Of a stretch of 61,472 nt of DNA, positions 1-61,472 are shown in pieces (within the stretch, counting starts at the first letter, position 1; each line of letters starts with the position of its first letter). The position numbers and the translations under genes are program-made. The stretch lies in assembly GCA_026416665.1 (NCBI GenBank), contig JAOAET010000046.1:1-61472 (forward strand), in the 5' to 3' direction. The stretch comes from Candidatus Omnitrophota bacterium. GTDB taxonomy: Bacteria > Omnitrophota > Gorgyraeia > Gygaellales > Profunditerraquicolaceae. The notes beneath the pieces were generated by a model. The model was given only the letters and a program-made list of their open reading frames with translations, had not been told where the DNA came from and made no database searches.

Positions 1-1209
1 CGTAAAGTAAACGGAAGTATTGAAGGATTAAACGAAGAAGAAGTAGTAATGCGTTTACAGGCAATGGATTTATTAGTAATAGAAGTACATTCAGAATCTG
101 CTCAATCCTTGGATAAAGGTCCTTCAGAGATTGGTTTTAAGTCAGTAAAGAGTAAACGTAGACACTACGGAGTTACAAGCAATGATCTTGTACTTTTCTG
201 TAGGCAATTGGCAACTCTGCTTGGGGCAGGAGTCACTATTTTAAAGAGTCTAGAGACAATTTCGCAGCAGGTCTCCAGCCAAAAACTTTATAAAGTAATT
301 GGGAACTTAAAAAAGTACATGGAGGGCGGTTTAAGTTTTCATGAGGCATTAGCTAAAGAACCCTCTGTTTTTTCTGAGCTTTGGGTTAATTTGGTGGAAA
401 GTGGTGAGGTTTCAGGGAATTTGGCAGTTGTACTTGAACGTTTAGCTAGTTATCTTGAACGTAATGCAGAGTTTAGACGTAAAATAATATCAAGTCTAAT
501 TTATCCTGCAATTCTGCTTGGTGCGTCAATATTTGCACTTTTATTTTTAACCATAAAGATTGTACCAACTTTTGCAGAAGTTTTTAAGAGTTTTAATATT
601 CAATTACCCGTTCCAACTTTAATATTAATTTCAGTTAGTAATTTTATAAGAAAGGCATTTATTTTTATCATAATAGGTTTAGTAGCTTTTTATTATTTTA
701 TAATCTCATATATTAAAACAAAAGAAGGAAGAAGAGCCTTTGAAAATTTTCTATTTAAGCTTCCTTTATTTGGTGAATTCTTTAGGGCAATAATTATTGA
801 ACGTTTTTCCTCGGAGATGGCTACTCTTGTTGAAAGTGGAGTGCCTATTCTTTATTCTTTAGAAATCTGTGAATCTAGTGTTGGTTCAATAGTTGTTGGT
901 GAAATAATCCGTGAAATTAAAGAAGACGTGCGGGCAGGAAGACCCTTGAGTCAACCGTTAGACAGAAGCGGTTTTTTTGAGCCTATGGTAATACAGATGG
1001 TTCATGTTGGTGAAGAGATTGGTGAGTTATCTCAGATGTTTAAAAGGATTAACACATTTTACCAAAACTATGTAGAAACATTTCTGGCGAGATTTATGTC
1101 GTTATTTGAACCTTTTATTTTGATTTTTATGGGTGTGGTAATTGGTCTAATGGTTATAGGAATGTTTCTGCCTATCTTTCAGATCTCTAAAATTGGTTCT
1201 GGTGGTTAA
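1..1209 (+). CDS. pilC: Type IV pilus inner-membrane platform protein PilC (5'-truncated by window edge)
   Basis: The reading frame is open from base 1, so the start codon lies to the left of the window and the ATG at 49 is internal. The first visible residues (RKVNGSIEGLNEEEV) match the N-terminal region of PilC/GspF proteins. Two T2SSF domains follow, about residues 70-190 and 275-395 of the visible 402, each with strongly hydrophobic helices, and the protein ends in a final membrane helix. PilC is the inner-membrane platform that couples the pilus motor ATPases to pilin assembly. Four prepilin genes follow, consistent with a pilus or pseudopilus operon. The family call is firm; type IV pilus versus type II secretion cannot be settled from this gene alone. 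Confidence 0.93.
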   Translation, partial: RKVNGSIEGLNEEEVVMRLQAMDLLVIEVHSESAQSLDKGPSEIGFKSVKSKRRHYGVTSNDLVLFCRQLATLLGAGVTILKSLETISQQVSSQKLYKVIGNLKKYMEGGLSFHEALAKEPSVFSELWVNLVESGEVSGNLAVVLERLASYLERNAEFRRKIISSLIYPAILLGASIFALLFLTIKIVPTFAEVFKSFNIQLPVPTLILISVSNFIRKAFIFIIIGLVAFYYFIISYIKTKEGRRAFENFLFKLPLFGEFFRAIIIERFSSEMATLVESGVPILYSLEICESSVGSIVVGEIIREIKEDVRAGRPLSQPLDRSGFFEPMVIQMVHVGEEIGELSQMFKRINTFYQNYVETFLARFMSLFEPFILIFMGVVIGLMVIGMFLPIFQISKIGSGG

Positions 1210-1213
1210 TTTG

Positions 1214-1243
1214 TTGACAATTTGTTAAATTTTATAATAAAAT
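1214..1243 (+). promoter_or_regulatory. Sigma70-type promoter upstream of the prepilin cluster
   Basis: TTGACA at 1214-1219 and TAAAAT at 1238-1243 are separated by 18 bases, directly after the pilC stop codon. It would drive the prepilin genes separately from pilC, which makes sense because pilin is needed in excess over the platform protein. A GGAGG at about 1252-1256 has no start codon within normal distance. The transcript would have a leader of roughly 90 bases before the first pilin. Confidence 0.6.
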
Positions 1244-1339
1244 TTAAGAAAGGAGGTTAAAACAAAGAATATAAGAAAAGACTAAAAATGAATACATTAG
1301 CAAAAAGAAAAAGATTGAATATACGAAAGGAGGGCACCA

Positions 1340-1765
1340 ATGAAAAAAGGGTTTACGTTGTTGGAAATTCTAATAGTCGTTATCATAATAGCTATATTAG
1401 CGACTTTAGGATTAAACCAGTATATGCTTACAGTAGAACGTTCGCGTGGTGCAGAGGTAAAACAGATTTTTGGACAGTGGCGTCAGATTTGTGCAGCAAA
1501 ATTTATGGAATTGGGTAACACTGATGCATGTGATGATAACAATCTTTCTATTGGAACAACGAATGATACTATTCCAAGTGCATGCCGTGCCACACATCAT
1601 TTTAATTATAGCGCTACTCGTCCTAATAACAATACAGTCACATTTACCGCTACTCGTTGCACTTCCGGTGGAAAAAGTAATTGGCGAAGTGCCAACACAG
1701 TTACTTTAACGGTTAATTATCAGCAAGGTGGAACAGAGAGCTGGACAAACACTTTTGGTTACTAA
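1340..1765 (+). CDS. Type IV prepilin-like protein, probably the major pilin
   Basis: The protein starts MKKG then FTLLEILIVV, a classic short prepilin leader with Gly at -1, Phe at +1 and Glu at +5, followed by a hydrophobic helix of about 20 residues. The remaining 115 or so residues form a globular domain with three cysteines. A strong Shine-Dalgarno (AAAGGAGG, 1325-1333) precedes the ATG. It is the first gene after the promoter at 1214 and has the most canonical leader, so it is the best candidate for the major subunit. It contains four N-x-S/T sequons (N-L-S, N-D-T, N-Y-S, N-N-T), notable beside an STT3 gene. Its stop overlaps the next start (TAATG). Confidence 0.88.
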   Translation: MKKGFTLLEILIVVIIIAILATLGLNQYMLTVERSRGAEVKQIFGQWRQICAAKFMELGNTDACDDNNLSIGTTNDTIPSACRATHHFNYSATRPNNNTVTFTATRCTSGGKSNWRSANTVTLTVNYQQGGTESWTNTFGY

Positions 1766-2178
1766 TGTTTTCTCTAAATAAAAAGCGGACAATATTATTT
1801 GGTAAAGAAAGAGGTTTAAATCTTCTAGAGTTACTTATTGTAGTAGTAATTATTGGTATTCTTGCTACGCTGGCTATACCCAATTATGCAAGGCAAAGGG
1901 AGGAAGCTGTAGAAAAAGAGGCAGAGGCAAATTTAAAGCTAATTCAGGCAGCAGAGAGAATTTTTCGCCTGGAGAGAGGAAGTTTTACTAATTGTACTAA
2001 TTCTGCAGATTGTAATAGAGTCTTACGTTTGTCTCTGCCTACTTCTAATTGGGGTTATAACGTTATTTCAGCAGACCAAAATAATTTTTGGGCAAGGGCA
2101 CAGCGCACAAATAACGCTAATAAGATTTTTTGTATTAATGCCGCCCAAGAACAAATCCAGAAAAGTAACTGCCCGTAA
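1765..2178 (+). CDS. Type IV prepilin-like protein
   Basis: A 17-residue basic leader ends in Gly, followed by LNLLELLIVVVIIGILATLAIPNY, so Leu replaces the usual Phe at +1 but Glu is kept at +5. This is a PilA/PilE-type pilin N-terminus with an IPNY motif after the helix. The C-terminal domain has four cysteines, which suggests disulphide loops. The ATG overlaps the stop of the preceding pilin gene. It is either a second major-type pilin or a minor pilin of the same filament. The longer leader could instead start at an internal codon, but no better start is visible. Confidence 0.85.
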   Translation: MFSLNKKRTILFGKERGLNLLELLIVVVIIGILATLAIPNYARQREEAVEKEAEANLKLIQAAERIFRLERGSFTNCTNSADCNRVLRLSLPTSNWGYNVISADQNNFWARAQRTNNANKIFCINAAQEQIQKSNCP

Positions 2179-2215
2179 AATTGAAAAGTAAAAGTTTTAC
2201 AGAGAAACTTTAAAG

Positions 2216-2617
2216 ATGGTTAAAGTTGTCTTGAAAGAAAAAGCAATTAGTCTGCTTGAGATATTAATAGCGATGATGATTCTTGCTTTTGTTCTGGCAG
2301 GATTAGTTAATATTTTTGTTGTCTCAAAAAGATATCTTAGCCACAGTCGTTATCGTGTGGCTGCTACACAACTGGGAAAGCTTTTTTTAGAACCCTTGCA
2401 AAACGAAGTGCGTGCGGATAATTGGGATACATCGGCCAATCTTCTTTTTCAAGGTGGTTCCAATCCCATAAGCGGAGCAAATCTTAATTCTGCACTTTTT
2501 AGCCCCCGAACAATTGACGGCATTACCTATTCGGCTAATTACACTATAACTAATTCTTCGGATCCTCAGCAGCTCTTACGCAAGGTAGTTGTAAATATTA
2601 CTTGGAATGAACCGTAA
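2216..2617 (+). CDS. Minor prepilin, PilV/GspI-like
   Basis: The leader MVKVVLKEKA is followed by ISLLEILIAMMILAF, so Ala rather than Gly sits at -1 of the predicted prepilin peptidase site; Glu at +5 is kept. Overall shape (short, hydrophobic helix, small beta-rich domain) and position between a pilin and a PilW-like gene fit a PilV/GspI minor pilin that primes filament assembly. Three N-x-S/T sequons are present (N-Y-T, N-S-S, N-I-T). Its end overlaps the next gene by 11 bases, implying translational coupling. Confidence 0.75.
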   Translation: MVKVVLKEKAISLLEILIAMMILAFVLAGLVNIFVVSKRYLSHSRYRVAATQLGKLFLEPLQNEVRADNWDTSANLLFQGGSNPISGANLNSALFSPRTIDGITYSANYTITNSSDPQQLLRKVVVNITWNEP

Positions 2618-3179
2618 TAAAATTAAATCTGTTACACTTATCGAGCTTATTATTGCGTTAACAATTTTTACGATGGTGATACTGGGTTTTTTAAGTATAG
2701 ACGTATTTAGCCGGTATCAGCTACTTTCTTCTGATAGACGGGCAAAATTACAGAATGAGGCAGCTTTTATTTTAGACCATATGACAAAAACTTTAAGTAC
2801 AGTGATAGGAAGTGTAGTAGAAGAGCCGGTTAATCTTACGCAAGTTTCTGGAACAACACAACAAGTTATTGGGTTTATAGACAATGGCTCAGGTATACGT
2901 TCAACAAATGCAAATGTAAGTTATTGCTATAATACCACAAGCTGTCAAGCAGGAACGTATATTTTATCATTTCAACGACCTGCAGGAACAGGAGCAGTTG
3001 AAACTCTATCTACCCATGTTAATTTCTTTAGCGCAAATTTAGTTAACCGTAACCAACTTAATGTTAATATTTCTCTTTGTTGGGATCCAGATAACCAGCC
3101 ACATCCTTGCGGAACAATGGATAATCCCGCCATCTCTATGAACACAACTATTAGGTTTCCCGGAGTTTCCATTAATTAA
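2607..3179 (+). CDS. Minor prepilin, PilW/GspJ-like
   Basis: The leader MNRNKIKS is followed by VTLIELIIALTIFTMVILGF, so the predicted -1 residue is Ser, a non-canonical choice for prepilin peptidase. The 190-residue length and position at the end of the cluster suit a PilW/GspJ-type minor pilin. Six N-x-S/T sequons occur in the globular part (N-L-T, N-G-S, N-V-S, N-T-T, N-I-S, N-T-T), the highest density in the cluster. Four cysteines are present. No canonical terminator follows; only a weak AAATAG-CTATTT hairpin with a T-run lies at about 3191-3207. Confidence 0.75.
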   Translation: MNRNKIKSVTLIELIIALTIFTMVILGFLSIDVFSRYQLLSSDRRAKLQNEAAFILDHMTKTLSTVIGSVVEEPVNLTQVSGTTQQVIGFIDNGSGIRSTNANVSYCYNTTSCQAGTYILSFQRPAGTGAVETLSTHVNFFSANLVNRNQLNVNISLCWDPDNQPHPCGTMDNPAISMNTTIRFPGVSIN

Positions 3180-3305
3180 CTACACAATTTAAATAGGTCT
3201 ATTTTTTCAGGATAGGTTCCTAAAAGCGCAAATTTACTTTAATATATAGCTAAGATATTTTTTGTACAAACCTTATTTACTAATCTCTGTTTTTATCAAA
3301 ATTCA

Positions 3306-3333
3306 TTGCATTAAATTAACTCAATGGTATAAT
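3306..3333 (+). promoter_or_regulatory. Sigma70-type promoter for the STT3 gene
   Basis: TTGCAT at 3306-3311 and a perfect TATAAT at 3328-3333 are spaced by 16 bases in the 209-base gap between the prepilin cluster and the STT3 gene. The rest of this gap is AT-rich and I see no other gene in it. Confidence 0.6.
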
Positions 3334-3388
3334 TAAAACATCTGTTTTTTCAAATAATTAAAGCGGGTAAAAAATACAAGGCAGAAAG

Positions 3389-5905
3389 ATGAAAAATAAA
3401 ATTACTAGCGTAATTATTCTTCTTACAATTATTGCCATTAATCTTTTTTATCGCCTTTATCCAGTTGACTTTCCTCAATTTAAGGAAGAGGCTCGCCTCA
3501 GGGTAAAACAAGATATCTATCGCCAGATAATTACTCAAATCAATCAAGATTATCCACAGGCGCCGTCTTATGTTAAGGCAAAAATTTTCAAAAAAGAGAT
3601 TAAAAAATATTACAAAGACAACAGCTTAAAAATAAAGCAACAAATACATACCTTATATGAAAAACTTAAAGATCGTTTTCAAGATAAAACAGGTCAAACG
3701 TATTTAATGGAGTTAGACTGTTGGCATTGGGCAAGGTATGTTGAGAATATTGAACTTCATGGCTATCCTGGAGATATTATTAAAGGTGGACAGCAGATTG
3801 ATATCTTTATGAATTATCCGGATGGTTTCTCAATATACTGGGAAAGGTTTTTTTACTATTTATGTTGGTTCCTTTACAAAATATACTCCTTTATTTTTCC
3901 TGTTTTTTTATATACTTTTCTGTTTTATTTACCACTTGGGTTTGTAGTTATTTTATTAAGCTTACTTTTCTTTTTCTGTAAACGTTTAGACAGAACTACC
4001 AACATTACTGGAATATTTACTTGTTTAGTTGTAGGTCTTGCCCCCATATTTATTCCGCGTTCCTGTGCGGGCTGGTTTGACCGAGATGTATTAAGTCTTA
4101 TTTTTCCTCTTATTATAAGTTGGCTTTATTTAGAGGCTTATCAAAAAAGAAATATTTTAGAGACAGTATCCTGGGTGATTTTTAGCGCAGCTTTCTTAGG
4201 TTTATTTTGCGCTACTTGGGTGGGGTGGTCTTTTATCCTGTTTATTATTTTAACCTATGAATTTGTAATTGTTGCAAATCTTATCTCTGAGTCTATGCAA
4301 TACAAAAATTCTAATAAAAAAGAAATCAACAGACATCTTTCGGTTATGGCAATATTTTTATTAAGCTCTGTTTTTTGGATATATCTATTTTGTGGATTAG
4401 CTCCTTTTAAAACGCTTGTAGAGCAAGTCAAAGAAGCAGTTGTTTTAAATAAACCTCTCACTAGTCAGATATGGCCAAATGTTTTCTCTACTGTAGGTGA
4501 ATTAAAAAAAGAGGATTATTTAGGAATTGCTAGGTCAGTAGGGGGGGTGTTTCTATTTATTTTGGGATTAATTAGTATGCTTGTTGTTTTCTTGAGATTA
4601 AAAAAGTACGATAATTTCAGTCAGCAATGCGCAATATTTTTGGTAGTCTGGTTTATGGTAATGTTTTTCTTTAGTTCAAGAGGAGTGCGTTTTACGATGT
4701 TTCTTACTATACCCTTAGGGATATTTATTGGATGGGGATGTTTAGTGGCGTATCGCTTTATAAGTAATCTGGCGTATAGAAAGTTGGCGATTTCTATTTT
4801 GTTGATTTTTTATATCTTGGTTGTTTTAAATATGCTAGATAAAGCAGATAATGTTGCGCGGGGGGCAATTCCTCTTATGGATGATAATTGGTATTCTATA
4901 CTTACCAGAATAAGAGATTTTACACCTAGAAGTTCAGTAATTAATTCCTGGTGGGACTATGGTGATTGGTTTAAAGTAGTGGCTAAACGAGCAGTTATTT
5001 TTGATGGCCAGACGCAAAACAGTCCGCGCGCCTTTTGGATGGCACGTGTATTTTTAACTGATTCAGAAGATGAGGCAGTGGCAATCCTTCGGATGCTAAA
5101 TAACGGCGGAATGCGTGCATATGATATTTTAGAATGTAACTTAAAAGACCCTTTTGAAGCAGTGATAACTTTGGGAAAGGTATTGCGAATGAGTAAAGAG
5201 CAAGGGAGCGAACTTCTTAATAATATTTTGCCTAAGGAAGCAGCAGAAGAAGTTACGCAGTTATTGTATATGCCACCTAAAGAAAAGGCTTATTTTATCG
5301 TTGACTACTCCATGATTGGTAAAATTACTGCAATATCTTTTCTAGGCAATTGGGATTTTATAAAGCTGTATATTGCCACAACTGGTAAAAAATTTAGTTC
5401 TCAGCAAGTTATCGATAAACTGGTTAATTGGGGTATTAAAGAAGAACAGGCAAAGCGTCTATATGAAGAAATACGCATTATTCCTCCTAGCCAGCTTGAG
5501 CAATGGCTTTCAGAACGTTATATTTTCCCTGAAATAGTCAGTCAAAAAAAGAGTACAGAAGAGGATATTGTCTTGTTTAATAACGGATTTATTTATAATC
5601 CTCAGAGGAAGACACTTTATCTCTATTCAGAAAGAGATAGATTCTACCACATTCCGATAAGTTTATTCTTAGAAGAAAAAGATTCCTTAATTGAATACCT
5701 TTACAATAATTCTACATTGGGATATTCAGCTTTTATTCAAGAAAAAAATCAGGAGCATAAATTAATTTTATTAAGTCAGCCTTTAGCCCGAAGTATGTTT
5801 GTGCAACTTTATTTTAGGGAAGGAAAAGGCCTGAAACACTTTAAGCCTTTTATCTTTCAGCAGGATGAGTCAGGATTGATCGGAGTTTATGAGGTCTTAT
5901 GGTAA
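3389..5905 (+). CDS. STT3/PglB-type oligosaccharyltransferase
   Basis: This 838-residue protein has a single N-terminal membrane segment, a long multi-spanning region (about 160-500) and a soluble C-terminal domain, the layout of the GT66 family that transfers a lipid-linked glycan to Asn in N-x-S/T. Signature residues are visible: Asp at about 110 in the first external loop (ELDCWHW), GWFDRDV with Asp231/Asp233, a TIXE-type TVGE with Glu371, WWDYGDW at 521-527 for acceptor binding, and near 639 a DYSMIGKI segment resembling the DK/MI motif. It has an unusually long basic, lysine-rich insert at about 25-105. Glycosyltransferase genes follow and pilins precede. The family call is strong; the glycan and targets are unknown. 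Confidence 0.9.
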   Translation: MKNKITSVIILLTIIAINLFYRLYPVDFPQFKEEARLRVKQDIYRQIITQINQDYPQAPSYVKAKIFKKEIKKYYKDNSLKIKQQIHTLYEKLKDRFQDKTGQTYLMELDCWHWARYVENIELHGYPGDIIKGGQQIDIFMNYPDGFSIYWERFFYYLCWFLYKIYSFIFPVFLYTFLFYLPLGFVVILLSLLFFFCKRLDRTTNITGIFTCLVVGLAPIFIPRSCAGWFDRDVLSLIFPLIISWLYLEAYQKRNILETVSWVIFSAAFLGLFCATWVGWSFILFIILTYEFVIVANLISESMQYKNSNKKEINRHLSVMAIFLLSSVFWIYLFCGLAPFKTLVEQVKEAVVLNKPLTSQIWPNVFSTVGELKKEDYLGIARSVGGVFLFILGLISMLVVFLRLKKYDNFSQQCAIFLVVWFMVMFFFSSRGVRFTMFLTIPLGIFIGWGCLVAYRFISNLAYRKLAISILLIFYILVVLNMLDKADNVARGAIPLMDDNWYSILTRIRDFTPRSSVINSWWDYGDWFKVVAKRAVIFDGQTQNSPRAFWMARVFLTDSEDEAVAILRMLNNGGMRAYDILECNLKDPFEAVITLGKVLRMSKEQGSELLNNILPKEAAEEVTQLLYMPPKEKAYFIVDYSMIGKITAISFLGNWDFIKLYIATTGKKFSSQQVIDKLVNWGIKEEQAKRLYEEIRIIPPSQLEQWLSERYIFPEIVSQKKSTEEDIVLFNNGFIYNPQRKTLYLYSERDRFYHIPISLFLEEKDSLIEYLYNNSTLGYSAFIQEKNQEHKLILLSQPLARSMFVQLYFREGKGLKHFKPFIFQQDESGLIGVYEVLW

Positions 5906-5949
5906 GAATATGATAAGTAGTACTGATGTAGAGGAAGTAAAGTAAAGCG

Positions 5950-6852
5950 ATGAACATAGCTATTCTTATTCCCTGTTATAATGAGGAAAAGACTATTGCC
6001 AAGGTAATTGAAGATTTCCGTACACAGTTGCCACAGGCAACCATCTATGTTTTTGATAATAATTCTTCTGACCGATCTGCAGAGATAGCTAGAAAAAACG
6101 GTGTACAGGTTATTTCAGTGCGAAAGCAAGGAAAGGGCTTTGTGGTTCGCAAGATGTTTGAGCAAATTGATTCAGATATTTATGTTATTGTAGATGCAGA
6201 CGATACCTACTTTGCTAAAGATGTACACAAACTTATTGAGCCGATTTTGAAAGATGAAGCAGATATGGTCATTGGTAGCAGAAGGTTTGTCTCGGATTCA
6301 GCAATGAAGAAGATAAACAAGATAGGTAATATTTTATTTTCACGTTTATTGAAGTTAGTATTTGCTCAGCCTTTAGGCGATGTTCTTTCGGGTTATCGAG
6401 CAGTGAGTAAAGAATGGGTATTAAATGTTCCTTTAGTAAGTTACGAGTTCCAAGTGGAGATGGAGATGACTTTTCAGTCTCTTTATCGTAATATGCGTAT
6501 TATAGAAGTAGAAGTAGACTACAAAGAACGACCACAGGGAAGTTTTTCCAAACTTCATCCTTTTCGTGACGGAGCATTAATTCTGGGGACCTTTATGGCA
6601 CTTATTCGGGATCTTATGCCTCTTTATACCTTTAGTTTTTTTGCATTTGTTTTGGTTGCTTTCACATTAGGTTATGGATTACATATCTATTACCTGCCCA
6701 GAGAGGCAACCCTTTTTGATAATGTTATTATTATTTCCGGTTTAATCATCTCTTTTCTACTTTTATTAATTGGTATTGTCTTGCATACTATTAATCGCCG
6801 TTTCTTTGAATTGATTGTTCTTATTCAAAGAAATAATAAACATAAGAAATAA
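5950..6852 (+). CDS. GT2 family polyprenyl-phosphate glycosyltransferase (DPM1/GtrB-like)
   Basis: The N-terminus (IPCYNEEKTI) and the DxD motif (Asp82-Ala-Asp84) identify a GT-A fold GT2 enzyme. The region after 160 (SGYRAVSKEW, then a Phe/Glu-rich segment) resembles dolichol-/polyprenyl-phosphate mannose or glucose synthases. Two C-terminal membrane helices at about 215-240 and 250-280 anchor it to the membrane. Such enzymes load a sugar onto undecaprenyl phosphate for later transfer outside the cytoplasm. Its place between the STT3 gene and a GT4 gene fits a role in building or modifying the lipid-linked glycan. Confidence 0.85.
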   Translation: MNIAILIPCYNEEKTIAKVIEDFRTQLPQATIYVFDNNSSDRSAEIARKNGVQVISVRKQGKGFVVRKMFEQIDSDIYVIVDADDTYFAKDVHKLIEPILKDEADMVIGSRRFVSDSAMKKINKIGNILFSRLLKLVFAQPLGDVLSGYRAVSKEWVLNVPLVSYEFQVEMEMTFQSLYRNMRIIEVEVDYKERPQGSFSKLHPFRDGALILGTFMALIRDLMPLYTFSFFAFVLVAFTLGYGLHIYYLPREATLFDNVIIISGLIISFLLLLIGIVLHTINRRFFELIVLIQRNNKHKK

Positions 6853-6854
6853 GG

Positions 6855-8006
6855 ATGAAGATTGCTTATGTCTATGATGGTATATATCCTTATTTGCCGG
6901 GAGGAGCTGAAAAGAGATTCTGGGAATTAGCCCGGCGGATGGTAAAAAGAGGTCACGAAGTTCATTTATTTGGAGGTGATATTGGTTTAGGTTATAACAC
7001 AATAGAAAAAGAAGGTGTATTTATCCATCCCCTTAGAGCTCCACTACCGCGTTATAATAGAAAGGGAAAAAGAAGTTTAAGCCAAGTTTTTCAGTTTAGC
7101 TTCTGTATTCTATTCTCACTTTGGAAGTATCGGTTTGATATTATTGACACCAATGCCTTTCCGTATCTGTCTTTTTTCCCGTTGAAATTCTATTCTTTTT
7201 TTACTAAAACACCACTAGTATCAACCTGGCAAGAATTGTGGAAGAAATATTGGTTTTCTTATGCGGGTTTTTTTATTGGTTTGTTCGGTATGTTTTGTGA
7301 AAGAATGGTATTATGTCTTTCTCAGAATATAGTAGTTCACTCCCATTCGGTATGGCAACAATTAAAACCTTATTGTTCTAAAAAAAAGCTGGTTCTTATA
7401 CCTAATGGAATAGATATAGATTATATTGAAGAAGTTAAGCCAGCCGGTAGTTTTTATGATATCATTTTTGTAGGTCGACTAATAAAAGAGAAAAATATAG
7501 ATATTCTGTTAAAAGCATTTGCTTTGGTAGTAAAACAACGGTCGGAAAGTAGCTGTTTAATAGTAGGGGCTGGACCTGAACAGAGTGCCTTAGAGCAATT
7601 AGCAGAGGAACTAGAAATAAAAGACAGAGTTAATTTAAGGCATTTTAGTGATTATAAAGATGTCATTGCCGCAATGAAAGCAGCTAAGGTTTTTGTGTTT
7701 TTGTCTATCCGAGAAGGGTTTGGTATTGCGGTTATTGAGGCAATGGCAGCAGGTCTACCAGTAATTGCAGTACATGCTCCACTTAATGCCTCAGCAGAGC
7801 TTATTGATGATTCAAAAAATGGTTTTCTTGTCTGTTTAGAGCCAGAACAGATAGCCCAAAAGATATTAGAATTATTGGAAGATGAAGAAAAAAGAAAAAG
7901 GTTTGGCCTTTGGGCAAAGGAAAAAGTAAAAAAATTTGATTTCTCAGTTATAGTTGAACAGACAGAGCAGTTGTATAAACAGGTAAGTTTACATAAAAGA
8001 AATTAG
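6855..8006 (+). CDS. GT4 family glycosyltransferase
   Basis: It is a GT-B fold retaining glycosyltransferase of the usual length (383 residues). The N-terminal domain begins with an acceptor-side Gly-rich motif (PGGAEKRFWEL). The C-terminal donor domain starts with FVGRLIKEKNIDILLKA at about 206 and has the E-x7-E signature in REGFGIAVIEAMAAGLPVIA at about 285-305. It starts 2 bases after the GT2 stop, so it is co-translated with it. Probable role: adding a nucleotide-activated sugar to a lipid-linked or surface glycan. The sugar cannot be told from sequence. Confidence 0.88.
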   Translation: MKIAYVYDGIYPYLPGGAEKRFWELARRMVKRGHEVHLFGGDIGLGYNTIEKEGVFIHPLRAPLPRYNRKGKRSLSQVFQFSFCILFSLWKYRFDIIDTNAFPYLSFFPLKFYSFFTKTPLVSTWQELWKKYWFSYAGFFIGLFGMFCERMVLCLSQNIVVHSHSVWQQLKPYCSKKKLVLIPNGIDIDYIEEVKPAGSFYDIIFVGRLIKEKNIDILLKAFALVVKQRSESSCLIVGAGPEQSALEQLAEELEIKDRVNLRHFSDYKDVIAAMKAAKVFVFLSIREGFGIAVIEAMAAGLPVIAVHAPLNASAELIDDSKNGFLVCLEPEQIAQKILELLEDEEKRKRFGLWAKEKVKKFDFSVIVEQTEQLYKQVSLHKRN

Positions 8007-8030
8007 ATTTTACTTTTTAGGGTTATCATT

Positions 8031-8058
8031 TTGAGTTTAAAATAATTTAAGTTATAAT
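8031..8058 (+). promoter_or_regulatory. Promoter of tRNA-Ala
   Basis: TTGAGT at 8031-8036 and a perfect TATAAT at 8053-8058 with a 16-base spacer end 11 bases before the tRNA. This suggests that the tRNA has its own transcription start despite lying inside a glycan gene run. Confidence 0.5.
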
Positions 8059-8069
8059 AAAAACTTTGT

Positions 8070-8145
8070 GGGGCTGTAGCTCAGTTGGGAGAGCGCTTGA
8101 ATCGCACTCAAGAGGTCAGGGGTTCAACTCCCCTCAGCTCCACCA
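8070..8145 (+). tRNA. tRNA-Ala, anticodon CGC, with encoded CCA
   Basis: A 76-base cloverleaf: acceptor GGGGCTG/CAGCTCC with one G-U pair, D-arm GCTC/GAGC, anticodon stem CTTGA/TCAAG with loop ATCGCAC giving anticodon CGC, T-arm AGGGG/CCCCT with TTCAACT loop, discriminator A and an encoded CCA end at 8143-8145. It reads the alanine codon GCG. The other two tRNAs in the window do not encode CCA. Confidence 0.95.
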
Positions 8146-8198
8146 ATTTTTAATTATTTAAAATAAACTTTAGGAACAAGCTGTTGACATAGATATTT

Positions 8199-9065
8199 AT
8201 GTCTATGGAGAAAACATGTATTTTCTGTAATAGTTCAGAATTTAAGGTAGTATTTAGAGAAATAAAAGCCGATATAGTAAGATGTAAAAAATGTGGTCAT
8301 ATCTTCTCAACTTGGAATCAACCACAAGATTATGACGCATATTTTGGCAATACAGTAGAAGATATTAACCAAGAGACTATTTTCTGGTTTTCTGATGCCC
8401 ACCGTTTAATGTATAATCAATTTTGTCAGAGGTTTATTAAAAAAAGCAGTGGAAGACTTCTTGATTTTGGTTGTGGACTTGGGTATTTTCTTAAAGAGAT
8501 GTCTAATTTCCCTCAATGGGATAGTTGGGGTTGTGAGATTTCACCTGTTGCCGTTAATTTCGCTAAAAAAAGATTAGGATTAAATAAAATTGTTTGTAGT
8601 AAGATTCAAAATCTGGGATTTGCTAAGGAGAGTTTTGATATTATTACGCTATGGGATGTTATTGAATATATACCTGATCCCTGGCCCATTCTTTACTGTT
8701 TGTATAATTTATTAAAACCAAAAGGTATGCTCTTTCTACACACCCCGAACATCCATATTCAATTACCAATTGCAAGACTAACTAAAATGCTTTTTGGGTT
8801 ACGGAAGGATTTTCATTATCTAGAGGCAACTGACCACATACATCATTATTCTGCAGATACTATTACAAAACTTCTTAAACAAGTAGAATTTGAACGCATT
8901 GTTTTTCATCACTTTGTTCCTATTCAAGGCGTAGCTGGTAGTAAAAGTAAAACACTTATCTTCCTAAAAAATTTATGGTATTATTCTTCGGTTTTATTGT
9001 TCTACTCTTCCTTAAAAAAGATAAATCTGGACAATCTTTTTGTAGCAGCTTATAAATCGGCTTAA
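8199..9065 (+). CDS. Zinc-ribbon class I SAM-dependent methyltransferase
   Basis: The N-terminus carries a zinc ribbon (Cys7, Cys10, Cys29, Cys32) followed at about 87-101 by a Rossmann motif I (LLDFGCGLGYFLKEM), an acidic strand and an LWDVIEYIPDP motif near 160. This matches Methyltransf_11/23 proteins often found in glycan and antigen clusters, where they methylate sugars or other small molecules. No strong Shine-Dalgarno precedes it; two ATGs (8199 and 8205) are possible. It follows tRNA-Ala and precedes the AmmeMemoRadiSam genes by 8 bases. The substrate is unknown. Confidence 0.8.
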   Translation: MSMEKTCIFCNSSEFKVVFREIKADIVRCKKCGHIFSTWNQPQDYDAYFGNTVEDINQETIFWFSDAHRLMYNQFCQRFIKKSSGRLLDFGCGLGYFLKEMSNFPQWDSWGCEISPVAVNFAKKRLGLNKIVCSKIQNLGFAKESFDIITLWDVIEYIPDPWPILYCLYNLLKPKGMLFLHTPNIHIQLPIARLTKMLFGLRKDFHYLEATDHIHHYSADTITKLLKQVEFERIVFHHFVPIQGVAGSKSKTLIFLKNLWYYSSVLLFYSSLKKINLDNLFVAAYKSA

Positions 9066-9073
9066 TTTTAGTA

Positions 9074-10174
9074 ATGAATAGACGTAAATTGTTAAAACTA
9101 ATTTTTATTATTAGTTTAATTTATTATTCAACTACAAATAATGCTATTTCAATAGAGAAACAGGTTGAAGAAAAAGCGCTTTTTTGGGAAAGACTAAAAA
9201 GTAACTTTGTGCAATGCAAGCTATGTCCACGCTACTGTATAATTTTGCCAGGTAAAAGAGGTTATTGTCGTGTGCGTGAAAATCAAAATGGAGAACTATT
9301 TGCCCTCTCTTATGGTAAACCTGTTGCCTTGCATGTTGACCCGATAGAGAAAAAGCCATTTTTTCACTTTTTTCCGGGCACAACGGTTTTATCTTTAGCC
9401 ACCGCGGGTTGTAATCTACATTGCAAATTCTGTCAAAATTGGCAGATTTCTCAGAGTTCTGTAGAAGAATTAGATTATCAAAAGTTAACTGCGGAAGAGA
9501 TAATTAGACAAGCAAAGTCGGTCCATACACCCAGTATTGCCTTTACCTATACTGAACCGACTGTATTTTTTGAATATATGTTAGAAATAGCCAAAAAAGC
9601 AAAGGAAAAAGGTTTTTATACCTGTATGCATTCAAATGGCTATATTAACCCAGAGCCACTACGGCAATTAGCCAAATACCTTGATGCAGCTAATATTGAC
9701 CTTAAAGGGTTTTCTGAACAATATTATTCCAAAATCTGTGAAGGAAGTCTTGCACCTGTTTTAGCCTCTTTAAAGATACTAAAGGAAGAAGGAGTCCATC
9801 TTGAGATTACCAATCTTTTAATTTCCGGTTATAATGATGACCGTAAGACTTTACGCAAGATGTGTTTGTGGATTAAAGAACAGTTAGGAGAAGATACACC
9901 TTTACATTTTAGTCGGGCATATCCGATGTATAAACTTCCTGGGATTGTGCCTACTCCGGTAGAATTATTAGAAGAAGCCCAGCGTATTGCCTATGAGTGT
10001 GGGTTAAAGTATGTATATATTGGTAATGTCCCAGGGCATTTTGGTGAGCATACGGTTTGTCCTGAATGTAAAAAGATTATTATAAAACGTATAGGCTATA
10101 CGATAAAAGAGATGCACATAAAAGATGGAAGGTGTGCCTTTTGCAGATGCACTATTCATGGTAGATGGGAATAA
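9074..10174 (+). CDS. amrS: AmmeMemoRadiSam system radical SAM enzyme (AmrS) with N-terminal export or anchor signal
   Basis: It is a radical SAM enzyme with Cys113-x3-Cys117-x2-Cys120 for the SAM-binding [4Fe-4S] cluster, preceded by a four-cysteine N-terminal motif (Cys48, 51, 55, 65) and followed by a C-terminal CxxC plus CxxC zinc-like knuckle. These are hallmarks of the AmrS family, which co-occurs with Memo and AMMECR1 and whose reaction is unknown. Unusually it begins MNRRKLLK then about 12 very hydrophobic residues before the conserved domain: RRKLLK resembles a twin-arginine motif, though the stretch could be a plain membrane anchor. Its stop overlaps the start of the Memo-AMMECR1 gene (TAATG). 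Confidence 0.88.
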   Translation: MNRRKLLKLIFIISLIYYSTTNNAISIEKQVEEKALFWERLKSNFVQCKLCPRYCIILPGKRGYCRVRENQNGELFALSYGKPVALHVDPIEKKPFFHFFPGTTVLSLATAGCNLHCKFCQNWQISQSSVEELDYQKLTAEEIIRQAKSVHTPSIAFTYTEPTVFFEYMLEIAKKAKEKGFYTCMHSNGYINPEPLRQLAKYLDAANIDLKGFSEQYYSKICEGSLAPVLASLKILKEEGVHLEITNLLISGYNDDRKTLRKMCLWIKEQLGEDTPLHFSRAYPMYKLPGIVPTPVELLEEAQRIAYECGLKYVYIGNVPGHFGEHTVCPECKKIIIKRIGYTIKEMHIKDGRCAFCRCTIHGRWE

Positions 10175-11679
10175 TGAGAAAGATAATCTGTATTTTGTTT
10201 ATACTGGTATATTTTTTACAACTTGCTTGGGCAGATGAAGATGTGCGTATTCCTGTTGTAGATGGGATTTTTTATCCTAAAGATAAAGAAGAATTAAAAC
10301 TGAAGATAGAGGATTTATTAAAAAATAGTAACCAAGAAAAAGAATCTCTCACAGAGATATTTGCGGTTATAGTTCCACATGCAGGTTATACTTATTCTGG
10401 ACAGACCGCTGCTTACTGCTATGGACAATTACGCGCAAGAAAATACAAGACAGTAGTAGTTTTGGCTCCAGTTCACTACCACACCTTAAGAGGAGTAAGT
10501 GTTTGGCCAAAAGGGAAATTTCGAACACCTTTAGGAGATATCTTAATAGATAATGAATTTGCAAGTAAACTCTTAAATAAAACACCGGTTATTTCTATAA
10601 GCAAAGAAGTCTTTGATAGAGAACACACTTTAGAAGTGCAACTGCCTTTTTTGCAGAGTGTGCTTAGTGATTTTAAACTTGTGCCAATTATGGTAGGAGA
10701 ATGTTCTTATTCTGACTGTCAAAAAATTTGTCATTTTTTAAAAGAGGCAATAGGTCAGAGAAAAGATGTTTTAGTAGTTGCTTCCACAGATATGTATCAT
10801 GGTTATGATTGGCAACAGGCAGATGTTGTTGACCGTCTTACCTTATCCTATTTGCAGACAATGGATGTAAAAGGTCTTTACGATGGTCTAATCCAAAACA
10901 AACTACAACTCTGCGGTGGGTATGCAGTGGTAATTGCTATGCTATTGGCTAAAGAATTAGCTTATAACCAAGCACAATTAATACATTATACTAATTCTGC
11001 AGAAGTAACCAAACAAAAAATTGTTGGACAGTGGACAGTAGGTTACGGTAGCGTTATAATAGGAAAAAAAGAGACAAAACAGCCAGATTCAAAAACTCTG
11101 CAAACACAAGAGGTAGATATGTTGTTAAATAATCAACAAAAAAAACGACTACTACAAATAGCACGACAAACTATTGAAGAATATTTAAGAACACATCGGA
11201 TTTTAGAATTTGAAGAGCAAGATGCAACACTTAATAAAAATATGGGGGCATTTGTTACCTTGCACAAATTTGGGCAATTGCGTGGCTGTATAGGAAATTT
11301 ATCAGCAAATAAACCTTTGTATTTAACTGTTCGTGATATGGCAATTGAGGCAGCAACGGGTGACCCGCGTTTTACACCAGTAAATACCAAGGAGTTATCT
11401 GATATTGAAATAGAAATATCTGTTCTGTCTCCCCTTAAACGAGTGGTTTCTGCTGACGAAATTAAAATACCTGGTCACGGGGTATTAGTACGTAGGGGAT
11501 TTTATAGCGGAGTATTCTTGCCACAAGTTGCTTCAGAGACAGGTTGGTCTAAAGAGGAATTTCTGGATAACCTTTGTGCACATAAGGCAGGCCTTCCTGC
11601 GGACGCCTGGAAAGATCCATCTACCGAACTTTACATCTTCACTGCTGAGGTATTTTCAGAGAAAAATTTTGATAAATAA
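10174..11679 (+). CDS. Memo-AMMECR1 fusion (AmmeMemoRadiSam proteins B and A) with signal peptide
   Basis: Two domains are fused: a Memo domain (about 25-300) and an AMMECR1 domain (about 320-500). The three Memo site residues are kept: His69 in PHAGYTYSG, His101 in APVHYH and Cys247 in LCGGYAV. The AMMECR1 signature LRGCIG lies at 369-374. The start at 10174 (TAATG overlap with amrS) gives a textbook Sec signal peptide: MRK, a hydrophobic core and AWA before Asp21. ATG 10165 would only add three residues. An exported Memo is unusual; eukaryotic Memo is cytosolic. Tight coupling with amrS and the signals on both suggest they act together outside the cytoplasm. Confidence 0.9.
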   Translation: MRKIICILFILVYFLQLAWADEDVRIPVVDGIFYPKDKEELKLKIEDLLKNSNQEKESLTEIFAVIVPHAGYTYSGQTAAYCYGQLRARKYKTVVVLAPVHYHTLRGVSVWPKGKFRTPLGDILIDNEFASKLLNKTPVISISKEVFDREHTLEVQLPFLQSVLSDFKLVPIMVGECSYSDCQKICHFLKEAIGQRKDVLVVASTDMYHGYDWQQADVVDRLTLSYLQTMDVKGLYDGLIQNKLQLCGGYAVVIAMLLAKELAYNQAQLIHYTNSAEVTKQKIVGQWTVGYGSVIIGKKETKQPDSKTLQTQEVDMLLNNQQKKRLLQIARQTIEEYLRTHRILEFEEQDATLNKNMGAFVTLHKFGQLRGCIGNLSANKPLYLTVRDMAIEAATGDPRFTPVNTKELSDIEIEISVLSPLKRVVSADEIKIPGHGVLVRRGFYSGVFLPQVASETGWSKEEFLDNLCAHKAGLPADAWKDPSTELYIFTAEVFSEKNFDK

Positions 11680-11726
11680 TTTTCTTAATAAAATTTTAAA
11701 TTTTTAATTATCTACATTAGCTGCCA

Positions 11727-12362
11727 ATGATTTCATTATTAGGTATTTTTATAGCAGGGATAATTTTTGCTAGTGGTCCTTGTTTAGCAAGTTGTGGTGC
11801 ATTGTTAGTAAGTATGATTTCTGGGACAGCTAAAACTACCTCTGAGGCATTATTTTTTTATACCATATTTAGCCTTTCACGCATACTTGGTTATTTGGTT
11901 ATAGGTATCTTAGTATTTTACCTTGGGCAGATAACTATTAACCGTTTATTAAATTTTAATTTTAATCTACTGGCTTCAGCTTTTTTGGGAATAATTGCAA
12001 TCTTAATGCTTCTGGGAAGAAACATTACCTTAAAGGCCTTTGTTACTGTTCAGAAGATTTTGCTTAAAGGTATTATTTTTAGTCCATTTTCCTTAGGGCT
12101 ATTGTATGGTTTTTTGCCCTGTGTTCCTTTTTTAGGATTTATTTCATATCTTGGACTTATCTCTAAGGACATCAAAGAACTTTTAGGAAGAATCCTTATA
12201 TTTGGCTTAGGAACATTTTGTTCTCCTTTATTGTTATTAACTATCCTGGTGGGCTCAATAGGGAAATTTATTCGAAGACAAAGAGTTTCGGTCCAGCGGG
12301 TAATTGAGATAGTAGGCGGCATAATTCTTTTAATTTTGGCTATCGGCCTTTTAGTAAAGTAA
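11727..12362 (+). CDS. CcdA/DsbD-like membrane protein (sulfite exporter TauE/SafE, DsbD_2 type)
   Basis: This 211-residue protein has about six membrane helices. Cys19 and Cys23 lie in helix 1 (FASGPCLASCG) and Cys132 in helix 4 (GFLPCVPFLG), the two internally repeated, proline-flanked cysteine positions of CcdA/DsbD. Family members pass electrons from cytoplasmic thioredoxin to thiol proteins on the far side of the membrane; some relatives are called TauE/SafE-like. Its place 47 bases after two apparently exported AmmeMemoRadiSam genes suggests, by inference, that it feeds reductant to them. A role in general thiol-disulphide exchange or metal handling is equally possible. Confidence 0.75.
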   Translation: MISLLGIFIAGIIFASGPCLASCGALLVSMISGTAKTTSEALFFYTIFSLSRILGYLVIGILVFYLGQITINRLLNFNFNLLASAFLGIIAILMLLGRNITLKAFVTVQKILLKGIIFSPFSLGLLYGFLPCVPFLGFISYLGLISKDIKELLGRILIFGLGTFCSPLLLLTILVGSIGKFIRRQRVSVQRVIEIVGGIILLILAIGLLVK

Positions 12363-12363
12363 T

Positions 12364-13104
12364 ATGCATAGATTTTTTTGTGTTTCTCAGAATATTAAAA
12401 AGGGACAAGCTTTCCTTGACGACCCCGTCCAATTACATCACTTACGCAATGTCTTGCGCTTTAAGGTTGGTTTTCAGGCAGTTATTCTTGATGAGAAAGG
12501 TAATGTCTACCAAGCTTATTTAAAATCCTTAACTAGCCAGCAAGCAGTATTCTGTCTTAAGGAGCTTTCTTTACCGAAAGTCTCTTCTTCTGTTTATCGT
12601 GCTATTGCTTGTGCACTGCCGAAGAAATCAAAATTTGATGAGATTATTGATAAATTAATTCAACTAGGAATAGAACGCATTATCCCTATGCAGACTGAAA
12701 GAGTAGTAGTGCATTTAGAAGAGAAAGATAAACAAAAGAAATATAAGCGTTGGCAACAGATTGCCTTAAACGCTGTTCGTCAATGTCAAAGAAATACCAT
12801 ACCAATTATTGATAAGGTTATGGATTTTAAAGAAGTGCTTAAGCTTCCAGGTTTTGACCTTAAACTTATTCCTCATCTTCAAGAAGGTTGTCTTCCTCTG
12901 CAAGAAGTTTTTAACAGAACTACTTTTAAAAGCTGTTTATGTCTAATTGGACCAGAAGGAGATTTCACACCAGAAGAAATCTCTTTAGCCAAAGAGGCAA
13001 AATTTACCCCTGTTTCTTTCGGTGATAATATTTTGCGTGTTGAGACTGCCTGTTTATACATAGCAAGCATATTGAATTATGAATTACAGAAAAAAAACAG
13101 TTAA
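12364..13104 (+). CDS. rsmE: 16S rRNA (uracil-1498-N3)-methyltransferase
   Basis: The N-terminal PUA-like domain contains HHLRNVLRFKVG (about 22-35) and the C-terminal SPOUT domain carries the SAM-binding knot LIGPEGDFTPEE (about 196-207) and GDNILRVETA near the end. Length (246) is typical. The enzyme methylates U1498 of 16S rRNA in the 30S decoding region. It starts 1 base after the upstream stop and overlaps mtaB by 26 bases, a pairing of translation-related modification genes that continues with rpsU. Confidence 0.93.
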   Translation: MHRFFCVSQNIKKGQAFLDDPVQLHHLRNVLRFKVGFQAVILDEKGNVYQAYLKSLTSQQAVFCLKELSLPKVSSSVYRAIACALPKKSKFDEIIDKLIQLGIERIIPMQTERVVVHLEEKDKQKKYKRWQQIALNAVRQCQRNTIPIIDKVMDFKEVLKLPGFDLKLIPHLQEGCLPLQEVFNRTTFKSCLCLIGPEGDFTPEEISLAKEAKFTPVSFGDNILRVETACLYIASILNYELQKKNS

Positions 13105-14371
13105 GTTTTATACTTTGGGATGTAAGGTCAATCAATATGAAACCCAAGAAATCCGGGAGCAGTTTTTAAAAGCTGGTTTTAAGGAAATACAGGATACACA
13201 GCCAGCTGATGTATATATTATAAATACTTGCACAGTCACCCAAAAAGCAGATAAAGAATCACTGTATTATATACGTCTTGCACACCGACAAAATCCGCAG
13301 GGGTTTGTCGTTGTTACTGGTTGTCTTGCTCAGCTTGATAGAGAAATCTGTAAGGAACAAGCCGGAGTTTCGTTAGTTGTCCCTCAGCAGCAAAAGCCAC
13401 AATTATTTAAAAAGGTATTGCAAAAGATACATTTTAAACCACCTTATTCTTTTTCAAATTTACAGTCGGGAATTTCTTTTTTTTATGGACATAGCCGAGC
13501 CTTTGTTAAGGTTCAAGATGGTTGTAATAATCTCTGTAGCTACTGTCGTGTTCCTTTGGCTAGAGGTAGATCTCGCAGCCGTCCTCTTAAAGAAATAGTA
13601 GAAGAGGTAAGACGTTTAACTGATGCTGGTTATAAAGAAATTGTTCTAACGGGTATCTGTTTAGGTAGCTATGGAAGAGATTTAAAACCAAAGGAAGACA
13701 TTGTTAGTCTTATTGAGAATTTTGAGAAAATAGATGGGCTTATTCGTATACGTTTAAGCTCTATTGAGGCACAAGACATAACAGCACACTTAATTAAAAA
13801 AATTGCAGAAAAGTCAAAGCTTTGCCGGCATTTACATATTCCCATTCAAAGCGGTGATGACAAAATCCTCAGCCGAATGGGAAGAAGTTTTAAAAGAAGT
13901 CAGTATCTTGAACTCTTCAATAAATTAAGAACAGCGGTTCCTGAAATTGGCCTGACTACAGATGTTATGGTAGGTTTTCCTGGTGAAACTGAACAAAATT
14001 TTCAGAATACCATTTCTCTTTTAGAACAGATGTTACCATTACGTTGTCATATCTTTGGTTTCAGTGCGCGTGCAGCAACAAAGGCTTATTGCATGAAAGA
14101 CACAATAGAAGTTGACAAAATTAAAGCACGCAGTGGATATTTAAGGCAAATAGCAAGACAGTTAAGCCACAAATACCTACGATGCTGCATTGGTTTTTGT
14201 CAAGAAGTCCTTCTGGAAAGTTATACTGACAGTTCCCGAAGGTATGTGCAAGGCTACACCGATACTTACATCAATGTGCATTTAGCGGCTAAGAAACTTA
14301 AACTTAATGATATAGTTAAAGTTAAACTAGTTGAGGTTAAAGATGGTTTTATGCAAGCAAGTTTGTTATAA
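13079..14371 (+). CDS. mtaB: tRNA N6-threonylcarbamoyladenosine(37) methylthiotransferase
   Basis: Three parts are visible: an N-terminal UPF0004 domain with Cys residues in TLGCKVNQYE, NTCTVT and VTGCLAQ for an auxiliary [4Fe-4S] cluster, a radical SAM core with CNNLCSYC (CxxxCxxC), and a C-terminal TRAM-like domain. The KVQDGCNNLCSYCRVPLARG form and length (430) match MtaB rather than MiaB or RimO. The enzyme adds a methylthio group to t6A37 in ANN-decoding tRNAs. The start overlaps rsmE by 26 bases without a strong ribosome-binding site, so expression probably depends on coupling. Confidence 0.9.
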   Translation: MNYRKKTVKFYTLGCKVNQYETQEIREQFLKAGFKEIQDTQPADVYIINTCTVTQKADKESLYYIRLAHRQNPQGFVVVTGCLAQLDREICKEQAGVSLVVPQQQKPQLFKKVLQKIHFKPPYSFSNLQSGISFFYGHSRAFVKVQDGCNNLCSYCRVPLARGRSRSRPLKEIVEEVRRLTDAGYKEIVLTGICLGSYGRDLKPKEDIVSLIENFEKIDGLIRIRLSSIEAQDITAHLIKKIAEKSKLCRHLHIPIQSGDDKILSRMGRSFKRSQYLELFNKLRTAVPEIGLTTDVMVGFPGETEQNFQNTISLLEQMLPLRCHIFGFSARAATKAYCMKDTIEVDKIKARSGYLRQIARQLSHKYLRCCIGFCQEVLLESYTDSSRRYVQGYTDTYINVHLAAKKLKLNDIVKVKLVEVKDGFMQASLL

Positions 14372-14409
14372 TACTGTGTTAAAAAGATATAGCAAAAGGG
14401 CGTTTTCCA

Positions 14410-14438
14410 TTGACACTAAAGAGTTATCGTGATATATT
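14410..14438 (+). promoter_or_regulatory. Sigma70-type promoter for rpsU
   Basis: A perfect TTGACA at 14410-14415 and TATATT at 14433-14438 are separated by 17 bases, about 50 bases before the rpsU start codon. It is among the closest matches to consensus in the window, as expected for a ribosomal protein gene. Confidence 0.75.
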
Positions 14439-14488
14439 ATTTTCCGGGGTAGTTAATTGTATAAAATAAAAGAAAGGGGTTGATTACT

Positions 14489-14650
14489 GTGCCAAAGGTT
14501 GAGATTAAAGAAGGTGAATCTTTTGAAGCAGCTATGCGCAAATTCAAGCGCCAGATTGAACAGGAAGGCATTTTGCGCGAGTTACGCGACCGCAAACATT
14601 ATCAAAAACCTAGTGAAAAACGCCGTAAAAAAATGCGGGAACGTCGGTAG
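14489..14650 (+). CDS. rpsU: 30S ribosomal protein S21
   Basis: A GTG-started ORF of 53 codons encodes [20 protein letters not shown] and ends in a very basic tail (RRKKMRERR), the full S21 pattern with an N-terminal strand and an Arg/Lys-rich C-terminus. A good Shine-Dalgarno (AGAAAGGGG, 14471-14479) lies upstream. S21 is a small-subunit protein near the anti-Shine-Dalgarno that helps mRNA initiation. The gene is easily missed because of its size and GTG start. It follows rsmE and mtaB, other translation genes. Confidence 0.93.
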
Positions 14651-14653
14651 GTT

Positions 14654-15577
14654 ATGGGCTTAGCAATTTCTACTTCCTGGAATGCCTTCCGACATACAGG
14701 CGCCCTATCTATTGTCTCTGAGATTGTGGCGCTTAATTTTTTTGAGATTGAGTTAAGTTTTAATCTTTCTTATGAAATAGTTGAACAGTTTGCGGGACTA
14801 GTTGAACGTAAAAAAATACAAGTGGTAAGTCTTCACAACTTTTGTCCTTATCCCGAAGAATTACCTCGTGAGCGTGCTCTTCCAGATTGTTTTTCATTGG
14901 CTTCTCCTAATCAAGAGGAAAGAAAACATGCAGTACAATTAACTAAACGCACGATAGATACGGCTGCAAGTTTGGCAGCAAAATGTGTAGTTTTACATCT
15001 GGGGAGAGTGGAGATTCCTGATTATACAAAGGAACTTATTCTCTTGTATGAGCAGGGGCAAAAAGACAGTTTACAGTTTAAACAGATACGCAGTGATATC
15101 CAAATAGAACGCGCCCAAAATAGTTCTATATACTTCGAACAGGCATTGGTCAGCCTTGATGAATTACAGGAGTATGCCAGCAGAAAGGATATTTTATTAG
15201 CGGTGGAGACGCGTTTTTATTATCGGGAGATACCCAATTTAGAAGAGCTCAAAATTATTCTCCAACGCTTCAGAAATTCGAATGTTCGTTATTGGCATGA
15301 TACAGGTCATGCCCAAGTAATGGAGAATTTAGGATTCTACAGACACCTTGACTTTTTAGAGGTCGGTTCTCAAGCTTTAGCAGGGATGCATTTACATAAT
15401 TTAATTGGTTGTCAGGACCATCAACCACCCCATAAGGGTATATTAGATTTTGGTTTTTTAGTTGATTATTTTTCCAAAGACACCTTAAAAGTTATGGAAG
15501 TGCATCATCCCGCAACAGCAGAAGAAATTCAAGAAAGTAAAAAAAAGTTAGAGGAGTTATTCCGTGCCAAGCTTTAA
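14654..15577 (+). CDS. Sugar phosphate isomerase/epimerase-like TIM-barrel protein (AP_endonuc_2 family)
   Basis: The 307-residue protein has the xylose isomerase-like TIM-barrel pattern: a start strand (LAISTSWNAFRH), KCVVLHLGRVE at about 114-124 and a VETRFYYREIPN strand near 184-195, then WHDTGHA with metal-binding His and Asp around 215. These residues normally bind one or two divalent metals. Such proteins isomerise sugars or act as endonuclease IV-like enzymes; substrate is not predictable. It starts 3 bases after rpsU and overlaps the next Memo gene by 14 bases. Confidence 0.75.
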   Translation: MGLAISTSWNAFRHTGALSIVSEIVALNFFEIELSFNLSYEIVEQFAGLVERKKIQVVSLHNFCPYPEELPRERALPDCFSLASPNQEERKHAVQLTKRTIDTAASLAAKCVVLHLGRVEIPDYTKELILLYEQGQKDSLQFKQIRSDIQIERAQNSSIYFEQALVSLDELQEYASRKDILLAVETRFYYREIPNLEELKIILQRFRNSNVRYWHDTGHAQVMENLGFYRHLDFLEVGSQALAGMHLHNLIGCQDHQPPHKGILDFGFLVDYFSKDTLKVMEVHHPATAEEIQESKKKLEELFRAKL

Positions 15578-16388
15578 CATACGCCAACCAACAGTCGCAG
15601 GGTCATTTTATCCTGAACAATCTAACGTTCTTGTAAGACAGCTACAGCAACTTATCCCCAAGCAGATTAAATTGCGTCAGTGTATTGGTTGTATGTTGCC
15701 ACACGCAGGTTATATGTATTCAGGAAAAGTAGCTGCATTGACCATCAGTTGTATAAAGATACCCAAGACAGTAATACTCTTAGGTCCAAAGCACCACGAA
15801 CTTGGACAAGCTTATTTTAGCATATGGGCAAAAGGAGCTTGGAAGACACCACTAGGAGAGGTTTTGATAGATGAGCAGTTCACCCAGCAACTACTTAGTG
15901 AAAGTGGCCTTTTCTTAGAAGATATCCGTCCACATCTACCGGAACATTCCTTAGAGGTACAGCTTCCTTTTTTACAATATTTGAGAGCGGATGTGCAGAT
16001 TGTGCCAATTGCTGTCTCAAGCCCACAAACAAGCTATTTAGAAAAAGCAGCTGAAAAACTTTCCTATGTTATTAAAAATACCCAAAAAAAAGAAGAGTAC
16101 TTAATTTTGGCCAGTTCTGATATGAACCACTTTCAGTCACAGGAAATTACTAAGAAGAAAGACAGTTATGCGATAGAGAAGATACTTAGTCTTGACCCAT
16201 TGGGTCTGCTTGACGTAGTTAAACGATATGATATATCAATGTGTGGTTTTGAGCCAGTAGCTTTGATGCTAATGACTGCTAGGATACTAGGTGCACATCA
16301 TGCAGAGTTAGTCAGTTATGCTACAAGTGGTGATATAACTGGTGATTATTCCGAAGTAGTAGCATATGCCGGTGTAATTGTATATTAA
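15564..16388 (+). CDS. amrB: AmmeMemoRadiSam protein B (Memo), second copy without signal peptide
   Basis: This is a stand-alone Memo protein of 274 residues with the conserved site residues His47 (LPHAGYMYSG), His77/His78 (GPKHH) and Cys227 (SMCGFEP). It starts at a GTG with GAGGAG 8 bases upstream and has no signal peptide, unlike the Memo-AMMECR1 fusion at 10174, so it should be cytoplasmic. No AmrS or AMMECR1 gene lies directly beside it. The family belongs to the LigB-like dioxygenase superfamily, but its biochemical role is not established. Confidence 0.9.
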   Translation: MPSFNIRQPTVAGSFYPEQSNVLVRQLQQLIPKQIKLRQCIGCMLPHAGYMYSGKVAALTISCIKIPKTVILLGPKHHELGQAYFSIWAKGAWKTPLGEVLIDEQFTQQLLSESGLFLEDIRPHLPEHSLEVQLPFLQYLRADVQIVPIAVSSPQTSYLEKAAEKLSYVIKNTQKKEEYLILASSDMNHFQSQEITKKKDSYAIEKILSLDPLGLLDVVKRYDISMCGFEPVALMLMTARILGAHHAELVSYATSGDITGDYSEVVAYAGVIVY

Positions 16389-16401
16389 CAAGGAAGGGAT
16401 T

Positions 16402-16752
16402 ATGGAAGAACAGGAAAAACATATTGATGAGGCCTGGAAAGAGAAAATTGATAAGGAACGACAACAGGAAAAACAGAATTCTGATACTAGTAACCAAGAG
16501 GGTTTTGAAGCAAACTTTAGTTTTTTTATTAGTACACTTGCCTTGCAGGCATCTATTGCTATGGGAGTAATTGACAATCCTGTGACTCAGCAAAAGGAAG
16601 AGAATTTAAACCAGGCAAAACTTATTATTGATACCTTGGGTATTTTAAAAGAAAAGACAAAGGGTAATCTTACTGCAGAAGAGGAAAGTCTTTTAGAAAA
16701 TATTCTTTACCAATTACGCACACAATATATTACCAAAGTAAGAGAAAGGTAA
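16402..16752 (+). CDS. DUF1844 domain-containing protein
   Basis: A highly charged N-terminal third (Glu/Lys/Gln-rich) leads to the DUF1844 core: FSFFISTLALQASIAMGVID at about 43-62 followed by NQAKLIIDTLGILKEKTKGNL. The function of the family is unknown. The start at 16402 is preferred over an upstream TTG at 16378 because AAGGAAGGG sits just ahead of it. It lies between a Memo gene and a Trm112-like gene. Confidence 0.85.
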   Translation: MEEQEKHIDEAWKEKIDKERQQEKQNSDTSNQEGFEANFSFFISTLALQASIAMGVIDNPVTQQKEENLNQAKLIIDTLGILKEKTKGNLTAEEESLLENILYQLRTQYITKVRER

Positions 16753-16754
16753 AT

Positions 16755-16910
16755 ATGCTTGACAGAGAACTTTTATCTATTCTTATCTGCCCTGCTTGTC
16801 GGGGCGAAGTCAAAGAAGAAGAAAATAAAATTGTTTGCACCAAATGTAAAAGGAAATATCCAATTTGTGACGGTGTTCCGATAATGCTGATAGAGGAAGC
16901 AGAGCAATAA
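16755..16910 (+). CDS. Trm112-like zinc ribbon protein
   Basis: This 51-residue ORF begins [20 protein letters not shown] and has a CPxC plus CTKC zinc ribbon (Cys12, Cys15, Cys28, Cys31), ending in the conserved [11 protein letters not shown] motif. This is the bacterial YcaR/Trm112 family. Eukaryotic and archaeal relatives activate methyltransferases; the bacterial role is not well defined. It starts 2 bases after the DUF1844 stop. Confidence 0.9.
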
Positions 16911-16922
16911 CCCGGTTAAAGA

Positions 16923-16940
16923 TTTTCTATTTTTAGAAAA
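16923..16940 (+). repeat. 7-bp inverted repeat immediately before the aroQ start
   Basis: TTTTCTA and TAGAAAA are exact inverted copies around a TTTT loop, ending one base before the ATG at 16942. The hairpin occupies the place where a Shine-Dalgarno would normally be, and none is visible there. Confidence 0.45.
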
Positions 16941-16941
16941 A

Positions 16942-17397
16942 ATGTCTAAAAATACCAAGAAGAGAAAAAGGGTTTTAGTCATTCACGGACCGAACCTTCA
17001 GCTTTTAGGTAAGCGGGAACCGAATATCTACGGCAATATTACTCTTTCTGAAATTAATAAAAAACTGCGAAGGCTTGCTAGTAAACATAATGTGCATCTG
17101 ACTATTGTCCATTCTAATATTGAAGGTAAAATCGTAGATATAATTGGAAAAGCAGCCAAACGTTTTGATGGTATTTTAATTAATCCCGCTGCATATACCC
17201 ATACTAGTGTTGCTATTCGCGACGCCTTACTTGCAGTGAAACTGCCAGCAGTAGAGGTGCATTTATCTAATATCGCCAGCCGTGAGGAATTTCGCCACAA
17301 GTCCCTAATTAGTCCTGTAGTAAAAGGAACAATAATGGGATTTGGAATGCAAAGTTATCTATTAGGATTTCAGGCCTTATTAGATTTAATTACCTAA
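16942..17397 (+). CDS. aroQ: Type II 3-dehydroquinate dehydratase
   Basis: The enzyme dehydrates 3-dehydroquinate in the shikimate pathway. Type II features are visible: [16 protein letters not shown] with the catalytic Tyr at about 32, [16 protein letters not shown], and EVHLSNI with the catalytic His at about 112, plus the terminal GFGMQSY. A short basic N-terminal extension ([10 protein letters not shown]) precedes the usual start. No Shine-Dalgarno is visible; a small hairpin sits directly upstream. aroB, the preceding pathway step, lies at 33012. Confidence 0.93.
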
Positions 17398-17424
17398 ATA
17401 TTATAACATTTTGTGTTTTAATAG

Positions 17425-17450
17425 ATAAGGAAAGTTTCCTTATTTTTTTT
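17425..17450 (+). terminator. Rho-independent terminator after aroQ
   Basis: ATAAGGAA and TTCCTTAT form a perfect 8-bp stem with a 3-base loop, followed directly by a run of T. It separates the translation/Memo/aroQ run from the M24 peptidase-efp-acc operon. Confidence 0.75.
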
Positions 17451-17467
17451 ATTAAGAAATTACTTTA

Positions 17468-18523
17468 ATGTTGAAAAGGTTATCTTTAATATTAACAGAA
17501 TTAGAGAAATTATCCTTAGACGGTATTCTTATTTTATCCAACGCAAATATCGCTTATCTTCTTAATTATCCATCCAGAGAATCCGCTTTACTTATTTTTC
17601 CAGAGAGAAACTATTTTCTTACTGATGGGCGATACAAAGAAGAGGCACAGCAGAAATTGTCAGCAGTTAAGGTAGTAGAAATAAAAACTTCCTTTGGTCA
17701 AGTTGTTAAAGAACTTTGTGAAAGACATAAGATTAAAAATTTAGGTTTTGAAGAGAAATATCTGAGGGTAGATCAGTTTTTGGCATTGCGTAGGATTCTG
17801 AAAAGAAAGATTCGTTTAAAACCAATAGCTGGGATTGTAGAAACTTTCCGCCAAAGGAAAGACAAAGATGAGGTTTCTCTTATAGAGAAGTCAGCAGATA
17901 TTGCTGTTAAGGCAATGCAGTATGCCGCTCATTTAATTAAGCCGGGAATCAAGGAAAACGAGGTTGCTGCAGAATTAGAGCGATTTATTCGTTACCAAGG
18001 AGCACAGGTAGCTTTTCCTATTATTGTAGCTTCAGGTAGTAACTCTGCTTTCCCTCACCATTTAACCTCAGAGCGCAAACTTCAAAGAAATGAACCAGTT
18101 CTTGTAGATTTGGGAGCAGATTTTAAGGGATATAAATCTGACTTGACAAGGGTTTTCTTCTTAGGTAAAATAAATCACTCTATGAAGAGAATTTATGAGA
18201 TTGTTCTTGCTGCCCAAAAGCAGGCTTTTTCTGCAGTTTCTCCTTATAGATTGGCTGAAGAACCGGACAAGGCAGCCAGAAACTATATTAATAAAATGGG
18301 CTATGGCCAGTTCTTCTGTCACAGTACAGGGCATGGGATTGGTTTAGAAGTTCACGAAGAGCCCAAAATAAGTAAAAGACAATTGACTAAATTTATGCCG
18401 GGTATGGTGTTTACCATTGAACCAGCAATTTATCTTCCTAAAAAATTTGGGATAAGGATAGAAGATATGATTCTTGTAACTGAGGAAGGAGGAAAGGTTA
18501 TAAGTGGCACTCTCTATAAATGA
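17468..18523 (+). CDS. M24 family metallopeptidase, Xaa-Pro aminopeptidase-like
   Basis: The N-terminal creatinase-like domain (about 1-120) is followed by a pita-bread M24 domain. The metal ligands are recognisable: DLGADFKGYKSDLTR (two Asp), HSTGHGIGLEVHE (His), FTIEPAIY (Glu) and RIEDMILV (Glu). Such enzymes remove N-terminal residues next to proline. The gene precedes efp, an arrangement common in many bacteria and fitting because EF-P helps translation of proline stretches. It overlaps efp by 20 bases. Confidence 0.9.
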   Translation: MLKRLSLILTELEKLSLDGILILSNANIAYLLNYPSRESALLIFPERNYFLTDGRYKEEAQQKLSAVKVVEIKTSFGQVVKELCERHKIKNLGFEEKYLRVDQFLALRRILKRKIRLKPIAGIVETFRQRKDKDEVSLIEKSADIAVKAMQYAAHLIKPGIKENEVAAELERFIRYQGAQVAFPIIVASGSNSAFPHHLTSERKLQRNEPVLVDLGADFKGYKSDLTRVFFLGKINHSMKRIYEIVLAAQKQAFSAVSPYRLAEEPDKAARNYINKMGYGQFFCHSTGHGIGLEVHEEPKISKRQLTKFMPGMVFTIEPAIYLPKKFGIRIEDMILVTEEGGKVISGTLYK

Positions 18524-19070
18524 TTTAAAAAACGGTTTGACTATTCTTGTAGATGGCCAGGTCTATATGATTTTAGAAACTCAACATGTAAAACCTGGGA
18601 AAGGTGCTGCTTTTTGTCGGGCAAAGTTACGTAATTTAAAAAATAATAGTGTCTTGGAACGAACTTTTCGTGGGGACGAAAAGGTTGAAGAGGCATTTGT
18701 AGAGGAAAGGAAATTACAGTTCCAATATCGTTCTGGTTCTATGTTTCACTTTATGGATACCGAGAATTTTGAAGATATAGCAATTCCAGAGGAGGCTTTA
18801 CAGGATAAAGTTAAATTCCTAAAAGATAATATGGATGTGACCGCATATTATTATAAGGGAGATATCCTTTATGTAAACCTACCCAATTTTGTAGTTTACA
18901 AAGTAACACACACCGAACCAGGTATTAGGGGTGATACAGCCAAAAGTGGCACAAAACCTGCAACTATTGATTCTGGTGCAATTATTCAGGTTCCTTTGTT
19001 TGTCGAGATAAATGATTCTATTAAAGTGGACACCCGTACAGGTACGTATGTAGAGCGTGTAAGCGAATAA
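18504..19070 (+). CDS. efp: Translation elongation factor P
   Basis: EF-P rescues ribosomes stalled at polyproline. The three OB-like domains are present in 188 residues. The tip loop reads HVKPGKGAAF, with Lys33 at the position that is modified in many bacteria; no modification enzyme gene is visible in the window. Domain III ends with IDSGAIIQVPLFVEINDSIKVDTRTG. The GTG start is chosen because GGAAGGAGGAAAGG lies upstream within the end of the peptidase gene. Confidence 0.95.
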   Translation: MALSINDLKNGLTILVDGQVYMILETQHVKPGKGAAFCRAKLRNLKNNSVLERTFRGDEKVEEAFVEERKLQFQYRSGSMFHFMDTENFEDIAIPEEALQDKVKFLKDNMDVTAYYYKGDILYVNLPNFVVYKVTHTEPGIRGDTAKSGTKPATIDSGAIIQVPLFVEINDSIKVDTRTGTYVERVSE

Positions 19071-19105
19071 ACTCTTTTTATAATCTAAAAATTGTGAGGT
19101 TACTG

Positions 19106-19561
19106 ATGAATATTAAGGAAATAAAAGAAATGCTTAGCCTCATGAATGAAAATAATCTGGTGGAGCTTGAGATAGAAAAAGATGGCATGCGGATACGTCT
19201 TAAAAAAGGTATTCCTGGTGGTGAAGCTATAGCACAACCTGTGGTAATACAGCAAGAGAAAATTGTTACCTCTCAACAAACACAGACTGCCGAGACGAAA
19301 ACTCAAGAGAAAACCGTACGGACAATTGAAATTAAAGCACCGATGGTTGGAACATTTTACCGTGCACCTTCACCTGAATCTCCACCGTATGTGGAGGTAG
19401 GACAGATTATTGAGGCAGGACAAGTAGTATGCATAATTGAAGCAATGAAGCTGATGAACGAAATAAAATCTGAGGTTCGTGGAAGACTTCTTGAAATTCT
19501 TGTAGATAATGGCGAACCTGTCGAATTCGGCCAGTCAATGTTTATCGTAGAACCCCTCTAA
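19106..19561 (+). CDS. accB: Biotin carboxyl carrier protein of acetyl-CoA carboxylase
   Basis: The C-terminal half is a biotinyl domain with EAMKLMNEI; the biotinylated residue is Lys115. The N-terminal half (MNIKEIKEMLSLMNENNLVE) is the usual AccB dimerisation segment, joined by a Gln/Thr-rich linker. The ATG at 19106 is preferred over the in-frame GTG at 19094 because that GTG is part of the GTGAGG ribosome-binding site. AccB carries carboxyl-biotin between AccC and the carboxyltransferase. accC follows after 3 bases; no carboxyltransferase gene is in the window. Confidence 0.93.
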   Translation: MNIKEIKEMLSLMNENNLVELEIEKDGMRIRLKKGIPGGEAIAQPVVIQQEKIVTSQQTQTAETKTQEKTVRTIEIKAPMVGTFYRAPSPESPPYVEVGQIIEAGQVVCIIEAMKLMNEIKSEVRGRLLEILVDNGEPVEFGQSMFIVEPL

Positions 19562-19564
19562 CTT

Positions 19565-20926
19565 ATGTTTTCAAAAATACTGATTGCCAATCGTGGTGAA
19601 ATTGCAGTTCGTATTATTCGTGCCTGTCGGGAGTTAGGCATCCGCACCGTAGCAGTATTTTCTGAGGCAGATAGAGATAGTCTTCATGTGCGTTTAGCTG
19701 ATGAGGCAATTTGTATTGGAACAGCACAAAGTGCTAAGAGTTATCTTAATATCCCTGCTTTAATCAGTGCTGCTGAGATTGCTGATGTAGAGGCTATTCA
19801 CCCGGGTTATGGCTTTTTAGCTGAGAATGCTCACTTTGCAGAGATTTGTACTTCCTGTCACATTAAATTTATTGGTCCTACTGCGGATAACATTCGTTTA
19901 ATGGGAGACAAAATGGTTGCCCGTACTACTATGCAGAAGTTAGGACTTCCTATAGTGCCTGGTAGTCAGGGTGCAGTTAAAACCAAAGACGAGGCAATAC
20001 GAGTTGCCCAAAAGATTGGTTATCCCGTGATTATTAAAGCAGCAGCAGGTGGTGGAGGCAAGGGTATGCGCATCTGCCATAATGATATAACCTTAGCCTC
20101 AAACTTTATGACTGCTCAAGCGGAAGCAGAGGCAAATTTCGGAAAACCCGATGTATATATTGAACGATATATAGCCAAACCCCGCCATATTGAAATTCAA
20201 ATATTGGCGGATCAATACGGGCATGTAGTTTATCTTGGTGAGCGGGATTGTAGTATTCAACGCCGTCATCAGAAGTTGTTGGAAGAAGCCCCTTCTCCTG
20301 TGGTTGATGCGAAATTAAGACGTAAGATTGGTGAGTTGGCAGTTAAGGCTTGTAAAGCAGTAGGCTACCAAAATGTTGGTACAATAGAATTTTTGCTCGA
20401 CAGTCAGGGTAATTTCTATTTTATGGAGATGAATACTCGTATTCAGGTAGAACATCCAGTAACAGAGATGGTCACAGGTATTGACTTGATTAAAGAGCAG
20501 ATTCGTATGGCAAGTGGTGAACGCTTGAATATCCGTCAAGAAGATATTAAGATACATGGTGCAAGCATTGAATGTCGTATTAATGCGGAAGATTTTGAAA
20601 AAAACTTCCTGCCATCTCCTGGCAAGATAGAAACACTTATTCTCCCTGGTGGTCCTGGGGTAAGAGTAGATACGCATATTTATCAAGGTTATCAAGTTCC
20701 TCCTTACTATGATTCAATGGTTGCCAAATTAATAAGCTATGGACAGACAAGACAAGAGGCAATTAGGATTATGCAACGCGCATTAAGTGAATTTATCATC
20801 GGCCCTATAAAAACCACTATACCTTTTCATCAAAAATTACTTGAACATCCAAGGTTCATAAAGGCAGATGTCTCTACACACTTTGTTCAGGAAATGTTGG
20901 AAGGCTCTATAGAACAACAATCTTAA
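19565..20926 (+). CDS. accC: Biotin carboxylase subunit of acetyl-CoA carboxylase
   Basis: The 453-residue protein has the full biotin carboxylase architecture: N-terminal domain ([22 protein letters not shown]), ATP-grasp domain with the glycine-rich [12 protein letters not shown] at about 158-169, [36 protein letters not shown] with active-site Glu/Arg, and the C-terminal biotin_carb_C domain. It carboxylates the biotin on AccB using ATP and bicarbonate, the first step of fatty-acid synthesis. Confidence 0.96.
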
Positions 20927-20935
20927 GGGGTAGAT

Positions 20936-21292
20936 ATGATGGTTGAGGAAAATAACCAAACAGAGTTTGGGACAGTTAAGATACACAAGGAATCTATTGC
21001 AGCAATTGCTGCACTTGCTGCTTGTGAGATTCAGGGAGTAAAGGCAATTGACAAAGGTATACTTGCAGGAATTTTTGAGTTATTGGGTAAAAAAAGAATT
21101 GGTGCTATAAAGGTAGAATTTGATAAACAAGGAGAGGTGTTATTAGAAATTCCATTGGTAATTACCTACGGTTATAGTATTCCTGAAGTAGCTGCAAAGG
21201 TTCAGGAAAATGTGCGTAATAATGTAGAGAAGATGACACATTTATATGTAAGGGATATCACCATAAATGTGCGTTCTATTGAAAAAATATAA
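20936..21292 (+). CDS. Asp23/Gls24 family envelope stress protein
   Basis: The protein matches the Asp23 fold: VKIHKESIAAIAALAACEIQGVKAID at the start, then a central VEFDKQGEVLLEIPLVITYGYSIPEVAAKVQENVRN and a terminal VRDITINVRSI. In Firmicutes Asp23 sits at the membrane, anchored by AmaP, and affects envelope stress. The next gene here is amaP-like, so the pair is preserved. AGGGG precedes the ATG; the second ATG at 20939 is also possible. Confidence 0.9.
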   Translation: MMVEENNQTEFGTVKIHKESIAAIAALAACEIQGVKAIDKGILAGIFELLGKKRIGAIKVEFDKQGEVLLEIPLVITYGYSIPEVAAKVQENVRNNVEKMTHLYVRDITINVRSIEKI

Positions 21293-21305
21293 GAAGGAGT
21301 AGAAT

Positions 21306-21926
21306 ATGAGAACCCTCGGTATAATTTTTTATACAGTTGTCTCGGTATTGATTGGATTATTTATGATTATAAGTGCTTTTGTTCTGTCAATACCTACCTG
21401 GCAAGATGAGGCAGCACAGCTTATTTCAGATTTTGTGTATGTGTTACAGGAAACAGTTAATTATCGCGTTGCTTTGGGTTTGTCAGGAGTATTATTAATC
21501 TTTATAAGTTTTTCCTTTGCACAACTAATTCTAGCGCGTTTTCAAAGAGAAAAAACTATAGCCTTTCATACACCTTCAGGAGAGGTAACAATAGCTTTGT
21601 CTGCTATTGAAGATTTAATAAAGCATTTCTCTTTTATGATTCCACAGATTAAAGAGGTAAAACCAGATGTGATTGCTACCCGCAAAGGGTCACTTTTGGT
21701 CAATCTTCGGGTTATTCTAAAATCAGAAGCAAATATTCCTGAACTAACTGCTCAGCTACAGGAGATGACTAAATCTAAAATACAAGAGGTTCTTGGTCTG
21801 GAAGAAGAGATAATTATAAGGATACACATCGCAAAAATTCTTTCTCATGAAGAAAAAGACAAACGTAAGAAAGATAACGAGACTGAACCGAGGCATTTTT
21901 CTATACCAGGGTATGGAAGAGTATAA
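21306..21926 (+). CDS. amaP: Alkaline shock response membrane anchor protein AmaP
   Basis: Two N-terminal membrane helices (about 5-30 and 56-78) precede an Asp23-like domain (about 90-180) and a charged C-terminal tail ending in HFSIPGYGRV. This is the AmaP layout. It follows the Asp23 gene by 13 bases with a good AGAAGGAG site. The likely role is to hold Asp23 at the inner membrane. Finding it with accB-accC resembles the Gram-positive order, although the window otherwise has diderm genes. Confidence 0.85.
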   Translation: MRTLGIIFYTVVSVLIGLFMIISAFVLSIPTWQDEAAQLISDFVYVLQETVNYRVALGLSGVLLIFISFSFAQLILARFQREKTIAFHTPSGEVTIALSAIEDLIKHFSFMIPQIKEVKPDVIATRKGSLLVNLRVILKSEANIPELTAQLQEMTKSKIQEVLGLEEEIIIRIHIAKILSHEEKDKRKKDNETEPRHFSIPGYGRV

Positions 21927-21957
21927 AATAAAAACTAATAAAAGAAGGAGGAAGTAA

Positions 21958-22989
21958 ATGGCATTTACCGTCGGTATATTAACAGGTGGTGGTGACTGCC
22001 CTGGGCTTAATGCAGTTATTCGGGCAGTAGTGCGTAAAGCATACAATGAAGGGTATAGTGTGATTGGTATTAAAAATGGATGGAAAGGTCTACTTGAGGC
22101 AGATACTATACCTTTAGATCTAGAAGCAATTTCAGGTATTTTACCTAAAGGTGGAACAATATTAGGAACCAGTCGTACTAATCCATATAAAAAAGAAAAC
22201 GGTGTAGCAAAGGTAAAAGAAAATTTCAAGAAACTCGGACTTGATGCATTAATTGCTACTGGTGGTGAAGACACATTAGGTGTTGCTTATAAGCTTACTA
22301 AAGATGGAGTTACAAACATTGTAGGAGTTCCTAAAACTATTGATAACGATTTGTCTGCAACTGATTATACCTTTGGATTTGATACAGCAATTAATATTGC
22401 TATGGAGTGTATTGATCGCTTGCATACTACTGCAGATAGCCATCACCGTATATTAGTAGCAGAAGTAATGGGACGCCATGCAGGTTGGATTGCAGTGGAG
22501 GCGGGATTAGCTGGTGGAGCAGATTACATTATGATTCCTGAGATACCTGTGGATATGGATGAACTTTGCTCCGCTATCAAACGCCGTCATGCACGAGGCA
22601 AGCAATTTTCCATTATTGTAGTTGCTGAGGGTGCCAAAATTAAATCTCAGGATATAACTAAGGACCAGACCCTTGATGAATTTGGACATGTAAAGTTAGG
22701 TGGGATTGGTGAGATAGTAGCAAAAGAAATAGAGACACGTCTTGGGATTGAGACTCGTTCAGTAGTTTTTGGTCATATTCAACGTGGAGGAGCGCCAACT
22801 GCTTTTGATCGAATTTTGGGAACACGTTTTGGGATTCGGGCAGTAGAATTAGTCAAAGAAAAGAAGTTTGGTAGAATGGTTGCCTTAGTCGGAAATAAGA
22901 TAATTGATGTTCCGCTTGAAGATGCAGTTAAAGAGCTAAAAACAGTGGATATGGAACTTTATAATGTTGCCAAAGAGTTTTTTGGTTAA
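21958..22989 (+). CDS. Phosphofructokinase with pyrophosphate-type active-site residues
   Basis: The 343-residue protein is a PfkA-family enzyme: GGGDCPGLNA at 10-19, GGEDT at 102-106, PKTIDNDL at 125-132 and MGRHAGWIA later on. The positions equivalent to E. coli Gly104 and Gly124 are Asp105 and Lys126 here. This Asp/Lys pair is characteristic of PPi-dependent phosphofructokinases, whereas ATP enzymes have Gly at the first. I therefore infer a PPi-dependent, possibly reversible, enzyme of the short group III type. AAGAAGGAGGAAG precedes the ATG. Confidence 0.92.
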   Translation: MAFTVGILTGGGDCPGLNAVIRAVVRKAYNEGYSVIGIKNGWKGLLEADTIPLDLEAISGILPKGGTILGTSRTNPYKKENGVAKVKENFKKLGLDALIATGGEDTLGVAYKLTKDGVTNIVGVPKTIDNDLSATDYTFGFDTAINIAMECIDRLHTTADSHHRILVAEVMGRHAGWIAVEAGLAGGADYIMIPEIPVDMDELCSAIKRRHARGKQFSIIVVAEGAKIKSQDITKDQTLDEFGHVKLGGIGEIVAKEIETRLGIETRSVVFGHIQRGGAPTAFDRILGTRFGIRAVELVKEKKFGRMVALVGNKIIDVPLEDAVKELKTVDMELYNVAKEFFG

Positions 22990-23006
22990 ATAAAACGAGG
23001 TTAGAA

Positions 23007-23585
23007 ATGCGTGATCGGATTAAAGAGATTTTACTAGAGAGTATCTCAGTAAAAGAAGACCTAATGCGGACAAAAATAGATGAAATTATGCAAATTGCTG
23101 AGTTGTTTATCAGTTGTCTTAAAAAGGGCGGAAAAATTATCCTCTGTGGCAATGGTGGGTCTGCCAGTGATAGTCAACATATTGCTGCAGAACTGGTGGG
23201 ACGGTTTCAAAAAGACCGCAAGAGTTTACCTGCTGAGGCACTAACTACTAATACTTCGTCTTTAACTGCATTAGCTAATGATTATGGTTATGAAGTGGTT
23301 TTTGCACGGCAGCTTGAGGCATTAGCACAAAAGAACGATATTTTAGTAGGAATTTCTACCAGCGGTAAAGCAAAAAATGTTGCTTTAGCAATTAAGCAGG
23401 CGAAAAAAATGGGATTAAAGACTGTTGCTTTGACAGGAGGCGATGGGGGAGAGTTAGCAAAGCTTGCAGATGTGGTTCTTGCGGTACCTTCTTCAGTTAC
23501 TGCGCGTATTCAAGAAGCCCATATAACTATAGGCCATATACTTTGCGAGCTTGTGGAAAGCCAGTTATGTTCAGAAGAAAGTTGA
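23007..23585 (+). CDS. gmhA: Phosphoheptose isomerase
   Basis: The SIS-domain protein contains LCGNGGSASDSQHIAAELVGRF (about 49-70), the metal- and substrate-binding signature of GmhA, and ISTSGKAKNV near 117. Length (192) is typical. It converts sedoheptulose 7-phosphate to D-glycero-D-manno-heptose 7-phosphate, the first step of ADP-heptose synthesis for lipopolysaccharide inner core. The next gene overlaps by 19 bases and supplies a later step. Confidence 0.95.
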   Translation: MRDRIKEILLESISVKEDLMRTKIDEIMQIAELFISCLKKGGKIILCGNGGSASDSQHIAAELVGRFQKDRKSLPAEALTTNTSSLTALANDYGYEVVFARQLEALAQKNDILVGISTSGKAKNVALAIKQAKKMGLKTVALTGGDGGELAKLADVVLAVPSSVTARIQEAHITIGHILCELVESQLCSEES

Positions 23586-24043
23586 AAAGTAAAGCCAAGC
23601 TTCTTACCATCATAAAAAATCTTAAAAAACTAGGTAAAAAAATAGTTTTCACTAATGGTTGTTTTGATTTATTGCACTATGGTCATGCTAAATACTTAGA
23701 GGACGCTCGGCGTTTGGGTGATATATTAATTGTCGGTGTAAATACTGATACCTCAGTGAAACGTCTTAAGGGAGAAAGGCGTCCTATTATAGAAGAACGA
23801 TATCGTGCGTTGTTGGTAGCTGCGCTTGAGTCTGTAGATTATGTGGTTCTTTTTAAAGAGGATACGCCAGAATCACTCATTCGTAGTCTGCGACCCGATG
23901 TTCTGGTTAAAGGTGCAGACTGGCAGACTAAAGATATTGTAGGAGCTAGATTTGTCCAATCTTATGGTGGAAAAGTAGTAAGGATTAAACTGGTAAAAGG
24001 GTTTTCCACCACCGCAATAATAAAAAAGATTCTTAATGGTTAA
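23567..24043 (+). CDS. rfaE2: D-glycero-beta-D-manno-heptose 1-phosphate adenylyltransferase (separate HldE C-terminal domain)
   Basis: This is a cytidylyltransferase-fold protein: FTNGCFDLLHYGHAKYLEDAR with the HxGH motif, LKGERRPIIEERYRALLVAALESVDYV and a terminal KGFSTTAIIKKI. It corresponds to the C-terminal half of E. coli HldE, here a separate gene; the kinase half is not in the window. The ATG at 23567 is preferred over the track-style TTG at 23543 because conserved sequence starts after it. It adenylates heptose 1-phosphate to ADP-heptose. Confidence 0.93.
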   Translation: MFRRKLKSKAKLLTIIKNLKKLGKKIVFTNGCFDLLHYGHAKYLEDARRLGDILIVGVNTDTSVKRLKGERRPIIEERYRALLVAALESVDYVVLFKEDTPESLIRSLRPDVLVKGADWQTKDIVGARFVQSYGGKVVRIKLVKGFSTTAIIKKILNG

Positions 24044-24491
24044 CTGTATCCCAACAGCTTTATTCCGTATCTTTGATGCGAATATTAATAGGGTCAAAGA
24101 GGGTTTACGCGTATGTGAAGAAATAATGCGATTTTTGCTAAATAGTAAATCACTAACTGCTGAATGTAAAGATTTTCGGCACAGTATTGACCGACTAGTA
24201 AAAATATTGGGTCAGTCAGAACAATTTATAAAAGGAAGAAATGCCAGCAAAGACATAGGTCTTAAGGTTAAACACAGAGATGAATTTTCAAGAAAGAATA
24301 TTTTTGATATTTTTTATGCAAATATTCAGAGAGTCAAAGAGTCCTTGCGGGTACTTGAGGAATGTTCAAAATTATCATCACCTAAAATAGCCCTTAAGTT
24401 TCGAAATCTTCGTTATAGGGTATATGATTTTGAAAAAAAGGCATTAGTAGAGTTGAATTCTTTAAAGTGTTCTAAAGGTGTAAGAAACTAA
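24036..24491 (+). CDS. thiD2: ThiD2-like protein, probable hydroxymethylpyrimidine phosphate kinase
   Basis: The 151-residue helical protein contains a repeated motif, FRIFDANINRVKEGLRVCEE near the start and FDIFYANIQRVKESLRVLEE in the middle, with FRNLRYRVYDFEK near the end. This is the ThiD2 domain, usually fused to the N-terminus of ThiE, here free-standing. ThiD2 is reported as a monofunctional HMP-P kinase. The internal repeat suggests a pseudo-twofold helical bundle. It overlaps rfaE2 by 8 bases and precedes thiC by 16, which supports the thiamin role. Confidence 0.8.
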   Translation: MVNCIPTALFRIFDANINRVKEGLRVCEEIMRFLLNSKSLTAECKDFRHSIDRLVKILGQSEQFIKGRNASKDIGLKVKHRDEFSRKNIFDIFYANIQRVKESLRVLEECSKLSSPKIALKFRNLRYRVYDFEKKALVELNSLKCSKGVRN

Positions 24492-24507
24492 AGGATAGAA
24501 AAGGAAA

Positions 24508-25806
24508 GTGACAATACTTCAATTTCTAAAACAAGATTTAATTACTCCGCTGGTAAAGAAAATTGCACAAACAGAAGAAATAGAGCTTAGTTTGCTAAAA
24601 CAATTGCTTCTTGAGGGAAAAGTAGTTATTTGTAAAAATAAGCTTCGGCAGGTAGAAAAACCATCTGCTATAGGAAAAGGGTTACGCATAAAGGTGAACG
24701 CCAATATTGGCACTTCTACTGATAAGATATCTTTAAAAAAAGAGTTAGAGAAACTAAAGGTTGCAATTTCTTCAGGTGCAGACACTGTTATGGATTTAAG
24801 TGTAGCAGGTAATCTAAGTCAAATACGCAAAGAGATTCTGTCAGCAAGTAGTGTGCCTGTTGGAACCGTGCCATTGTATGAAGTAGCAGCCAGAGCTAAA
24901 AAAAGATATGGTAATTTCTTATTTTTTGATAAAGATGATCTCCTAGAAGTTTTAGAAGAACAGGCAAAAGATGGGGTAGACTTCTTTACTATTCATGCAG
25001 GTGTAACACAAAGGACAATTTCAGTCCTTAAACAGAATCCCAGGTTGCTTGGAATTGTGTCACGTGGTGGGGCAATTATGGCTGCTTGGATGCAAAGTAC
25101 AAAAAAAGAAAATCCGTTTTATGTTTTTTTTGATAAAGTCATAGAAATAGCCCAACGTTACGATATAACGCTTAGTTTAGGAGATGGCTTAAGACCCGGT
25201 TCAGTTTTAGATGCAACAGATAAGGCGCAGGTTGCTGAGTTAAAAATTCTTACTGATTTAGTAAAACGTTGTCGTCAAAATGATGTTCAGGTAATAGTTG
25301 AAGGGCCTGGACATGTGCCCCTGTCAGAAATACAGAAAAATATTATTTTAGAAAAAAAGTTATGTGGCCAAGTTCCTTTTTATGTTCTGGGTCCACTTGT
25401 AACAGATATTTGTCCTGGTTACGACCATATCAATGCTGCTATTGGTGCGGCACTTGCAGGTTGGTATGGGGCAGATTTTATTTGTTATGTAACTCCTGCT
25501 GAGCATTTGAGGCATCCATCTTGTGACGATGTGCGTGAAGGAGTAATTGCTGCTCGAATTGCCGCACATGCTGCAGATATTGCAAGGGGAAGAGTCTCTT
25601 CATTAAAATGGGATGAACAGATATCTAAGGCACGAGCTGAACAGAATTGGCGCAAGCAAATTAAACTTGCACTTGATCCCATAAAAGCCAGAAAGTATCG
25701 TATTTCTTCTATGCCTGGGCAACACCAAGTATGTACTATGTGCGGTCAGTTTTGTTCTATTAAAATAGTTGAGCAATGCTTTAAAAATAAACCAACTGGG
25801 AAATAG
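24508..25806 (+). CDS. thiC: Phosphomethylpyrimidine synthase
   Basis: ThiC converts aminoimidazole ribotide to HMP-P by a radical SAM reaction. Recognised motifs: RIKVNANIGTS near 50, FFTIHAGVT, SRGGAIMAAWM, DGLRPGSVLDATD, EGPGHVPL, GPLVTDICPGYDHINAAIGAALAGWYGADF and DVREGVIAARIAAHAADIARG. The C-terminal cluster reads CTMCGQFC, i.e. C-x2-C-x3-C, one residue shorter than the C-x2-C-x4-C usual in the longer ThiC. The GTG start has AAGGAAA upstream. At 432 residues it is the short, anaerobe-type form. No TPP riboswitch is visible ahead of it. Confidence 0.95.
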   Translation: MTILQFLKQDLITPLVKKIAQTEEIELSLLKQLLLEGKVVICKNKLRQVEKPSAIGKGLRIKVNANIGTSTDKISLKKELEKLKVAISSGADTVMDLSVAGNLSQIRKEILSASSVPVGTVPLYEVAARAKKRYGNFLFFDKDDLLEVLEEQAKDGVDFFTIHAGVTQRTISVLKQNPRLLGIVSRGGAIMAAWMQSTKKENPFYVFFDKVIEIAQRYDITLSLGDGLRPGSVLDATDKAQVAELKILTDLVKRCRQNDVQVIVEGPGHVPLSEIQKNIILEKKLCGQVPFYVLGPLVTDICPGYDHINAAIGAALAGWYGADFICYVTPAEHLRHPSCDDVREGVIAARIAAHAADIARGRVSSLKWDEQISKARAEQNWRKQIKLALDPIKARKYRISSMPGQHQVCTMCGQFCSIKIVEQCFKNKPTGK

Positions 25807-25821
25807 TATTTATAAAATTAT

Positions 25822-25892
25822 GCGGGTGTAATTCAATGGTAGAATGGCAGCTTCCCAAGCTGTTAATGTCGGTTCGATTCCGATCACCCGCT
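25822..25892 (+). tRNA. tRNA-Gly, anticodon CCC
   Basis: A 71-base cloverleaf: acceptor GCGGGTG/CACCCGC, D-stem ATTC/GAAT with AATGGTA loop, anticodon stem GCAGC/GCTGT with loop TTCCCAA giving CCC, and T-arm with GGTTCGATTCC core. The discriminator is T and CCA is not encoded. It reads GGG. It lies 15 bases after thiC. Confidence 0.94.
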
Positions 25893-25917
25893 TTATTTAA
25901 AACACTTTTACTGTAAA

Positions 25918-26619
25918 GTGATAATCAGACATCGTATTTTATCAATTGGGATATGTCATTTAAGTTTAATGGCTCTGGTTTTATGTTTGAATGGCTGTGC
26001 CACTGCCCCTAAATCTTTGTCGAAAGTAAATTCTTCCACAATGAATTCTCTATCAACAATTGGAACAACTGGTTTTTATCACACAGTAAGTCGTGGCCAA
26101 ACACTGTGGCGTATTGCCAACCTCTATGGAGTCTCAATAGAAGAATTAGTTTCTGCCAATAATCTTTATGATTTCACCAAAATCGAAGTAGGACAAAAAA
26201 TTTTTATTCCTCGCTCTAAATCACCGGGCAATATGTATCCTTTAACAGAAGAATTTATCTGGCCACTTAGAGGAAGGCTTATTGCCAGCTTCGGGCAGAA
26301 GTGGAAGGAGGAAACAATAAAAGGGATTCTTATTGCGCCGGTAAATAATAAAGAGGTAATGGCTGCCCGTAGCGGTAGAGTAGTATTTTGTAATCAAAAC
26401 TTTTTAGATTTAGGTAAAACCATAATTATTGAACATCCAGGGGGATTTTGGACTATTTATGGACGATTATCAGAGGTATTTGTTCAGCCAGGTGCACAAG
26501 TAAATCGTGGAGTGGTTATTGCCAAAGTGGGTAATACTACACAAGACGAAAAAGTTTTCTTGCATTTTCAACTTCGTAAGGGTATACAAGCACAGAATCC
26601 TTTATTTTATTTGCCTTAA
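25918..26619 (+). CDS. Lipoprotein with LysM and degenerate M23 peptidase domain (NlpD-like)
   Basis: A lipoprotein signal ends in a lipobox (CLNGC), so the protein is probably lipid-anchored in the envelope. A LysM peptidoglycan-binding domain follows (YHTVSRGQTLWRIANLYGV to QKIFIPRS, about 55-100), then an M23/LytM domain (about 115-233). The LytM metal site is degraded: the usual HxxxD position reads IKGILIAP and the final HxH reads HFQ. Such non-catalytic domains act as activators of amidases in NlpD and EnvC. GTG is the only sensible start for a full signal peptide. Confidence 0.85.
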   Translation: MIIRHRILSIGICHLSLMALVLCLNGCATAPKSLSKVNSSTMNSLSTIGTTGFYHTVSRGQTLWRIANLYGVSIEELVSANNLYDFTKIEVGQKIFIPRSKSPGNMYPLTEEFIWPLRGRLIASFGQKWKEETIKGILIAPVNNKEVMAARSGRVVFCNQNFLDLGKTIIIEHPGGFWTIYGRLSEVFVQPGAQVNRGVVIAKVGNTTQDEKVFLHFQLRKGIQAQNPLFYLP

Positions 26620-26624
26620 TAATT

Positions 26625-28226
26625 ATGTATTCAGAATATTTGTTTGATAGACAAGACTATCTACAGCTGCTTGAGAAGCGGGTTGAGGCTTTGAAGGATG
26701 GCTACCGACAAAATATTGCTATTTTAGGAAACGAAAATATTGGAAAAACCACAATTATTCATACCTTCTTATCAAAATTTTTAGATAGTCGCTATGTAAT
26801 GGTCTATCTAGAATTGCGGTCTGAGTCACAAGAAGAGTTTGTCCGTCGCTTTATTGCGGTATTTCTCTATAACTTTTTAACGAACTCTTCAGAAATGCTG
26901 AAGGAAGATTTAGCATTTCTTATCGAAAAGGCCAAAGTGTATATTCCTCTTACTGTTTCAAAGATAGAATCTCTTCTTCAAGATATTCAACGCCGAAAAC
27001 AGGACAGAATAATCAGTAGGTTATTTTCTTTACCCTCTACTCTTCATCAAGAGACAGGCAAATTTTGTGTGGTTCTACTTGATGAGTTTCATCTATTAGA
27101 AACAGTTGGTTTTAAAAAGCTCTATACCGAATGGACACAGCAGTTGATGTCGGATAGAAAAACTATGTATATTATAATTAGTTCTGCAATAACTAAGGCA
27201 GAACGGATCTTAAACAACCAACTTTCTTTACTCTTTGGGAATTTTGAAGTTGTAAGAATTGAACCTTTCGATATACAGACCAGCGCAAGATTCATAGATG
27301 AACGATGTATACAGCGACCATTACGCAATGAAGAGAGAAATTTCCTTATTCATTTTACTGGTGGATGGCCGTTCTACTTAGGGATGATTGCTGATGCTTA
27401 TTGTGCTAACAAGAAATTGGATTTAGTTACAGTTCTTGAACAGCTTTTGTTTAATTCTTCAGGGATATTATTTCAGCGTTTCTTACAAAATATTTCTCGT
27501 TTTCAACAGATGCGTAAAGGTGCGGAATTTTTGAAGGTCGTATCCTTGGTTGCTGTGGGACATAACCGTATAAAAGATATTAGCCATATTATTAAAAAAC
27601 CTATTCAAAAACTAAATTCAACAATAAATTTTTTATTAGAAGAAGATATCCTAAGCCGTTGCGGGGATTTCCTTAAGGTTGCTGACCGCGTATTTGGATT
27701 CTGGTTACGTTTTGTGTATCAAGAGAAACTTTCTTCACTTACCTTTGATGCAATTACACAGAAAGTTAATTTCCGTAAATGCTTAGAACAGATGATTACT
27801 GAGTTTAATCAAGAATCAACTCTTAGTATTAACGAGCGTATGGCACAGTTACTGCAGTTGTTTATGGATGAGCGCATACAGATTGAACGCACAAAAGTGA
27901 CTCTAAACCATTTCTGGGAAATTAAACCTATTGAATTTAATTCTAAACATTTACGCGAAGGATTAATTTGCCGTTCGCCAGAAAGTACCTGGATTATTGG
28001 TTTTGGTTCAGATATTCTTACTGATGAAGATATTCAAGAATTTTCACAGTTGTGTAAGCGATTTAGATCTAAATTAGTTCGTAAGATTATTATAACAGCT
28101 AAGGGGCTTGACCCAAATAGCCGTTTAAAGGCCTTAGATGAAAATATCTGGACTTGGGGTATTGAACATTTGAATGAAATGTGTGATTTATTTTCTAAGC
28201 CTCGTATTATTCAGACTACAGAATGA
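26625..28226 (+). CDS. AAA family ATPase of the archaeal-type ATP-binding (ATPase_2) group
   Basis: Walker A is GNENIGKTT at 35-43 (Lys41) and Walker B is VVLLDEF at about 149-155, in a STAND/AAA ATPase_2-like N-terminal half. After about 250 there is a winged-helix-like segment (RIKDISHIIKKPIQKLNSTINFLLEEDILSR) and a C-terminal domain of unknown fold with a restriction-endonuclease-like feel (around 380-530) but no motif I can name. It starts 5 bases after the lipoprotein stop and overlaps the next gene by 4 bases. The cellular role is unknown; it could be a DNA- or stress-associated switch ATPase. Confidence 0.75.
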   Translation: MYSEYLFDRQDYLQLLEKRVEALKDGYRQNIAILGNENIGKTTIIHTFLSKFLDSRYVMVYLELRSESQEEFVRRFIAVFLYNFLTNSSEMLKEDLAFLIEKAKVYIPLTVSKIESLLQDIQRRKQDRIISRLFSLPSTLHQETGKFCVVLLDEFHLLETVGFKKLYTEWTQQLMSDRKTMYIIISSAITKAERILNNQLSLLFGNFEVVRIEPFDIQTSARFIDERCIQRPLRNEERNFLIHFTGGWPFYLGMIADAYCANKKLDLVTVLEQLLFNSSGILFQRFLQNISRFQQMRKGAEFLKVVSLVAVGHNRIKDISHIIKKPIQKLNSTINFLLEEDILSRCGDFLKVADRVFGFWLRFVYQEKLSSLTFDAITQKVNFRKCLEQMITEFNQESTLSINERMAQLLQLFMDERIQIERTKVTLNHFWEIKPIEFNSKHLREGLICRSPESTWIIGFGSDILTDEDIQEFSQLCKRFRSKLVRKIIITAKGLDPNSRLKALDENIWTWGIEHLNEMCDLFSKPRIIQTTE

Positions 28227-28714
28227 AGATAATAGTAATCTCAGATACACACATACCTGAACGCGCAAAAGGACTTCCTAAGAAACTACTTGATGTGTTA
28301 AAAGATGCTGATATGATCATCCATGTAGGAGATTTGGTGGAACAAAAGGTAGTAGAACAGTTGCGGTCTTTTTGTAAAGATGTGCGGGTTGTCTGTGGTA
28401 ATATGGATAGTCCTGGGGTGCGTAATTTATATCCTGAACAATTAGTGTTTAGTGTAGGAAAATTTAAATTTGCAGTTAAACACGGTTATGGGGCTCCTGA
28501 TAAATTGATTACTTTACTACGGAAGACATTTGAAAAGGAAAAACCCGATATTATTATTTACGGACACTCGCATCAACCAAAGAGTGAAATTATTGATGGG
28601 ATAAAATTTTTTAATCCAGGTAGTCCCACAGACGATGTCTTTGCTCCTTATAAATCTTATGGTTTAATAGAAATAAACGATAAGATTTGTGCAAGAATTA
28701 TAAAGTTACAATGA
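28223..28714 (+). CDS. YfcE/MJ0936-family metallophosphoesterase
   Basis: Calcineurin-like phosphoesterase motifs are all visible: ISDTHIPE (DxH), HVGDLVE (GD), VCGNMDS (GNxD), KHGYG and GHSHQPK (GHxH). Length (163) fits the small YfcE family of phosphodiesterases. The physiological substrate is unknown. It is coupled by ATGA overlaps to both neighbours. Confidence 0.9.
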   Translation: MKIIVISDTHIPERAKGLPKKLLDVLKDADMIIHVGDLVEQKVVEQLRSFCKDVRVVCGNMDSPGVRNLYPEQLVFSVGKFKFAVKHGYGAPDKLITLLRKTFEKEKPDIIIYGHSHQPKSEIIDGIKFFNPGSPTDDVFAPYKSYGLIEINDKICARIIKLQ

Positions 28715-29190
28715 GTATGAAACGACTCTGGGCACCATGGAGAATAAGCTATATTCAGAAAAAGAAATCTGGTCGTTGTATTTTTTGTCAGGCAAAACAT
28801 TCAAAGTCAGGTCATTATTTAGTGTTTAAAACCTCTCTAAGTATGTGTATAATGAATATCTACCCATATAACAATGGGCACTTAATGGTTGCTCCCCTAA
28901 GGCATAAGGGGAATTTAAGAGACTTAAAAGAACAAGAACTTTTGGATTTAATTAAAGCAGTTGTTAAGGCACAGTCTCTATTAGATAAAGTGCTAAAACC
29001 AGAAGGTTATAATATTGGAATAAATGAAGGACAGATTGCTGGTGCAGGTATTCCCGGTCATTTGCATGTCCATATTGTGCCTCGTTGGCAGGCAGATACT
29101 AATTTTATGCCAATAACCGCTGATACCAAAGTTATTTCGCAGTCTTTAGACCAGTTATATAAGAAATTAAGGTATGCCCAGTGCATTTGA
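28711..29190 (+). CDS. HIT family hydrolase or transferase
   Basis: The histidine triad HLHVHIVPRW lies at about 123-132, and the N-terminus (MKRLWAPWRISYI, then a CxxC-type CIFC) matches the bacterial HIT subgroup related to Ap4A phosphorylase and nucleotide hydrolases. The start at 28711 (ATGA overlap with the phosphodiesterase stop) or the ATG at 28717 are both plausible; the longer frame from 28687 adds unconserved residues. It ends 17 bases inside the dgt gene. Likely role: hydrolysis of nucleotide phosphoramidates or dinucleoside polyphosphates. Confidence 0.9.
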   Translation: MSMKRLWAPWRISYIQKKKSGRCIFCQAKHSKSGHYLVFKTSLSMCIMNIYPYNNGHLMVAPLRHKGNLRDLKEQELLDLIKAVVKAQSLLDKVLKPEGYNIGINEGQIAGAGIPGHLHVHIVPRWQADTNFMPITADTKVISQSLDQLYKKLRYAQCI

Positions 29191-30328
29191 TTGGAAAAAA
29201 TTTGAAGAAAGGTTTTTAGCTCCATATGCGATGCCCACTATTTATAGCAGAGGCAGAGTACACAAAGAGCAAGAACACCCTTATCGTAGTCCCTATCAGA
29301 GGGATCGAGACCGTATTATTCATTCACAGGCTTTTCGTCTTCTAGAGTATAAAACACAGGTTTTTGTTAATCATGAAGGGGATTATTACCGCACGCGTTT
29401 AACTCACACACTAGAAGTAGCCCAGATTGCCCGCACTATTGCTTTAGCTTTGGGATTAAATGTGGATTTGACAGAAGCAATTGCCTTGGCACATGATTTA
29501 GGCCATACCCCCTTTGGACATTCCGGGGAGGAGGCCTTAAACGAACTAATGAAACGTTTTGGAGGTTTTAACCATAATGCCCATGGTTTGCGCGTAGTGG
29601 ATTTATTAGAAGACCGCTATCCTGATTTTCCAGGTTTAAACCTAACCTGGGAAGTCAGAGAAGGTATAGTCAAACACTCAACTAAGTTTGATCAGGTAGC
29701 AAGAATTAAGGAACTTATCCCTGAGGAGATGCCTACTTTAGAAACACAGATTGTGGATATTGCTGATGAGATTGCTTATGATAATCATGATATTGATGAT
29801 GGTCTTACTTCTGGTCTACTCTGCTATAAAGATTTAGCTAAAATTCCTCTGTGGCAAAAAATAGAAAGTCAGATGCCTTATAATTATAAATCATTAAGTT
29901 TTGACAAAAAGAAATATTGGATTATTCGCAACCTAATTAACGAACAAGTAACTGACCTCATTGAAGAGACTACTAGAATAATTCGACAGGAAAAAATCCG
30001 TACTTTCCGTGATATAAAGAAATGCCCTAAAAAGATAGCTACTTTTAGTAAAAAGATGCAGTCCTTACGGCGTCCCTTACGTGATTTACTTATGGAAAAA
30101 CTTTACCATCACTATCGCGTTATCCGTATGGCTGATAAGGCAAAGCGATTTTTAAAAGAATTATTTCAGGTTTATCTTGCGCGTCCTGAAGCCTTACCTT
30201 CAAATATTCAGGCACGTGTAGCCAGTTGTGGTGCACAAAGGGCTATCTGTGATTATATCGCGGCAATGACAGACAGGAATGCATTAGATGAATACAAAAA
30301 ACTATTCGATCCCTACGCTAAGGTATAA
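29174..30328 (+). CDS. dgt: Deoxyguanosinetriphosphate triphosphohydrolase-like HD protein
   Basis: The HD-domain signature is intact: TRLTHTLEVAQIARTIALAL (His), AIALAHDLGHTPFGHSGEEAL (His-Asp) and VDIADEIAYDNHDIDDG (Asp). The N-terminal YRSPYQRDRDRIIHSQAFRLLEYKTQVF is diagnostic of the dNTPase family. These enzymes release tripolyphosphate from dNTPs and control pools. The length (384) is that of the shorter bacterial dGTPase-like type. It overlaps both neighbours. Confidence 0.93.
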   Translation: MPSAFDWKKFEERFLAPYAMPTIYSRGRVHKEQEHPYRSPYQRDRDRIIHSQAFRLLEYKTQVFVNHEGDYYRTRLTHTLEVAQIARTIALALGLNVDLTEAIALAHDLGHTPFGHSGEEALNELMKRFGGFNHNAHGLRVVDLLEDRYPDFPGLNLTWEVREGIVKHSTKFDQVARIKELIPEEMPTLETQIVDIADEIAYDNHDIDDGLTSGLLCYKDLAKIPLWQKIESQMPYNYKSLSFDKKKYWIIRNLINEQVTDLIEETTRIIRQEKIRTFRDIKKCPKKIATFSKKMQSLRRPLRDLLMEKLYHHYRVIRMADKAKRFLKELFQVYLARPEALPSNIQARVASCGAQRAICDYIAAMTDRNALDEYKKLFDPYAKV

Positions 30329-31352
30329 AACACTTGTTTCGGCCATTCATAGCCTTTATCGTCTGGTAAATTCTACTTTTGAACTAAAAGATATGATAAT
30401 GCGTTTGGCTCGGCTTATCTGCCAGATTTTTGAAGGCACTTCTTGTCAAATTTTGATTATTGACCCTACCCGTAAATTCGCCACCCTGAAAGTGATGGTA
30501 AGTGGTAAAAAGAAAGTGGTAGTGGACAAAAACACCAAGATTACCAATCGTCTTCACCAACGCATCATTAAGACTTTTAATGCTATTCTCACAAATTACT
30601 TTATTGGTGTCCCTTTAGTCTCTGAAGATTTGCTTGGTCTTATTATAGTAAAACGCAGCAAACACCTTCGTCCATTTGACCGTTATGACCTTGAGATTAT
30701 GTTAACTATGGCTGAACAGTCAATTATTGGCATTAAGAATTTACAGTTATATGAGGAACAGCAGAAACTTGTTTTTGGAAGCATTAAGTCTTTGACGACA
30801 ATGTTAGATTCACGTATTCCTCAGGAATATACGCATTCACCTTACTTTTCAAAGCTAGTAGTCAGTATTGCTGAAGAGATGCGTCTTGATGAAAAGCAAC
30901 GTCAGAGTTTAAGATATGCTAGTCTTCTGCACGATGCAGGTAAAATTGATGTGCCTATAAGTATATTAACTAAAACTACTAAACTTACTCCGAGTGAATA
31001 TAAAATTATTAAGCGCCATCCTCTTGCTGGAGCAAAGTTATTACGGCCATTTACCATATTGCGACCGGTTATTCCAATTATTGTTCATCACCATGAACGT
31101 TACGATGGTAGTGGTTACCCTTCTCGACTTAAGAAAGGACAAATTCCTCTTGGAGCAAGAGTTATGGCAGTTGCTGACGCCTTTGAAGCAATGGTCTATG
31201 GCAGACCTTACCGAGAAAGAGTAGATGTTGATACCGCTATAAAAGAAATCAAGAGTAAGGCAGGAATTCAGTTTGATCCCAAGGTAGTAGAGGCATTTGA
31301 ACGGGTAGCAAAGAAATATTATAAAAAATACTTGCAACATCATCGTCGATAG
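30288..31352 (+). CDS. GAF and HD-GYP domain protein, probable c-di-GMP phosphodiesterase
   Basis: The first half (about 20-155) resembles a GAF sensor domain; the second half is an HD-GYP domain with LLHDAGKIDVP, KRHPLAGA, VHHHERYDGSGYP and ADAFEAM. The HD and GYP residues are intact, so hydrolysis of cyclic di-GMP is likely. No receiver domain or membrane segment is present, so the protein is a cytoplasmic sensor-effector. The start overlaps dgt by 41 bases; no later in-frame start keeps the GAF domain whole. Confidence 0.88.
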   Translation: MNTKNYSIPTLRYKTLVSAIHSLYRLVNSTFELKDMIMRLARLICQIFEGTSCQILIIDPTRKFATLKVMVSGKKKVVVDKNTKITNRLHQRIIKTFNAILTNYFIGVPLVSEDLLGLIIVKRSKHLRPFDRYDLEIMLTMAEQSIIGIKNLQLYEEQQKLVFGSIKSLTTMLDSRIPQEYTHSPYFSKLVVSIAEEMRLDEKQRQSLRYASLLHDAGKIDVPISILTKTTKLTPSEYKIIKRHPLAGAKLLRPFTILRPVIPIIVHHHERYDGSGYPSRLKKGQIPLGARVMAVADAFEAMVYGRPYRERVDVDTAIKEIKSKAGIQFDPKVVEAFERVAKKYYKKYLQHHRR

Positions 31353-31387
31353 GGATATAATTATTTATAATCATAGACTACTTTAAT

Positions 31388-32026
31388 ATGGCAGAACAAT
31401 TAGAATTATTTTCTTTAAATACAGATTCAGAGATTAAGGCGGCAATTAACCAAAAGAATGACTTTAATTATCAGTTTTTGCGCCGTTATGAGAAGATTTT
31501 GTTTTCTTTAATCTTAGTAAGTATTTCTTGTTGTATTGCGTTCTGTTTGGGTGTGGAACGTGGCAAGCGAATAGCAATGGCTAAGTCAGGAATGCATCTT
31601 GATTTAGCATCTTCTAAAGAGCAGAAAGAAGATTCTCAACAGTACGCAGCGAAGGAGCAAATAGGATTACGCACCTTGCAGTTAAATCCCAAGGAAACCT
31701 TTACTATACAGGGAAATTTAAATAATGTTCCGGTTCAGCAGGAAATTATTTTGGAACCCTCAAAAAAGAAATCTCCTGAGAAGTTATTAAGTACTAACCA
31801 GCAAGGGTATAACTACTATACGATACAGGTAGCTTCTTATAAAACAAAAGAGACTGCTCAAAGAGAATCCCAGCGTTTAAAGAAATCGGGTTTAAGTGTT
31901 CTTATAAGGGAAAGTGGTGGTTATACGATTGTTTGTGTAGGACAATTTTTGGAAAAAGAAAAAGCACAATCGCTTCTGACTAAATTAAAGTCCAGGTATC
32001 GCGATTGCTACATTAGGAGGTTATAA
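31388..32026 (+). CDS. Membrane-anchored SPOR domain protein
   Basis: A short cytoplasmic part is followed by one membrane helix (about 38-56, FSLILVSISCCIAFCLG), a linker, and a SPOR domain (about 138-212, beginning YTIQVASYKTKETAQRESQRLKK). SPOR domains bind denuded peptidoglycan at division sites. The 3 bases between its stop and the next ATG indicate coupling with the small basic protein gene. Confidence 0.88.
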   Translation: MAEQLELFSLNTDSEIKAAINQKNDFNYQFLRRYEKILFSLILVSISCCIAFCLGVERGKRIAMAKSGMHLDLASSKEQKEDSQQYAAKEQIGLRTLQLNPKETFTIQGNLNNVPVQQEIILEPSKKKSPEKLLSTNQQGYNYYTIQVASYKTKETAQRESQRLKKSGLSVLIRESGGYTIVCVGQFLEKEKAQSLLTKLKSRYRDCYIRRL

Positions 32027-32029
32027 AAT

Positions 32030-32299
32030 ATGTCAATGCATCCATCGTTAAAGGCCTCAGAAAAAGGCAAAAAGCAACGGTCTGTTCTTAAACGGATTGA
32101 ACGTTTAAAGTTTTTGATGGGAAAAGAGAAATGGAAAGAAGGAGACCCAGTATATGGACTGCCAAAGATAAAGGCAGTTAAGATAAAAATTAAGAAGGAA
32201 AAGGCGGAAAAGGCTCCAGAGTCAGCTGCAGCTGCCGCTTCTACAGCTACAGCTGCGGCTAAACCAGCTGAGACATCACAGAAAGAGGCGAAGAAGTAA
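32030..32299 (+). CDS. PVC-type small basic protein with Ala/Lys-rich tail
   Basis: The first 55 residues (MSMHPSLKASEKGK, then RSVLKRIERL, KFLMGKEKWKEGDPVYGLPKIK) match a small basic protein family that I know from Chlamydiae, Verrucomicrobia, Planctomycetes and Omnitrophota. Its function is not established; a ribosome or RNA link has been suggested because of charge. Here a low-complexity tail of Ala, Lys and Glu extends it to 89 residues. AGGAGG lies 9 bases upstream. It is the best taxonomic marker in the window. Confidence 0.8.
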   Translation: MSMHPSLKASEKGKKQRSVLKRIERLKFLMGKEKWKEGDPVYGLPKIKAVKIKIKKEKAEKAPESAAAAASTATAAAKPAETSQKEAKK

Positions 32300-32346
32300 T
32301 TTCTGTCAAAAAAGGACAGCCTAAGAGCAACTTATTAATTGTCTTA

Positions 32347-32384
32347 AGGTCAGACCAAAAAGATATAGGTCTGACCTGATTTTT
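32347..32384 (+). terminator. Rho-independent terminator after the small basic protein gene
   Basis: AGGTCAGACC and GGTCTGACCT form a perfect 10-bp stem around an 11-base AT-rich loop, followed by GATTTTT. This is the strongest terminator in the window and closes the run that begins near the LysM lipoprotein. Confidence 0.85.
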
Positions 32385-32400
32385 AATCAATTCATAAGAT

Positions 32401-33015
32401 ATGTTAATTATTGAGTTTCTACTTTCTTTTTCTTTATTGATGATTTCTGTAACTGTTCATGAATTTGCTCACGGATGGGTTGCTTTCCAAAGAGGGGACA
32501 AAACTGCACATTATTTTGGACGTTTGACACTTAATCCTCTTGCACACATTGATCCATATATGACTTTTTTATTTCCATTATTTTTATTTCTTTCTACCGG
32601 AGGAAGATTTGTATTTGGTGCTGCTAAACCTGTGCCAGTAAATTTTTCCACCCTAAAAAATCCACGTTTTGATATGATTTTGGTAGGTTTAGCCGGTCCT
32701 TTGGCAAATTTTTTGTTTGCATTAGGTTTGACGTATTTGTTGAAGTTCTTTCCTTTCGGAGAATTAGGTAGATACCTAGTATTATCTCTTATTACTATTA
32801 ACGTTGTATTATGTTGTTTTAATCTTATTCCTATTCCGCCTTTAGATGGTTCTCGTGTCTTGATGGGATTGTTACCTGCACCAATAGCTTTTAGATATGC
32901 ACAAATAGAACGCTTTGGATTTATTATTCTTTTGGCACTTTTGTGGTTTGGTCTTCTTGATAAAATTGTTTGGCCCATTGTAAATTTAATTATAACTACT
33001 TTGCTGTCAATATGA
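32401..33015 (+). CDS. Site-2 protease family (M50) membrane metallopeptidase
   Basis: The active-site motif HEFAHGW (about 21-27) and the distal NLIPIPPLDGSRVLMGLLP (about 140-158) give the two zinc-ligand elements of M50 proteases; AGPLANFLFALG lies between them. About five membrane helices are predicted. At 204 residues it is the minimal type without a PDZ domain, as in many bacteria with unknown substrates. Its stop overlaps the aroB start (ATGA). Confidence 0.9.
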   Translation: MLIIEFLLSFSLLMISVTVHEFAHGWVAFQRGDKTAHYFGRLTLNPLAHIDPYMTFLFPLFLFLSTGGRFVFGAAKPVPVNFSTLKNPRFDMILVGLAGPLANFLFALGLTYLLKFFPFGELGRYLVLSLITINVVLCCFNLIPIPPLDGSRVLMGLLPAPIAFRYAQIERFGFIILLALLWFGLLDKIVWPIVNLIITTLLSI

Positions 33016-34100
33016 AAAAAATTTTGGTAGAGTTAGGAAAGCGGTCTTATTATGTATATGTAGGGGAACATCTTTTAAGTAAGCTTGGAGTTCTAATAAA
33101 ACCATTAAAATTAGCAGAGGCGGCTTTCATTATTAGTAATCTGCGCTTAAAACAACACTTTGGCAATATTTTAGAAAAATCATTGTCTCAGTCAGGTAGA
33201 TATTTCAGATGGAAAATTATTCCAGATACTGAAAAAAGTAAATCTTTGTTTGAAGTTGCTAGGATTCTTGATAGTTTAAATAAGTTTCAGAAAAAACGAA
33301 GCGTTTTTATTATTGCATTAGGAGGAGGGGTTGTTGGAGATGTGGCGGGGTTTGTTGCCTCTATATTTCGGCGGGGAGTAGCCTATATTCAAGTACCGAC
33401 TACCCTTCTTGCTCAGGTTGATTCAAGTATCGGAGGTAAAACAGCAGTAGATTTACCTGATGCGAAAAACATAGTAGGCACTTTTTATCAACCACGTTTG
33501 GTTGTTTCCTCTATTGATACACTTTATTCTTTAGACAGGCGGCAATTATCTTCTGGTTTGGCTGAGGTAATTAAATACGCAATTATAGAAGGTAACAATT
33601 TTTTCGAATACTTAGAAAAAAATGTTGACTTGATAATGCAGAAGAAACCGAATGTCTTAGAATATATAGTAAGCCATTGTGCTGCTATTAAAGCAAGAAT
33701 TGTTTCTTGTGATGAAAAAGAAGAATATTCTATAAGGACAGTTCTTAATTTTGGACATACTATAGGTCATGCTATAGAGGCAGCAGCGGGTTTTAGTAGA
33801 TACACCCATGGCGAAGCTATTGCTTTGGGTATGTTAGTTGCTTGTGGTATAAGTCAACATTTGGGTCTAGTAAGACAGCAGGTATGTCAACGTATAGAAG
33901 CACTTATTGCTCGATACGGTTTACCAACTTATATTAAAGAAGTCTCTCTTAGAGAAATTCTTCGGGTACATTATTATGATAAGAAATTTAAAGGTAAAAT
34001 GAATACTTTTGTTCTACTCAGAGATGTTGGTAAGGTCTCACTTTATCATAATGTGCCAATTGAGATAATTAAAGAGGCTATAAAAAAGAGGATGGAATAA
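33012..34100 (+). CDS. aroB: 3-dehydroquinate synthase
   Basis: NAD- and zinc-dependent enzyme of the shikimate pathway. Visible motifs: ALGGGVVGDVAGFVAS, VPTTLLAQVDSSIGGKTAVD, KNIVGTFYQP, SGLAEVIKYAII, LNFGHTIGHAIEA and THGEAIALGM, including the zinc ligands Glu and two His. The start at 33012 is chosen for the ATGA overlap with the M50 gene and because MKKILVELG aligns with AroB starts; the longer frame from 32970 lies inside the upstream gene. Confidence 0.95.
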   Translation: MKKILVELGKRSYYVYVGEHLLSKLGVLIKPLKLAEAAFIISNLRLKQHFGNILEKSLSQSGRYFRWKIIPDTEKSKSLFEVARILDSLNKFQKKRSVFIIALGGGVVGDVAGFVASIFRRGVAYIQVPTTLLAQVDSSIGGKTAVDLPDAKNIVGTFYQPRLVVSSIDTLYSLDRRQLSSGLAEVIKYAIIEGNNFFEYLEKNVDLIMQKKPNVLEYIVSHCAAIKARIVSCDEKEEYSIRTVLNFGHTIGHAIEAAAGFSRYTHGEAIALGMLVACGISQHLGLVRQQVCQRIEALIARYGLPTYIKEVSLREILRVHYYDKKFKGKMNTFVLLRDVGKVSLYHNVPIEIIKEAIKKRME

Positions 34101-34103
34101 CAA

Positions 34104-34664
34104 CTATTTTGTGCCACGAACAGTTAAACGTAAAAGTTTTCCCTCTACAGTTAACTCAACTGCCTCAGGGGTTATTTTAGTAACAGTTGCCTCACCGATA
34201 CGGTTGCCTTCTTCTAAGATACGGTCATTAATTATACAGTATCCTTTATTTGCTTGGAAATAAATTCCCGTGAGAACATAAGAATTCGTAGCAGGCAAGC
34301 TACTTTTTTTTATTGCCACTAACGGTTTAGGTTCATCGAGTTTATTTGTTTGTGTTTGTTTGTCATCTACCACAGCAATAATCGTTGGCAATAGAGTTTT
34401 ATTACTCTTCTGTTTGTGCGTAGCTTTGGGAATGAAAAAATCATAGGTATACTTGGCAACAATCACGCCCAGACAGAAAATAAGTCCATACACTACAAAT
34501 ACTTTTAAATTTGAAATAGTTTTTTTGTTATTTTGTTTTTTTTCTTTTTGGAGTTGCTCTGCGCCAGAAGAGCCAGGTTTTAGGTTAGCATACTCAGATA
34601 GCGCAGGTCTATCTTCAGGAAGACCGTTATTTTTTAAGTTTTGGAGGTCTTTTTCGTGATTCAT
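34104..34664 (-). CDS. GspB-like bitopic membrane protein
   Basis: This is the only - strand gene. A charged cytoplasmic N-terminus (about 50 residues) leads to one membrane helix (about 53-75) and a periplasmic linker, then a small C-terminal domain: VLTGIYFQANKGYCIINDRILEEGNRIGEATVTKITPEAVELTVEGK. That domain resembles the C-terminal region of GspB/PilP-type proteins of type II secretion and pilus assembly. Identification rests on this pattern only. It converges on aroB with a 3-base gap and is divergent from guaB3. A function with the pilus proteins at 1-3179 is possible. Confidence 0.6.
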   Translation of the reverse strand: MNHEKDLQNLKNNGLPEDRPALSEYANLKPGSSGAEQLQKEKKQNNKKTISNLKVFVVYGLIFCLGVIVAKYTYDFFIPKATHKQKSNKTLLPTIIAVVDDKQTQTNKLDEPKPLVAIKKSSLPATNSYVLTGIYFQANKGYCIINDRILEEGNRIGEATVTKITPEAVELTVEGKLLRLTVRGTK

Positions 34665-34767
34665 AGTTTTAATTTTAACTAAAAAACCATAGTTTGTAAA
34701 GAAAATCTTTTTTATTTTACTAGGTTGTCTTTTATAAGAAAAATTAGTTTATTTTAAGAAATAATCA

Positions 34768-34796
34768 TTGACAATTCAAAATTATTGCGATAAAAT
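34768..34796 (+). promoter_or_regulatory. Sigma70-type promoter of guaB3-guaA
   Basis: A perfect TTGACA at 34768-34773 and TAAAAT at 34791-34796 are separated by exactly 17 bases. A leader of roughly 70 bases precedes the ATG at 34875, which has AAGGAGAGG upstream. No hairpin terminator or guanine riboswitch-like element is seen in this leader. Confidence 0.75.
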
Positions 34797-34874
34797 TTTG
34801 TTTTAAACAAAATAAAATCTATAGAAAAGATCATAACTTGCTTATTTTCAATAAGTTAAAAATAAGGAGAGGTT

Positions 34875-36035
34875 ATGGCGGAGTGGATTGGAAAGGACCG
34901 AAGAGCACGTAGATGTTATGGTTTTGATGAAGTGGCTTTGGTGCCAGGAGAAAAGACAATTAATCCCAACGAGGTAGATACAAGTTTTTCTATTGGAAAG
35001 ATGAAATTTAATGTCCCTATCTTGGCAGCAGCTATGGATGGGGTAGTTGATGTGCGTTTTGCTGTGGAGATGTCACGTTTAGGGGGTATTGCGGTGTTAA
35101 ACCTTGATGGAATTCAGACACGTTATGATAATCCTGATGAAGTTCTTGATCGCATTGCCAAGGCTTCGGCTCAGGAGGCAACCGCACTTATTCAAGAGGT
35201 TTATCGGCATCCGATAAAAGAGAAACTTATTGGAAAGAGAGTAGAAGAAATCAAGCGCAAGAAAGCAGTAGCAGTGGTTAGTTGTATTCCTGCTCATGCA
35301 GAACGTTTTTCCCAAATAGCGGTAGCCCATGGGGCAGATATATTTGTAGTTCAGTCCACTGTTACCACCCCCAAACATATTTCTAGCGAATATAAGAGTC
35401 TTGACCTTTATAGATTTTGTGCAAAAACAAAAATTCCTGTAATCATTGGTAACTGTGTAACGTATGAAACCACATTAGAATTGATGGCTACTGACGCTGC
35501 TGCCTTGCTTATTGGGGTAGGCCCGGGAGCTGCTTGTACTACTCGTGGGGTGTTGGGTATTGGGGTTCCGCAGGTAACTGCAACTATAGACGCTGCTGCG
35601 GCAAGAGATTTTCATTATAAGCGCACTGGAAAATATGTGCCAATTATTACCGATGGTGGAATGAATAGAGGCGGTGATATTTGTAAGGCATTTGCCGCAG
35701 GTGCAGATGCAGTAATGATTGGTTCTAGTTTTGCGCGGGCAAAAGAGGCCCCTGGAAGAGGGTATCACTGGGGAATGGCTACTTCTAATGTTAATTTGCC
35801 ACGTGGGACAAGGATTTATGTAGGTACCACTGGCACCCTTAAAGAGATATTGTTTGGTCCTGCGAAAGTGGATGACGGTTCACAGAATCTAATGGGTGCT
35901 TTAAAAACTTCTATGGGTTCCTTAGGGGCGGCTAATATCAAAGAAATGCACACAGTAGAAATAATTATTGCTCCTTCTATTCAGACAGAGGGCAAAATAT
36001 TTCAGGTTGATCAACGGGTAGGTATGGGTAAATGA
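34875..36035 (+). CDS. guaB3: IMP dehydrogenase-related protein, GuaB3 type
   Basis: The 386-residue TIM barrel lacks the CBS pair found in standard IMP dehydrogenase. The active-site loop GPGAACTTRGVLGIGVPQ with Cys221 and the IITDGGMNRGGDICKAFAAGADAVMIG phosphate-binding region are present. The order of motifs (WIGKDRRARRCYGFDEVALVPG at the start, RDFHYKRTGKYVPIITDGG) matches the GuaB3 subfamily known from actinobacteria and cyanobacteria. It overlaps guaA by 4 bases, which implies it supplies XMP to GuaA; that is inference, since GuaB3 activity differs between organisms. Confidence 0.85.
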   Translation: MAEWIGKDRRARRCYGFDEVALVPGEKTINPNEVDTSFSIGKMKFNVPILAAAMDGVVDVRFAVEMSRLGGIAVLNLDGIQTRYDNPDEVLDRIAKASAQEATALIQEVYRHPIKEKLIGKRVEEIKRKKAVAVVSCIPAHAERFSQIAVAHGADIFVVQSTVTTPKHISSEYKSLDLYRFCAKTKIPVIIGNCVTYETTLELMATDAAALLIGVGPGAACTTRGVLGIGVPQVTATIDAAAARDFHYKRTGKYVPIITDGGMNRGGDICKAFAAGADAVMIGSSFARAKEAPGRGYHWGMATSNVNLPRGTRIYVGTTGTLKEILFGPAKVDDGSQNLMGALKTSMGSLGAANIKEMHTVEIIIAPSIQTEGKIFQVDQRVGMGK

Positions 36036-37573
36036 AGAAAGAAATAGTTTTAATATTAGATTTTGGTTCCCAATATACACAACTAATTGCTCGAAGAGTT
36101 CGTGAGCAGAGAGTTTTCTCGCGTATTATTCCCTATAATACATCAGCCAGTCAGATTCAACAGTTGAATCCTAAAGGGATTATTCTTTCCGGTGGCCCGC
36201 GTTCTACCACAGACATAAAACCACTTTTGCCTGATAAGAAAATATTTTCTTTAGGCGTACCTATTTTAGGAATTTGTTATGGAATGCAGGTAATTGCCAC
36301 AATGTTCGGTGGAAAAGTCAAGCAGGGCTGTGACCGTGAATTCGGTAAGACAGAACTTTTTATTGATGATAACCGAGACCTTTTTTCTAATATGCCTATG
36401 AATTTTACCTGTTGGGCAAGCCACAGCGATTGTATAGTTAAGTTACCACCTGATTTTGTGCGTAGCGCTCATACTCTAAATATACCTTTTGCTGCTATTA
36501 CTAATCGCAAGAAAAAAATTTACGCAGTCCAATTTCACCCAGAGGTAACTCATACAGAAAAGGGAGCACAGATAATTAGTAACTTTCTTTTTAGAATCTG
36601 TGGATGTTCTGGACAATGGACAATGCGTTCTTTCATCAAAGAAAGCGTGGAAGAAATTAAAAAGACAGTAGAGAATAGTAAAGTAGTCATGGGGCTTTCT
36701 GGCGGTGTAGACTCTTCGGTAGCAGCGGTTTTAATTCACAAAGCAATTGGGAAAAATCTACGTTGTATTTTCATTGACAATGGTCTTTTACGTAAAGATG
36801 AGCCTGCTCAGATAAAAAAAGTTTTTAAGAGTGGTTTTCATCTTAATCTTAGTTACGTTGATGCCTCGGAAAGTTTTATTAAACTTCTTAAAGGGATAAC
36901 CGATCCTGAAGAAAAAAGGAAGATTATTGGTCATCAGTTTATTAAGGTTTTCGAAGAAGAGGCAGCAAAGATAAAGGGTGTAAAATTCCTAGGGCAAGGA
37001 ACTCTTTATCCAGATGTAATAGAGTCTGTATCTCCATCTGGTGCACCTTCAAGTAAAATAAAAAGTCATCATAATGTAGGGGGCTTACCAGAAAAGATGA
37101 AGCTTAAGCTTCTTGAGCCTTTGCGGGAACTCTTTAAAGATGAAGTTCGTCAGCTGGGTAGAGAATTAGGGTTACCTGATAGTATTATTTATCGTCAACC
37201 TTTCCCAGGACCGGGACTTGCAGTTCGTATTATTGGAGAGGTTACTCCACAACGGTTGAATCTTTTACGCGAGGCAGATAGTCGGCTTTTAGATGAGATT
37301 AAAAAGGCAAACCTCTACCACCAGGTTTGGCAGTCTTTTGCAGTTTTGCTTCCGATTAAAACAGTAGGGGTAATGGGTGATGAACGAACTTATGAACATG
37401 TGGTAGCAATTCGCTGTGTTTCCTCTCAGGATGGAATGACTGCGGACTGGGTACATCTGCCTTATGAATTGTTAGAGAGAATTGCAAGCCGTATTATTAA
37501 TGAAGTTAAAGGAATAAACCGCGTTGTTTATGATATAACCTCCAAGCCTCCTGCAACTATTGAGTGGGAATAG
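36032..37573 (+). CDS. guaA: GMP synthase (glutamine-hydrolysing)
   Basis: Class I glutamine amidotransferase domain: ILDFGSQYTQLIARRVRE, GICYGMQVIA (catalytic Cys near 84), and FHPEVTHTEKG (His and Glu near 168-170). Next comes the ATP pyrophosphatase domain with the PP-loop MGLSGGVDSSVAA near 220, and the C-terminal dimerisation domain ending DITSKPPATIEWE. Length (513) is typical. It aminates XMP to GMP. It is coupled to guaB3 by an ATGA overlap. Confidence 0.97.
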   Translation: MKKEIVLILDFGSQYTQLIARRVREQRVFSRIIPYNTSASQIQQLNPKGIILSGGPRSTTDIKPLLPDKKIFSLGVPILGICYGMQVIATMFGGKVKQGCDREFGKTELFIDDNRDLFSNMPMNFTCWASHSDCIVKLPPDFVRSAHTLNIPFAAITNRKKKIYAVQFHPEVTHTEKGAQIISNFLFRICGCSGQWTMRSFIKESVEEIKKTVENSKVVMGLSGGVDSSVAAVLIHKAIGKNLRCIFIDNGLLRKDEPAQIKKVFKSGFHLNLSYVDASESFIKLLKGITDPEEKRKIIGHQFIKVFEEEAAKIKGVKFLGQGTLYPDVIESVSPSGAPSSKIKSHHNVGGLPEKMKLKLLEPLRELFKDEVRQLGRELGLPDSIIYRQPFPGPGLAVRIIGEVTPQRLNLLREADSRLLDEIKKANLYHQVWQSFAVLLPIKTVGVMGDERTYEHVVAIRCVSSQDGMTADWVHLPYELLERIASRIINEVKGINRVVYDITSKPPATIEWE

Positions 37574-37610
37574 TTTTTATCTTCTTTAAAACAATTCTGT
37601 TTTACCAAAA

Positions 37611-40600
37611 ATGCCTCATGCTGATTTTATTCATCTGCATGTTCATACCCAATATAGTCTCCTAGATGGTGCCTGTCGGATACCTCAGCTTTTACATCTA
37701 GCCCAGCAGTATAAGATGGATTGTCTTGCTATTACCGACCATGGAAATATGTTTGGGGCAATTGATTTCTATATTTCCGCACAGAAGGCAGGCATTAAAC
37801 CTATTATCGGAAGCGAAGTTTATGTTGCTGTTAATAGCCGTTTTGAAAAGAACGCAAATCAGGCAGAAGAAACATCGCATCATTTAGTTTTACTTGCTAA
37901 AGATGAAATAGGTTATCATAATTTGATGAAACTTATTTCTCTGTCTTATTTAGAAGGATTTTATTATCGTCCACGTATTGATAAAGAATTACTACAGCAA
38001 TATCATCAGGGATTAATTGCCCTAAGTGCTTGTTTGAAAGGGCAGATAAACCGTCTTCTGTTAGCTGGGCGTTTTAATGAGGCTTTAAAAGTTGCTGATG
38101 ATTATCGAATGATTATGGGGCAAGAGAATTTTTATTTGGAATTACAGGACAACAGTATCGCCGAACAGCGTAAGGTTAATCGTGAATTGTTAAGAATTTC
38201 TAAAGAGCTAAAGATAAATTGTGTCGCTACTAATGATGTGCATTATGTAAACAGAGAAGATTGGCGTGCTCATGAAGCTTTATTGTGTATTCAGACACAG
38301 ACTACTTTACAAGATGAGAATAGGATGCGGCTTTCCACAGACCAGTTTTATTTTAAGTCCCCCCAAGAGATGAAGGCTTTATTCTCTGAAGTACCTCAGG
38401 CTATACACAACACTTTAGAAATTGCCTCACGGTGTAATCTTGAGCTTGATTTTAACACTGTTCATCTGCCACGATATGAACCGCCTGAAGGTAAAACGAA
38501 GGAAGAGTATTTACGGCAACTATGTGAGGAAGGGCTAAAGAAACGTTACCAACATGTAACAGCAGAAATACGTAGTCGCCTAGAGCAGGAACTTTCCACT
38601 ATTCAGAAAATGGGCTTTACCAGCTATTTCCTTATTGTCTGGGATTTTATTCACTTCGCTAAAGAAAATCATATTCCTGTTGGACCAGGAAGAGGCTCAG
38701 CAGCAGGAAGTTTGGTTAGCTATCTTCTGGGAATTACTGATATTGACCCTTTGAAATACCATCTTTTATTTGAGCGATTTTTAAACCCTGACCGAGTTAG
38801 CCTTCCAGATATTGATATTGATTTTTGTTATGAACGTAGGCAAGAGGTAATTGATTATGTGACAAAGAAATATGGTCGAAGTAACGTTGCACAGATTATT
38901 ACTTTTGGGACGATGCAAGCAAGAGCAGTGGTGCGCGATGTCGGTAGAGTAATGGGTTTAGAATATGCAGAGGTAGATCATATTGCCAAGCTTATTCCTC
39001 CGCCAGATCCTACTAATCCTGATTATGGTTTAAAAGAGGCCTTAATTAACGAACCAGAATTAAAGTCACTCTATCAGAATGACCCACAGGTAAAAACATT
39101 GATTGATACTGCTCTGTCTTTAGAAGGTTTAAATCGTCACGCTTCAGTGCATGCAGCAGGAGTAGTTATTGCTGACAAACCATTGGATAATTATTTACCT
39201 TTGTACAAAACTCAGGATGGGCAAATCACAACTGGTTATGAAATGGGGGCCCTTGAAAAGATAGGTCTATTAAAAGTAGATTTCTTAGGATTACGAACCT
39301 TAACAGTGATTGAACAAACCCTTAAGTTAATACAAAAAACTCGTAATATCAATTTGGATATTAATACCATTGCTTTAGATGATACGGCTACTTACCGTTT
39401 ACTTTCTCAAGGGCAGACTGCTGGTGTATTTCAGTTAGAAAGTTCAGGGATGCGCGAACTTTTACGTAAGAGTCAACCGAGTTGTTTTGAGGACTTGATC
39501 GCCTTACTTGCATTATACCGTCCTGGTCCAATGGGCTCAGGTATGTTAGATGATTTTATTCGGAGAAAGAACAAACAGGTACCAATAAAATATGACCACC
39601 CTGCACTTGAACCAATTCTCAAAGATACTTATGGGATTATGGTATATCAAGAGCAGATTATGCAGGTTGCTTCAACTTTAGCTGGTTTTACTTTAGCTCA
39701 GGCGGACCTTTTAAGGCGCGCTATAGCTAAGAAAATACCTGAGGTTATGGAACAACAGCGAAAGGAATTTATTAGTGGTTGTATAAAAAATCGTATATCA
39801 GAAAAAACTGCTAACAAGATATTCGACCAAATTGTTTTCTTTTCTGGATACGGTTTTAATCGTAGCCACAGTGCTGCGTACGCTGTTATTTCCTACCGAA
39901 CGGCGTATTTAAAGGCAAATTACCCTATAGAGTTTATGACGGCGTTATTAAGTTCTGAACGTGATAATACCGATAAAATTGTGGAATATGTAAACGAGTG
40001 TCAGAGAATGGGTATTGAGATTTTACCTCCTAGTATTAATGAAAGTGAAGACTTATTTTCAGTAGAAAACCTTTCCAATAAACAAATTCGTTTTGGTTTA
40101 TTAGCAATTAAAAACGTTGGGCGTGCGGCGGTGGAGACCTTACTTACATCAAGACGAGAAAAAGGGAAATTCAAAAGTCTTGAAGATATCTGTCAAAGAG
40201 TGGACTTGCGTCAGATGAATAGGAAGGTCTTGGAGAGTCTGATTAAATGTGGAGCACTTGATTGTTTCAAGAAACCACGTGCACAGATGTTTGCTCAACT
40301 TGATAGTATAATAGAGGCAGCGTCACGTTATGCAAGAGATAAGGCAAGAGGGCAGTTGTCTTTGTTTGATACAGTAGAAAGTAGTTTGATGCCAACATCA
40401 AAACAACCAACTATTAAAGAGTGGCCAGAACCACAGCTTCTTTCTTTTGAGAAGGAACTGCTGGGTTTTTACATTAGCGGTCATCCCCTTTCAAGATATG
40501 CGGGTTATCTTAAACGTTTTTCGACGGTTCAGACTGGTTTGTTAGCCCAGCTAGAAGATGGTGCTCCAGTAAAAATAGTGGGGCTTATCACTAAGATAAA

Positions 40601-41057
40601 AGTTACTCTGACTCGTAAAAGGCAGGAAAAAATGGCGATTATTATTTTAGAAGATTTGCATGGTGTTGTAGAAGTAATTGTCTTTCCTGCTGTCTATTCA
40701 AAAATAAGCCGTCTACTTATACAGGGGACAGTAGTTATGGTTAAGGGCAAAGTTAATTTAAGAGAGAATACCCCAAAGGTTATTTGTGATGATATTTTAA
40801 GTTTTGATGATGTTTATAAACAAGTCAGCTCAGTGCGTATTGATTTAACAGGAATAAAAGGGAATTTATTTGAGTCATTGAAGGAGATTCTACTTTCTTC
40901 TCAGGGTCAGACGCCAGTATATCTTAATCTTACTACTGCTGAGAAGTCAAAATTGCAGTTAATAGTTGGACAAGAATTTTTTGTCCAGCCCAATGAGCAG
41001 TTAATTACAAATATTGAGAATCTTATCGGTCAAGATAGGGTAGTGTTAACGATGTAA
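37611..41057 (+). CDS. dnaE: DNA polymerase III alpha subunit
   Basis: The replicative polymerase, 1148 residues. The N-terminal PHP domain starts HLHVHTQYSLLDGA. The polymerase core has VGPGRGSAAGSLVSYLLGITDIDPL and PDIDIDFCYERR with catalytic Asp residues, followed by ALYRPGPMGSGM. Towards the C-terminus come helix-hairpin-helix segments and an OB domain (VKIVGLITKIKVTLTRKRQEKMAIIILED). It is the DnaE1 type. It has no obvious promoter of its own and starts 37 bases after guaA. Confidence 0.97.
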   Translation: MPHADFIHLHVHTQYSLLDGACRIPQLLHLAQQYKMDCLAITDHGNMFGAIDFYISAQKAGIKPIIGSEVYVAVNSRFEKNANQAEETSHHLVLLAKDEIGYHNLMKLISLSYLEGFYYRPRIDKELLQQYHQGLIALSACLKGQINRLLLAGRFNEALKVADDYRMIMGQENFYLELQDNSIAEQRKVNRELLRISKELKINCVATNDVHYVNREDWRAHEALLCIQTQTTLQDENRMRLSTDQFYFKSPQEMKALFSEVPQAIHNTLEIASRCNLELDFNTVHLPRYEPPEGKTKEEYLRQLCEEGLKKRYQHVTAEIRSRLEQELSTIQKMGFTSYFLIVWDFIHFAKENHIPVGPGRGSAAGSLVSYLLGITDIDPLKYHLLFERFLNPDRVSLPDIDIDFCYERRQEVIDYVTKKYGRSNVAQIITFGTMQARAVVRDVGRVMGLEYAEVDHIAKLIPPPDPTNPDYGLKEALINEPELKSLYQNDPQVKTLIDTALSLEGLNRHASVHAAGVVIADKPLDNYLPLYKTQDGQITTGYEMGALEKIGLLKVDFLGLRTLTVIEQTLKLIQKTRNINLDINTIALDDTATYRLLSQGQTAGVFQLESSGMRELLRKSQPSCFEDLIALLALYRPGPMGSGMLDDFIRRKNKQVPIKYDHPALEPILKDTYGIMVYQEQIMQVASTLAGFTLAQADLLRRAIAKKIPEVMEQQRKEFISGCIKNRISEKTANKIFDQIVFFSGYGFNRSHSAAYAVISYRTAYLKANYPIEFMTALLSSERDNTDKIVEYVNECQRMGIEILPPSINESEDLFSVENLSNKQIRFGLLAIKNVGRAAVETLLTSRREKGKFKSLEDICQRVDLRQMNRKVLESLIKCGALDCFKKPRAQMFAQLDSIIEAASRYARDKARGQLSLFDTVESSLMPTSKQPTIKEWPEPQLLSFEKELLGFYISGHPLSRYAGYLKRFSTVQTGLLAQLEDGAPVKIVGLITKIKVTLTRKRQEKMAIIILEDLHGVVEVIVFPAVYSKISRLLIQGTVVMVKGKVNLRENTPKVICDDILSFDDVYKQVSSVRIDLTGIKGNLFESLKEILLSSQGQTPVYLNLTTAEKSKLQLIVGQEFFVQPNEQLITNIENLIGQDRVVLTM

Positions 41058-41069
41058 AACAATTTTTAG

Positions 41070-41098
41070 TTGACCGAATAAATAATTTATGTTATATT
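41070..41098 (+). promoter_or_regulatory. Sigma70-type promoter of the HU-like gene
   Basis: TTGACC at 41070-41075 and TATATT at 41093-41098 are spaced by 17 bases. The ATG at 41166 follows a CGGAGGA ribosome-binding site. A dedicated promoter fits an abundant nucleoid protein. Confidence 0.7.
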
Positions 41099-41165
41099 TA
41101 TAAAAAATGTAACTTTTTGAAAACCTTATAGTTGCAAACAGAGATGATTAACCACGGAGGAACTT

Positions 41166-41438
41166 ATGACCAAAAAAGATATTATTTTAAAGGTTGCTGA
41201 TGAAACCAAACTAAAACAGACCGATGTAAAAAAAGTAGTTCAAAAAACTTTTGATTATATGATAGAGGCCCTTGTCAGGGGTGAAAAAATTGAGTTACGC
41301 AACTTTGGTGTTTTCAAAATAAAGGAACGTAAGAGTCGAACAGGTAGAAATCCTCGTACTGGTCAAGTTGTTCCCGTTCCTCCCCGGAAAGTAGTCATCT
41401 TTAAGCCTGGTCTGGAAATGAAACAAAAAATAAAATAA
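41166..41438 (+). CDS. HU/IHF family DNA-binding protein
   Basis: The 90-residue protein has the full HU fold: two N-terminal helices (TKKDIILKVADETKLKQTDVKKVVQKTFDYM), IELRNFGVFKIKERKSRTGRNPRTG and the DNA-binding arm QVVPVPPRKVVIFKPG. The arm Pro residue is present (NPRTGQ). It bends and compacts DNA. HU versus IHF subunit cannot be decided. Confidence 0.95.
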   Translation: MTKKDIILKVADETKLKQTDVKKVVQKTFDYMIEALVRGEKIELRNFGVFKIKERKSRTGRNPRTGQVVPVPPRKVVIFKPGLEMKQKIK

Positions 41439-41468
41439 CCCACTAAAATTACACTATAAAAGAGTTAT

Positions 41469-42749
41469 ATGTTTAAGAAAATTGCTGGCACCAAAGATAT
41501 CCTGCCCGAGGAAGTAGGGTTATGGCAGCAGATAGAGGGTGTCAGTCGCAGAATTTTCTCTCTCTATAATTTTAAAGAAATCAGGACTCCAATCATTGAA
41601 GAGAAAAATCTCTTTTTTCGTTCTTTAGGAGATACTACAGAGATTGTTCAGAAACAGATGTTTGAGATTTGCCATGGAGAAGACCATTATTGTCTAAGGC
41701 CAGAGGCAACCGCTTCTGTGGTAAGGGCGTATCTGGAGAATAATCTTGACAAACAAATCGGTTTTATCAAATTATTTTACATTGGACCAATGTTTCGTGC
41801 TGAACGGCCACAGAAAGGGAGACTGCGTCAATTTCACCATATTGGAGTAGAGGCAATAGGTAGTTTAGAACCTGAGATTGATATTGAAATTATTTGTCTT
41901 GCTAACAGTCTACTTAAGGCGTATGGTATTGATGGTTTTAGACTGGAAATAAATAGTTTAGGTTGCTTTGAAGATAAAAAAAAGTTTGTTGAGGTTTTAA
42001 GGGAAAAGTTAAAACCTTCTTTGTCAGAATTATGTTCAGAATGTCAGATCCGTTATCAGCGAAATATCTTGCGAATACTAGATTGTAAACAGGATTCTTG
42101 TAAACAGCTTCTTAAAGATATTCCAGCGGGGACAGATTTTCTCTGTAGTTTTTGTAAGACCCATTTTCAAACAGTTATAAGTGGGCTTAAGGCACAACAG
42201 ATACCTTATTTTCTTTCTAAGTTTCTTGTGCGCGGACTGGACTATTATAATCGGACTGTCTTTGAGTTTAAACATCCTGATTTAGGTCCTCAACAGGATG
42301 CCCTCGGGGCAGGAGGTAGGTATGATTCTTTGGTAAAACAGTTGGGAGGAGAAGAAACTGGAGCAGTTGGTTTTGCTCTTGGGATAGAACGTCTGTTGCT
42401 TGTCTTAAATAAAAAAAACTGGATACCTCAAAAGATACCTTTGGTTTATCTGATTTGTTTAGGAGAAAATGCACGAAAACATGGAATTAATTTACTTGCA
42501 AAATTGAGAGAAAATGGAATTACAGCAGATACAGATTTTGAACATCGCTCTTTAAAGGGTGCTTTGCGTAAGGCAAATGATTTTTCTGCTAGATACGTTC
42601 TCATCTTAGGAGACGATGAGCTAAAAACCAACACTATTACTTTAAAAGATATGAGAGATGGTAACCAACAGAAGGTTTTACTATCTGAGATAGTACAGGT
42701 AATAAAGAGGCTTTTTGATAGTGAAAACAACAATAAAACAAAGGATTAA
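41469..42749 (+). CDS. hisS: Histidyl-tRNA synthetase
   Basis: Class II synthetase of 426 residues: motif 1 region (FKEIRTPIIEEKNLFFRSLG), motif 2 (MFRAERPQKGRLRQFHHIGVEAIG), the histidine-binding LVRGLDYYNRTVFEFKH and motif 3 (GAVGFALGIERLLLVL), then the C-terminal anticodon-binding domain. A bacterial-type insertion domain with several cysteines (CSECQIRYQ, CKQDSCKQ, CSFCKTHF) lies at about 185-240, so this copy may bind zinc. It charges tRNA-His. It precedes aspS by 5 bases. Confidence 0.96.
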   Translation: MFKKIAGTKDILPEEVGLWQQIEGVSRRIFSLYNFKEIRTPIIEEKNLFFRSLGDTTEIVQKQMFEICHGEDHYCLRPEATASVVRAYLENNLDKQIGFIKLFYIGPMFRAERPQKGRLRQFHHIGVEAIGSLEPEIDIEIICLANSLLKAYGIDGFRLEINSLGCFEDKKKFVEVLREKLKPSLSELCSECQIRYQRNILRILDCKQDSCKQLLKDIPAGTDFLCSFCKTHFQTVISGLKAQQIPYFLSKFLVRGLDYYNRTVFEFKHPDLGPQQDALGAGGRYDSLVKQLGGEETGAVGFALGIERLLLVLNKKNWIPQKIPLVYLICLGENARKHGINLLAKLRENGITADTDFEHRSLKGALRKANDFSARYVLILGDDELKTNTITLKDMRDGNQQKVLLSEIVQVIKRLFDSENNNKTKD

Positions 42750-42754
42750 CAAAT

Positions 42755-44146
42755 ATGATGCGCTCACATTCTTGTGGACAACTTAGAATAACAGATGTTG
42801 GCAAGGAAGTCACTTTGTGTGGCTGGGTAAACAGTCGTAGGGACCATGGTAAGATTATCTTTATTGATTTACGTGACCGTTGGGGTATAACCCAGGTAAC
42901 AATGATACCTAGCTCTTTAGGTCAGTATTACACAGAGGCAAAAGACTTACGTAGCGAATTTGTGATTAAAGTTAAAGGTATAGTTAATCGTCGACCAGAA
43001 GGAACAGTAAATTTGCGTTTAGCAACAGGAGAAGTAGAGGTAATTGCTACAAGTTTGGAGATTCTTAATTCTAGTTTAACTCCACCATTTGAAATAACAG
43101 ATGAAATAAATGTTACAGAAGAGATACGTCTTAAATATAGGTATTTAGATTTACGTCGGAAAAAAGTATTTGATAATTTTTATCTGCGCCATCGCCTTTA
43201 TCAGCTTATTCGCAGTTTTCTGAACCATAGAGACTTTATAGAGTGTGAGACGCCTATTTTGACTAAATCTACTCCTGAAGGTGCACGGGATTATTTAGTG
43301 CCTTCACGACTTAACCCCGGGCAGTTTTATGCCTTACCGCAGTCTCCACAACTTTTTAAGCAAATTTTAATGGTTTCAGGTATAGAGCGCTATTATCAGA
43401 TTGCCAAATGTTTTCGGGATGAAGACTTACGTGCTGACCGTCAGCCTGAGTTTACCCAACTTGACTTAGAGATGTCTTTTATTGACGAAGAGGATATTTT
43501 TTCTTTGTTGGAAGAGATGATGGCTGAGATATTTAAGGAAATAAAGGGTATTAAACTTAAAATACCTTTTCCGCGCATAAGTTATCAAGAGGCAATGTCT
43601 AAATATCAGTCGGACAAACCTGACCTGCGCAAAGAATTGAATACTGAATTTGCTTTTTTATGGGTGACAGAATTTCCTCTCTTTAAATACAATGAAGAGG
43701 AGAAACGTTGGGATAGTGAACACCATCCTTTCACCAATGTAGTTAACCAAGACATAGCGCTTTTGGATGGTTCTGACTTAAGTAAAATCCGTTCACGCGC
43801 TTATGATTTGGTACTTAACGGTACTGAGCTTGGTTCTGGTTCTATCAGAATCCACGACCAGAAATTACAACAAAAAATATTTTCCATTATTGGCATATCA
43901 CCGCAGGAAGCGGAGAAACGGTTCGGATTTTTGTTAGAAGCATTTTGTTATGGAGCACCACCGCACGGTGGTTTTGCCTTTGGGGTAGACAGATTACTTG
44001 CTATTATTGCCGGTCAAGAATCCATACGTGAAATAATTGCCTTTCCTAAGACACAAAAGGCATTTTGTCCGCTTACCGGTGCACCCTCTGAGGTTGAAGA
44101 GCGCCAACTTAAGGAATTAGGTATTGTTATTCGTAAGACAGCTTAA
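42755..44146 (+). CDS. aspS: Aspartyl-tRNA synthetase lacking the GAD insertion domain
   Basis: N-terminal OB-fold (VTLCGWVNSRRDHGKIIFIDLRDRWG) and the class II catalytic core are bacterial type: TPEGARDYLVPSR, LPQSPQLFKQILMVSG, CFRDEDLRADRQPEFTQLD and FAFGVDRLLAIIAG. Bacterial AspRS normally inserts a GAD domain of about 120 residues between YxSDKPDLR and FLWVTEFPLF; here those motifs (at about 284-292 and 300) are separated by only about 8 residues. The total of 463 residues instead of about 590 agrees. Reading frame is intact, so this is a real domain loss rather than an error. Confidence 0.93.
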   Translation: MMRSHSCGQLRITDVGKEVTLCGWVNSRRDHGKIIFIDLRDRWGITQVTMIPSSLGQYYTEAKDLRSEFVIKVKGIVNRRPEGTVNLRLATGEVEVIATSLEILNSSLTPPFEITDEINVTEEIRLKYRYLDLRRKKVFDNFYLRHRLYQLIRSFLNHRDFIECETPILTKSTPEGARDYLVPSRLNPGQFYALPQSPQLFKQILMVSGIERYYQIAKCFRDEDLRADRQPEFTQLDLEMSFIDEEDIFSLLEEMMAEIFKEIKGIKLKIPFPRISYQEAMSKYQSDKPDLRKELNTEFAFLWVTEFPLFKYNEEEKRWDSEHHPFTNVVNQDIALLDGSDLSKIRSRAYDLVLNGTELGSGSIRIHDQKLQQKIFSIIGISPQEAEKRFGFLLEAFCYGAPPHGGFAFGVDRLLAIIAGQESIREIIAFPKTQKAFCPLTGAPSEVEERQLKELGIVIRKTA

Positions 44147-44166
44147 CAGAGAAGAACTTGCATTAT

Positions 44167-45105
44167 ATGGAACGCACTATTAAACTGAAAACCTTAGCAG
44201 AGGCGCGCTCATTGGTAGGACCATTTGATCGTAATCTAAGAGCAATTGAAAAAGAATATAATGTTAAACTTGTCTTGCGTGGCGAGTTTGTTAAGATTTC
44301 TGGTAAATTAAATAATATTTTACGTGCTGAGGAATACATTCATAGCTTATTAGAACAGATAACTACACCGCAACTTACTGTGAGTAAACCTACTGAAAAA
44401 GAAAAAAAGAAAGATAAATCGCAAAAACGCGAAATTGCTTTTCTATTACCACAGCCTGCTGTAGGCAAACCCATAGGTCCTAAGACCAAAGGTCAAAGAG
44501 AATACGTAGAGGCAATCAAGAAGTATGACATCGTTTTCGGTATCGGGCCTGCCGGGACGGGAAAAACTTATCTTGCGATGGCTTCTGCGGTAGAGGCATT
44601 AAAGTCCGGTTTTGTGCGTAGAATTATTTTAACCCGTCCAGCCATTGAGGCAGGAGAGTCTTTGGGTTATCTACCGGGTGATATGTATGAGAAAATTTCA
44701 CCTTATTTGCGTCCATTATATGATGCACTTTATGATATGATGGAAGCAGAACGTATTGAGAAGTATCTTGATACAGGAATCATTGAGGTAGCACCACTTG
44801 CTTATATGCGCGGAAGAACTCTTAATGATGCATTTATTATTCTTGATGAAGCTCAGAACGCCACTCAAGAGCAAATGAAGATGTTTTTGACACGTTTGGG
44901 TTACGACTCTAAAGCAGTAATTACTGGTGATATTACACAAAGTGATTTGCCTGGAGGAAAACCGATAGGATTACTTCAGGCAATGGATGTTCTCAAGTCT
45001 ATAGAGGGAATTCGGTTTGTTTTTTTTACTGGAGCGGATGTAGTTCGTCATGAGTTGGTGCAGAAAATAATTGAAGCTTATGAAAAAATATCCTCACCTA
45101 GATAA
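44167..45105 (+). CDS. PhoH family ATPase
   Basis: An N-terminal KH-like region (about 1-70) precedes the PhoH P-loop domain: GIGPAGTGKTYLAMA (Walker A near 125), ILTRPAIEAGESLGYLPGDM, LAYMRGRTLNDAFIILDEAQNAT (Walker B) and GDITQSDLPGGK. This is the PhoH1/YbeZ type linked to ribosome and RNA metabolism. The ATG at 44167 is preferred over the TTG at 44158. It leads the conserved phoH, 7TM-HD, ybeY gene order. Confidence 0.92.
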   Translation: MERTIKLKTLAEARSLVGPFDRNLRAIEKEYNVKLVLRGEFVKISGKLNNILRAEEYIHSLLEQITTPQLTVSKPTEKEKKKDKSQKREIAFLLPQPAVGKPIGPKTKGQREYVEAIKKYDIVFGIGPAGTGKTYLAMASAVEALKSGFVRRIILTRPAIEAGESLGYLPGDMYEKISPYLRPLYDALYDMMEAERIEKYLDTGIIEVAPLAYMRGRTLNDAFIILDEAQNATQEQMKMFLTRLGYDSKAVITGDITQSDLPGGKPIGLLQAMDVLKSIEGIRFVFFTGADVVRHELVQKIIEAYEKISSPR

Positions 45106-46519
45106 ACTTATAAGTAGCCCATCCCAATTCAAATTTCCGTTCTTTGCTTATCGCTGGTTTGTTGTTCTTTTATTTTCTCTGGTTTTAGTTTTTGTGGTTT
45201 GGCTTTTACAGGTAAATTTCGTGATAGTTTTGTTTTTATTATGTCTGTTATGGTATTTTTCTTTCCTACAGCGCACCATATCAAGTGAGGTTAAATTATT
45301 ACACGTATTATTTCTATTTATTTTAGTAGTTGTGCCCAGTTATTTTATTCTCTCAAAAGGGCTTGCGATTTATTTTATACCTTTTTCATTTGCGTCAATG
45401 TTGGCTACTTTACTGTTTAGTGACCGAATTTTGTCTTTTATTCTGACAACAGCTACAGCTTTTGTTGTTTCTCACTTTAGTCCCAATGGGCAAACAACAG
45501 AGGCATTATTTTTGGTAAGTGGTCTTGTCTCAGCGATATTAGTTTATGATGCACGGCGCAGGAATACTATTATAAATGCTGGTATATTTATTGGAATACT
45601 TCAGGCGATAACTTATCTATTAGCGAGTAACTCAATTTATCGATTCAATCCTGAATTAGTTTCTGTTGTGCTAGGCCTTCTAATTAACGGTTTTGTAAGT
45701 GCAATAATTGTTTTAGGATGTTTATCCATTTTTGAACATCTTTTTAAAACAGTAACAAATATTCACCTTTTGGAGCTAGCAGATTTTAATAATCCAGTAC
45801 TTAATCGTTTGATGCTTGAGGCCCCGGGTACTTACCACCATAGTTTAGTAGTTGGAAACCTTTCAGAGGCAGCAGCAAAGGCAGTTGGAGCAAATGCACT
45901 TCTGGCGCGTATTGGTGCCTACTATCATGATATAGGAAAACTTACAAAGCCTGAATACTTTAATGAGAATATGGGTTTGACACAAAACATCCACGACACA
46001 CTTGCTCCTAATATGAGTAGATTAGTAATTATGAACCACGTCAATGAGGGAGTAGAGTTGGCCAAAAGGCATAAGTTAAATCCGCGCCTTATTGATTTTA
46101 TACAGCAACATCATGGTAAGAGTTTAGTTTACTACTTTTATCGCAGGGCAATTGAAAATGGACATCAGATAGAAGAAATCTCAGAGGAGGGATTTCGTTA
46201 TCCCGGACCAAAGCCTTCTTCTAAAGAAACAGCTATTGTGCTTTTAGCAGATTCAGTGGAAGCAGCAAGTCGTGCTTTAAAAAACCCTACACCTGCTCAG
46301 TTAGAAGAGACCGTCCATAAAATTATTAACAACAAGTTTATTGATGGTCAACTTGACGAGTGTCCTTTGACGCTAAAGGATCTTGAGATTATCGCAACGG
46401 TATTCTCGCATATTTTAAGTGGAATGTATCACCATCGTTTAGATTATCCTGAGGAAAAAAGTGACAATCACCATACAAAACCAACAGGCACAAATTTACG
46501 TTCCAAAGACAAAGGTTAA
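45080..46519 (+). CDS. 7TM-HD family phosphohydrolase (PgpH-like, short form)
   Basis: About seven membrane helices (30-230) are followed by a cytoplasmic HD domain with PGTYHHSLVVGNLSEAAA, GAYYHDIGKL and NHVNEGVELA, LLADSVEAASR. This is the 7TMR-HD family, which includes cyclic di-AMP phosphodiesterase PgpH. The large extracytoplasmic domain of PgpH is absent, giving 480 rather than about 700 residues. The ATG at 45080 is preferred; the TTG at 45071 is the alternative. It lies between phoH and ybeY, the normal family context. Confidence 0.88.
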   Translation: MKKYPHLDKLISSPSQFKFPFFAYRWFVVLLFSLVLVFVVWLLQVNFVIVLFLLCLLWYFSFLQRTISSEVKLLHVLFLFILVVVPSYFILSKGLAIYFIPFSFASMLATLLFSDRILSFILTTATAFVVSHFSPNGQTTEALFLVSGLVSAILVYDARRRNTIINAGIFIGILQAITYLLASNSIYRFNPELVSVVLGLLINGFVSAIIVLGCLSIFEHLFKTVTNIHLLELADFNNPVLNRLMLEAPGTYHHSLVVGNLSEAAAKAVGANALLARIGAYYHDIGKLTKPEYFNENMGLTQNIHDTLAPNMSRLVIMNHVNEGVELAKRHKLNPRLIDFIQQHHGKSLVYYFYRRAIENGHQIEEISEEGFRYPGPKPSSKETAIVLLADSVEAASRALKNPTPAQLEETVHKIINNKFIDGQLDECPLTLKDLEIIATVFSHILSGMYHHRLDYPEEKSDNHHTKPTGTNLRSKDKG

Positions 46520-46883
46520 AAGAATTATTCAGAAGATTCTCAAGCACGAAGCCCGTTATTTGTCTTCGGCAGAGATTAGTATAACTTTTGTAAATGACCG
46601 ACATATTCGTAAACTTAATCATCATTTCCACAATCGTGATGAAGCAACTGACGTTTTAGCTTTTGACTTATCAGTCCAAAAAGATAAACTTATTGCAGAC
46701 ATCTACATATCTACACAAACTGCTTTACGTCAAGCAAAGATGTGGGGTAATTCACCAAGGAAAGAAATTCTTCTCTACGTAATCCATGCCATTTTACACC
46801 TAGTTGGCTATGATGATAATTTGCCTTCCTTGAGTGCTAAAATGAGGCGGAAAGAGGCTTATTATCTGGAAAGTTTATCTTAA
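46461..46883 (+). CDS. ybeY: Endoribonuclease YbeY with altered zinc motif
   Basis: YbeY acts in rRNA maturation and ribosome quality control. The fold signature ITFVNDRHIRKLNHHFHNRDEATDVLAFD and the zinc motif HAILHLVGYDD are visible. The third ligand of the standard HxxxHxxxxxH is Asp119 instead of His, with His109 and His113 kept; Asp can also bind zinc. GTG start with TGAGG 8-12 bases upstream. It overlaps the 7TM-HD gene by 59 bases. Confidence 0.9.
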   Translation: MTITIQNQQAQIYVPKTKVKRIIQKILKHEARYLSSAEISITFVNDRHIRKLNHHFHNRDEATDVLAFDLSVQKDKLIADIYISTQTALRQAKMWGNSPRKEILLYVIHAILHLVGYDDNLPSLSAKMRRKEAYYLESLS

Positions 46884-46897
46884 AAAAATATTCTCAT

Positions 46898-47656
46898 ATG
46901 GCGCTTGTTAAAACAGAAGCAATTGTAATCAAAAGAATGGATTTACGTGAGACATCGTTATTGGTCCATTTTTTTACCCGTGACTTTGGAAAGATTATAG
47001 GAGAGTTAAAGGGAATTCGTTCTGACCCTTCTAAGTTTGCCAGCAGTGTCCAGTTATTTTCATACAATACGATTATCTTTTATCAACGAGCAAGTGGTAT
47101 TCACTTGGTAAGCCACTGTGACCTAATTGATGACTTTTCTTTCATCAGACAAGAACTTGCCAGGATTACTTCGGCCAGTGCTGTTGTTGAACTCTTAAAT
47201 GCAATTATGCCTGCTGAGGATAAAAACGAAGAGGTATTTAATTTAGCTTTAGAGGTATTAAAGGCTTTATCCACAGGTAATAAGCCACAGAAGTTAGACA
47301 CTATTTTTAAGATTAAACTGCTAACTTCTTCAGGTTTTAAGCCACATTTGGATTCCTGTGTACTTTGCCAATCGCAGGTATTTGACCAGCCACGTTTTTC
47401 TCTTAAGCTAGGTGGGTTATTATGTGTAAGATGCCAACCAAAGGAACCAAGTGCAAGATCGGTATTCAGAGGAACAGTAGCAACTATTTTACATATTGAA
47501 AAAAGTAATTTTCAGCAGGCTTTAAATATCGGAATGAATCCACAAATTCAACGTGAACTAAACTTAATATTGCATTCGTTTCTGGAGTTTCATCTAGGCA
47601 AAGAATTAAAGGCACAGCGTACAGTTAAAAAACTAAGCAATGTAGAAGTTCCTTAA
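46898..47656 (+). CDS. recO: DNA repair protein RecO
   Basis: The N-terminal OB-fold (TEAIVIKRMDLRETSLLVHFFTRDFGKIIGELKGIR) and the C-terminal helical domain with a CxxC...CxxC zinc knuckle (CVLCQSQ, CVRCQP near 150-180) match RecO. It loads RecA with RecF/RecR in gap repair. It follows ybeY, a common bacterial order. Confidence 0.93.
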   Translation: MALVKTEAIVIKRMDLRETSLLVHFFTRDFGKIIGELKGIRSDPSKFASSVQLFSYNTIIFYQRASGIHLVSHCDLIDDFSFIRQELARITSASAVVELLNAIMPAEDKNEEVFNLALEVLKALSTGNKPQKLDTIFKIKLLTSSGFKPHLDSCVLCQSQVFDQPRFSLKLGGLLCVRCQPKEPSARSVFRGTVATILHIEKSNFQQALNIGMNPQIQRELNLILHSFLEFHLGKELKAQRTVKKLSNVEVP

Positions 47657-47697
47657 TTATTAAAAGGATATATCCAATAAAGAAAAAGGAGTTGTTT

Positions 47698-48633
47698 ATG
47701 AAGATAGTAGTGGTCGGTCCAGGGGCAATAGGTTGTCTGGTGGCCGCTTTGCTTGCAAAGACTAAAGAAGAAGTTTGGTTACTGGATAAAGAAAGTGAAC
47801 GCGCCAAATTTCTTGACCAACACGGCATTAAAATAGAGGGATTAGCAAATTTCGAAGTAAAGATTCCTACTACTTCTGACCCGCAAAAGATAAAAACTGC
47901 GGATATAGTTATTATCTGCGTAAAATCCTATGATACAAAAAAAGCAATTCTTCATGCCAAAGCTTTGATTGGTGATAAAACAATCATACTTACTTTGCAG
48001 AATGGTCTGGGTAATATTGAACTAATTAACGAGGTATTGGATGATGAACGGACAATAGGTGCGGTAACCAATATGGGAGCAACTAAGCTTGTCGAAGGAC
48101 ATATTCGTTATGCCGGAAAAGGAGAGACCATCATCGGCAGTTTAGATGGTTCTATTGGAGTGTCTCTAAGGGATATTCGGGAGTTATTTATTCGTGCTGG
48201 AATACAAACGCGTATCAGTAGAGATATTAAATCCGCACTCTGGTCAAAATTGATTATTAATGTAGGGATTAATCCTTTAACTGCGTTGACGCGTCTTCCT
48301 AATGGAAAACTTTTAGTTTTTGAGGGAACCCGTTTACTTATGTCTCAGGCAGTAACCGAGGCAGTAAAGGTTTGTCGACGTAAAAAGATAAAACTGTTAT
48401 TTGAAGACCCACTATCCAAAGTAGAGGCAGTTTGTGAGGCAACGGCAACAAATATTTCCTCTATGTTACAGGATGTGTTAAGAAAAAAACGAACTGAGAT
48501 AGATGCAATCAATGGTGTGATTGTGCGTCTGGGACAGGAGTTAAATGTCCCTGTTCCTGTTAATTCTATGTTAGTGTCTTTGGTTAAAACTTTAGAGGAA
48601 AGTTATTCCTATACGGTAGCTGAGGTAAAATGA
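47698..48633 (+). CDS. panE: 2-dehydropantoate 2-reductase
   Basis: Ketopantoate reductase: the Rossmann motif KIVVVGPGAIGCLVAALLA, IVIICVKSYDT, LTLQNGLGN and the catalytic Lys in SALWSKLIINVGINPLTALT. It reduces ketopantoate to pantoate with NADPH for coenzyme A. The ATG at 47698 has AAAAAGGAG upstream; the TTG at 47692 is inside that site. panB, which makes ketopantoate, lies separately at 52732. Confidence 0.95.
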   Translation: MKIVVVGPGAIGCLVAALLAKTKEEVWLLDKESERAKFLDQHGIKIEGLANFEVKIPTTSDPQKIKTADIVIICVKSYDTKKAILHAKALIGDKTIILTLQNGLGNIELINEVLDDERTIGAVTNMGATKLVEGHIRYAGKGETIIGSLDGSIGVSLRDIRELFIRAGIQTRISRDIKSALWSKLIINVGINPLTALTRLPNGKLLVFEGTRLLMSQAVTEAVKVCRRKKIKLLFEDPLSKVEAVCEATATNISSMLQDVLRKKRTEIDAINGVIVRLGQELNVPVPVNSMLVSLVKTLEESYSYTVAEVK

Positions 48634-50342
48634 AGAACAGACAAGTAAGTGAAATTTTTAGACGCATTGCCCAGATCTTACAGATAAAAAATGAAAATAT
48701 TTTTCGTATTCGCGCTTATGAACGTGCTGCCGATACTATTGATGGATTAAGTAAAGATATTACTGAATATGTTAAAGAAAATAAACTCACACAACTACCT
48801 AATATCGGTAGTGACCTTGCCGCAAAGATTACAGAAATAGTTAATACTGGTAGTTTAAAGTTTTATGAGGAATTAAAAGAAACTATTCCTGAAAGTTTAC
48901 TTACGCTATTAGATATTCCAGGAATAGGACCGCGCACAGCGGCGTTATTATATGAACGGCTAAACATAAAAAATATAGATGATTTAGAACGCGCCATCAG
49001 AGAAAAGAAATTGGAAGGGCTTGAGGGTATTAAAGAAAAAACTATTCAAAATATAAGAGAAGGTATAGCCTTTCTTAAAAGAGGTATTGAACGTATGCCT
49101 TATGCCTATGCCTTAGAAATAGCCGAAGATTTTATTAACCGGCTACGGCTGTCAAATAAAGTTCAGCAGGTCAGTGTGGCAGGCAGTCTCAGACGTTGTA
49201 AAGAAACTGTACGTGATATAGATATTCTAGTTATTTCAGAAAGACCACAGGAAGTTATGGATATATTTATTGGTTCTTCCCAGACGGAAGAAGTCCTTGC
49301 ACAGGGAGCAACCAAGTCTTCTGTTCGGACAAAACAGGGTATTCAAGTAGATTGTCGGGTTGTTGAAAAAAAATCTTTTGGGGCGTGTCTTTTGTATTTT
49401 ACTGGTTCAAAAGATTTTAATATCCGTCTGCGTCTTTTGGCAAAAGAAAAAGGTTGGAAAATAAATGAATATGGTGTCTTTGACCAAGACGATAGATTTT
49501 TAGCAGGAAAAACTGAAGAAGAAATCTTTAAACTTTTTAAAATGCAGTTTATTCCTCCAGAATTACGAGAAAACACTGGTGAAATTGAGCTTGCTCAAAA
49601 GCATAAGTTACCGCAGCTTATTAGTGAAAAAGATATAAAAGGTGACTTGCATTGCCATTCTAATTACTCTGATGGTGCCAATTCTATTTTAGAATTAGCT
49701 CAGGCAGCTAAAGAAAGAGGATATTCTTATCTTGCAATTGTCGACCATTCGCAAACTCTAAAAGTAGCAGGGGGTTTGTCCCAGCAGAGATTATTGGAAA
49801 AGAGAAAAGAGATTGATACTGTAAATCGCAAGGTAAAAGGTATAACCATTCTGTTTGCTGCGGAAGTAGATATTGATAATGAAGGAAATCTTGATTATCC
49901 TATGCATGTTCTAAAGACATTTGATCTGGTAATTGCTGCTATTCATATGGGATTAAAACAACCTAAAGAAACAATTACCAAGCGCATAATTCGTGCCTGT
50001 GAGAATAAGTATGTGCACATAATTGCCCATCCTACAGGAAGACTTTGGGGAACGCGTGATGCTTATGAACTGGATTGGGAGGCAGTTTTTACAGCTTGTC
50101 GCCAGACTAATACTGCTTTAGAGATAAATTCTTTTCCTGACCGTTTAGATTTAAATGATACCAACTGTCGTTTAGCTAAACAGGCAAAAGTAAAGTTAGC
50201 TATTAACACCGATGCACATTCTATTGAACATCTAAAATGGATTTCCCTTGGTATTTCTGTAGCCAGGAGAGGTTGGATACAGCCACTTGATGTGCTAAAT
50301 ACTTTATCGCTAGAGGATTTTTTAAGACGTATAAAAAAGTAA
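48630..50342 (+). CDS. polX: Family X DNA polymerase with PHP domain
   Basis: Domains in order: helix-hairpin-helix 8-kDa region (LPNIGSDLAAKI), thumb/palm with VAGSLRRCKETVRDIDIL including the GS motif and Asp residues, and a C-terminal PHP domain starting GDLHCHSNYSDGANS at about 335. Bacterial PolX acts in base excision repair and the PHP domain gives 3'-5' exonuclease activity. Length of 570 is standard. It overlaps panE by 4 bases. Confidence 0.95.
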   Translation: MKNRQVSEIFRRIAQILQIKNENIFRIRAYERAADTIDGLSKDITEYVKENKLTQLPNIGSDLAAKITEIVNTGSLKFYEELKETIPESLLTLLDIPGIGPRTAALLYERLNIKNIDDLERAIREKKLEGLEGIKEKTIQNIREGIAFLKRGIERMPYAYALEIAEDFINRLRLSNKVQQVSVAGSLRRCKETVRDIDILVISERPQEVMDIFIGSSQTEEVLAQGATKSSVRTKQGIQVDCRVVEKKSFGACLLYFTGSKDFNIRLRLLAKEKGWKINEYGVFDQDDRFLAGKTEEEIFKLFKMQFIPPELRENTGEIELAQKHKLPQLISEKDIKGDLHCHSNYSDGANSILELAQAAKERGYSYLAIVDHSQTLKVAGGLSQQRLLEKRKEIDTVNRKVKGITILFAAEVDIDNEGNLDYPMHVLKTFDLVIAAIHMGLKQPKETITKRIIRACENKYVHIIAHPTGRLWGTRDAYELDWEAVFTACRQTNTALEINSFPDRLDLNDTNCRLAKQAKVKLAINTDAHSIEHLKWISLGISVARRGWIQPLDVLNTLSLEDFLRRIKK

Positions 50343-50390
50343 AAAGATAAAAATTTTTAGATGCATTGATTTTTACACTAATTGTTAAAA

Positions 50391-51335
50391 ATGAAATTAA
50401 AAGCAAGAAAATATTCGTTAATTTTTTTATTTCTTTTTTCAGCTTTTATTTTTAAGGGATGTCAAGCGCCTCTTTATCGAGAAACACAGCTTTTAATGGG
50501 AACCTTTGTAGAAGTTATCTCTACCGACCCCCGCGCAGCCAATATTGTCTTTTCTGAAATCCGACATATAGAGAAGCTTTTAAGTGTTTATGACCCAAAT
50601 AGCCAGATAAGCCAATTAAATCAAAAAGGTAAATTAACAGTGAGTCCACAGACATACAAGCTGTTAAAGAAGGCAAAAGAGTTTTGGCAAAATTCTGAAG
50701 GTGCCTTTGATATATCAGTAGGGCCTCTGATGGATTTATGGGGGTTTCGTAATAGGGATTTTCGTATTCCTTCTGAAGAAGAAATCAAAACCGCAAGACA
50801 AAAAGTGGGAATGGATAAAATTATTTTTCAGGATGCTACAAATATGATAGAATTAACTGTTCCAGGTATGCAACTTGACTGTGGAGGAATAGCGAAGGGA
50901 TATGCAGTTGATTGTGCTGTCCAGAAGTTACGCAGAGAAAATATAAAAAGTTGCTTAATTAACGCAGGTGGGGATATATATTGCCTGGGCAGCCGTGGCA
51001 GAACTGCTTGGAAAGTAGCAATTCAGCGTCCAGATAAAAAAGCCATCTTAAAAGTTATTTTTGTAAAAGACAAGGCAGTAGCTACCTCAGGAAACAGTGA
51101 ACAGTTTTTTATTGCAGAAGGGCAGATTTATTCACACATCATTGACCCGTGTAGTGGTTACCCTGTAAAAACTGCTTTTAGTTCTGTTACGGTAACAAGT
51201 AATGATTGTATGACTGCGGATTTTTTAGCTACCGCTGCCTTTGTCCTTGGAAAAGATAAAGCGGAATTGCTAGCTTCAAAATATAATAGTAAAATAGAAT
51301 TGTTTTATACACAAGATGAAAAGCCGCTGTCCTAA
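50391..51335 (+). CDS. apbE: FAD:protein FMN transferase, lipoprotein form
   Basis: Signal and lipobox (FIFKGC near 24) predict an envelope lipoprotein. The ApbE core has LMGTFVEV, DISVGPLMDLWG, LDCGGIAKGYAVD, LINAGGDIYCLG and SGNSEQFF. It attaches FMN to Thr of partner proteins such as Rnf or Nqr subunits; none is in the window. The ATG at 50391 is preferred over a TTG at 50382. It overlaps mgtE by 20 bases. Confidence 0.94.
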   Translation: MKLKARKYSLIFLFLFSAFIFKGCQAPLYRETQLLMGTFVEVISTDPRAANIVFSEIRHIEKLLSVYDPNSQISQLNQKGKLTVSPQTYKLLKKAKEFWQNSEGAFDISVGPLMDLWGFRNRDFRIPSEEEIKTARQKVGMDKIIFQDATNMIELTVPGMQLDCGGIAKGYAVDCAVQKLRRENIKSCLINAGGDIYCLGSRGRTAWKVAIQRPDKKAILKVIFVKDKAVATSGNSEQFFIAEGQIYSHIIDPCSGYPVKTAFSSVTVTSNDCMTADFLATAAFVLGKDKAELLASKYNSKIELFYTQDEKPLS

Positions 51336-52716
51336 ATCTTTACATGTATTTGCATTATTTCTACCTTTAATTCGCCAGCATATTAAAGAAAGAAATTTTT
51401 TAGAACTTCGTTCAACACTTAAAAATCTTCATTCTATTGATATAGCAGAGGGGTGGAGTCGTTTAGAGCCAAGTGAAAAAATTATTGTATTTCGCCTTCT
51501 AGGGTCAAAAAAAGCTGTAGAAGTCTTTGAAAACCTTAAACTCAATGAACAGAGATTTATCTTAGATAATCTTAATAATGAAGAGGTTTCCCAGATAATT
51601 AACGAGATGGCCCCGGATGAACGGGCTGATTTATTTAAAGAGTTACCTGAGAAAGTTTCACGCAAACTATTTACTATAGTAAAAAAGGAAGATATTCGAA
51701 ATATTCGAACCTTAATGGAGTTTCCTGAAGGAACAGCAGGCAGTTTAATGACTACGGATTTTGTGGAATTAAAGAAAGAGATGAATGCCCGTCAGGCTCT
51801 CCTTAAGATTCAAGAAAGTCTGCGCGCTGAATTTTCCGAAAATGTATACTCTCTCTACGTTACAGATGATGCCCATCGGCTTATTGGTATGCTTTCGTTA
51901 CAGCAGCTTTTAAAGGCACCGCCTGATATGTGTATTCGCGACCTGATGCATAAAGCAGATTTTATTAAAATAGAGGCGCATACGCCAAGTACAGAGGTAG
52001 CACAATGGTTTAAACGTTATGACTTGCTGGATGCACCGGTAGTGGATAAAGATAATGTTCTGTTGGGTGTAATTACTGTTGACGATATTGTTGAGAATAT
52101 TGAGAAGGAGGCAACTAAAAACTTATACGAAATCGGTAAGATGTCTGCTGAAGGTGGAGAACTTATTTCTTATACTGGTGCAACAGTTTGGGATCTGGTG
52201 CGGAGAAGAGCAGGTTGGTTAGTGTTGCTTTTAATTTTTGATTTTCTTACAGGGACAGTGTTAAAAAACTTTGAACATACCTTAAGTACAGTGGTTGCTT
52301 TAACCTTTTTTATCCCTATGCTTTTAGATACAGGTGGTAATGCAGGTGCACAAACTGCGATAACAGTAATTCGTGGCTTAGCCACAGGTGATGTAAGTTT
52401 TTCTAATGTTTGGCGGGTAGTGCGTCTGGAGTTAAGTAGTGCGATTTTGATGGGATTGATTGTAGGGACAGTAGCTTGGGCAAGGGCATTTTTATTACAG
52501 AAGGATTTTATATTAGCAATTGTAGTCGGAACAACTATGTTTCTTATTGCACTTTTGGCTATTTGTACTGGTGTAAGTCTTCCACTTCTTTCAAAACGTG
52601 TAGGTATTGACCCAGCGGCTTTGGCTGGACCAATTACCACCAGTATAGTAGACGTGTTAGGTTTAATCATTTATTTTAAAGTGGCTCAAGCTTTCATTCC
52701 CGCTTTGCGTTTTTAG
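51316..52716 (+). CDS. mgtE: Magnesium transporter MgtE
   Basis: The N domain (about 10-125, including MAPDERADLFKELP) is followed by paired CBS domains (about 135-265) and five membrane helices. The pore signatures FIPMLLDTGGNAGAQT and DPAALAGPITTSIVDVLGL are intact. MgtE is a Mg2+-gated Mg2+ channel in the inner membrane. Length of 466 is typical. Confidence 0.96.
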   Translation: MKSRCPKSLHVFALFLPLIRQHIKERNFLELRSTLKNLHSIDIAEGWSRLEPSEKIIVFRLLGSKKAVEVFENLKLNEQRFILDNLNNEEVSQIINEMAPDERADLFKELPEKVSRKLFTIVKKEDIRNIRTLMEFPEGTAGSLMTTDFVELKKEMNARQALLKIQESLRAEFSENVYSLYVTDDAHRLIGMLSLQQLLKAPPDMCIRDLMHKADFIKIEAHTPSTEVAQWFKRYDLLDAPVVDKDNVLLGVITVDDIVENIEKEATKNLYEIGKMSAEGGELISYTGATVWDLVRRRAGWLVLLLIFDFLTGTVLKNFEHTLSTVVALTFFIPMLLDTGGNAGAQTAITVIRGLATGDVSFSNVWRVVRLELSSAILMGLIVGTVAWARAFLLQKDFILAIVVGTTMFLIALLAICTGVSLPLLSKRVGIDPAALAGPITTSIVDVLGLIIYFKVAQAFIPALRF

Positions 52717-52731
52717 TTTTAAGGAATTAAT

Positions 52732-53568
52732 ATGGCCAAGATAAAGGTTGCTGATATTAAAGGCTACAAGGGAAAAAGAAAATTAACCATGCTTACTGCT
52801 TATGATTATCCTCTTGCAAAGTTAGTGGACAAGGCAGGTATTGATATGGTTTTAGTGGGAGATTCCCTTGCTAACGTAGTTTTAGGGCTTAATTCTACTA
52901 CTGAAGTAGGAATGGTTCAGATGCTACATCATGCAAAAGCAGTTACTAGGGCTATTGAGCAGGCCTTAGTTATTGCAGATATGCCTTTTGAATCTTACCA
53001 AAAGCATCCGCAAGATGCTGTTGATAATGCAAAACGTTTTATTGACGAAGCAGGTTGCGACGCAGTTAAATTGGAATGGTTTGAACAGTGTCTGCAGGTA
53101 ACTGAAAAAATCGTGGAAGCGGGTATTGCGGTAATGGGGCATATTGGTCTTACTCCACAGACCGTAGATAAACTCGGTGGTTTCAAAGTGCAGGGTAAAG
53201 ATGCTGAAAGTGCAAAAAAACTTATCCAGCAGGCATTGGCCTTGGAAAAGGTAGGATGTTTTTCTTTAGTTTTAGAGTGTGTGCCAGATAAGATTGCCCA
53301 GATAATCACTGAGAGGTTATCAATACCTACTATTGGTATTGGTGCAGGTCCTTATACCGACGGTCAGGTTTTAGTTATACATGATTGCTTAGGTCTCTTT
53401 GACCGCTATCGACCAAAGTTTGTTAAACAGTATGTTAACCTTTCTGCAATTATTTTAGATGCCTTAAAACAATATAAGCAAGATGTAGAAAAAAGTTTAT
53501 TTCCTGATAAAGAACACAGTTTTACTATTAAGGAAGAAGAAATCAAAAAATTACTAGATTCATTATAA
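52732..53568 (+). CDS. panB: 3-methyl-2-oxobutanoate hydroxymethyltransferase
   Basis: PanB makes ketopantoate from ketoisovalerate. Motifs: LTAYDYPLAKLVDKAGIDMVLVGDSLANV, PFESYQ, DAVKLEW, GHIGLTPQTV, LVLECVP and IPTIGIGAGPYTDGQVLVIHDCLGL. The metal-binding Asp residues are present. It follows mgtE by 15 bases and pairs functionally with panE. Confidence 0.96.
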   Translation: MAKIKVADIKGYKGKRKLTMLTAYDYPLAKLVDKAGIDMVLVGDSLANVVLGLNSTTEVGMVQMLHHAKAVTRAIEQALVIADMPFESYQKHPQDAVDNAKRFIDEAGCDAVKLEWFEQCLQVTEKIVEAGIAVMGHIGLTPQTVDKLGGFKVQGKDAESAKKLIQQALALEKVGCFSLVLECVPDKIAQIITERLSIPTIGIGAGPYTDGQVLVIHDCLGLFDRYRPKFVKQYVNLSAIILDALKQYKQDVEKSLFPDKEHSFTIKEEEIKKLLDSL

Positions 53569-53655
53569 ATTTATTAATTTAAAAATGACGTCTTATATTT
53601 TAGCTACTTAAGTTACGTGAGCAAAACAAATTATTTATGCTACTGGTAATTTTGA

Positions 53656-53683
53656 TTGCAGGTAAAAATAAATATGGTAAAAT
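53656..53683 (+). promoter_or_regulatory. Possible promoter of the glycyl-tRNA synthetase gene
   Basis: TTGCAG at 53656-53661 and TAAAAT at 53678-53683 are separated by 16 bases in the 174-base gap between panB and glyRS. The rest of the gap is AT-rich; no T-box-like element or gene is visible. CCGGAGG lies before the ATG at 53743. Confidence 0.45.
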
Positions 53684-53742
53684 AATAATCTCGTCTTCTT
53701 ACCTAAAAGCTTTCCGTATTATCCCGGAGGAAAAAAGGAATT

Positions 53743-55056
53743 ATGGCCGAAATAATGGATAAGATAGTAGCGCTTTGTAAACGCAGGGGATTTATCTTTC
53801 CTGGGAGTGACATTTACGGAGGGCTGGCAAACTCTTGGGACTACGGTCCCTATGGTGTAGAACTAAAAAATAATATTAAACGCGCTTGGTGGAAGGCAAA
53901 TGTATACGGACGTGATGATATGTTTGGCATGGATGCAGCAATCTTAATGCATCCAAAGACCTGGGAGGCCTCAGGCCATGTGCAAAATTTCTTTGATTTA
54001 AAATCTGACTGTAAATCTTGTAAGAAACGTTTCAAAGTAGCAGACCTTAAGGACCACAAACATTGTCCTGAGTGCGCTGGAGAACTTACAGAACCTAAAC
54101 AGTTTAATTTAATGTTACGCACTTATTATGGAGTAATTGATGATCCAGCCAGTGTAGTTTATCTTCGTCCTGAGACAGCCCAAGGTATGTTTGTTAATTT
54201 TTTAAATATTTTGAATTCCTGTCATCCTAAACTACCATTTGGTTTGGCGCAGATTGGTAAGGCGTTTCGGAATGAGATTACTCCGGGAAATTTTACCTTT
54301 CGCACCCGTGAGTTTGAACAGATGGAGATAGAGTATTTTTGTCGTCCCGAAGAAGCAGATAAAGTATATGAAGAATGGGTAGACCAAAGGAAAAAGTGGT
54401 ACTTGGAAATAGGAATACGTCCAGAGAATCTACGTATCAGACAGCATCAAAAGGATGAGCTTGCCCATTATGCTAAGGCTTGTACTGATGTAGAGTATCG
54501 TTTCCCATGGGGGTGGTCAGAGTTAGAAGGAATTGCCAACCGGACGGATTTTGACTTAAGGCAACATGCGCAATACAGTGGCAAGGACCTGCGTTATTTT
54601 GATGATGCAACAAAAGAGAGATTTTATCCTTACATCATCGAACCATCTGGTGGTGTAGACCGTTGTGCTTTGGCAGTATTAGTAGACGCCTATTATGAGC
54701 AAGAGGTAAAAGGTAACATCCGCGTAGTCTTAAGACTTCACCGTGATTTAGCACCAATAAAAGTTGCGGTTTTTCCGCTTCTAAAAAATAGGGCGGAGAT
54801 TGTAGAGACAGCAAAAAAAATAAGTGCTGATTTGAAGAAATTTTTTGTGACAATCTATGATGATACTGCAGCAATTGGGAAACTCTATCGCAGGCAAGAT
54901 GAAATTGGAACGCTTTTCTGTATTACGGTTGATGTGCAATCTATGGAAGACCAGAAAGTAACAATAAGAGACCGTGATACAATGCAGCAGGAACGTATTT
55001 CAAATGATAAAATAGTGCAGTATTTATTCGATAAACTTGGGAAGGGGTGTTGTTAG
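53743..55056 (+). CDS. glyQS: Glycyl-tRNA synthetase, homodimeric type
   Basis: The alpha2-type (Gram-positive/eukaryote-like) enzyme: RGFIFPGSDIYGGLANSWDYGPYG, LMHPKTWEASGHV, a four-cysteine zinc knuckle (CKSC and CPEC at about 88-111), YLRPETAQGMFVNF, GKAFRNEITPGNFTFRTREFEQMEIEYF and a C-terminal anticodon-binding domain (IKVAVFPLL). The other bacterial type, heterotetrameric GlyQ+GlyS, is not represented. Confidence 0.95.
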   Translation: MAEIMDKIVALCKRRGFIFPGSDIYGGLANSWDYGPYGVELKNNIKRAWWKANVYGRDDMFGMDAAILMHPKTWEASGHVQNFFDLKSDCKSCKKRFKVADLKDHKHCPECAGELTEPKQFNLMLRTYYGVIDDPASVVYLRPETAQGMFVNFLNILNSCHPKLPFGLAQIGKAFRNEITPGNFTFRTREFEQMEIEYFCRPEEADKVYEEWVDQRKKWYLEIGIRPENLRIRQHQKDELAHYAKACTDVEYRFPWGWSELEGIANRTDFDLRQHAQYSGKDLRYFDDATKERFYPYIIEPSGGVDRCALAVLVDAYYEQEVKGNIRVVLRLHRDLAPIKVAVFPLLKNRAEIVETAKKISADLKKFFVTIYDDTAAIGKLYRRQDEIGTLFCITVDVQSMEDQKVTIRDRDTMQQERISNDKIVQYLFDKLGKGCC

Positions 55057-55095
55057 ATTCAGTATTCTAAATTTTAACAAAAGAAAGGAGAAGCA

Positions 55096-57834
55096 ATGGC
55101 AGCAAAGACAAAGAAATATGTCTACTTTTTTGGTGGGGGAAAAGCAGAAGGCAACGAATCAATGAAAAATCTTTTAGGTGGAAAGGGTGCAAATTTAGCA
55201 GAGATGGCTGGGCATAAAAATTTACGTTTACCTGTTCCCCCAGGATTTACTATCACTACCGAAGTTTGTACCTATTATTATAAACATAATCGCACCTATC
55301 CTAAAGGATTAGAGGAACAAGTTAATCGTGCCCTTCAGAGGGTAGAAAAACTTATGGGCAGGAAGTTTGGTGACCCAGAAAATCCTTTACTTGTATCTGT
55401 CCGTTCAGGAGCGCGTAAATCTATGCCGGGTATGATGGAGACAGTTTTAAATATCGGTCTTACTGAGAAAACAATTCCTGGGCTTATTAAACAGTCAGGC
55501 GGTAACGAGCGCTTTGTTTACGATGCGTATCGTCGTCTCATCATGATGTACTCAGATGTAGTAATGGAAAAGGCAGCAGGTATTGAGCCTGCAGAAGATA
55601 TGGGTATCCGTAGACAACTTGAGCGAATTATGGATGATTTAAAAAAGGCAAAAGGATACAAGAATGATACTGACCTTACTGTTGAAGATTTAAAGAGCCT
55701 TTGTTCTAAGTTCAAGGTGAAGATAAAAGAGGTTTTGGGTAAAGAATTTCCTGATGACCATTGGAAACAACTTTGGGGTGGGATTGGAGCTGTGTTTGCT
55801 TCTTGGAATGGTAAACGTGCAGTTGCTTATCGTCGTATTGAAAATATTCCTGACGACTGGGGAACCGCAGTGAACGTTCAGACGATGGTTTTTGGGAATA
55901 TGGGAGATGACTCCGCAACGGGGGTGGCTTTCTCCCGTAACCCGGGTAATGGCGAGAATCAGTTTTATGGTGAGTACCTTATTAATGCCCAAGGTGAAGA
56001 TGTAGTCGCAGGGATACGAACACCTGCGCCTATTAACAAATATTCTCAGTCTGAACATAACAAAGATTTGATTACTTTAGAAGAGGCAATGCCTAAACTA
56101 TATAAAGAATTAGTAGACTACCGTAATCGGCTAGAAAAACATTATCGCGATATGCAGGACATTGAATTCACCATTGAAAAAGGACGGCTTTTTATGTTGC
56201 AATGCCGCGTGGGAAAGCGAAACGGTCCTGCTGCTGTGCGTATGGCAGTTGATATGGTAAAAGAAAAACTTATTACTAAACAAGAAGCAGTAATGCGTGT
56301 CAGTCCTTTACAGTTAGATGAACTGTTGCATCCTATAATAGATCCGAAGGCAGAAAAGACAGCCAAGGCTTTAGCCAAAGGTCTACCTGCCGGGCCTGGT
56401 GGAGCAACTGGTCAGATTGTATTTACTGCTGCTGATGCAGTCGAATGGAAGAAAAAGGGTAAGCAGGTAATTTTAGTTCGTGAGGAGACTAATCCTGAAG
56501 ACGTAGAAGGTATGCGTGCCGCCGAGGCGATTCTGACCGCTCGTGGAGGAATGACTTCGCATGCAGCGTTGGTTGCTCGTGGATGGGGAAAGTGTTGTAT
56601 AGTTGGTTGTGGTGCTTTACATATTGACCTTGAGAAAAAAGAAATTCGTGTTCAGGATACTGTTCTTAAAGAAGGCGACTGGATTACCTTAAATGGCACC
56701 AAAGGTGTGGTCTATGAAGGAAAATTACCAATGATGGATGCAGGTGAAGAAAATAAAATATTAATGGACTTCTTAAAACTCTGCGATAATTTCCGCAAAT
56801 TAGGTATTCGCACTAATGCTGATACACCAGAAGATGCCCAGCGGGCAAGAAGTTTTGGTGCAGAAGGTATTGGTCTTTTCAGAACAGAGCATATGTTTTA
56901 TGGTAAAGGTTCTGAAGAACCACTTTTTATTTTGCGTAAGATGATAATTTCTAAGACCGAAGAGGAACGAAGGAAAGCCTTAAATGAACTCTTCCCTTAT
57001 GTGAAGAAAGATATTAAAGGGACATTAGCGGCAATGGATGGATTTCCTGTAGTTATTCGTCTGCTTGACCCGCCACTTCATGAGTTTGTCCCACGAGAGG
57101 AAGCAAAACAAAAGCAGCTTGCTGATGAATTAGGTATTGACTTAGCAGAGTTTAAAAAACGTGCAGACGCCTTGCATGAGGCAAATCCAATGATGGGGCA
57201 TAGAGGTGTGCGATTAGGGATTACCTATCCTGAGGTAAGTGAGATGCAGATTCGTGCTATTTTTGAGGCAGCTGCTGAACTTATTAAGGAAGGTAAAAAG
57301 CCTTATCCAGAAATAATGATTCCAGTTGTCTGTGATGTTAAAGAACTGGAGCATCAACAGGCGATCACCAAGAAGGTTTACGAAGAGGTTTTAAAGAAGT
57401 ATAATATAAAGAAAATAAAATATAAGTTCGGGACAATGATTGAAATTCCGCGTGCTGCTTTTGTAGCAGATGAATTAGCAACTGTTGCGGAATTTTTCTC
57501 TTACGGAACTAATGATATGACCCAGATGGGCTTTGGATTCTCGCGAGATGACATTGGGTCATTTTTACCAGATTACCTTAAGAAAGCAATTTTGCCAGAA
57601 GATCCTTTTCAGTCTATTGATCAAAAGGGTATAGGAGAAATTATTGCTTTGGGAATACAAAAAGGTCGTAAAACACGTAAAGATCTAGAAGTCGGTATTT
57701 GTGGAGAGCACGGCGGAGAGCCAAAGTCAGTGGCATTTTGTCATAAGGTGGGTATGGACTATGTTTCTTGTTCACCTTTCCGTGTTCCGATTGCCCGCTT
57801 GGCCGCAGCACAAGCTGCCTTGGCGAATAAATAA
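55096..57834 (+). CDS. ppdK: Pyruvate, phosphate dikinase
   Basis: Full-length enzyme (912 residues). N-terminal ATP-binding domain begins FFGGGKAEGNESMKNLLGGKGANLAEMA; the swivelling phospho-His domain has GGMTSHAALVARGWGK; the C-terminal PEP/pyruvate barrel has GIGLFRTEHMF, GHRGVRLGITYPE, GTNDMTQM and CGEHGGEPKS. PPDK interconverts pyruvate, ATP and phosphate with PEP, AMP and PPi. With the PPi-type phosphofructokinase it supports PPi-linked glycolysis. AAGAAAGGAGAAG precedes the ATG. Confidence 0.97.
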   Translation: MAAKTKKYVYFFGGGKAEGNESMKNLLGGKGANLAEMAGHKNLRLPVPPGFTITTEVCTYYYKHNRTYPKGLEEQVNRALQRVEKLMGRKFGDPENPLLVSVRSGARKSMPGMMETVLNIGLTEKTIPGLIKQSGGNERFVYDAYRRLIMMYSDVVMEKAAGIEPAEDMGIRRQLERIMDDLKKAKGYKNDTDLTVEDLKSLCSKFKVKIKEVLGKEFPDDHWKQLWGGIGAVFASWNGKRAVAYRRIENIPDDWGTAVNVQTMVFGNMGDDSATGVAFSRNPGNGENQFYGEYLINAQGEDVVAGIRTPAPINKYSQSEHNKDLITLEEAMPKLYKELVDYRNRLEKHYRDMQDIEFTIEKGRLFMLQCRVGKRNGPAAVRMAVDMVKEKLITKQEAVMRVSPLQLDELLHPIIDPKAEKTAKALAKGLPAGPGGATGQIVFTAADAVEWKKKGKQVILVREETNPEDVEGMRAAEAILTARGGMTSHAALVARGWGKCCIVGCGALHIDLEKKEIRVQDTVLKEGDWITLNGTKGVVYEGKLPMMDAGEENKILMDFLKLCDNFRKLGIRTNADTPEDAQRARSFGAEGIGLFRTEHMFYGKGSEEPLFILRKMIISKTEEERRKALNELFPYVKKDIKGTLAAMDGFPVVIRLLDPPLHEFVPREEAKQKQLADELGIDLAEFKKRADALHEANPMMGHRGVRLGITYPEVSEMQIRAIFEAAAELIKEGKKPYPEIMIPVVCDVKELEHQQAITKKVYEEVLKKYNIKKIKYKFGTMIEIPRAAFVADELATVAEFFSYGTNDMTQMGFGFSRDDIGSFLPDYLKKAILPEDPFQSIDQKGIGEIIALGIQKGRKTRKDLEVGICGEHGGEPKSVAFCHKVGMDYVSCSPFRVPIARLAAAQAALANK

Positions 57835-57847
57835 TAAGGTTAATATT

Positions 57848-57902
57848 ACTGTGCCGGCTTAAACAGTGCAATTTTAGATTTGTACTTTTAAGTCGGCGCA
57901 GT
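57848..57902 (+). repeat. Long imperfect hairpin between ppdK and the sigma factor gene
   Basis: Positions 57848-57863 pair with 57887-57902 (16 bp including two G-U pairs). After one bulged C at 57864, 57865-57870 pair with 57881-57886 (6 bp, one G-U), leaving a 10-base loop. It begins 13 bases after the ppdK stop and ends 17 bases before the ATG at 57919. No T-run follows, so it is not a standard terminator; a processing or stability signal is more likely. Confidence 0.7.
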
Positions 57903-57918
57903 CTAATTCAGATACCAT

Positions 57919-58734
57919 ATGGAAGCGCTTAAGACCTACCTTAAGGAAGTTCGTACCATTCCCTTGTTGACTGCTGAAGAAGAATTGCAGTTAGCTCGCC
58001 GAGTAAAGAAGGGTGATGAACAAGCACGTAAGGCAATGATTCGGGCTAACCTGCGCTTAGTTATTAATATTGCTAAGAAATATACGCATCTAGGAATACC
58101 TCTTCTTGATCTTATTGAAGAAGGAAATTTAGGTTTGATGAAAGCAGTAGATAAATATAATCCGCGAAAAGGATTTAGGTTCTCTACTTATGCTGCATGG
58201 TGGATTAGGCAAGGGATTATTAGAGCTATTGCTCAACAGGGAAAAGTAGTGCGACTGCCAGTATATGTGAACGAATTACTGACCAAGTGGAAAAAAACCA
58301 AGGAATTACTTACTCAGAAACTACATCGCACGCCTACAGATGAGGAGATTGCCAAGAAGATGCGTCTGCCTAAAGAGAAGATAGAAGAGATTAATATGTG
58401 GCTTGCCACCAAGACCTCTTCACTTGAGGCACCTATTGGTGAAGAGGAAGAAAGTCAGGTATTAGATTTAGTTGAAGATGAAAGTGCTGTCTCCCCTGAT
58501 GCGGGTATTGAGGCAGCTATGGATAAGGAGCGCGTAGACAATTTGTTAGAAAAAATGTCTGAGCGCGAACGACAGGTTTTGGATATGCGTTTTGGTCTGG
58601 TTACCGGAAAAACTTATACCCTTGCTGAGGTAGCCAAGAAAATAGGTGTATCGCGCGAACGGGTCAGACAAATAGAAGAAGAGGCGCTTAATAAGTTACG
58701 TCATTTTGTTAAAGAGCAGGAGAAAGTAGAGTAA
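57919..58734 (+). CDS. RpoD/SigA-type sigma factor, short
   Basis: A 271-residue sigma70 protein with regions 1.2, 2, 3 and 4: [71 protein letters not shown] (2.2-2.4), [11 protein letters not shown] (3) and [20 protein letters not shown] (4.2). Region 1.1 and the non-conserved region are missing, so it is much shorter than E. coli RpoD. The primary-type 2.3-2.4 sequence suggests housekeeping or a group 2 role. A strong hairpin lies in its 5' leader. No obvious Shine-Dalgarno is visible. Confidence 0.92.
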
Positions 58735-58760
58735 AAACAGTAGTAAAAACAGGAGAAGGT

Positions 58761-59303
58761 ATGATAAGGAAAAATCCTTTGACTGTCCTTGAACAGTCAA
58801 TTCGCAGTATCCCAGATTTTCCCAAACCAGGAATTTTGTTTCGTGATATAACAACTCTTTTAAAAGACAAACACGCTTTTAAGACCGCAGTTGACCTTTT
58901 AGCAAAGAATTTTAAAGATAAAAAAATTGACAAGGTTTTAGCAGTGGAGGCGCGTGGTTTTACCTTTGGTGCAGCGCTTGCTTATAAACTAAAAGCAGGT
59001 ATTGTGTTAGTTCGTAAAAAAGGAAAACTTCCTGCCAAAACAATTTCTGTTACTTATGAACTTGAATATGGCACAGATACTTTAGAACTACACGATGACG
59101 CCTTAAGCCCTGGTGAGTGTGTGTTAATTGTTGATGATTTACTGGCTACCGGTGGTACAGTAAGTGCAGTGATAAAATTAGCCGAACAGAAAAAGGCAAA
59201 AATTGTTGGAATTGCTTTTGTGATTGAACTCTTTGACCTGCACGGAAGAAAAAAACTTAAAAAATATCCTGTCTATTCACTGGTGAAATTTCCTGGACAC
59301 TAA
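58761..59303 (+). CDS. apt: Adenine phosphoribosyltransferase
   Basis: The PRTase fold is clear: [56 protein letters not shown] and the PRPP-binding loop [16 protein letters not shown]. It salvages adenine to AMP. Length of 180 is typical. AAAACAGGAGAAGG precedes the ATG. Confidence 0.95.
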
Positions 59304-59323
59304 ATTAAGATAGCTACTAAAAA

Positions 59324-59397
59324 GCCCCTGTAGCTCATATGGATAGAGCAGCAGTTTCCTAAACTGTTGGCGGCAGGTTCGATTCCTGCCAGGGGCA
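59324..59397 (+). tRNA. tRNA-Arg, anticodon CCT
   Basis: A 74-base cloverleaf: acceptor GCCCCTG/CAGGGGC, D-arm GCTC/GAGC, anticodon stem GCAGT/ACTGT with one wobble and loop TTCCTAA giving anticodon CCT, and T-arm GGCAG/CTGCC with TTCGATT loop. Discriminator is A; CCA is not encoded. It reads AGG. Confidence 0.94.
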
Positions 59398-59477
59398 TTA
59401 GAAAGGAAGTTTTATTTTTGGATGTTTTAATTTAAAAAGATTTCTTAAAAGATTTTGATTACTATTTAATTCTTAAA

Positions 59478-60122
59478 ATGATTAATCTACATTGTCATTC
59501 TCTATTAAGTGATGGTTGTTTTCTTCCTTCTGAATTAGCCATACGTTACCGTGCTGTTGGCTATAAAGTTATTGCAATTACTGACCATGCGGATTACTCC
59601 AATATTGAAAAGGTAATTTCTGGAATTCGTAATTTTACCCAACATTGGCCTAAGTCAACAGGTATTCAAGTTTTGTCGGGTGTAGAATTAACTCATTTGC
59701 CGCCAGAGCAATTTGCACCGCTTGTGCGTTACTGTCGTAAAAATAAAATTCAAGTAGTAATTGGTCATGGCCAGACACCAGTTGAGCCAGTAATAGAGAA
59801 TACAAACAGGGCATGTCTAGAGGCAGAAGTAGATATTCTGGCTCATCCGGGATATCTTTCTGATAAGGATGCAAAATTAGCCAGTAAAAAGAAAATTTTT
59901 TTGGAGATAACTTCACGCAGTGGACACAGCCGCGCTAATTCCTATGTAGTCAAAAAAGCACTTATTTATGGTTGCCGTTTAGTTTTAAGCCACGATAGCC
60001 ACCAAGGTTGTGACATAATCTCTTGGCAGAAAACAGTTTCTTTTGCTCAAAAGGCAGGCCTTACTTATAAACATATCTTAGATATTTTAAAACAGATGCA
60101 AGATTTTGTAAAAAATGTGTAA
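59478..60122 (+). CDS. PHP domain phosphoesterase, histidinol-phosphatase-like
   Basis: The stand-alone PHP domain (214 residues) has NLHCHSLLSDG, AITDHADYSN, VLSGVELTHL, HGQTPVEP, ILAHPGYLS and a final HDSH metal motif. The pattern is like YcdX/HisK-type PHP enzymes. Substrate is unknown; histidinol phosphatase is one option but no his genes are nearby. Confidence 0.85.
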   Translation: MINLHCHSLLSDGCFLPSELAIRYRAVGYKVIAITDHADYSNIEKVISGIRNFTQHWPKSTGIQVLSGVELTHLPPEQFAPLVRYCRKNKIQVVIGHGQTPVEPVIENTNRACLEAEVDILAHPGYLSDKDAKLASKKKIFLEITSRSGHSRANSYVVKKALIYGCRLVLSHDSHQGCDIISWQKTVSFAQKAGLTYKHILDILKQMQDFVKNV

Positions 60123-60229
60123 AATATTTGTAGGTTTATTTTTTAAAACTTAAAATGAAAGGGCTTTCAAAATAATTTTTATGTAACTTAATAGGTTGCA
60201 GATAGTTACGCCAATATATAAAAAAATTC

Positions 60230-60258
60230 TTGACATAAAATTAAACTTATGCTTAAAT
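60230..60258 (+). promoter_or_regulatory. Sigma70-type promoter of the porin gene
   Basis: A perfect TTGACA at 60230-60235 is followed after 17 bases by TTAAAT (60253-60258). The transcript would carry a leader of about 170 bases containing the paired elements and small ORF described next. Confidence 0.65.
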
Positions 60259-60273
60259 AAACAAAGGTTATAC

Positions 60274-60351
60274 CACTGGATATGACTTTAATCCAGGGCG
60301 AGAAAGGAGGTTGATGCAAAACTTTAGCCTGAAGTCATGCCAAATCCAGTG
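60274..60351 (+). promoter_or_regulatory. Leader stem with two mutually exclusive pairings
   Basis: The arm 60274-60288 (CACTGGATATGACTT) pairs with 60332-60338 and 60344-60351, giving 7 + 8 bp with a 5-base bulge (GCCAA) on the 3' side. The same CTGGAT (60276-60281) can also pair locally with ATCCAG at 60291-60296 around a 9-base loop. The two folds compete, a hallmark of switching leaders. The function is inferred. Confidence 0.55.
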
Positions 60352-60352
60352 A
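60314..60352 (+). CDS. Putative 12-residue leader peptide in the porin 5' leader
   Basis: AAAGGAGG at 60303-60310 is placed ideally before ATG 60314, which opens a 12-codon frame (MQNFSLKSCQIQ) ending at TGA 60350-60352, within and just past the 3' arm of the leader stem. A translating ribosome would open the distal pairing. No pathway-specific codon run is visible. It could be chance, but the ribosome-binding site is among the strongest here. Confidence 0.45.
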   Translation: MQNFSLKSCQIQ

Positions 60353-60435
60353 TATACATATATAGGTAATAATCTAGGAAAAAAATTTTAACCCTAGTTC
60401 AATATATCAAGGTTTTGTAAAAGGAGGCTTAAACT

Positions 60436-61472
60436 ATGAGTAAAAAAACGATTGTGTTTGCTATCTTGGCGTTGGTAGTCGGCATTACTTTTTCTGCCTA
60501 CGCTGAGGTGCAGAATGTCAAAGTGGGCGGTGATTTAGGCGTAATTGGCGCAACCCGCTCCAACTTGGATTTTACTAAAGATGCAGATGCAGATGCTTGG
60601 GTTGGCCAGGCAAGGGTAAAAATTGATGCAGAGTTAACTGACAATGTAGGGGTTACTTTTCGTCTCTTAAACGAGAGAGTATGGGGTGGCACAGCTGATG
60701 ACAACAGCGAAGAAGTAGATGTTGACCTTGCCTATGTAACAATGAAAGAGTTCTTAAACGACACTGTAGGATTTCCTTGGACAGTGGTTGTTGGTCGGCA
60801 GAACATCCAGTTGGGTAGTGGTCTTTTAATAGGTGCTGCTGGAACAAATAAATCCAACACCACCCAGTTACCTGCGGGTTTAGGTGATTTAAGCTTAAGT
60901 TCTGCCTTTGATGCAATTGTCAATGTAATGGATTTTTCACCTTTAACTGTTACTGCTGCTTATGTAAAAGCTTCTGAAGGTGCTATCAACGAGGGCAAGG
61001 ATTCCAATGTCTGGGCATTGGCTGGCTCTTTTAATCTTGGTGAGGAATATAAGAACGCAGTAATTGAAGGTGCTTATGTTCTTGATTCTACCAAGAAAGC
61101 CAATATCCACAACTATGATGTGCGTTTGGTGGTCTCACCTCTAGAAAATCTGGGTGTGGAAGCAGAGTATGCTTACCAAACAAGATTGGATTTAAAACCA
61201 ACTTTAAAAAAGACTAAGAACGCCGATGTTATCCGTTTGGCTGCTTCTTTGGGTTTACCAGATGTGGCTTGGGCTCCAACCATTGGTCTGGACTATGCTC
61301 GTTTGTCCAAATATTGGAACCCAATGCATGAAAATTGGGTGCCTGCAGATTTAGCCAATGCGCTTTTTGACAATACCAACTGCCAGCTTATTGGTGCAAC
61401 TGTTTCGGCAAAACCAATGGATGCATTACTTTTGAAACTGCGCTATGCCAATTTAAGAGCAGCTAAAAAGTT
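60436..61472 (+). CDS. Outer-membrane porin-like beta-barrel protein (3'-truncated by window edge)
   Basis: The ATG at 60436 follows AAAAGGAGG. A Sec signal peptide (MSKKTIVFAILALVVGITFSAYA) is cut before Glu24. The remaining 322 visible residues show alternating polar/hydrophobic strands, many Gly, Tyr, Asp and Asn, and no other domain, as in porins; the frame is open to the window end. A short acidic repeat (DADADAW) lies near residue 54. Codon choice is richer in GCC, AAC and ACC than in neighbouring genes, in line with high expression. Exact porin family is uncertain. Confidence 0.8.
   Translation, partial: MSKKTIVFAILALVVGITFSAYAEVQNVKVGGDLGVIGATRSNLDFTKDADADAWVGQARVKIDAELTDNVGVTFRLLNERVWGGTADDNSEEVDVDLAYVTMKEFLNDTVGFPWTVVVGRQNIQLGSGLLIGAAGTNKSNTTQLPAGLGDLSLSSAFDAIVNVMDFSPLTVTAAYVKASEGAINEGKDSNVWALAGSFNLGEEYKNAVIEGAYVLDSTKKANIHNYDVRLVVSPLENLGVEAEYAYQTRLDLKPTLKKTKNADVIRLAASLGLPDVAWAPTIGLDYARLSKYWNPMHENWVPADLANALFDNTNCQLIGATVSAKPMDALLLKLRYANLRAAKK

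Follow-up and report, generated by a model that had tools for sequence, protein, structure and literature searches.

The closest described counterpart of the genes analyzed here is AmmeMemoRadiSam, a trio of AMMECR1 (TIGR04335), Memo (TIGR04336) and radical-SAM (TIGR04337) proteins for which we know of no function; two of the three have human relatives, and the system was rarely named in the literature that we searched. Radical-SAM enzymes are thought to be confined to the cytoplasm, the site of SAM, reductant and Fe-S assembly, and a literature search covering few subscription papers or preprints returned no report of exported, periplasmic or Tat-type members. The high-scoring TIGR04337 proteins that we sampled in the phylum (about 600 bits) are signal-less and have no DsbD_2 neighbor. 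The window analyzed in this work, a stretch of 61,472 nucleotides from a Candidatus Omnitrophota bacterium, encodes the same three families, but with three differences: predicted export signals on both proteins, the fusion of Memo to AMMECR1, and a linked DsbD_2 gene. Taking the signal-like N-termini, the conservation and the gene linkage together, we infer that positions 9074-12362 probably encode an extracytoplasmic AmmeMemoRadiSam module in which DsbD_2 would keep thiols reduced, the catalytic electron coming from another carrier.

The draft genome comprises 59 contigs that total 1.6 Mb. Three plus-strand genes form the module, the first two sharing 10 bases (10165-10174), and both the coordinates and the families named in a preliminary description of this DNA were confirmed, the latter by profile scores. 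For comparison, TIGR04337 was searched across the phylum and exceeded its cut-off in 198 of 237 genomes; together with named public genomes these gave about 200 loci and 195 distinct proteins, hereafter the relatives. The features discussed below are as follows.

9074..10174, plus strand: AmmeMemoRadiSam radical-SAM enzyme, 366 aa, signal-bearing (TIGR04337, Pfam Radical_SAM, AlphaFold)
9074..9160, plus strand: predicted N-terminal signal peptide or signal-anchor of this enzyme, residues 1-29 (sequence, model, layout in relatives)
9410..9433, plus strand: radical-SAM CxxxCxxC motif, Cys113/Cys117/Cys120 (invariant in 195/195 relatives)
10165..11679, plus strand: Memo-AMMECR1 fusion, 504 aa, predicted exported (TIGR04336, 259 bits; TIGR04335, 186 bits)
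10165..10233, plus strand: predicted Sec signal peptide of the fusion, ending in AWA before DE (sequence; signals of partners in relatives)
11727..12362, plus strand: DsbD_2 (CcdA-like) polytopic membrane protein, 211 aa, Cys19/Cys23/Cys132 (Pfam PF13386)
15564..16388, plus strand: second, stand-alone Memo with no signal peptide (TIGR04336, 292 bits)

The radical-SAM protein scored 373.9 bits against TIGR04337 (curated cut-off 220) and 86 bits against Pfam Radical_SAM. Its AlphaFold model (pLDDT 91) best matched PflA with AdoMet in the PDB (3cb8, E 1.5e-14). This closest solved fold shares CxxxCxxC and Asp-x-Lys with the window enzyme, although PflA is cytoplasmic, is about 16% identical and is without the extra four-Cys sites at both ends. 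CxxxCxxC was invariant in all relatives, including every exported form, and the residues aligned with the Asp-x-Lys region of PflA were also kept in exported forms: Glu161 and Lys211 in all, Asp209 in all but one. Replacement of Glu161 by Asp occurred solely among signal-less forms. Eight more cysteines beyond CxxxCxxC were conserved in nearly all members, and the resulting eleven correspond to two four-Cys sites plus the cluster ligands. With the SAM site intact, the exported forms appear to have kept their enzyme function.

The enzyme begins with MNRRKLLKLIFIISLIYYSTTNNAIS, in which a positive n-region is followed by an uncharged hydrophobic stretch; in the model, a lone helix (3-22) and a low-confidence linker (23-29) precede the folded core. 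The preliminary description had read this N-terminus as Tat-like or as an anchor. The hydrophobic signal or anchor was supported, the Tat route was not: the Tat-like motif NRRKLLK is not kept in close relatives, as the nearest ones, L218 and L095, have no twin-arginine motif and L096 has only MRR at its start. The closest relatives show plain MK/MR Sec-like signals and, because the clade of the window enzyme on the tree is Sec-like, its RR motif is probably incidental. Tat was thus rejected as its leading export route. The suggested check for tat genes did find TatC in this genome (212.6 bits, profile search).

We then sorted the N-termini of the 195 relatives with a hydropathy and motif rule (not SignalP or DeepTMHMM calls), corrected by eye at about 20 loci (missed clear Tat motifs, the window itself, the frame-broken L038 and the doubtful L208), and obtained three classes: Sec-like (96), Tat-type (44) and signal-less (55). 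Signals were thus present in 140 of the 195 proteins, from more than 10 phyla, and the N-terminal extension is conserved in relatives as had been anticipated. Applied to controls, this hydropathy scan was positive for none of 30 neighboring RsmE proteins and for 4 of 195 internal pseudo-N-termini. Among the Sec-like relatives, mean net charge fell from +2.1 ahead of the hydrophobic stretch to +0.1 beyond it, a pattern that points to an N-in/C-out orientation with the core outside. The linker after the signal was conserved among full-length forms.

Tat-type members, with motifs such as SRREFL, TRRDFLK and TRREFIK, came from Thermodesulfobacteriota, Myxococcota, Planctomycetota, Chloroflexota, Calditrichota, Acidobacteriota, Omnitrophota and two archaeal lineages, and the true ones lie mostly outside the lineage of the window enzyme. 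TatC was found in 21 of the 22 genomes with Tat-type forms, and a tatC-like gene lies inside the same locus in L053, L071, L076 and L164. Desulfoferrobacter suflitae DRH4 (L131) encodes a Tat-type radical-SAM protein beside a Memo-AMMECR1 predicted to be exported; DRH4 is a named strain, not a metagenome bin, which opens the question to work in culture.

In the second gene of the window, the Memo and AMMECR1 profiles both matched a single chain above cut-off. The N-terminus, MGIMRKIICILFILVYFLQLAWA followed by DE, was positive in the hydropathy scan and has a cleavage site after AWA, which agrees with the Sec signal peptide described previously. Export of both the radical-SAM enzyme and the fusion, as first proposed, is predicted here too, with signals that recur in relatives: 39 of 45 Memo partners at Sec-like loci passed the same scan, and nearly all Memo-AMMECR1 partners in relatives had Sec or lipoprotein signals. 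MEMO1 binds iron and copper via His49, His81 and Cys244 (PMC11081632). The metal residues are intact when the fusion is aligned to MEMO1; the previously listed His69, His101 and Cys247 are counted from the ATG at 10174 and become His72, His104 and Cys250 from the ATG at 10165.

Two Memo genes were found in the genome, the fusion and the gene at 15564-16388, and the sole AMMECR1 found is that of the predicted exported fusion. The stand-alone Memo is likely a cytoplasmic counterpart. As another contig encodes a signal-less radical-SAM paralogue (351 bits against TIGR04337), one cell appears to hold inside and outside versions of both the enzyme and Memo. At 12 loci, a signal-less radical-SAM gene lies next to a Memo protein predicted to be exported, which suggests that the two need not always share a compartment. 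Signal-less radical-SAM genes beside a Memo-AMMECR1 with a Sec or lipoprotein signal were noted at L067, L069, L196, L211, L222, L223 and similar loci. Between mtaB and the stand-alone Memo, the gene at 14654-15577 matched CbiR and IolO models only weakly, with scores under the cut-offs.

The third gene matched Pfam DsbD_2 (PF13386) with 55 bits (cut-off 24.9). The previously listed Cys19, Cys23 and Cys132 proved right, the three cysteines being invariant in 45 aligned relatives and also in 70 aligned neighbors. Compared with described CcdA/DsbD carriers, the protein has one more invariant cysteine close to the first; beside its gene we recognized no thioredoxin-like partner, and a Foldseek search of the PDB with its model (pLDDT 83.5) gave no match under E 0.001. 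For loci whose downstream sequence extended for 2.6 kb or more, we counted DsbD_2 genes within 2.6 kb: they were present at 62 of 87 Sec-like loci but at none of the 37 Tat-type and none of the 48 signal-less ones (Fisher p about 1e-26, a statistic that ignores relatedness). The contrast survived thinning of the set, with p about 1e-10 at 70% identity and about 0.001 at 60% (two later-Tat loci were then counted as Sec). The occurrence of the DsbD_2 neighbor is therefore not random, at 62/87 Sec-like loci versus 0/85 Tat-type or signal-less ones.

Other redox partners were seen in relatives. In three Tat-type members, CxxCH haem-c motifs lie between signal and core. In L057, the radical-SAM domain is fused behind an FMN_bind/Fer4_5 protein with seven predicted transmembrane helices, and the predicted topology leaves the enzyme domain outside. 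In three genomes, DsbD_2 is fused to FMN_bind/Fer4_5 domains beside the radical-SAM enzyme. A flavinylation survey describes extracytosolic DsbD and NapH-like conduits and names no radical-SAM partner (PMC8238504). The FMN_bind/Fer4_5 and DsbD modules in L057, L132, L136 and L161 resemble those systems in carrying electrons outward, whereas the DsbD of the survey is PF02683 (PMC8238504) and the window locus has no adjacent FMN_bind gene; the one FMN_bind protein of the window genome is encoded on another contig. An FMN_bind/Fer4_5 membrane protein also adjoins about 18 signal-less radical-SAM genes (e.g., L058:6196-7587), in an arrangement that resembles a split L057 fusion.

According to the model that we favor, the radical-SAM enzyme would cross the membrane by its N-terminal Sec-like signal or signal-anchor and the Memo-AMMECR1 fusion would be secreted via its cleavable Sec signal, so that both act on the outside of this membrane. 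DsbD_2 would move thiol electrons outward from the cytoplasm, its most likely job being to hold the eleven conserved cysteines in reduced form and thereby allow the metal sites to assemble and persist. Tat is the usual export route for Fe-S enzymes, which it carries in folded form, and we know of no precedent for a Sec substrate with as many as three metal sites. If DsbD_2 guards thiols during the unfolded Sec crossing, this would explain its absence from Tat-type loci, where the enzyme would be exported folded. The low-potential electron for SAM cleavage would probably come from a different membrane carrier, for example an Rnf/NosR-type FMN/4Fe-4S protein.

The preliminary description had suggested that the CcdA-like protein could supply electrons, which would make DsbD_2 itself the direct donor for SAM cleavage. 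The strong gene linkage and the invariant cysteines agree with this proposal, and the link to a redox module, fused or adjacent in relatives, still stands. However, DsbD/CcdA relays work near the thioredoxin potential, far above what a radical-SAM [4Fe-4S] cluster requires, and no DsbD_2 lies near Tat-type members. A part as catalytic electron source is thus doubtful, thiol keeping is the more likely role, and we regard direct donation as very unlikely. Alternatively, the exported module could handle metal, with DsbD_2 transporting copper or iron for the Memo metal site and the radical-SAM enzyme maturing it. The MEMO1 iron/copper residues (PMC11081632) are intact in the fusion, and DsbD_2 gave a weak hit to the ArsG efflux permease model (26 bits, far under the cut-off of 200). 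Such a function is nonetheless improbable, as many Sec-like loci have an adjacent DsbD_2 with no Memo gene nearby, and DsbD_2 is fused to FMN_bind/Fer4_5 beside the enzyme in the three genomes mentioned above. It could also be argued that the DsbD_2 link is inherited synteny with no functional meaning. Part of the linkage is indeed conserved synteny that includes the housekeeping genes rsmE and mtaB, which follow in the same order at most rSAM-Memo-DsbD_2 loci. Signal type and DsbD_2 were both clustered by lineage in a tree of 109 proteins, so that the independent contrasts, with about one agreeing pair and none opposing, are too few to test the link. Synteny as the whole explanation still seems unlikely to us, because the position of DsbD_2 varies: it may directly follow the module, be separated by one gene that may or may not be Memo, lie upstream, or lie upstream as a fusion to FMN_bind/Fer4_5, and it also occurs at loci that lack Memo. 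With two DsbD_2 genes in the window genome, a given locus would have one nearby by chance in about 1% of cases or fewer.

The remaining alternative is that the radical-SAM enzyme is cytoplasmic, either held at the inner face by an N-out anchor or made as a short form from Val47, and that only Memo-AMMECR1 is exported. The codon of Val47 is GTG, and signal-less forms begin near that point; all known radical-SAM chemistry and SAM are cytoplasmic; and the 12 mixed loci already pair a signal-less enzyme with a Memo predicted to be exported. Against this reading stand the charge pattern of the Sec-like relatives, positive before and neutral after the hydrophobic stretch, the Tat-type signals of 44 members, the CxxCH motifs and seven-helix fusion that put the domain outside, and the conserved post-signal linker of full-length forms. 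On balance we consider a cytoplasmic enzyme unlikely and favor the exported module with DsbD_2 as thiol keeper.

If this model is correct, radical-SAM chemistry would take place outside the cytoplasm, as a rare or even the first such case. Given how widespread the exported form would be, both SAM and low-potential electrons would have to be present there; we know of no extracytoplasmic SAM source. The Memo/AMMECR1/radical-SAM trio would also gain a testable location and redox partners. A broader proposal, which we make only tentatively, is that many anaerobic bacteria, and archaea in some cases, run a whole SAM-dependent radical chemistry beyond the cytoplasm. It would combine exported radical-SAM and Memo-AMMECR1 proteins, dedicated transmembrane electron carriers and a recurrent 14-helix membrane protein, whose spermidine-synthase-like domain, of a type with SAM-like ligands, is predicted to face outside and might supply or use SAM.

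As a separate observation, a 14-helix protein is encoded within 2.7 kb of the radical-SAM gene at 82 of the 195 loci (e.g., L083:6668-8962, L053:1139-3418 and L089:2575-4842; the gene lies outside the window). It consists of a spermidine-synthase-like domain flanked by seven helices on each side, and the charge pattern of 77 aligned copies places this domain outside (predicted). At up to 16 Sec-like loci, mostly from Omnitrophota relatives, genes resembling type IV pilins or pseudopilins by eye lie just upstream (e.g., L043, L035, L044 and L096). Upstream of the module in the window itself, positions 3389-8006 encode a large polytopic membrane protein and two glycosyltransferases, the first of these proteins resembling, by eye, an STT3-type oligosaccharyltransferase.
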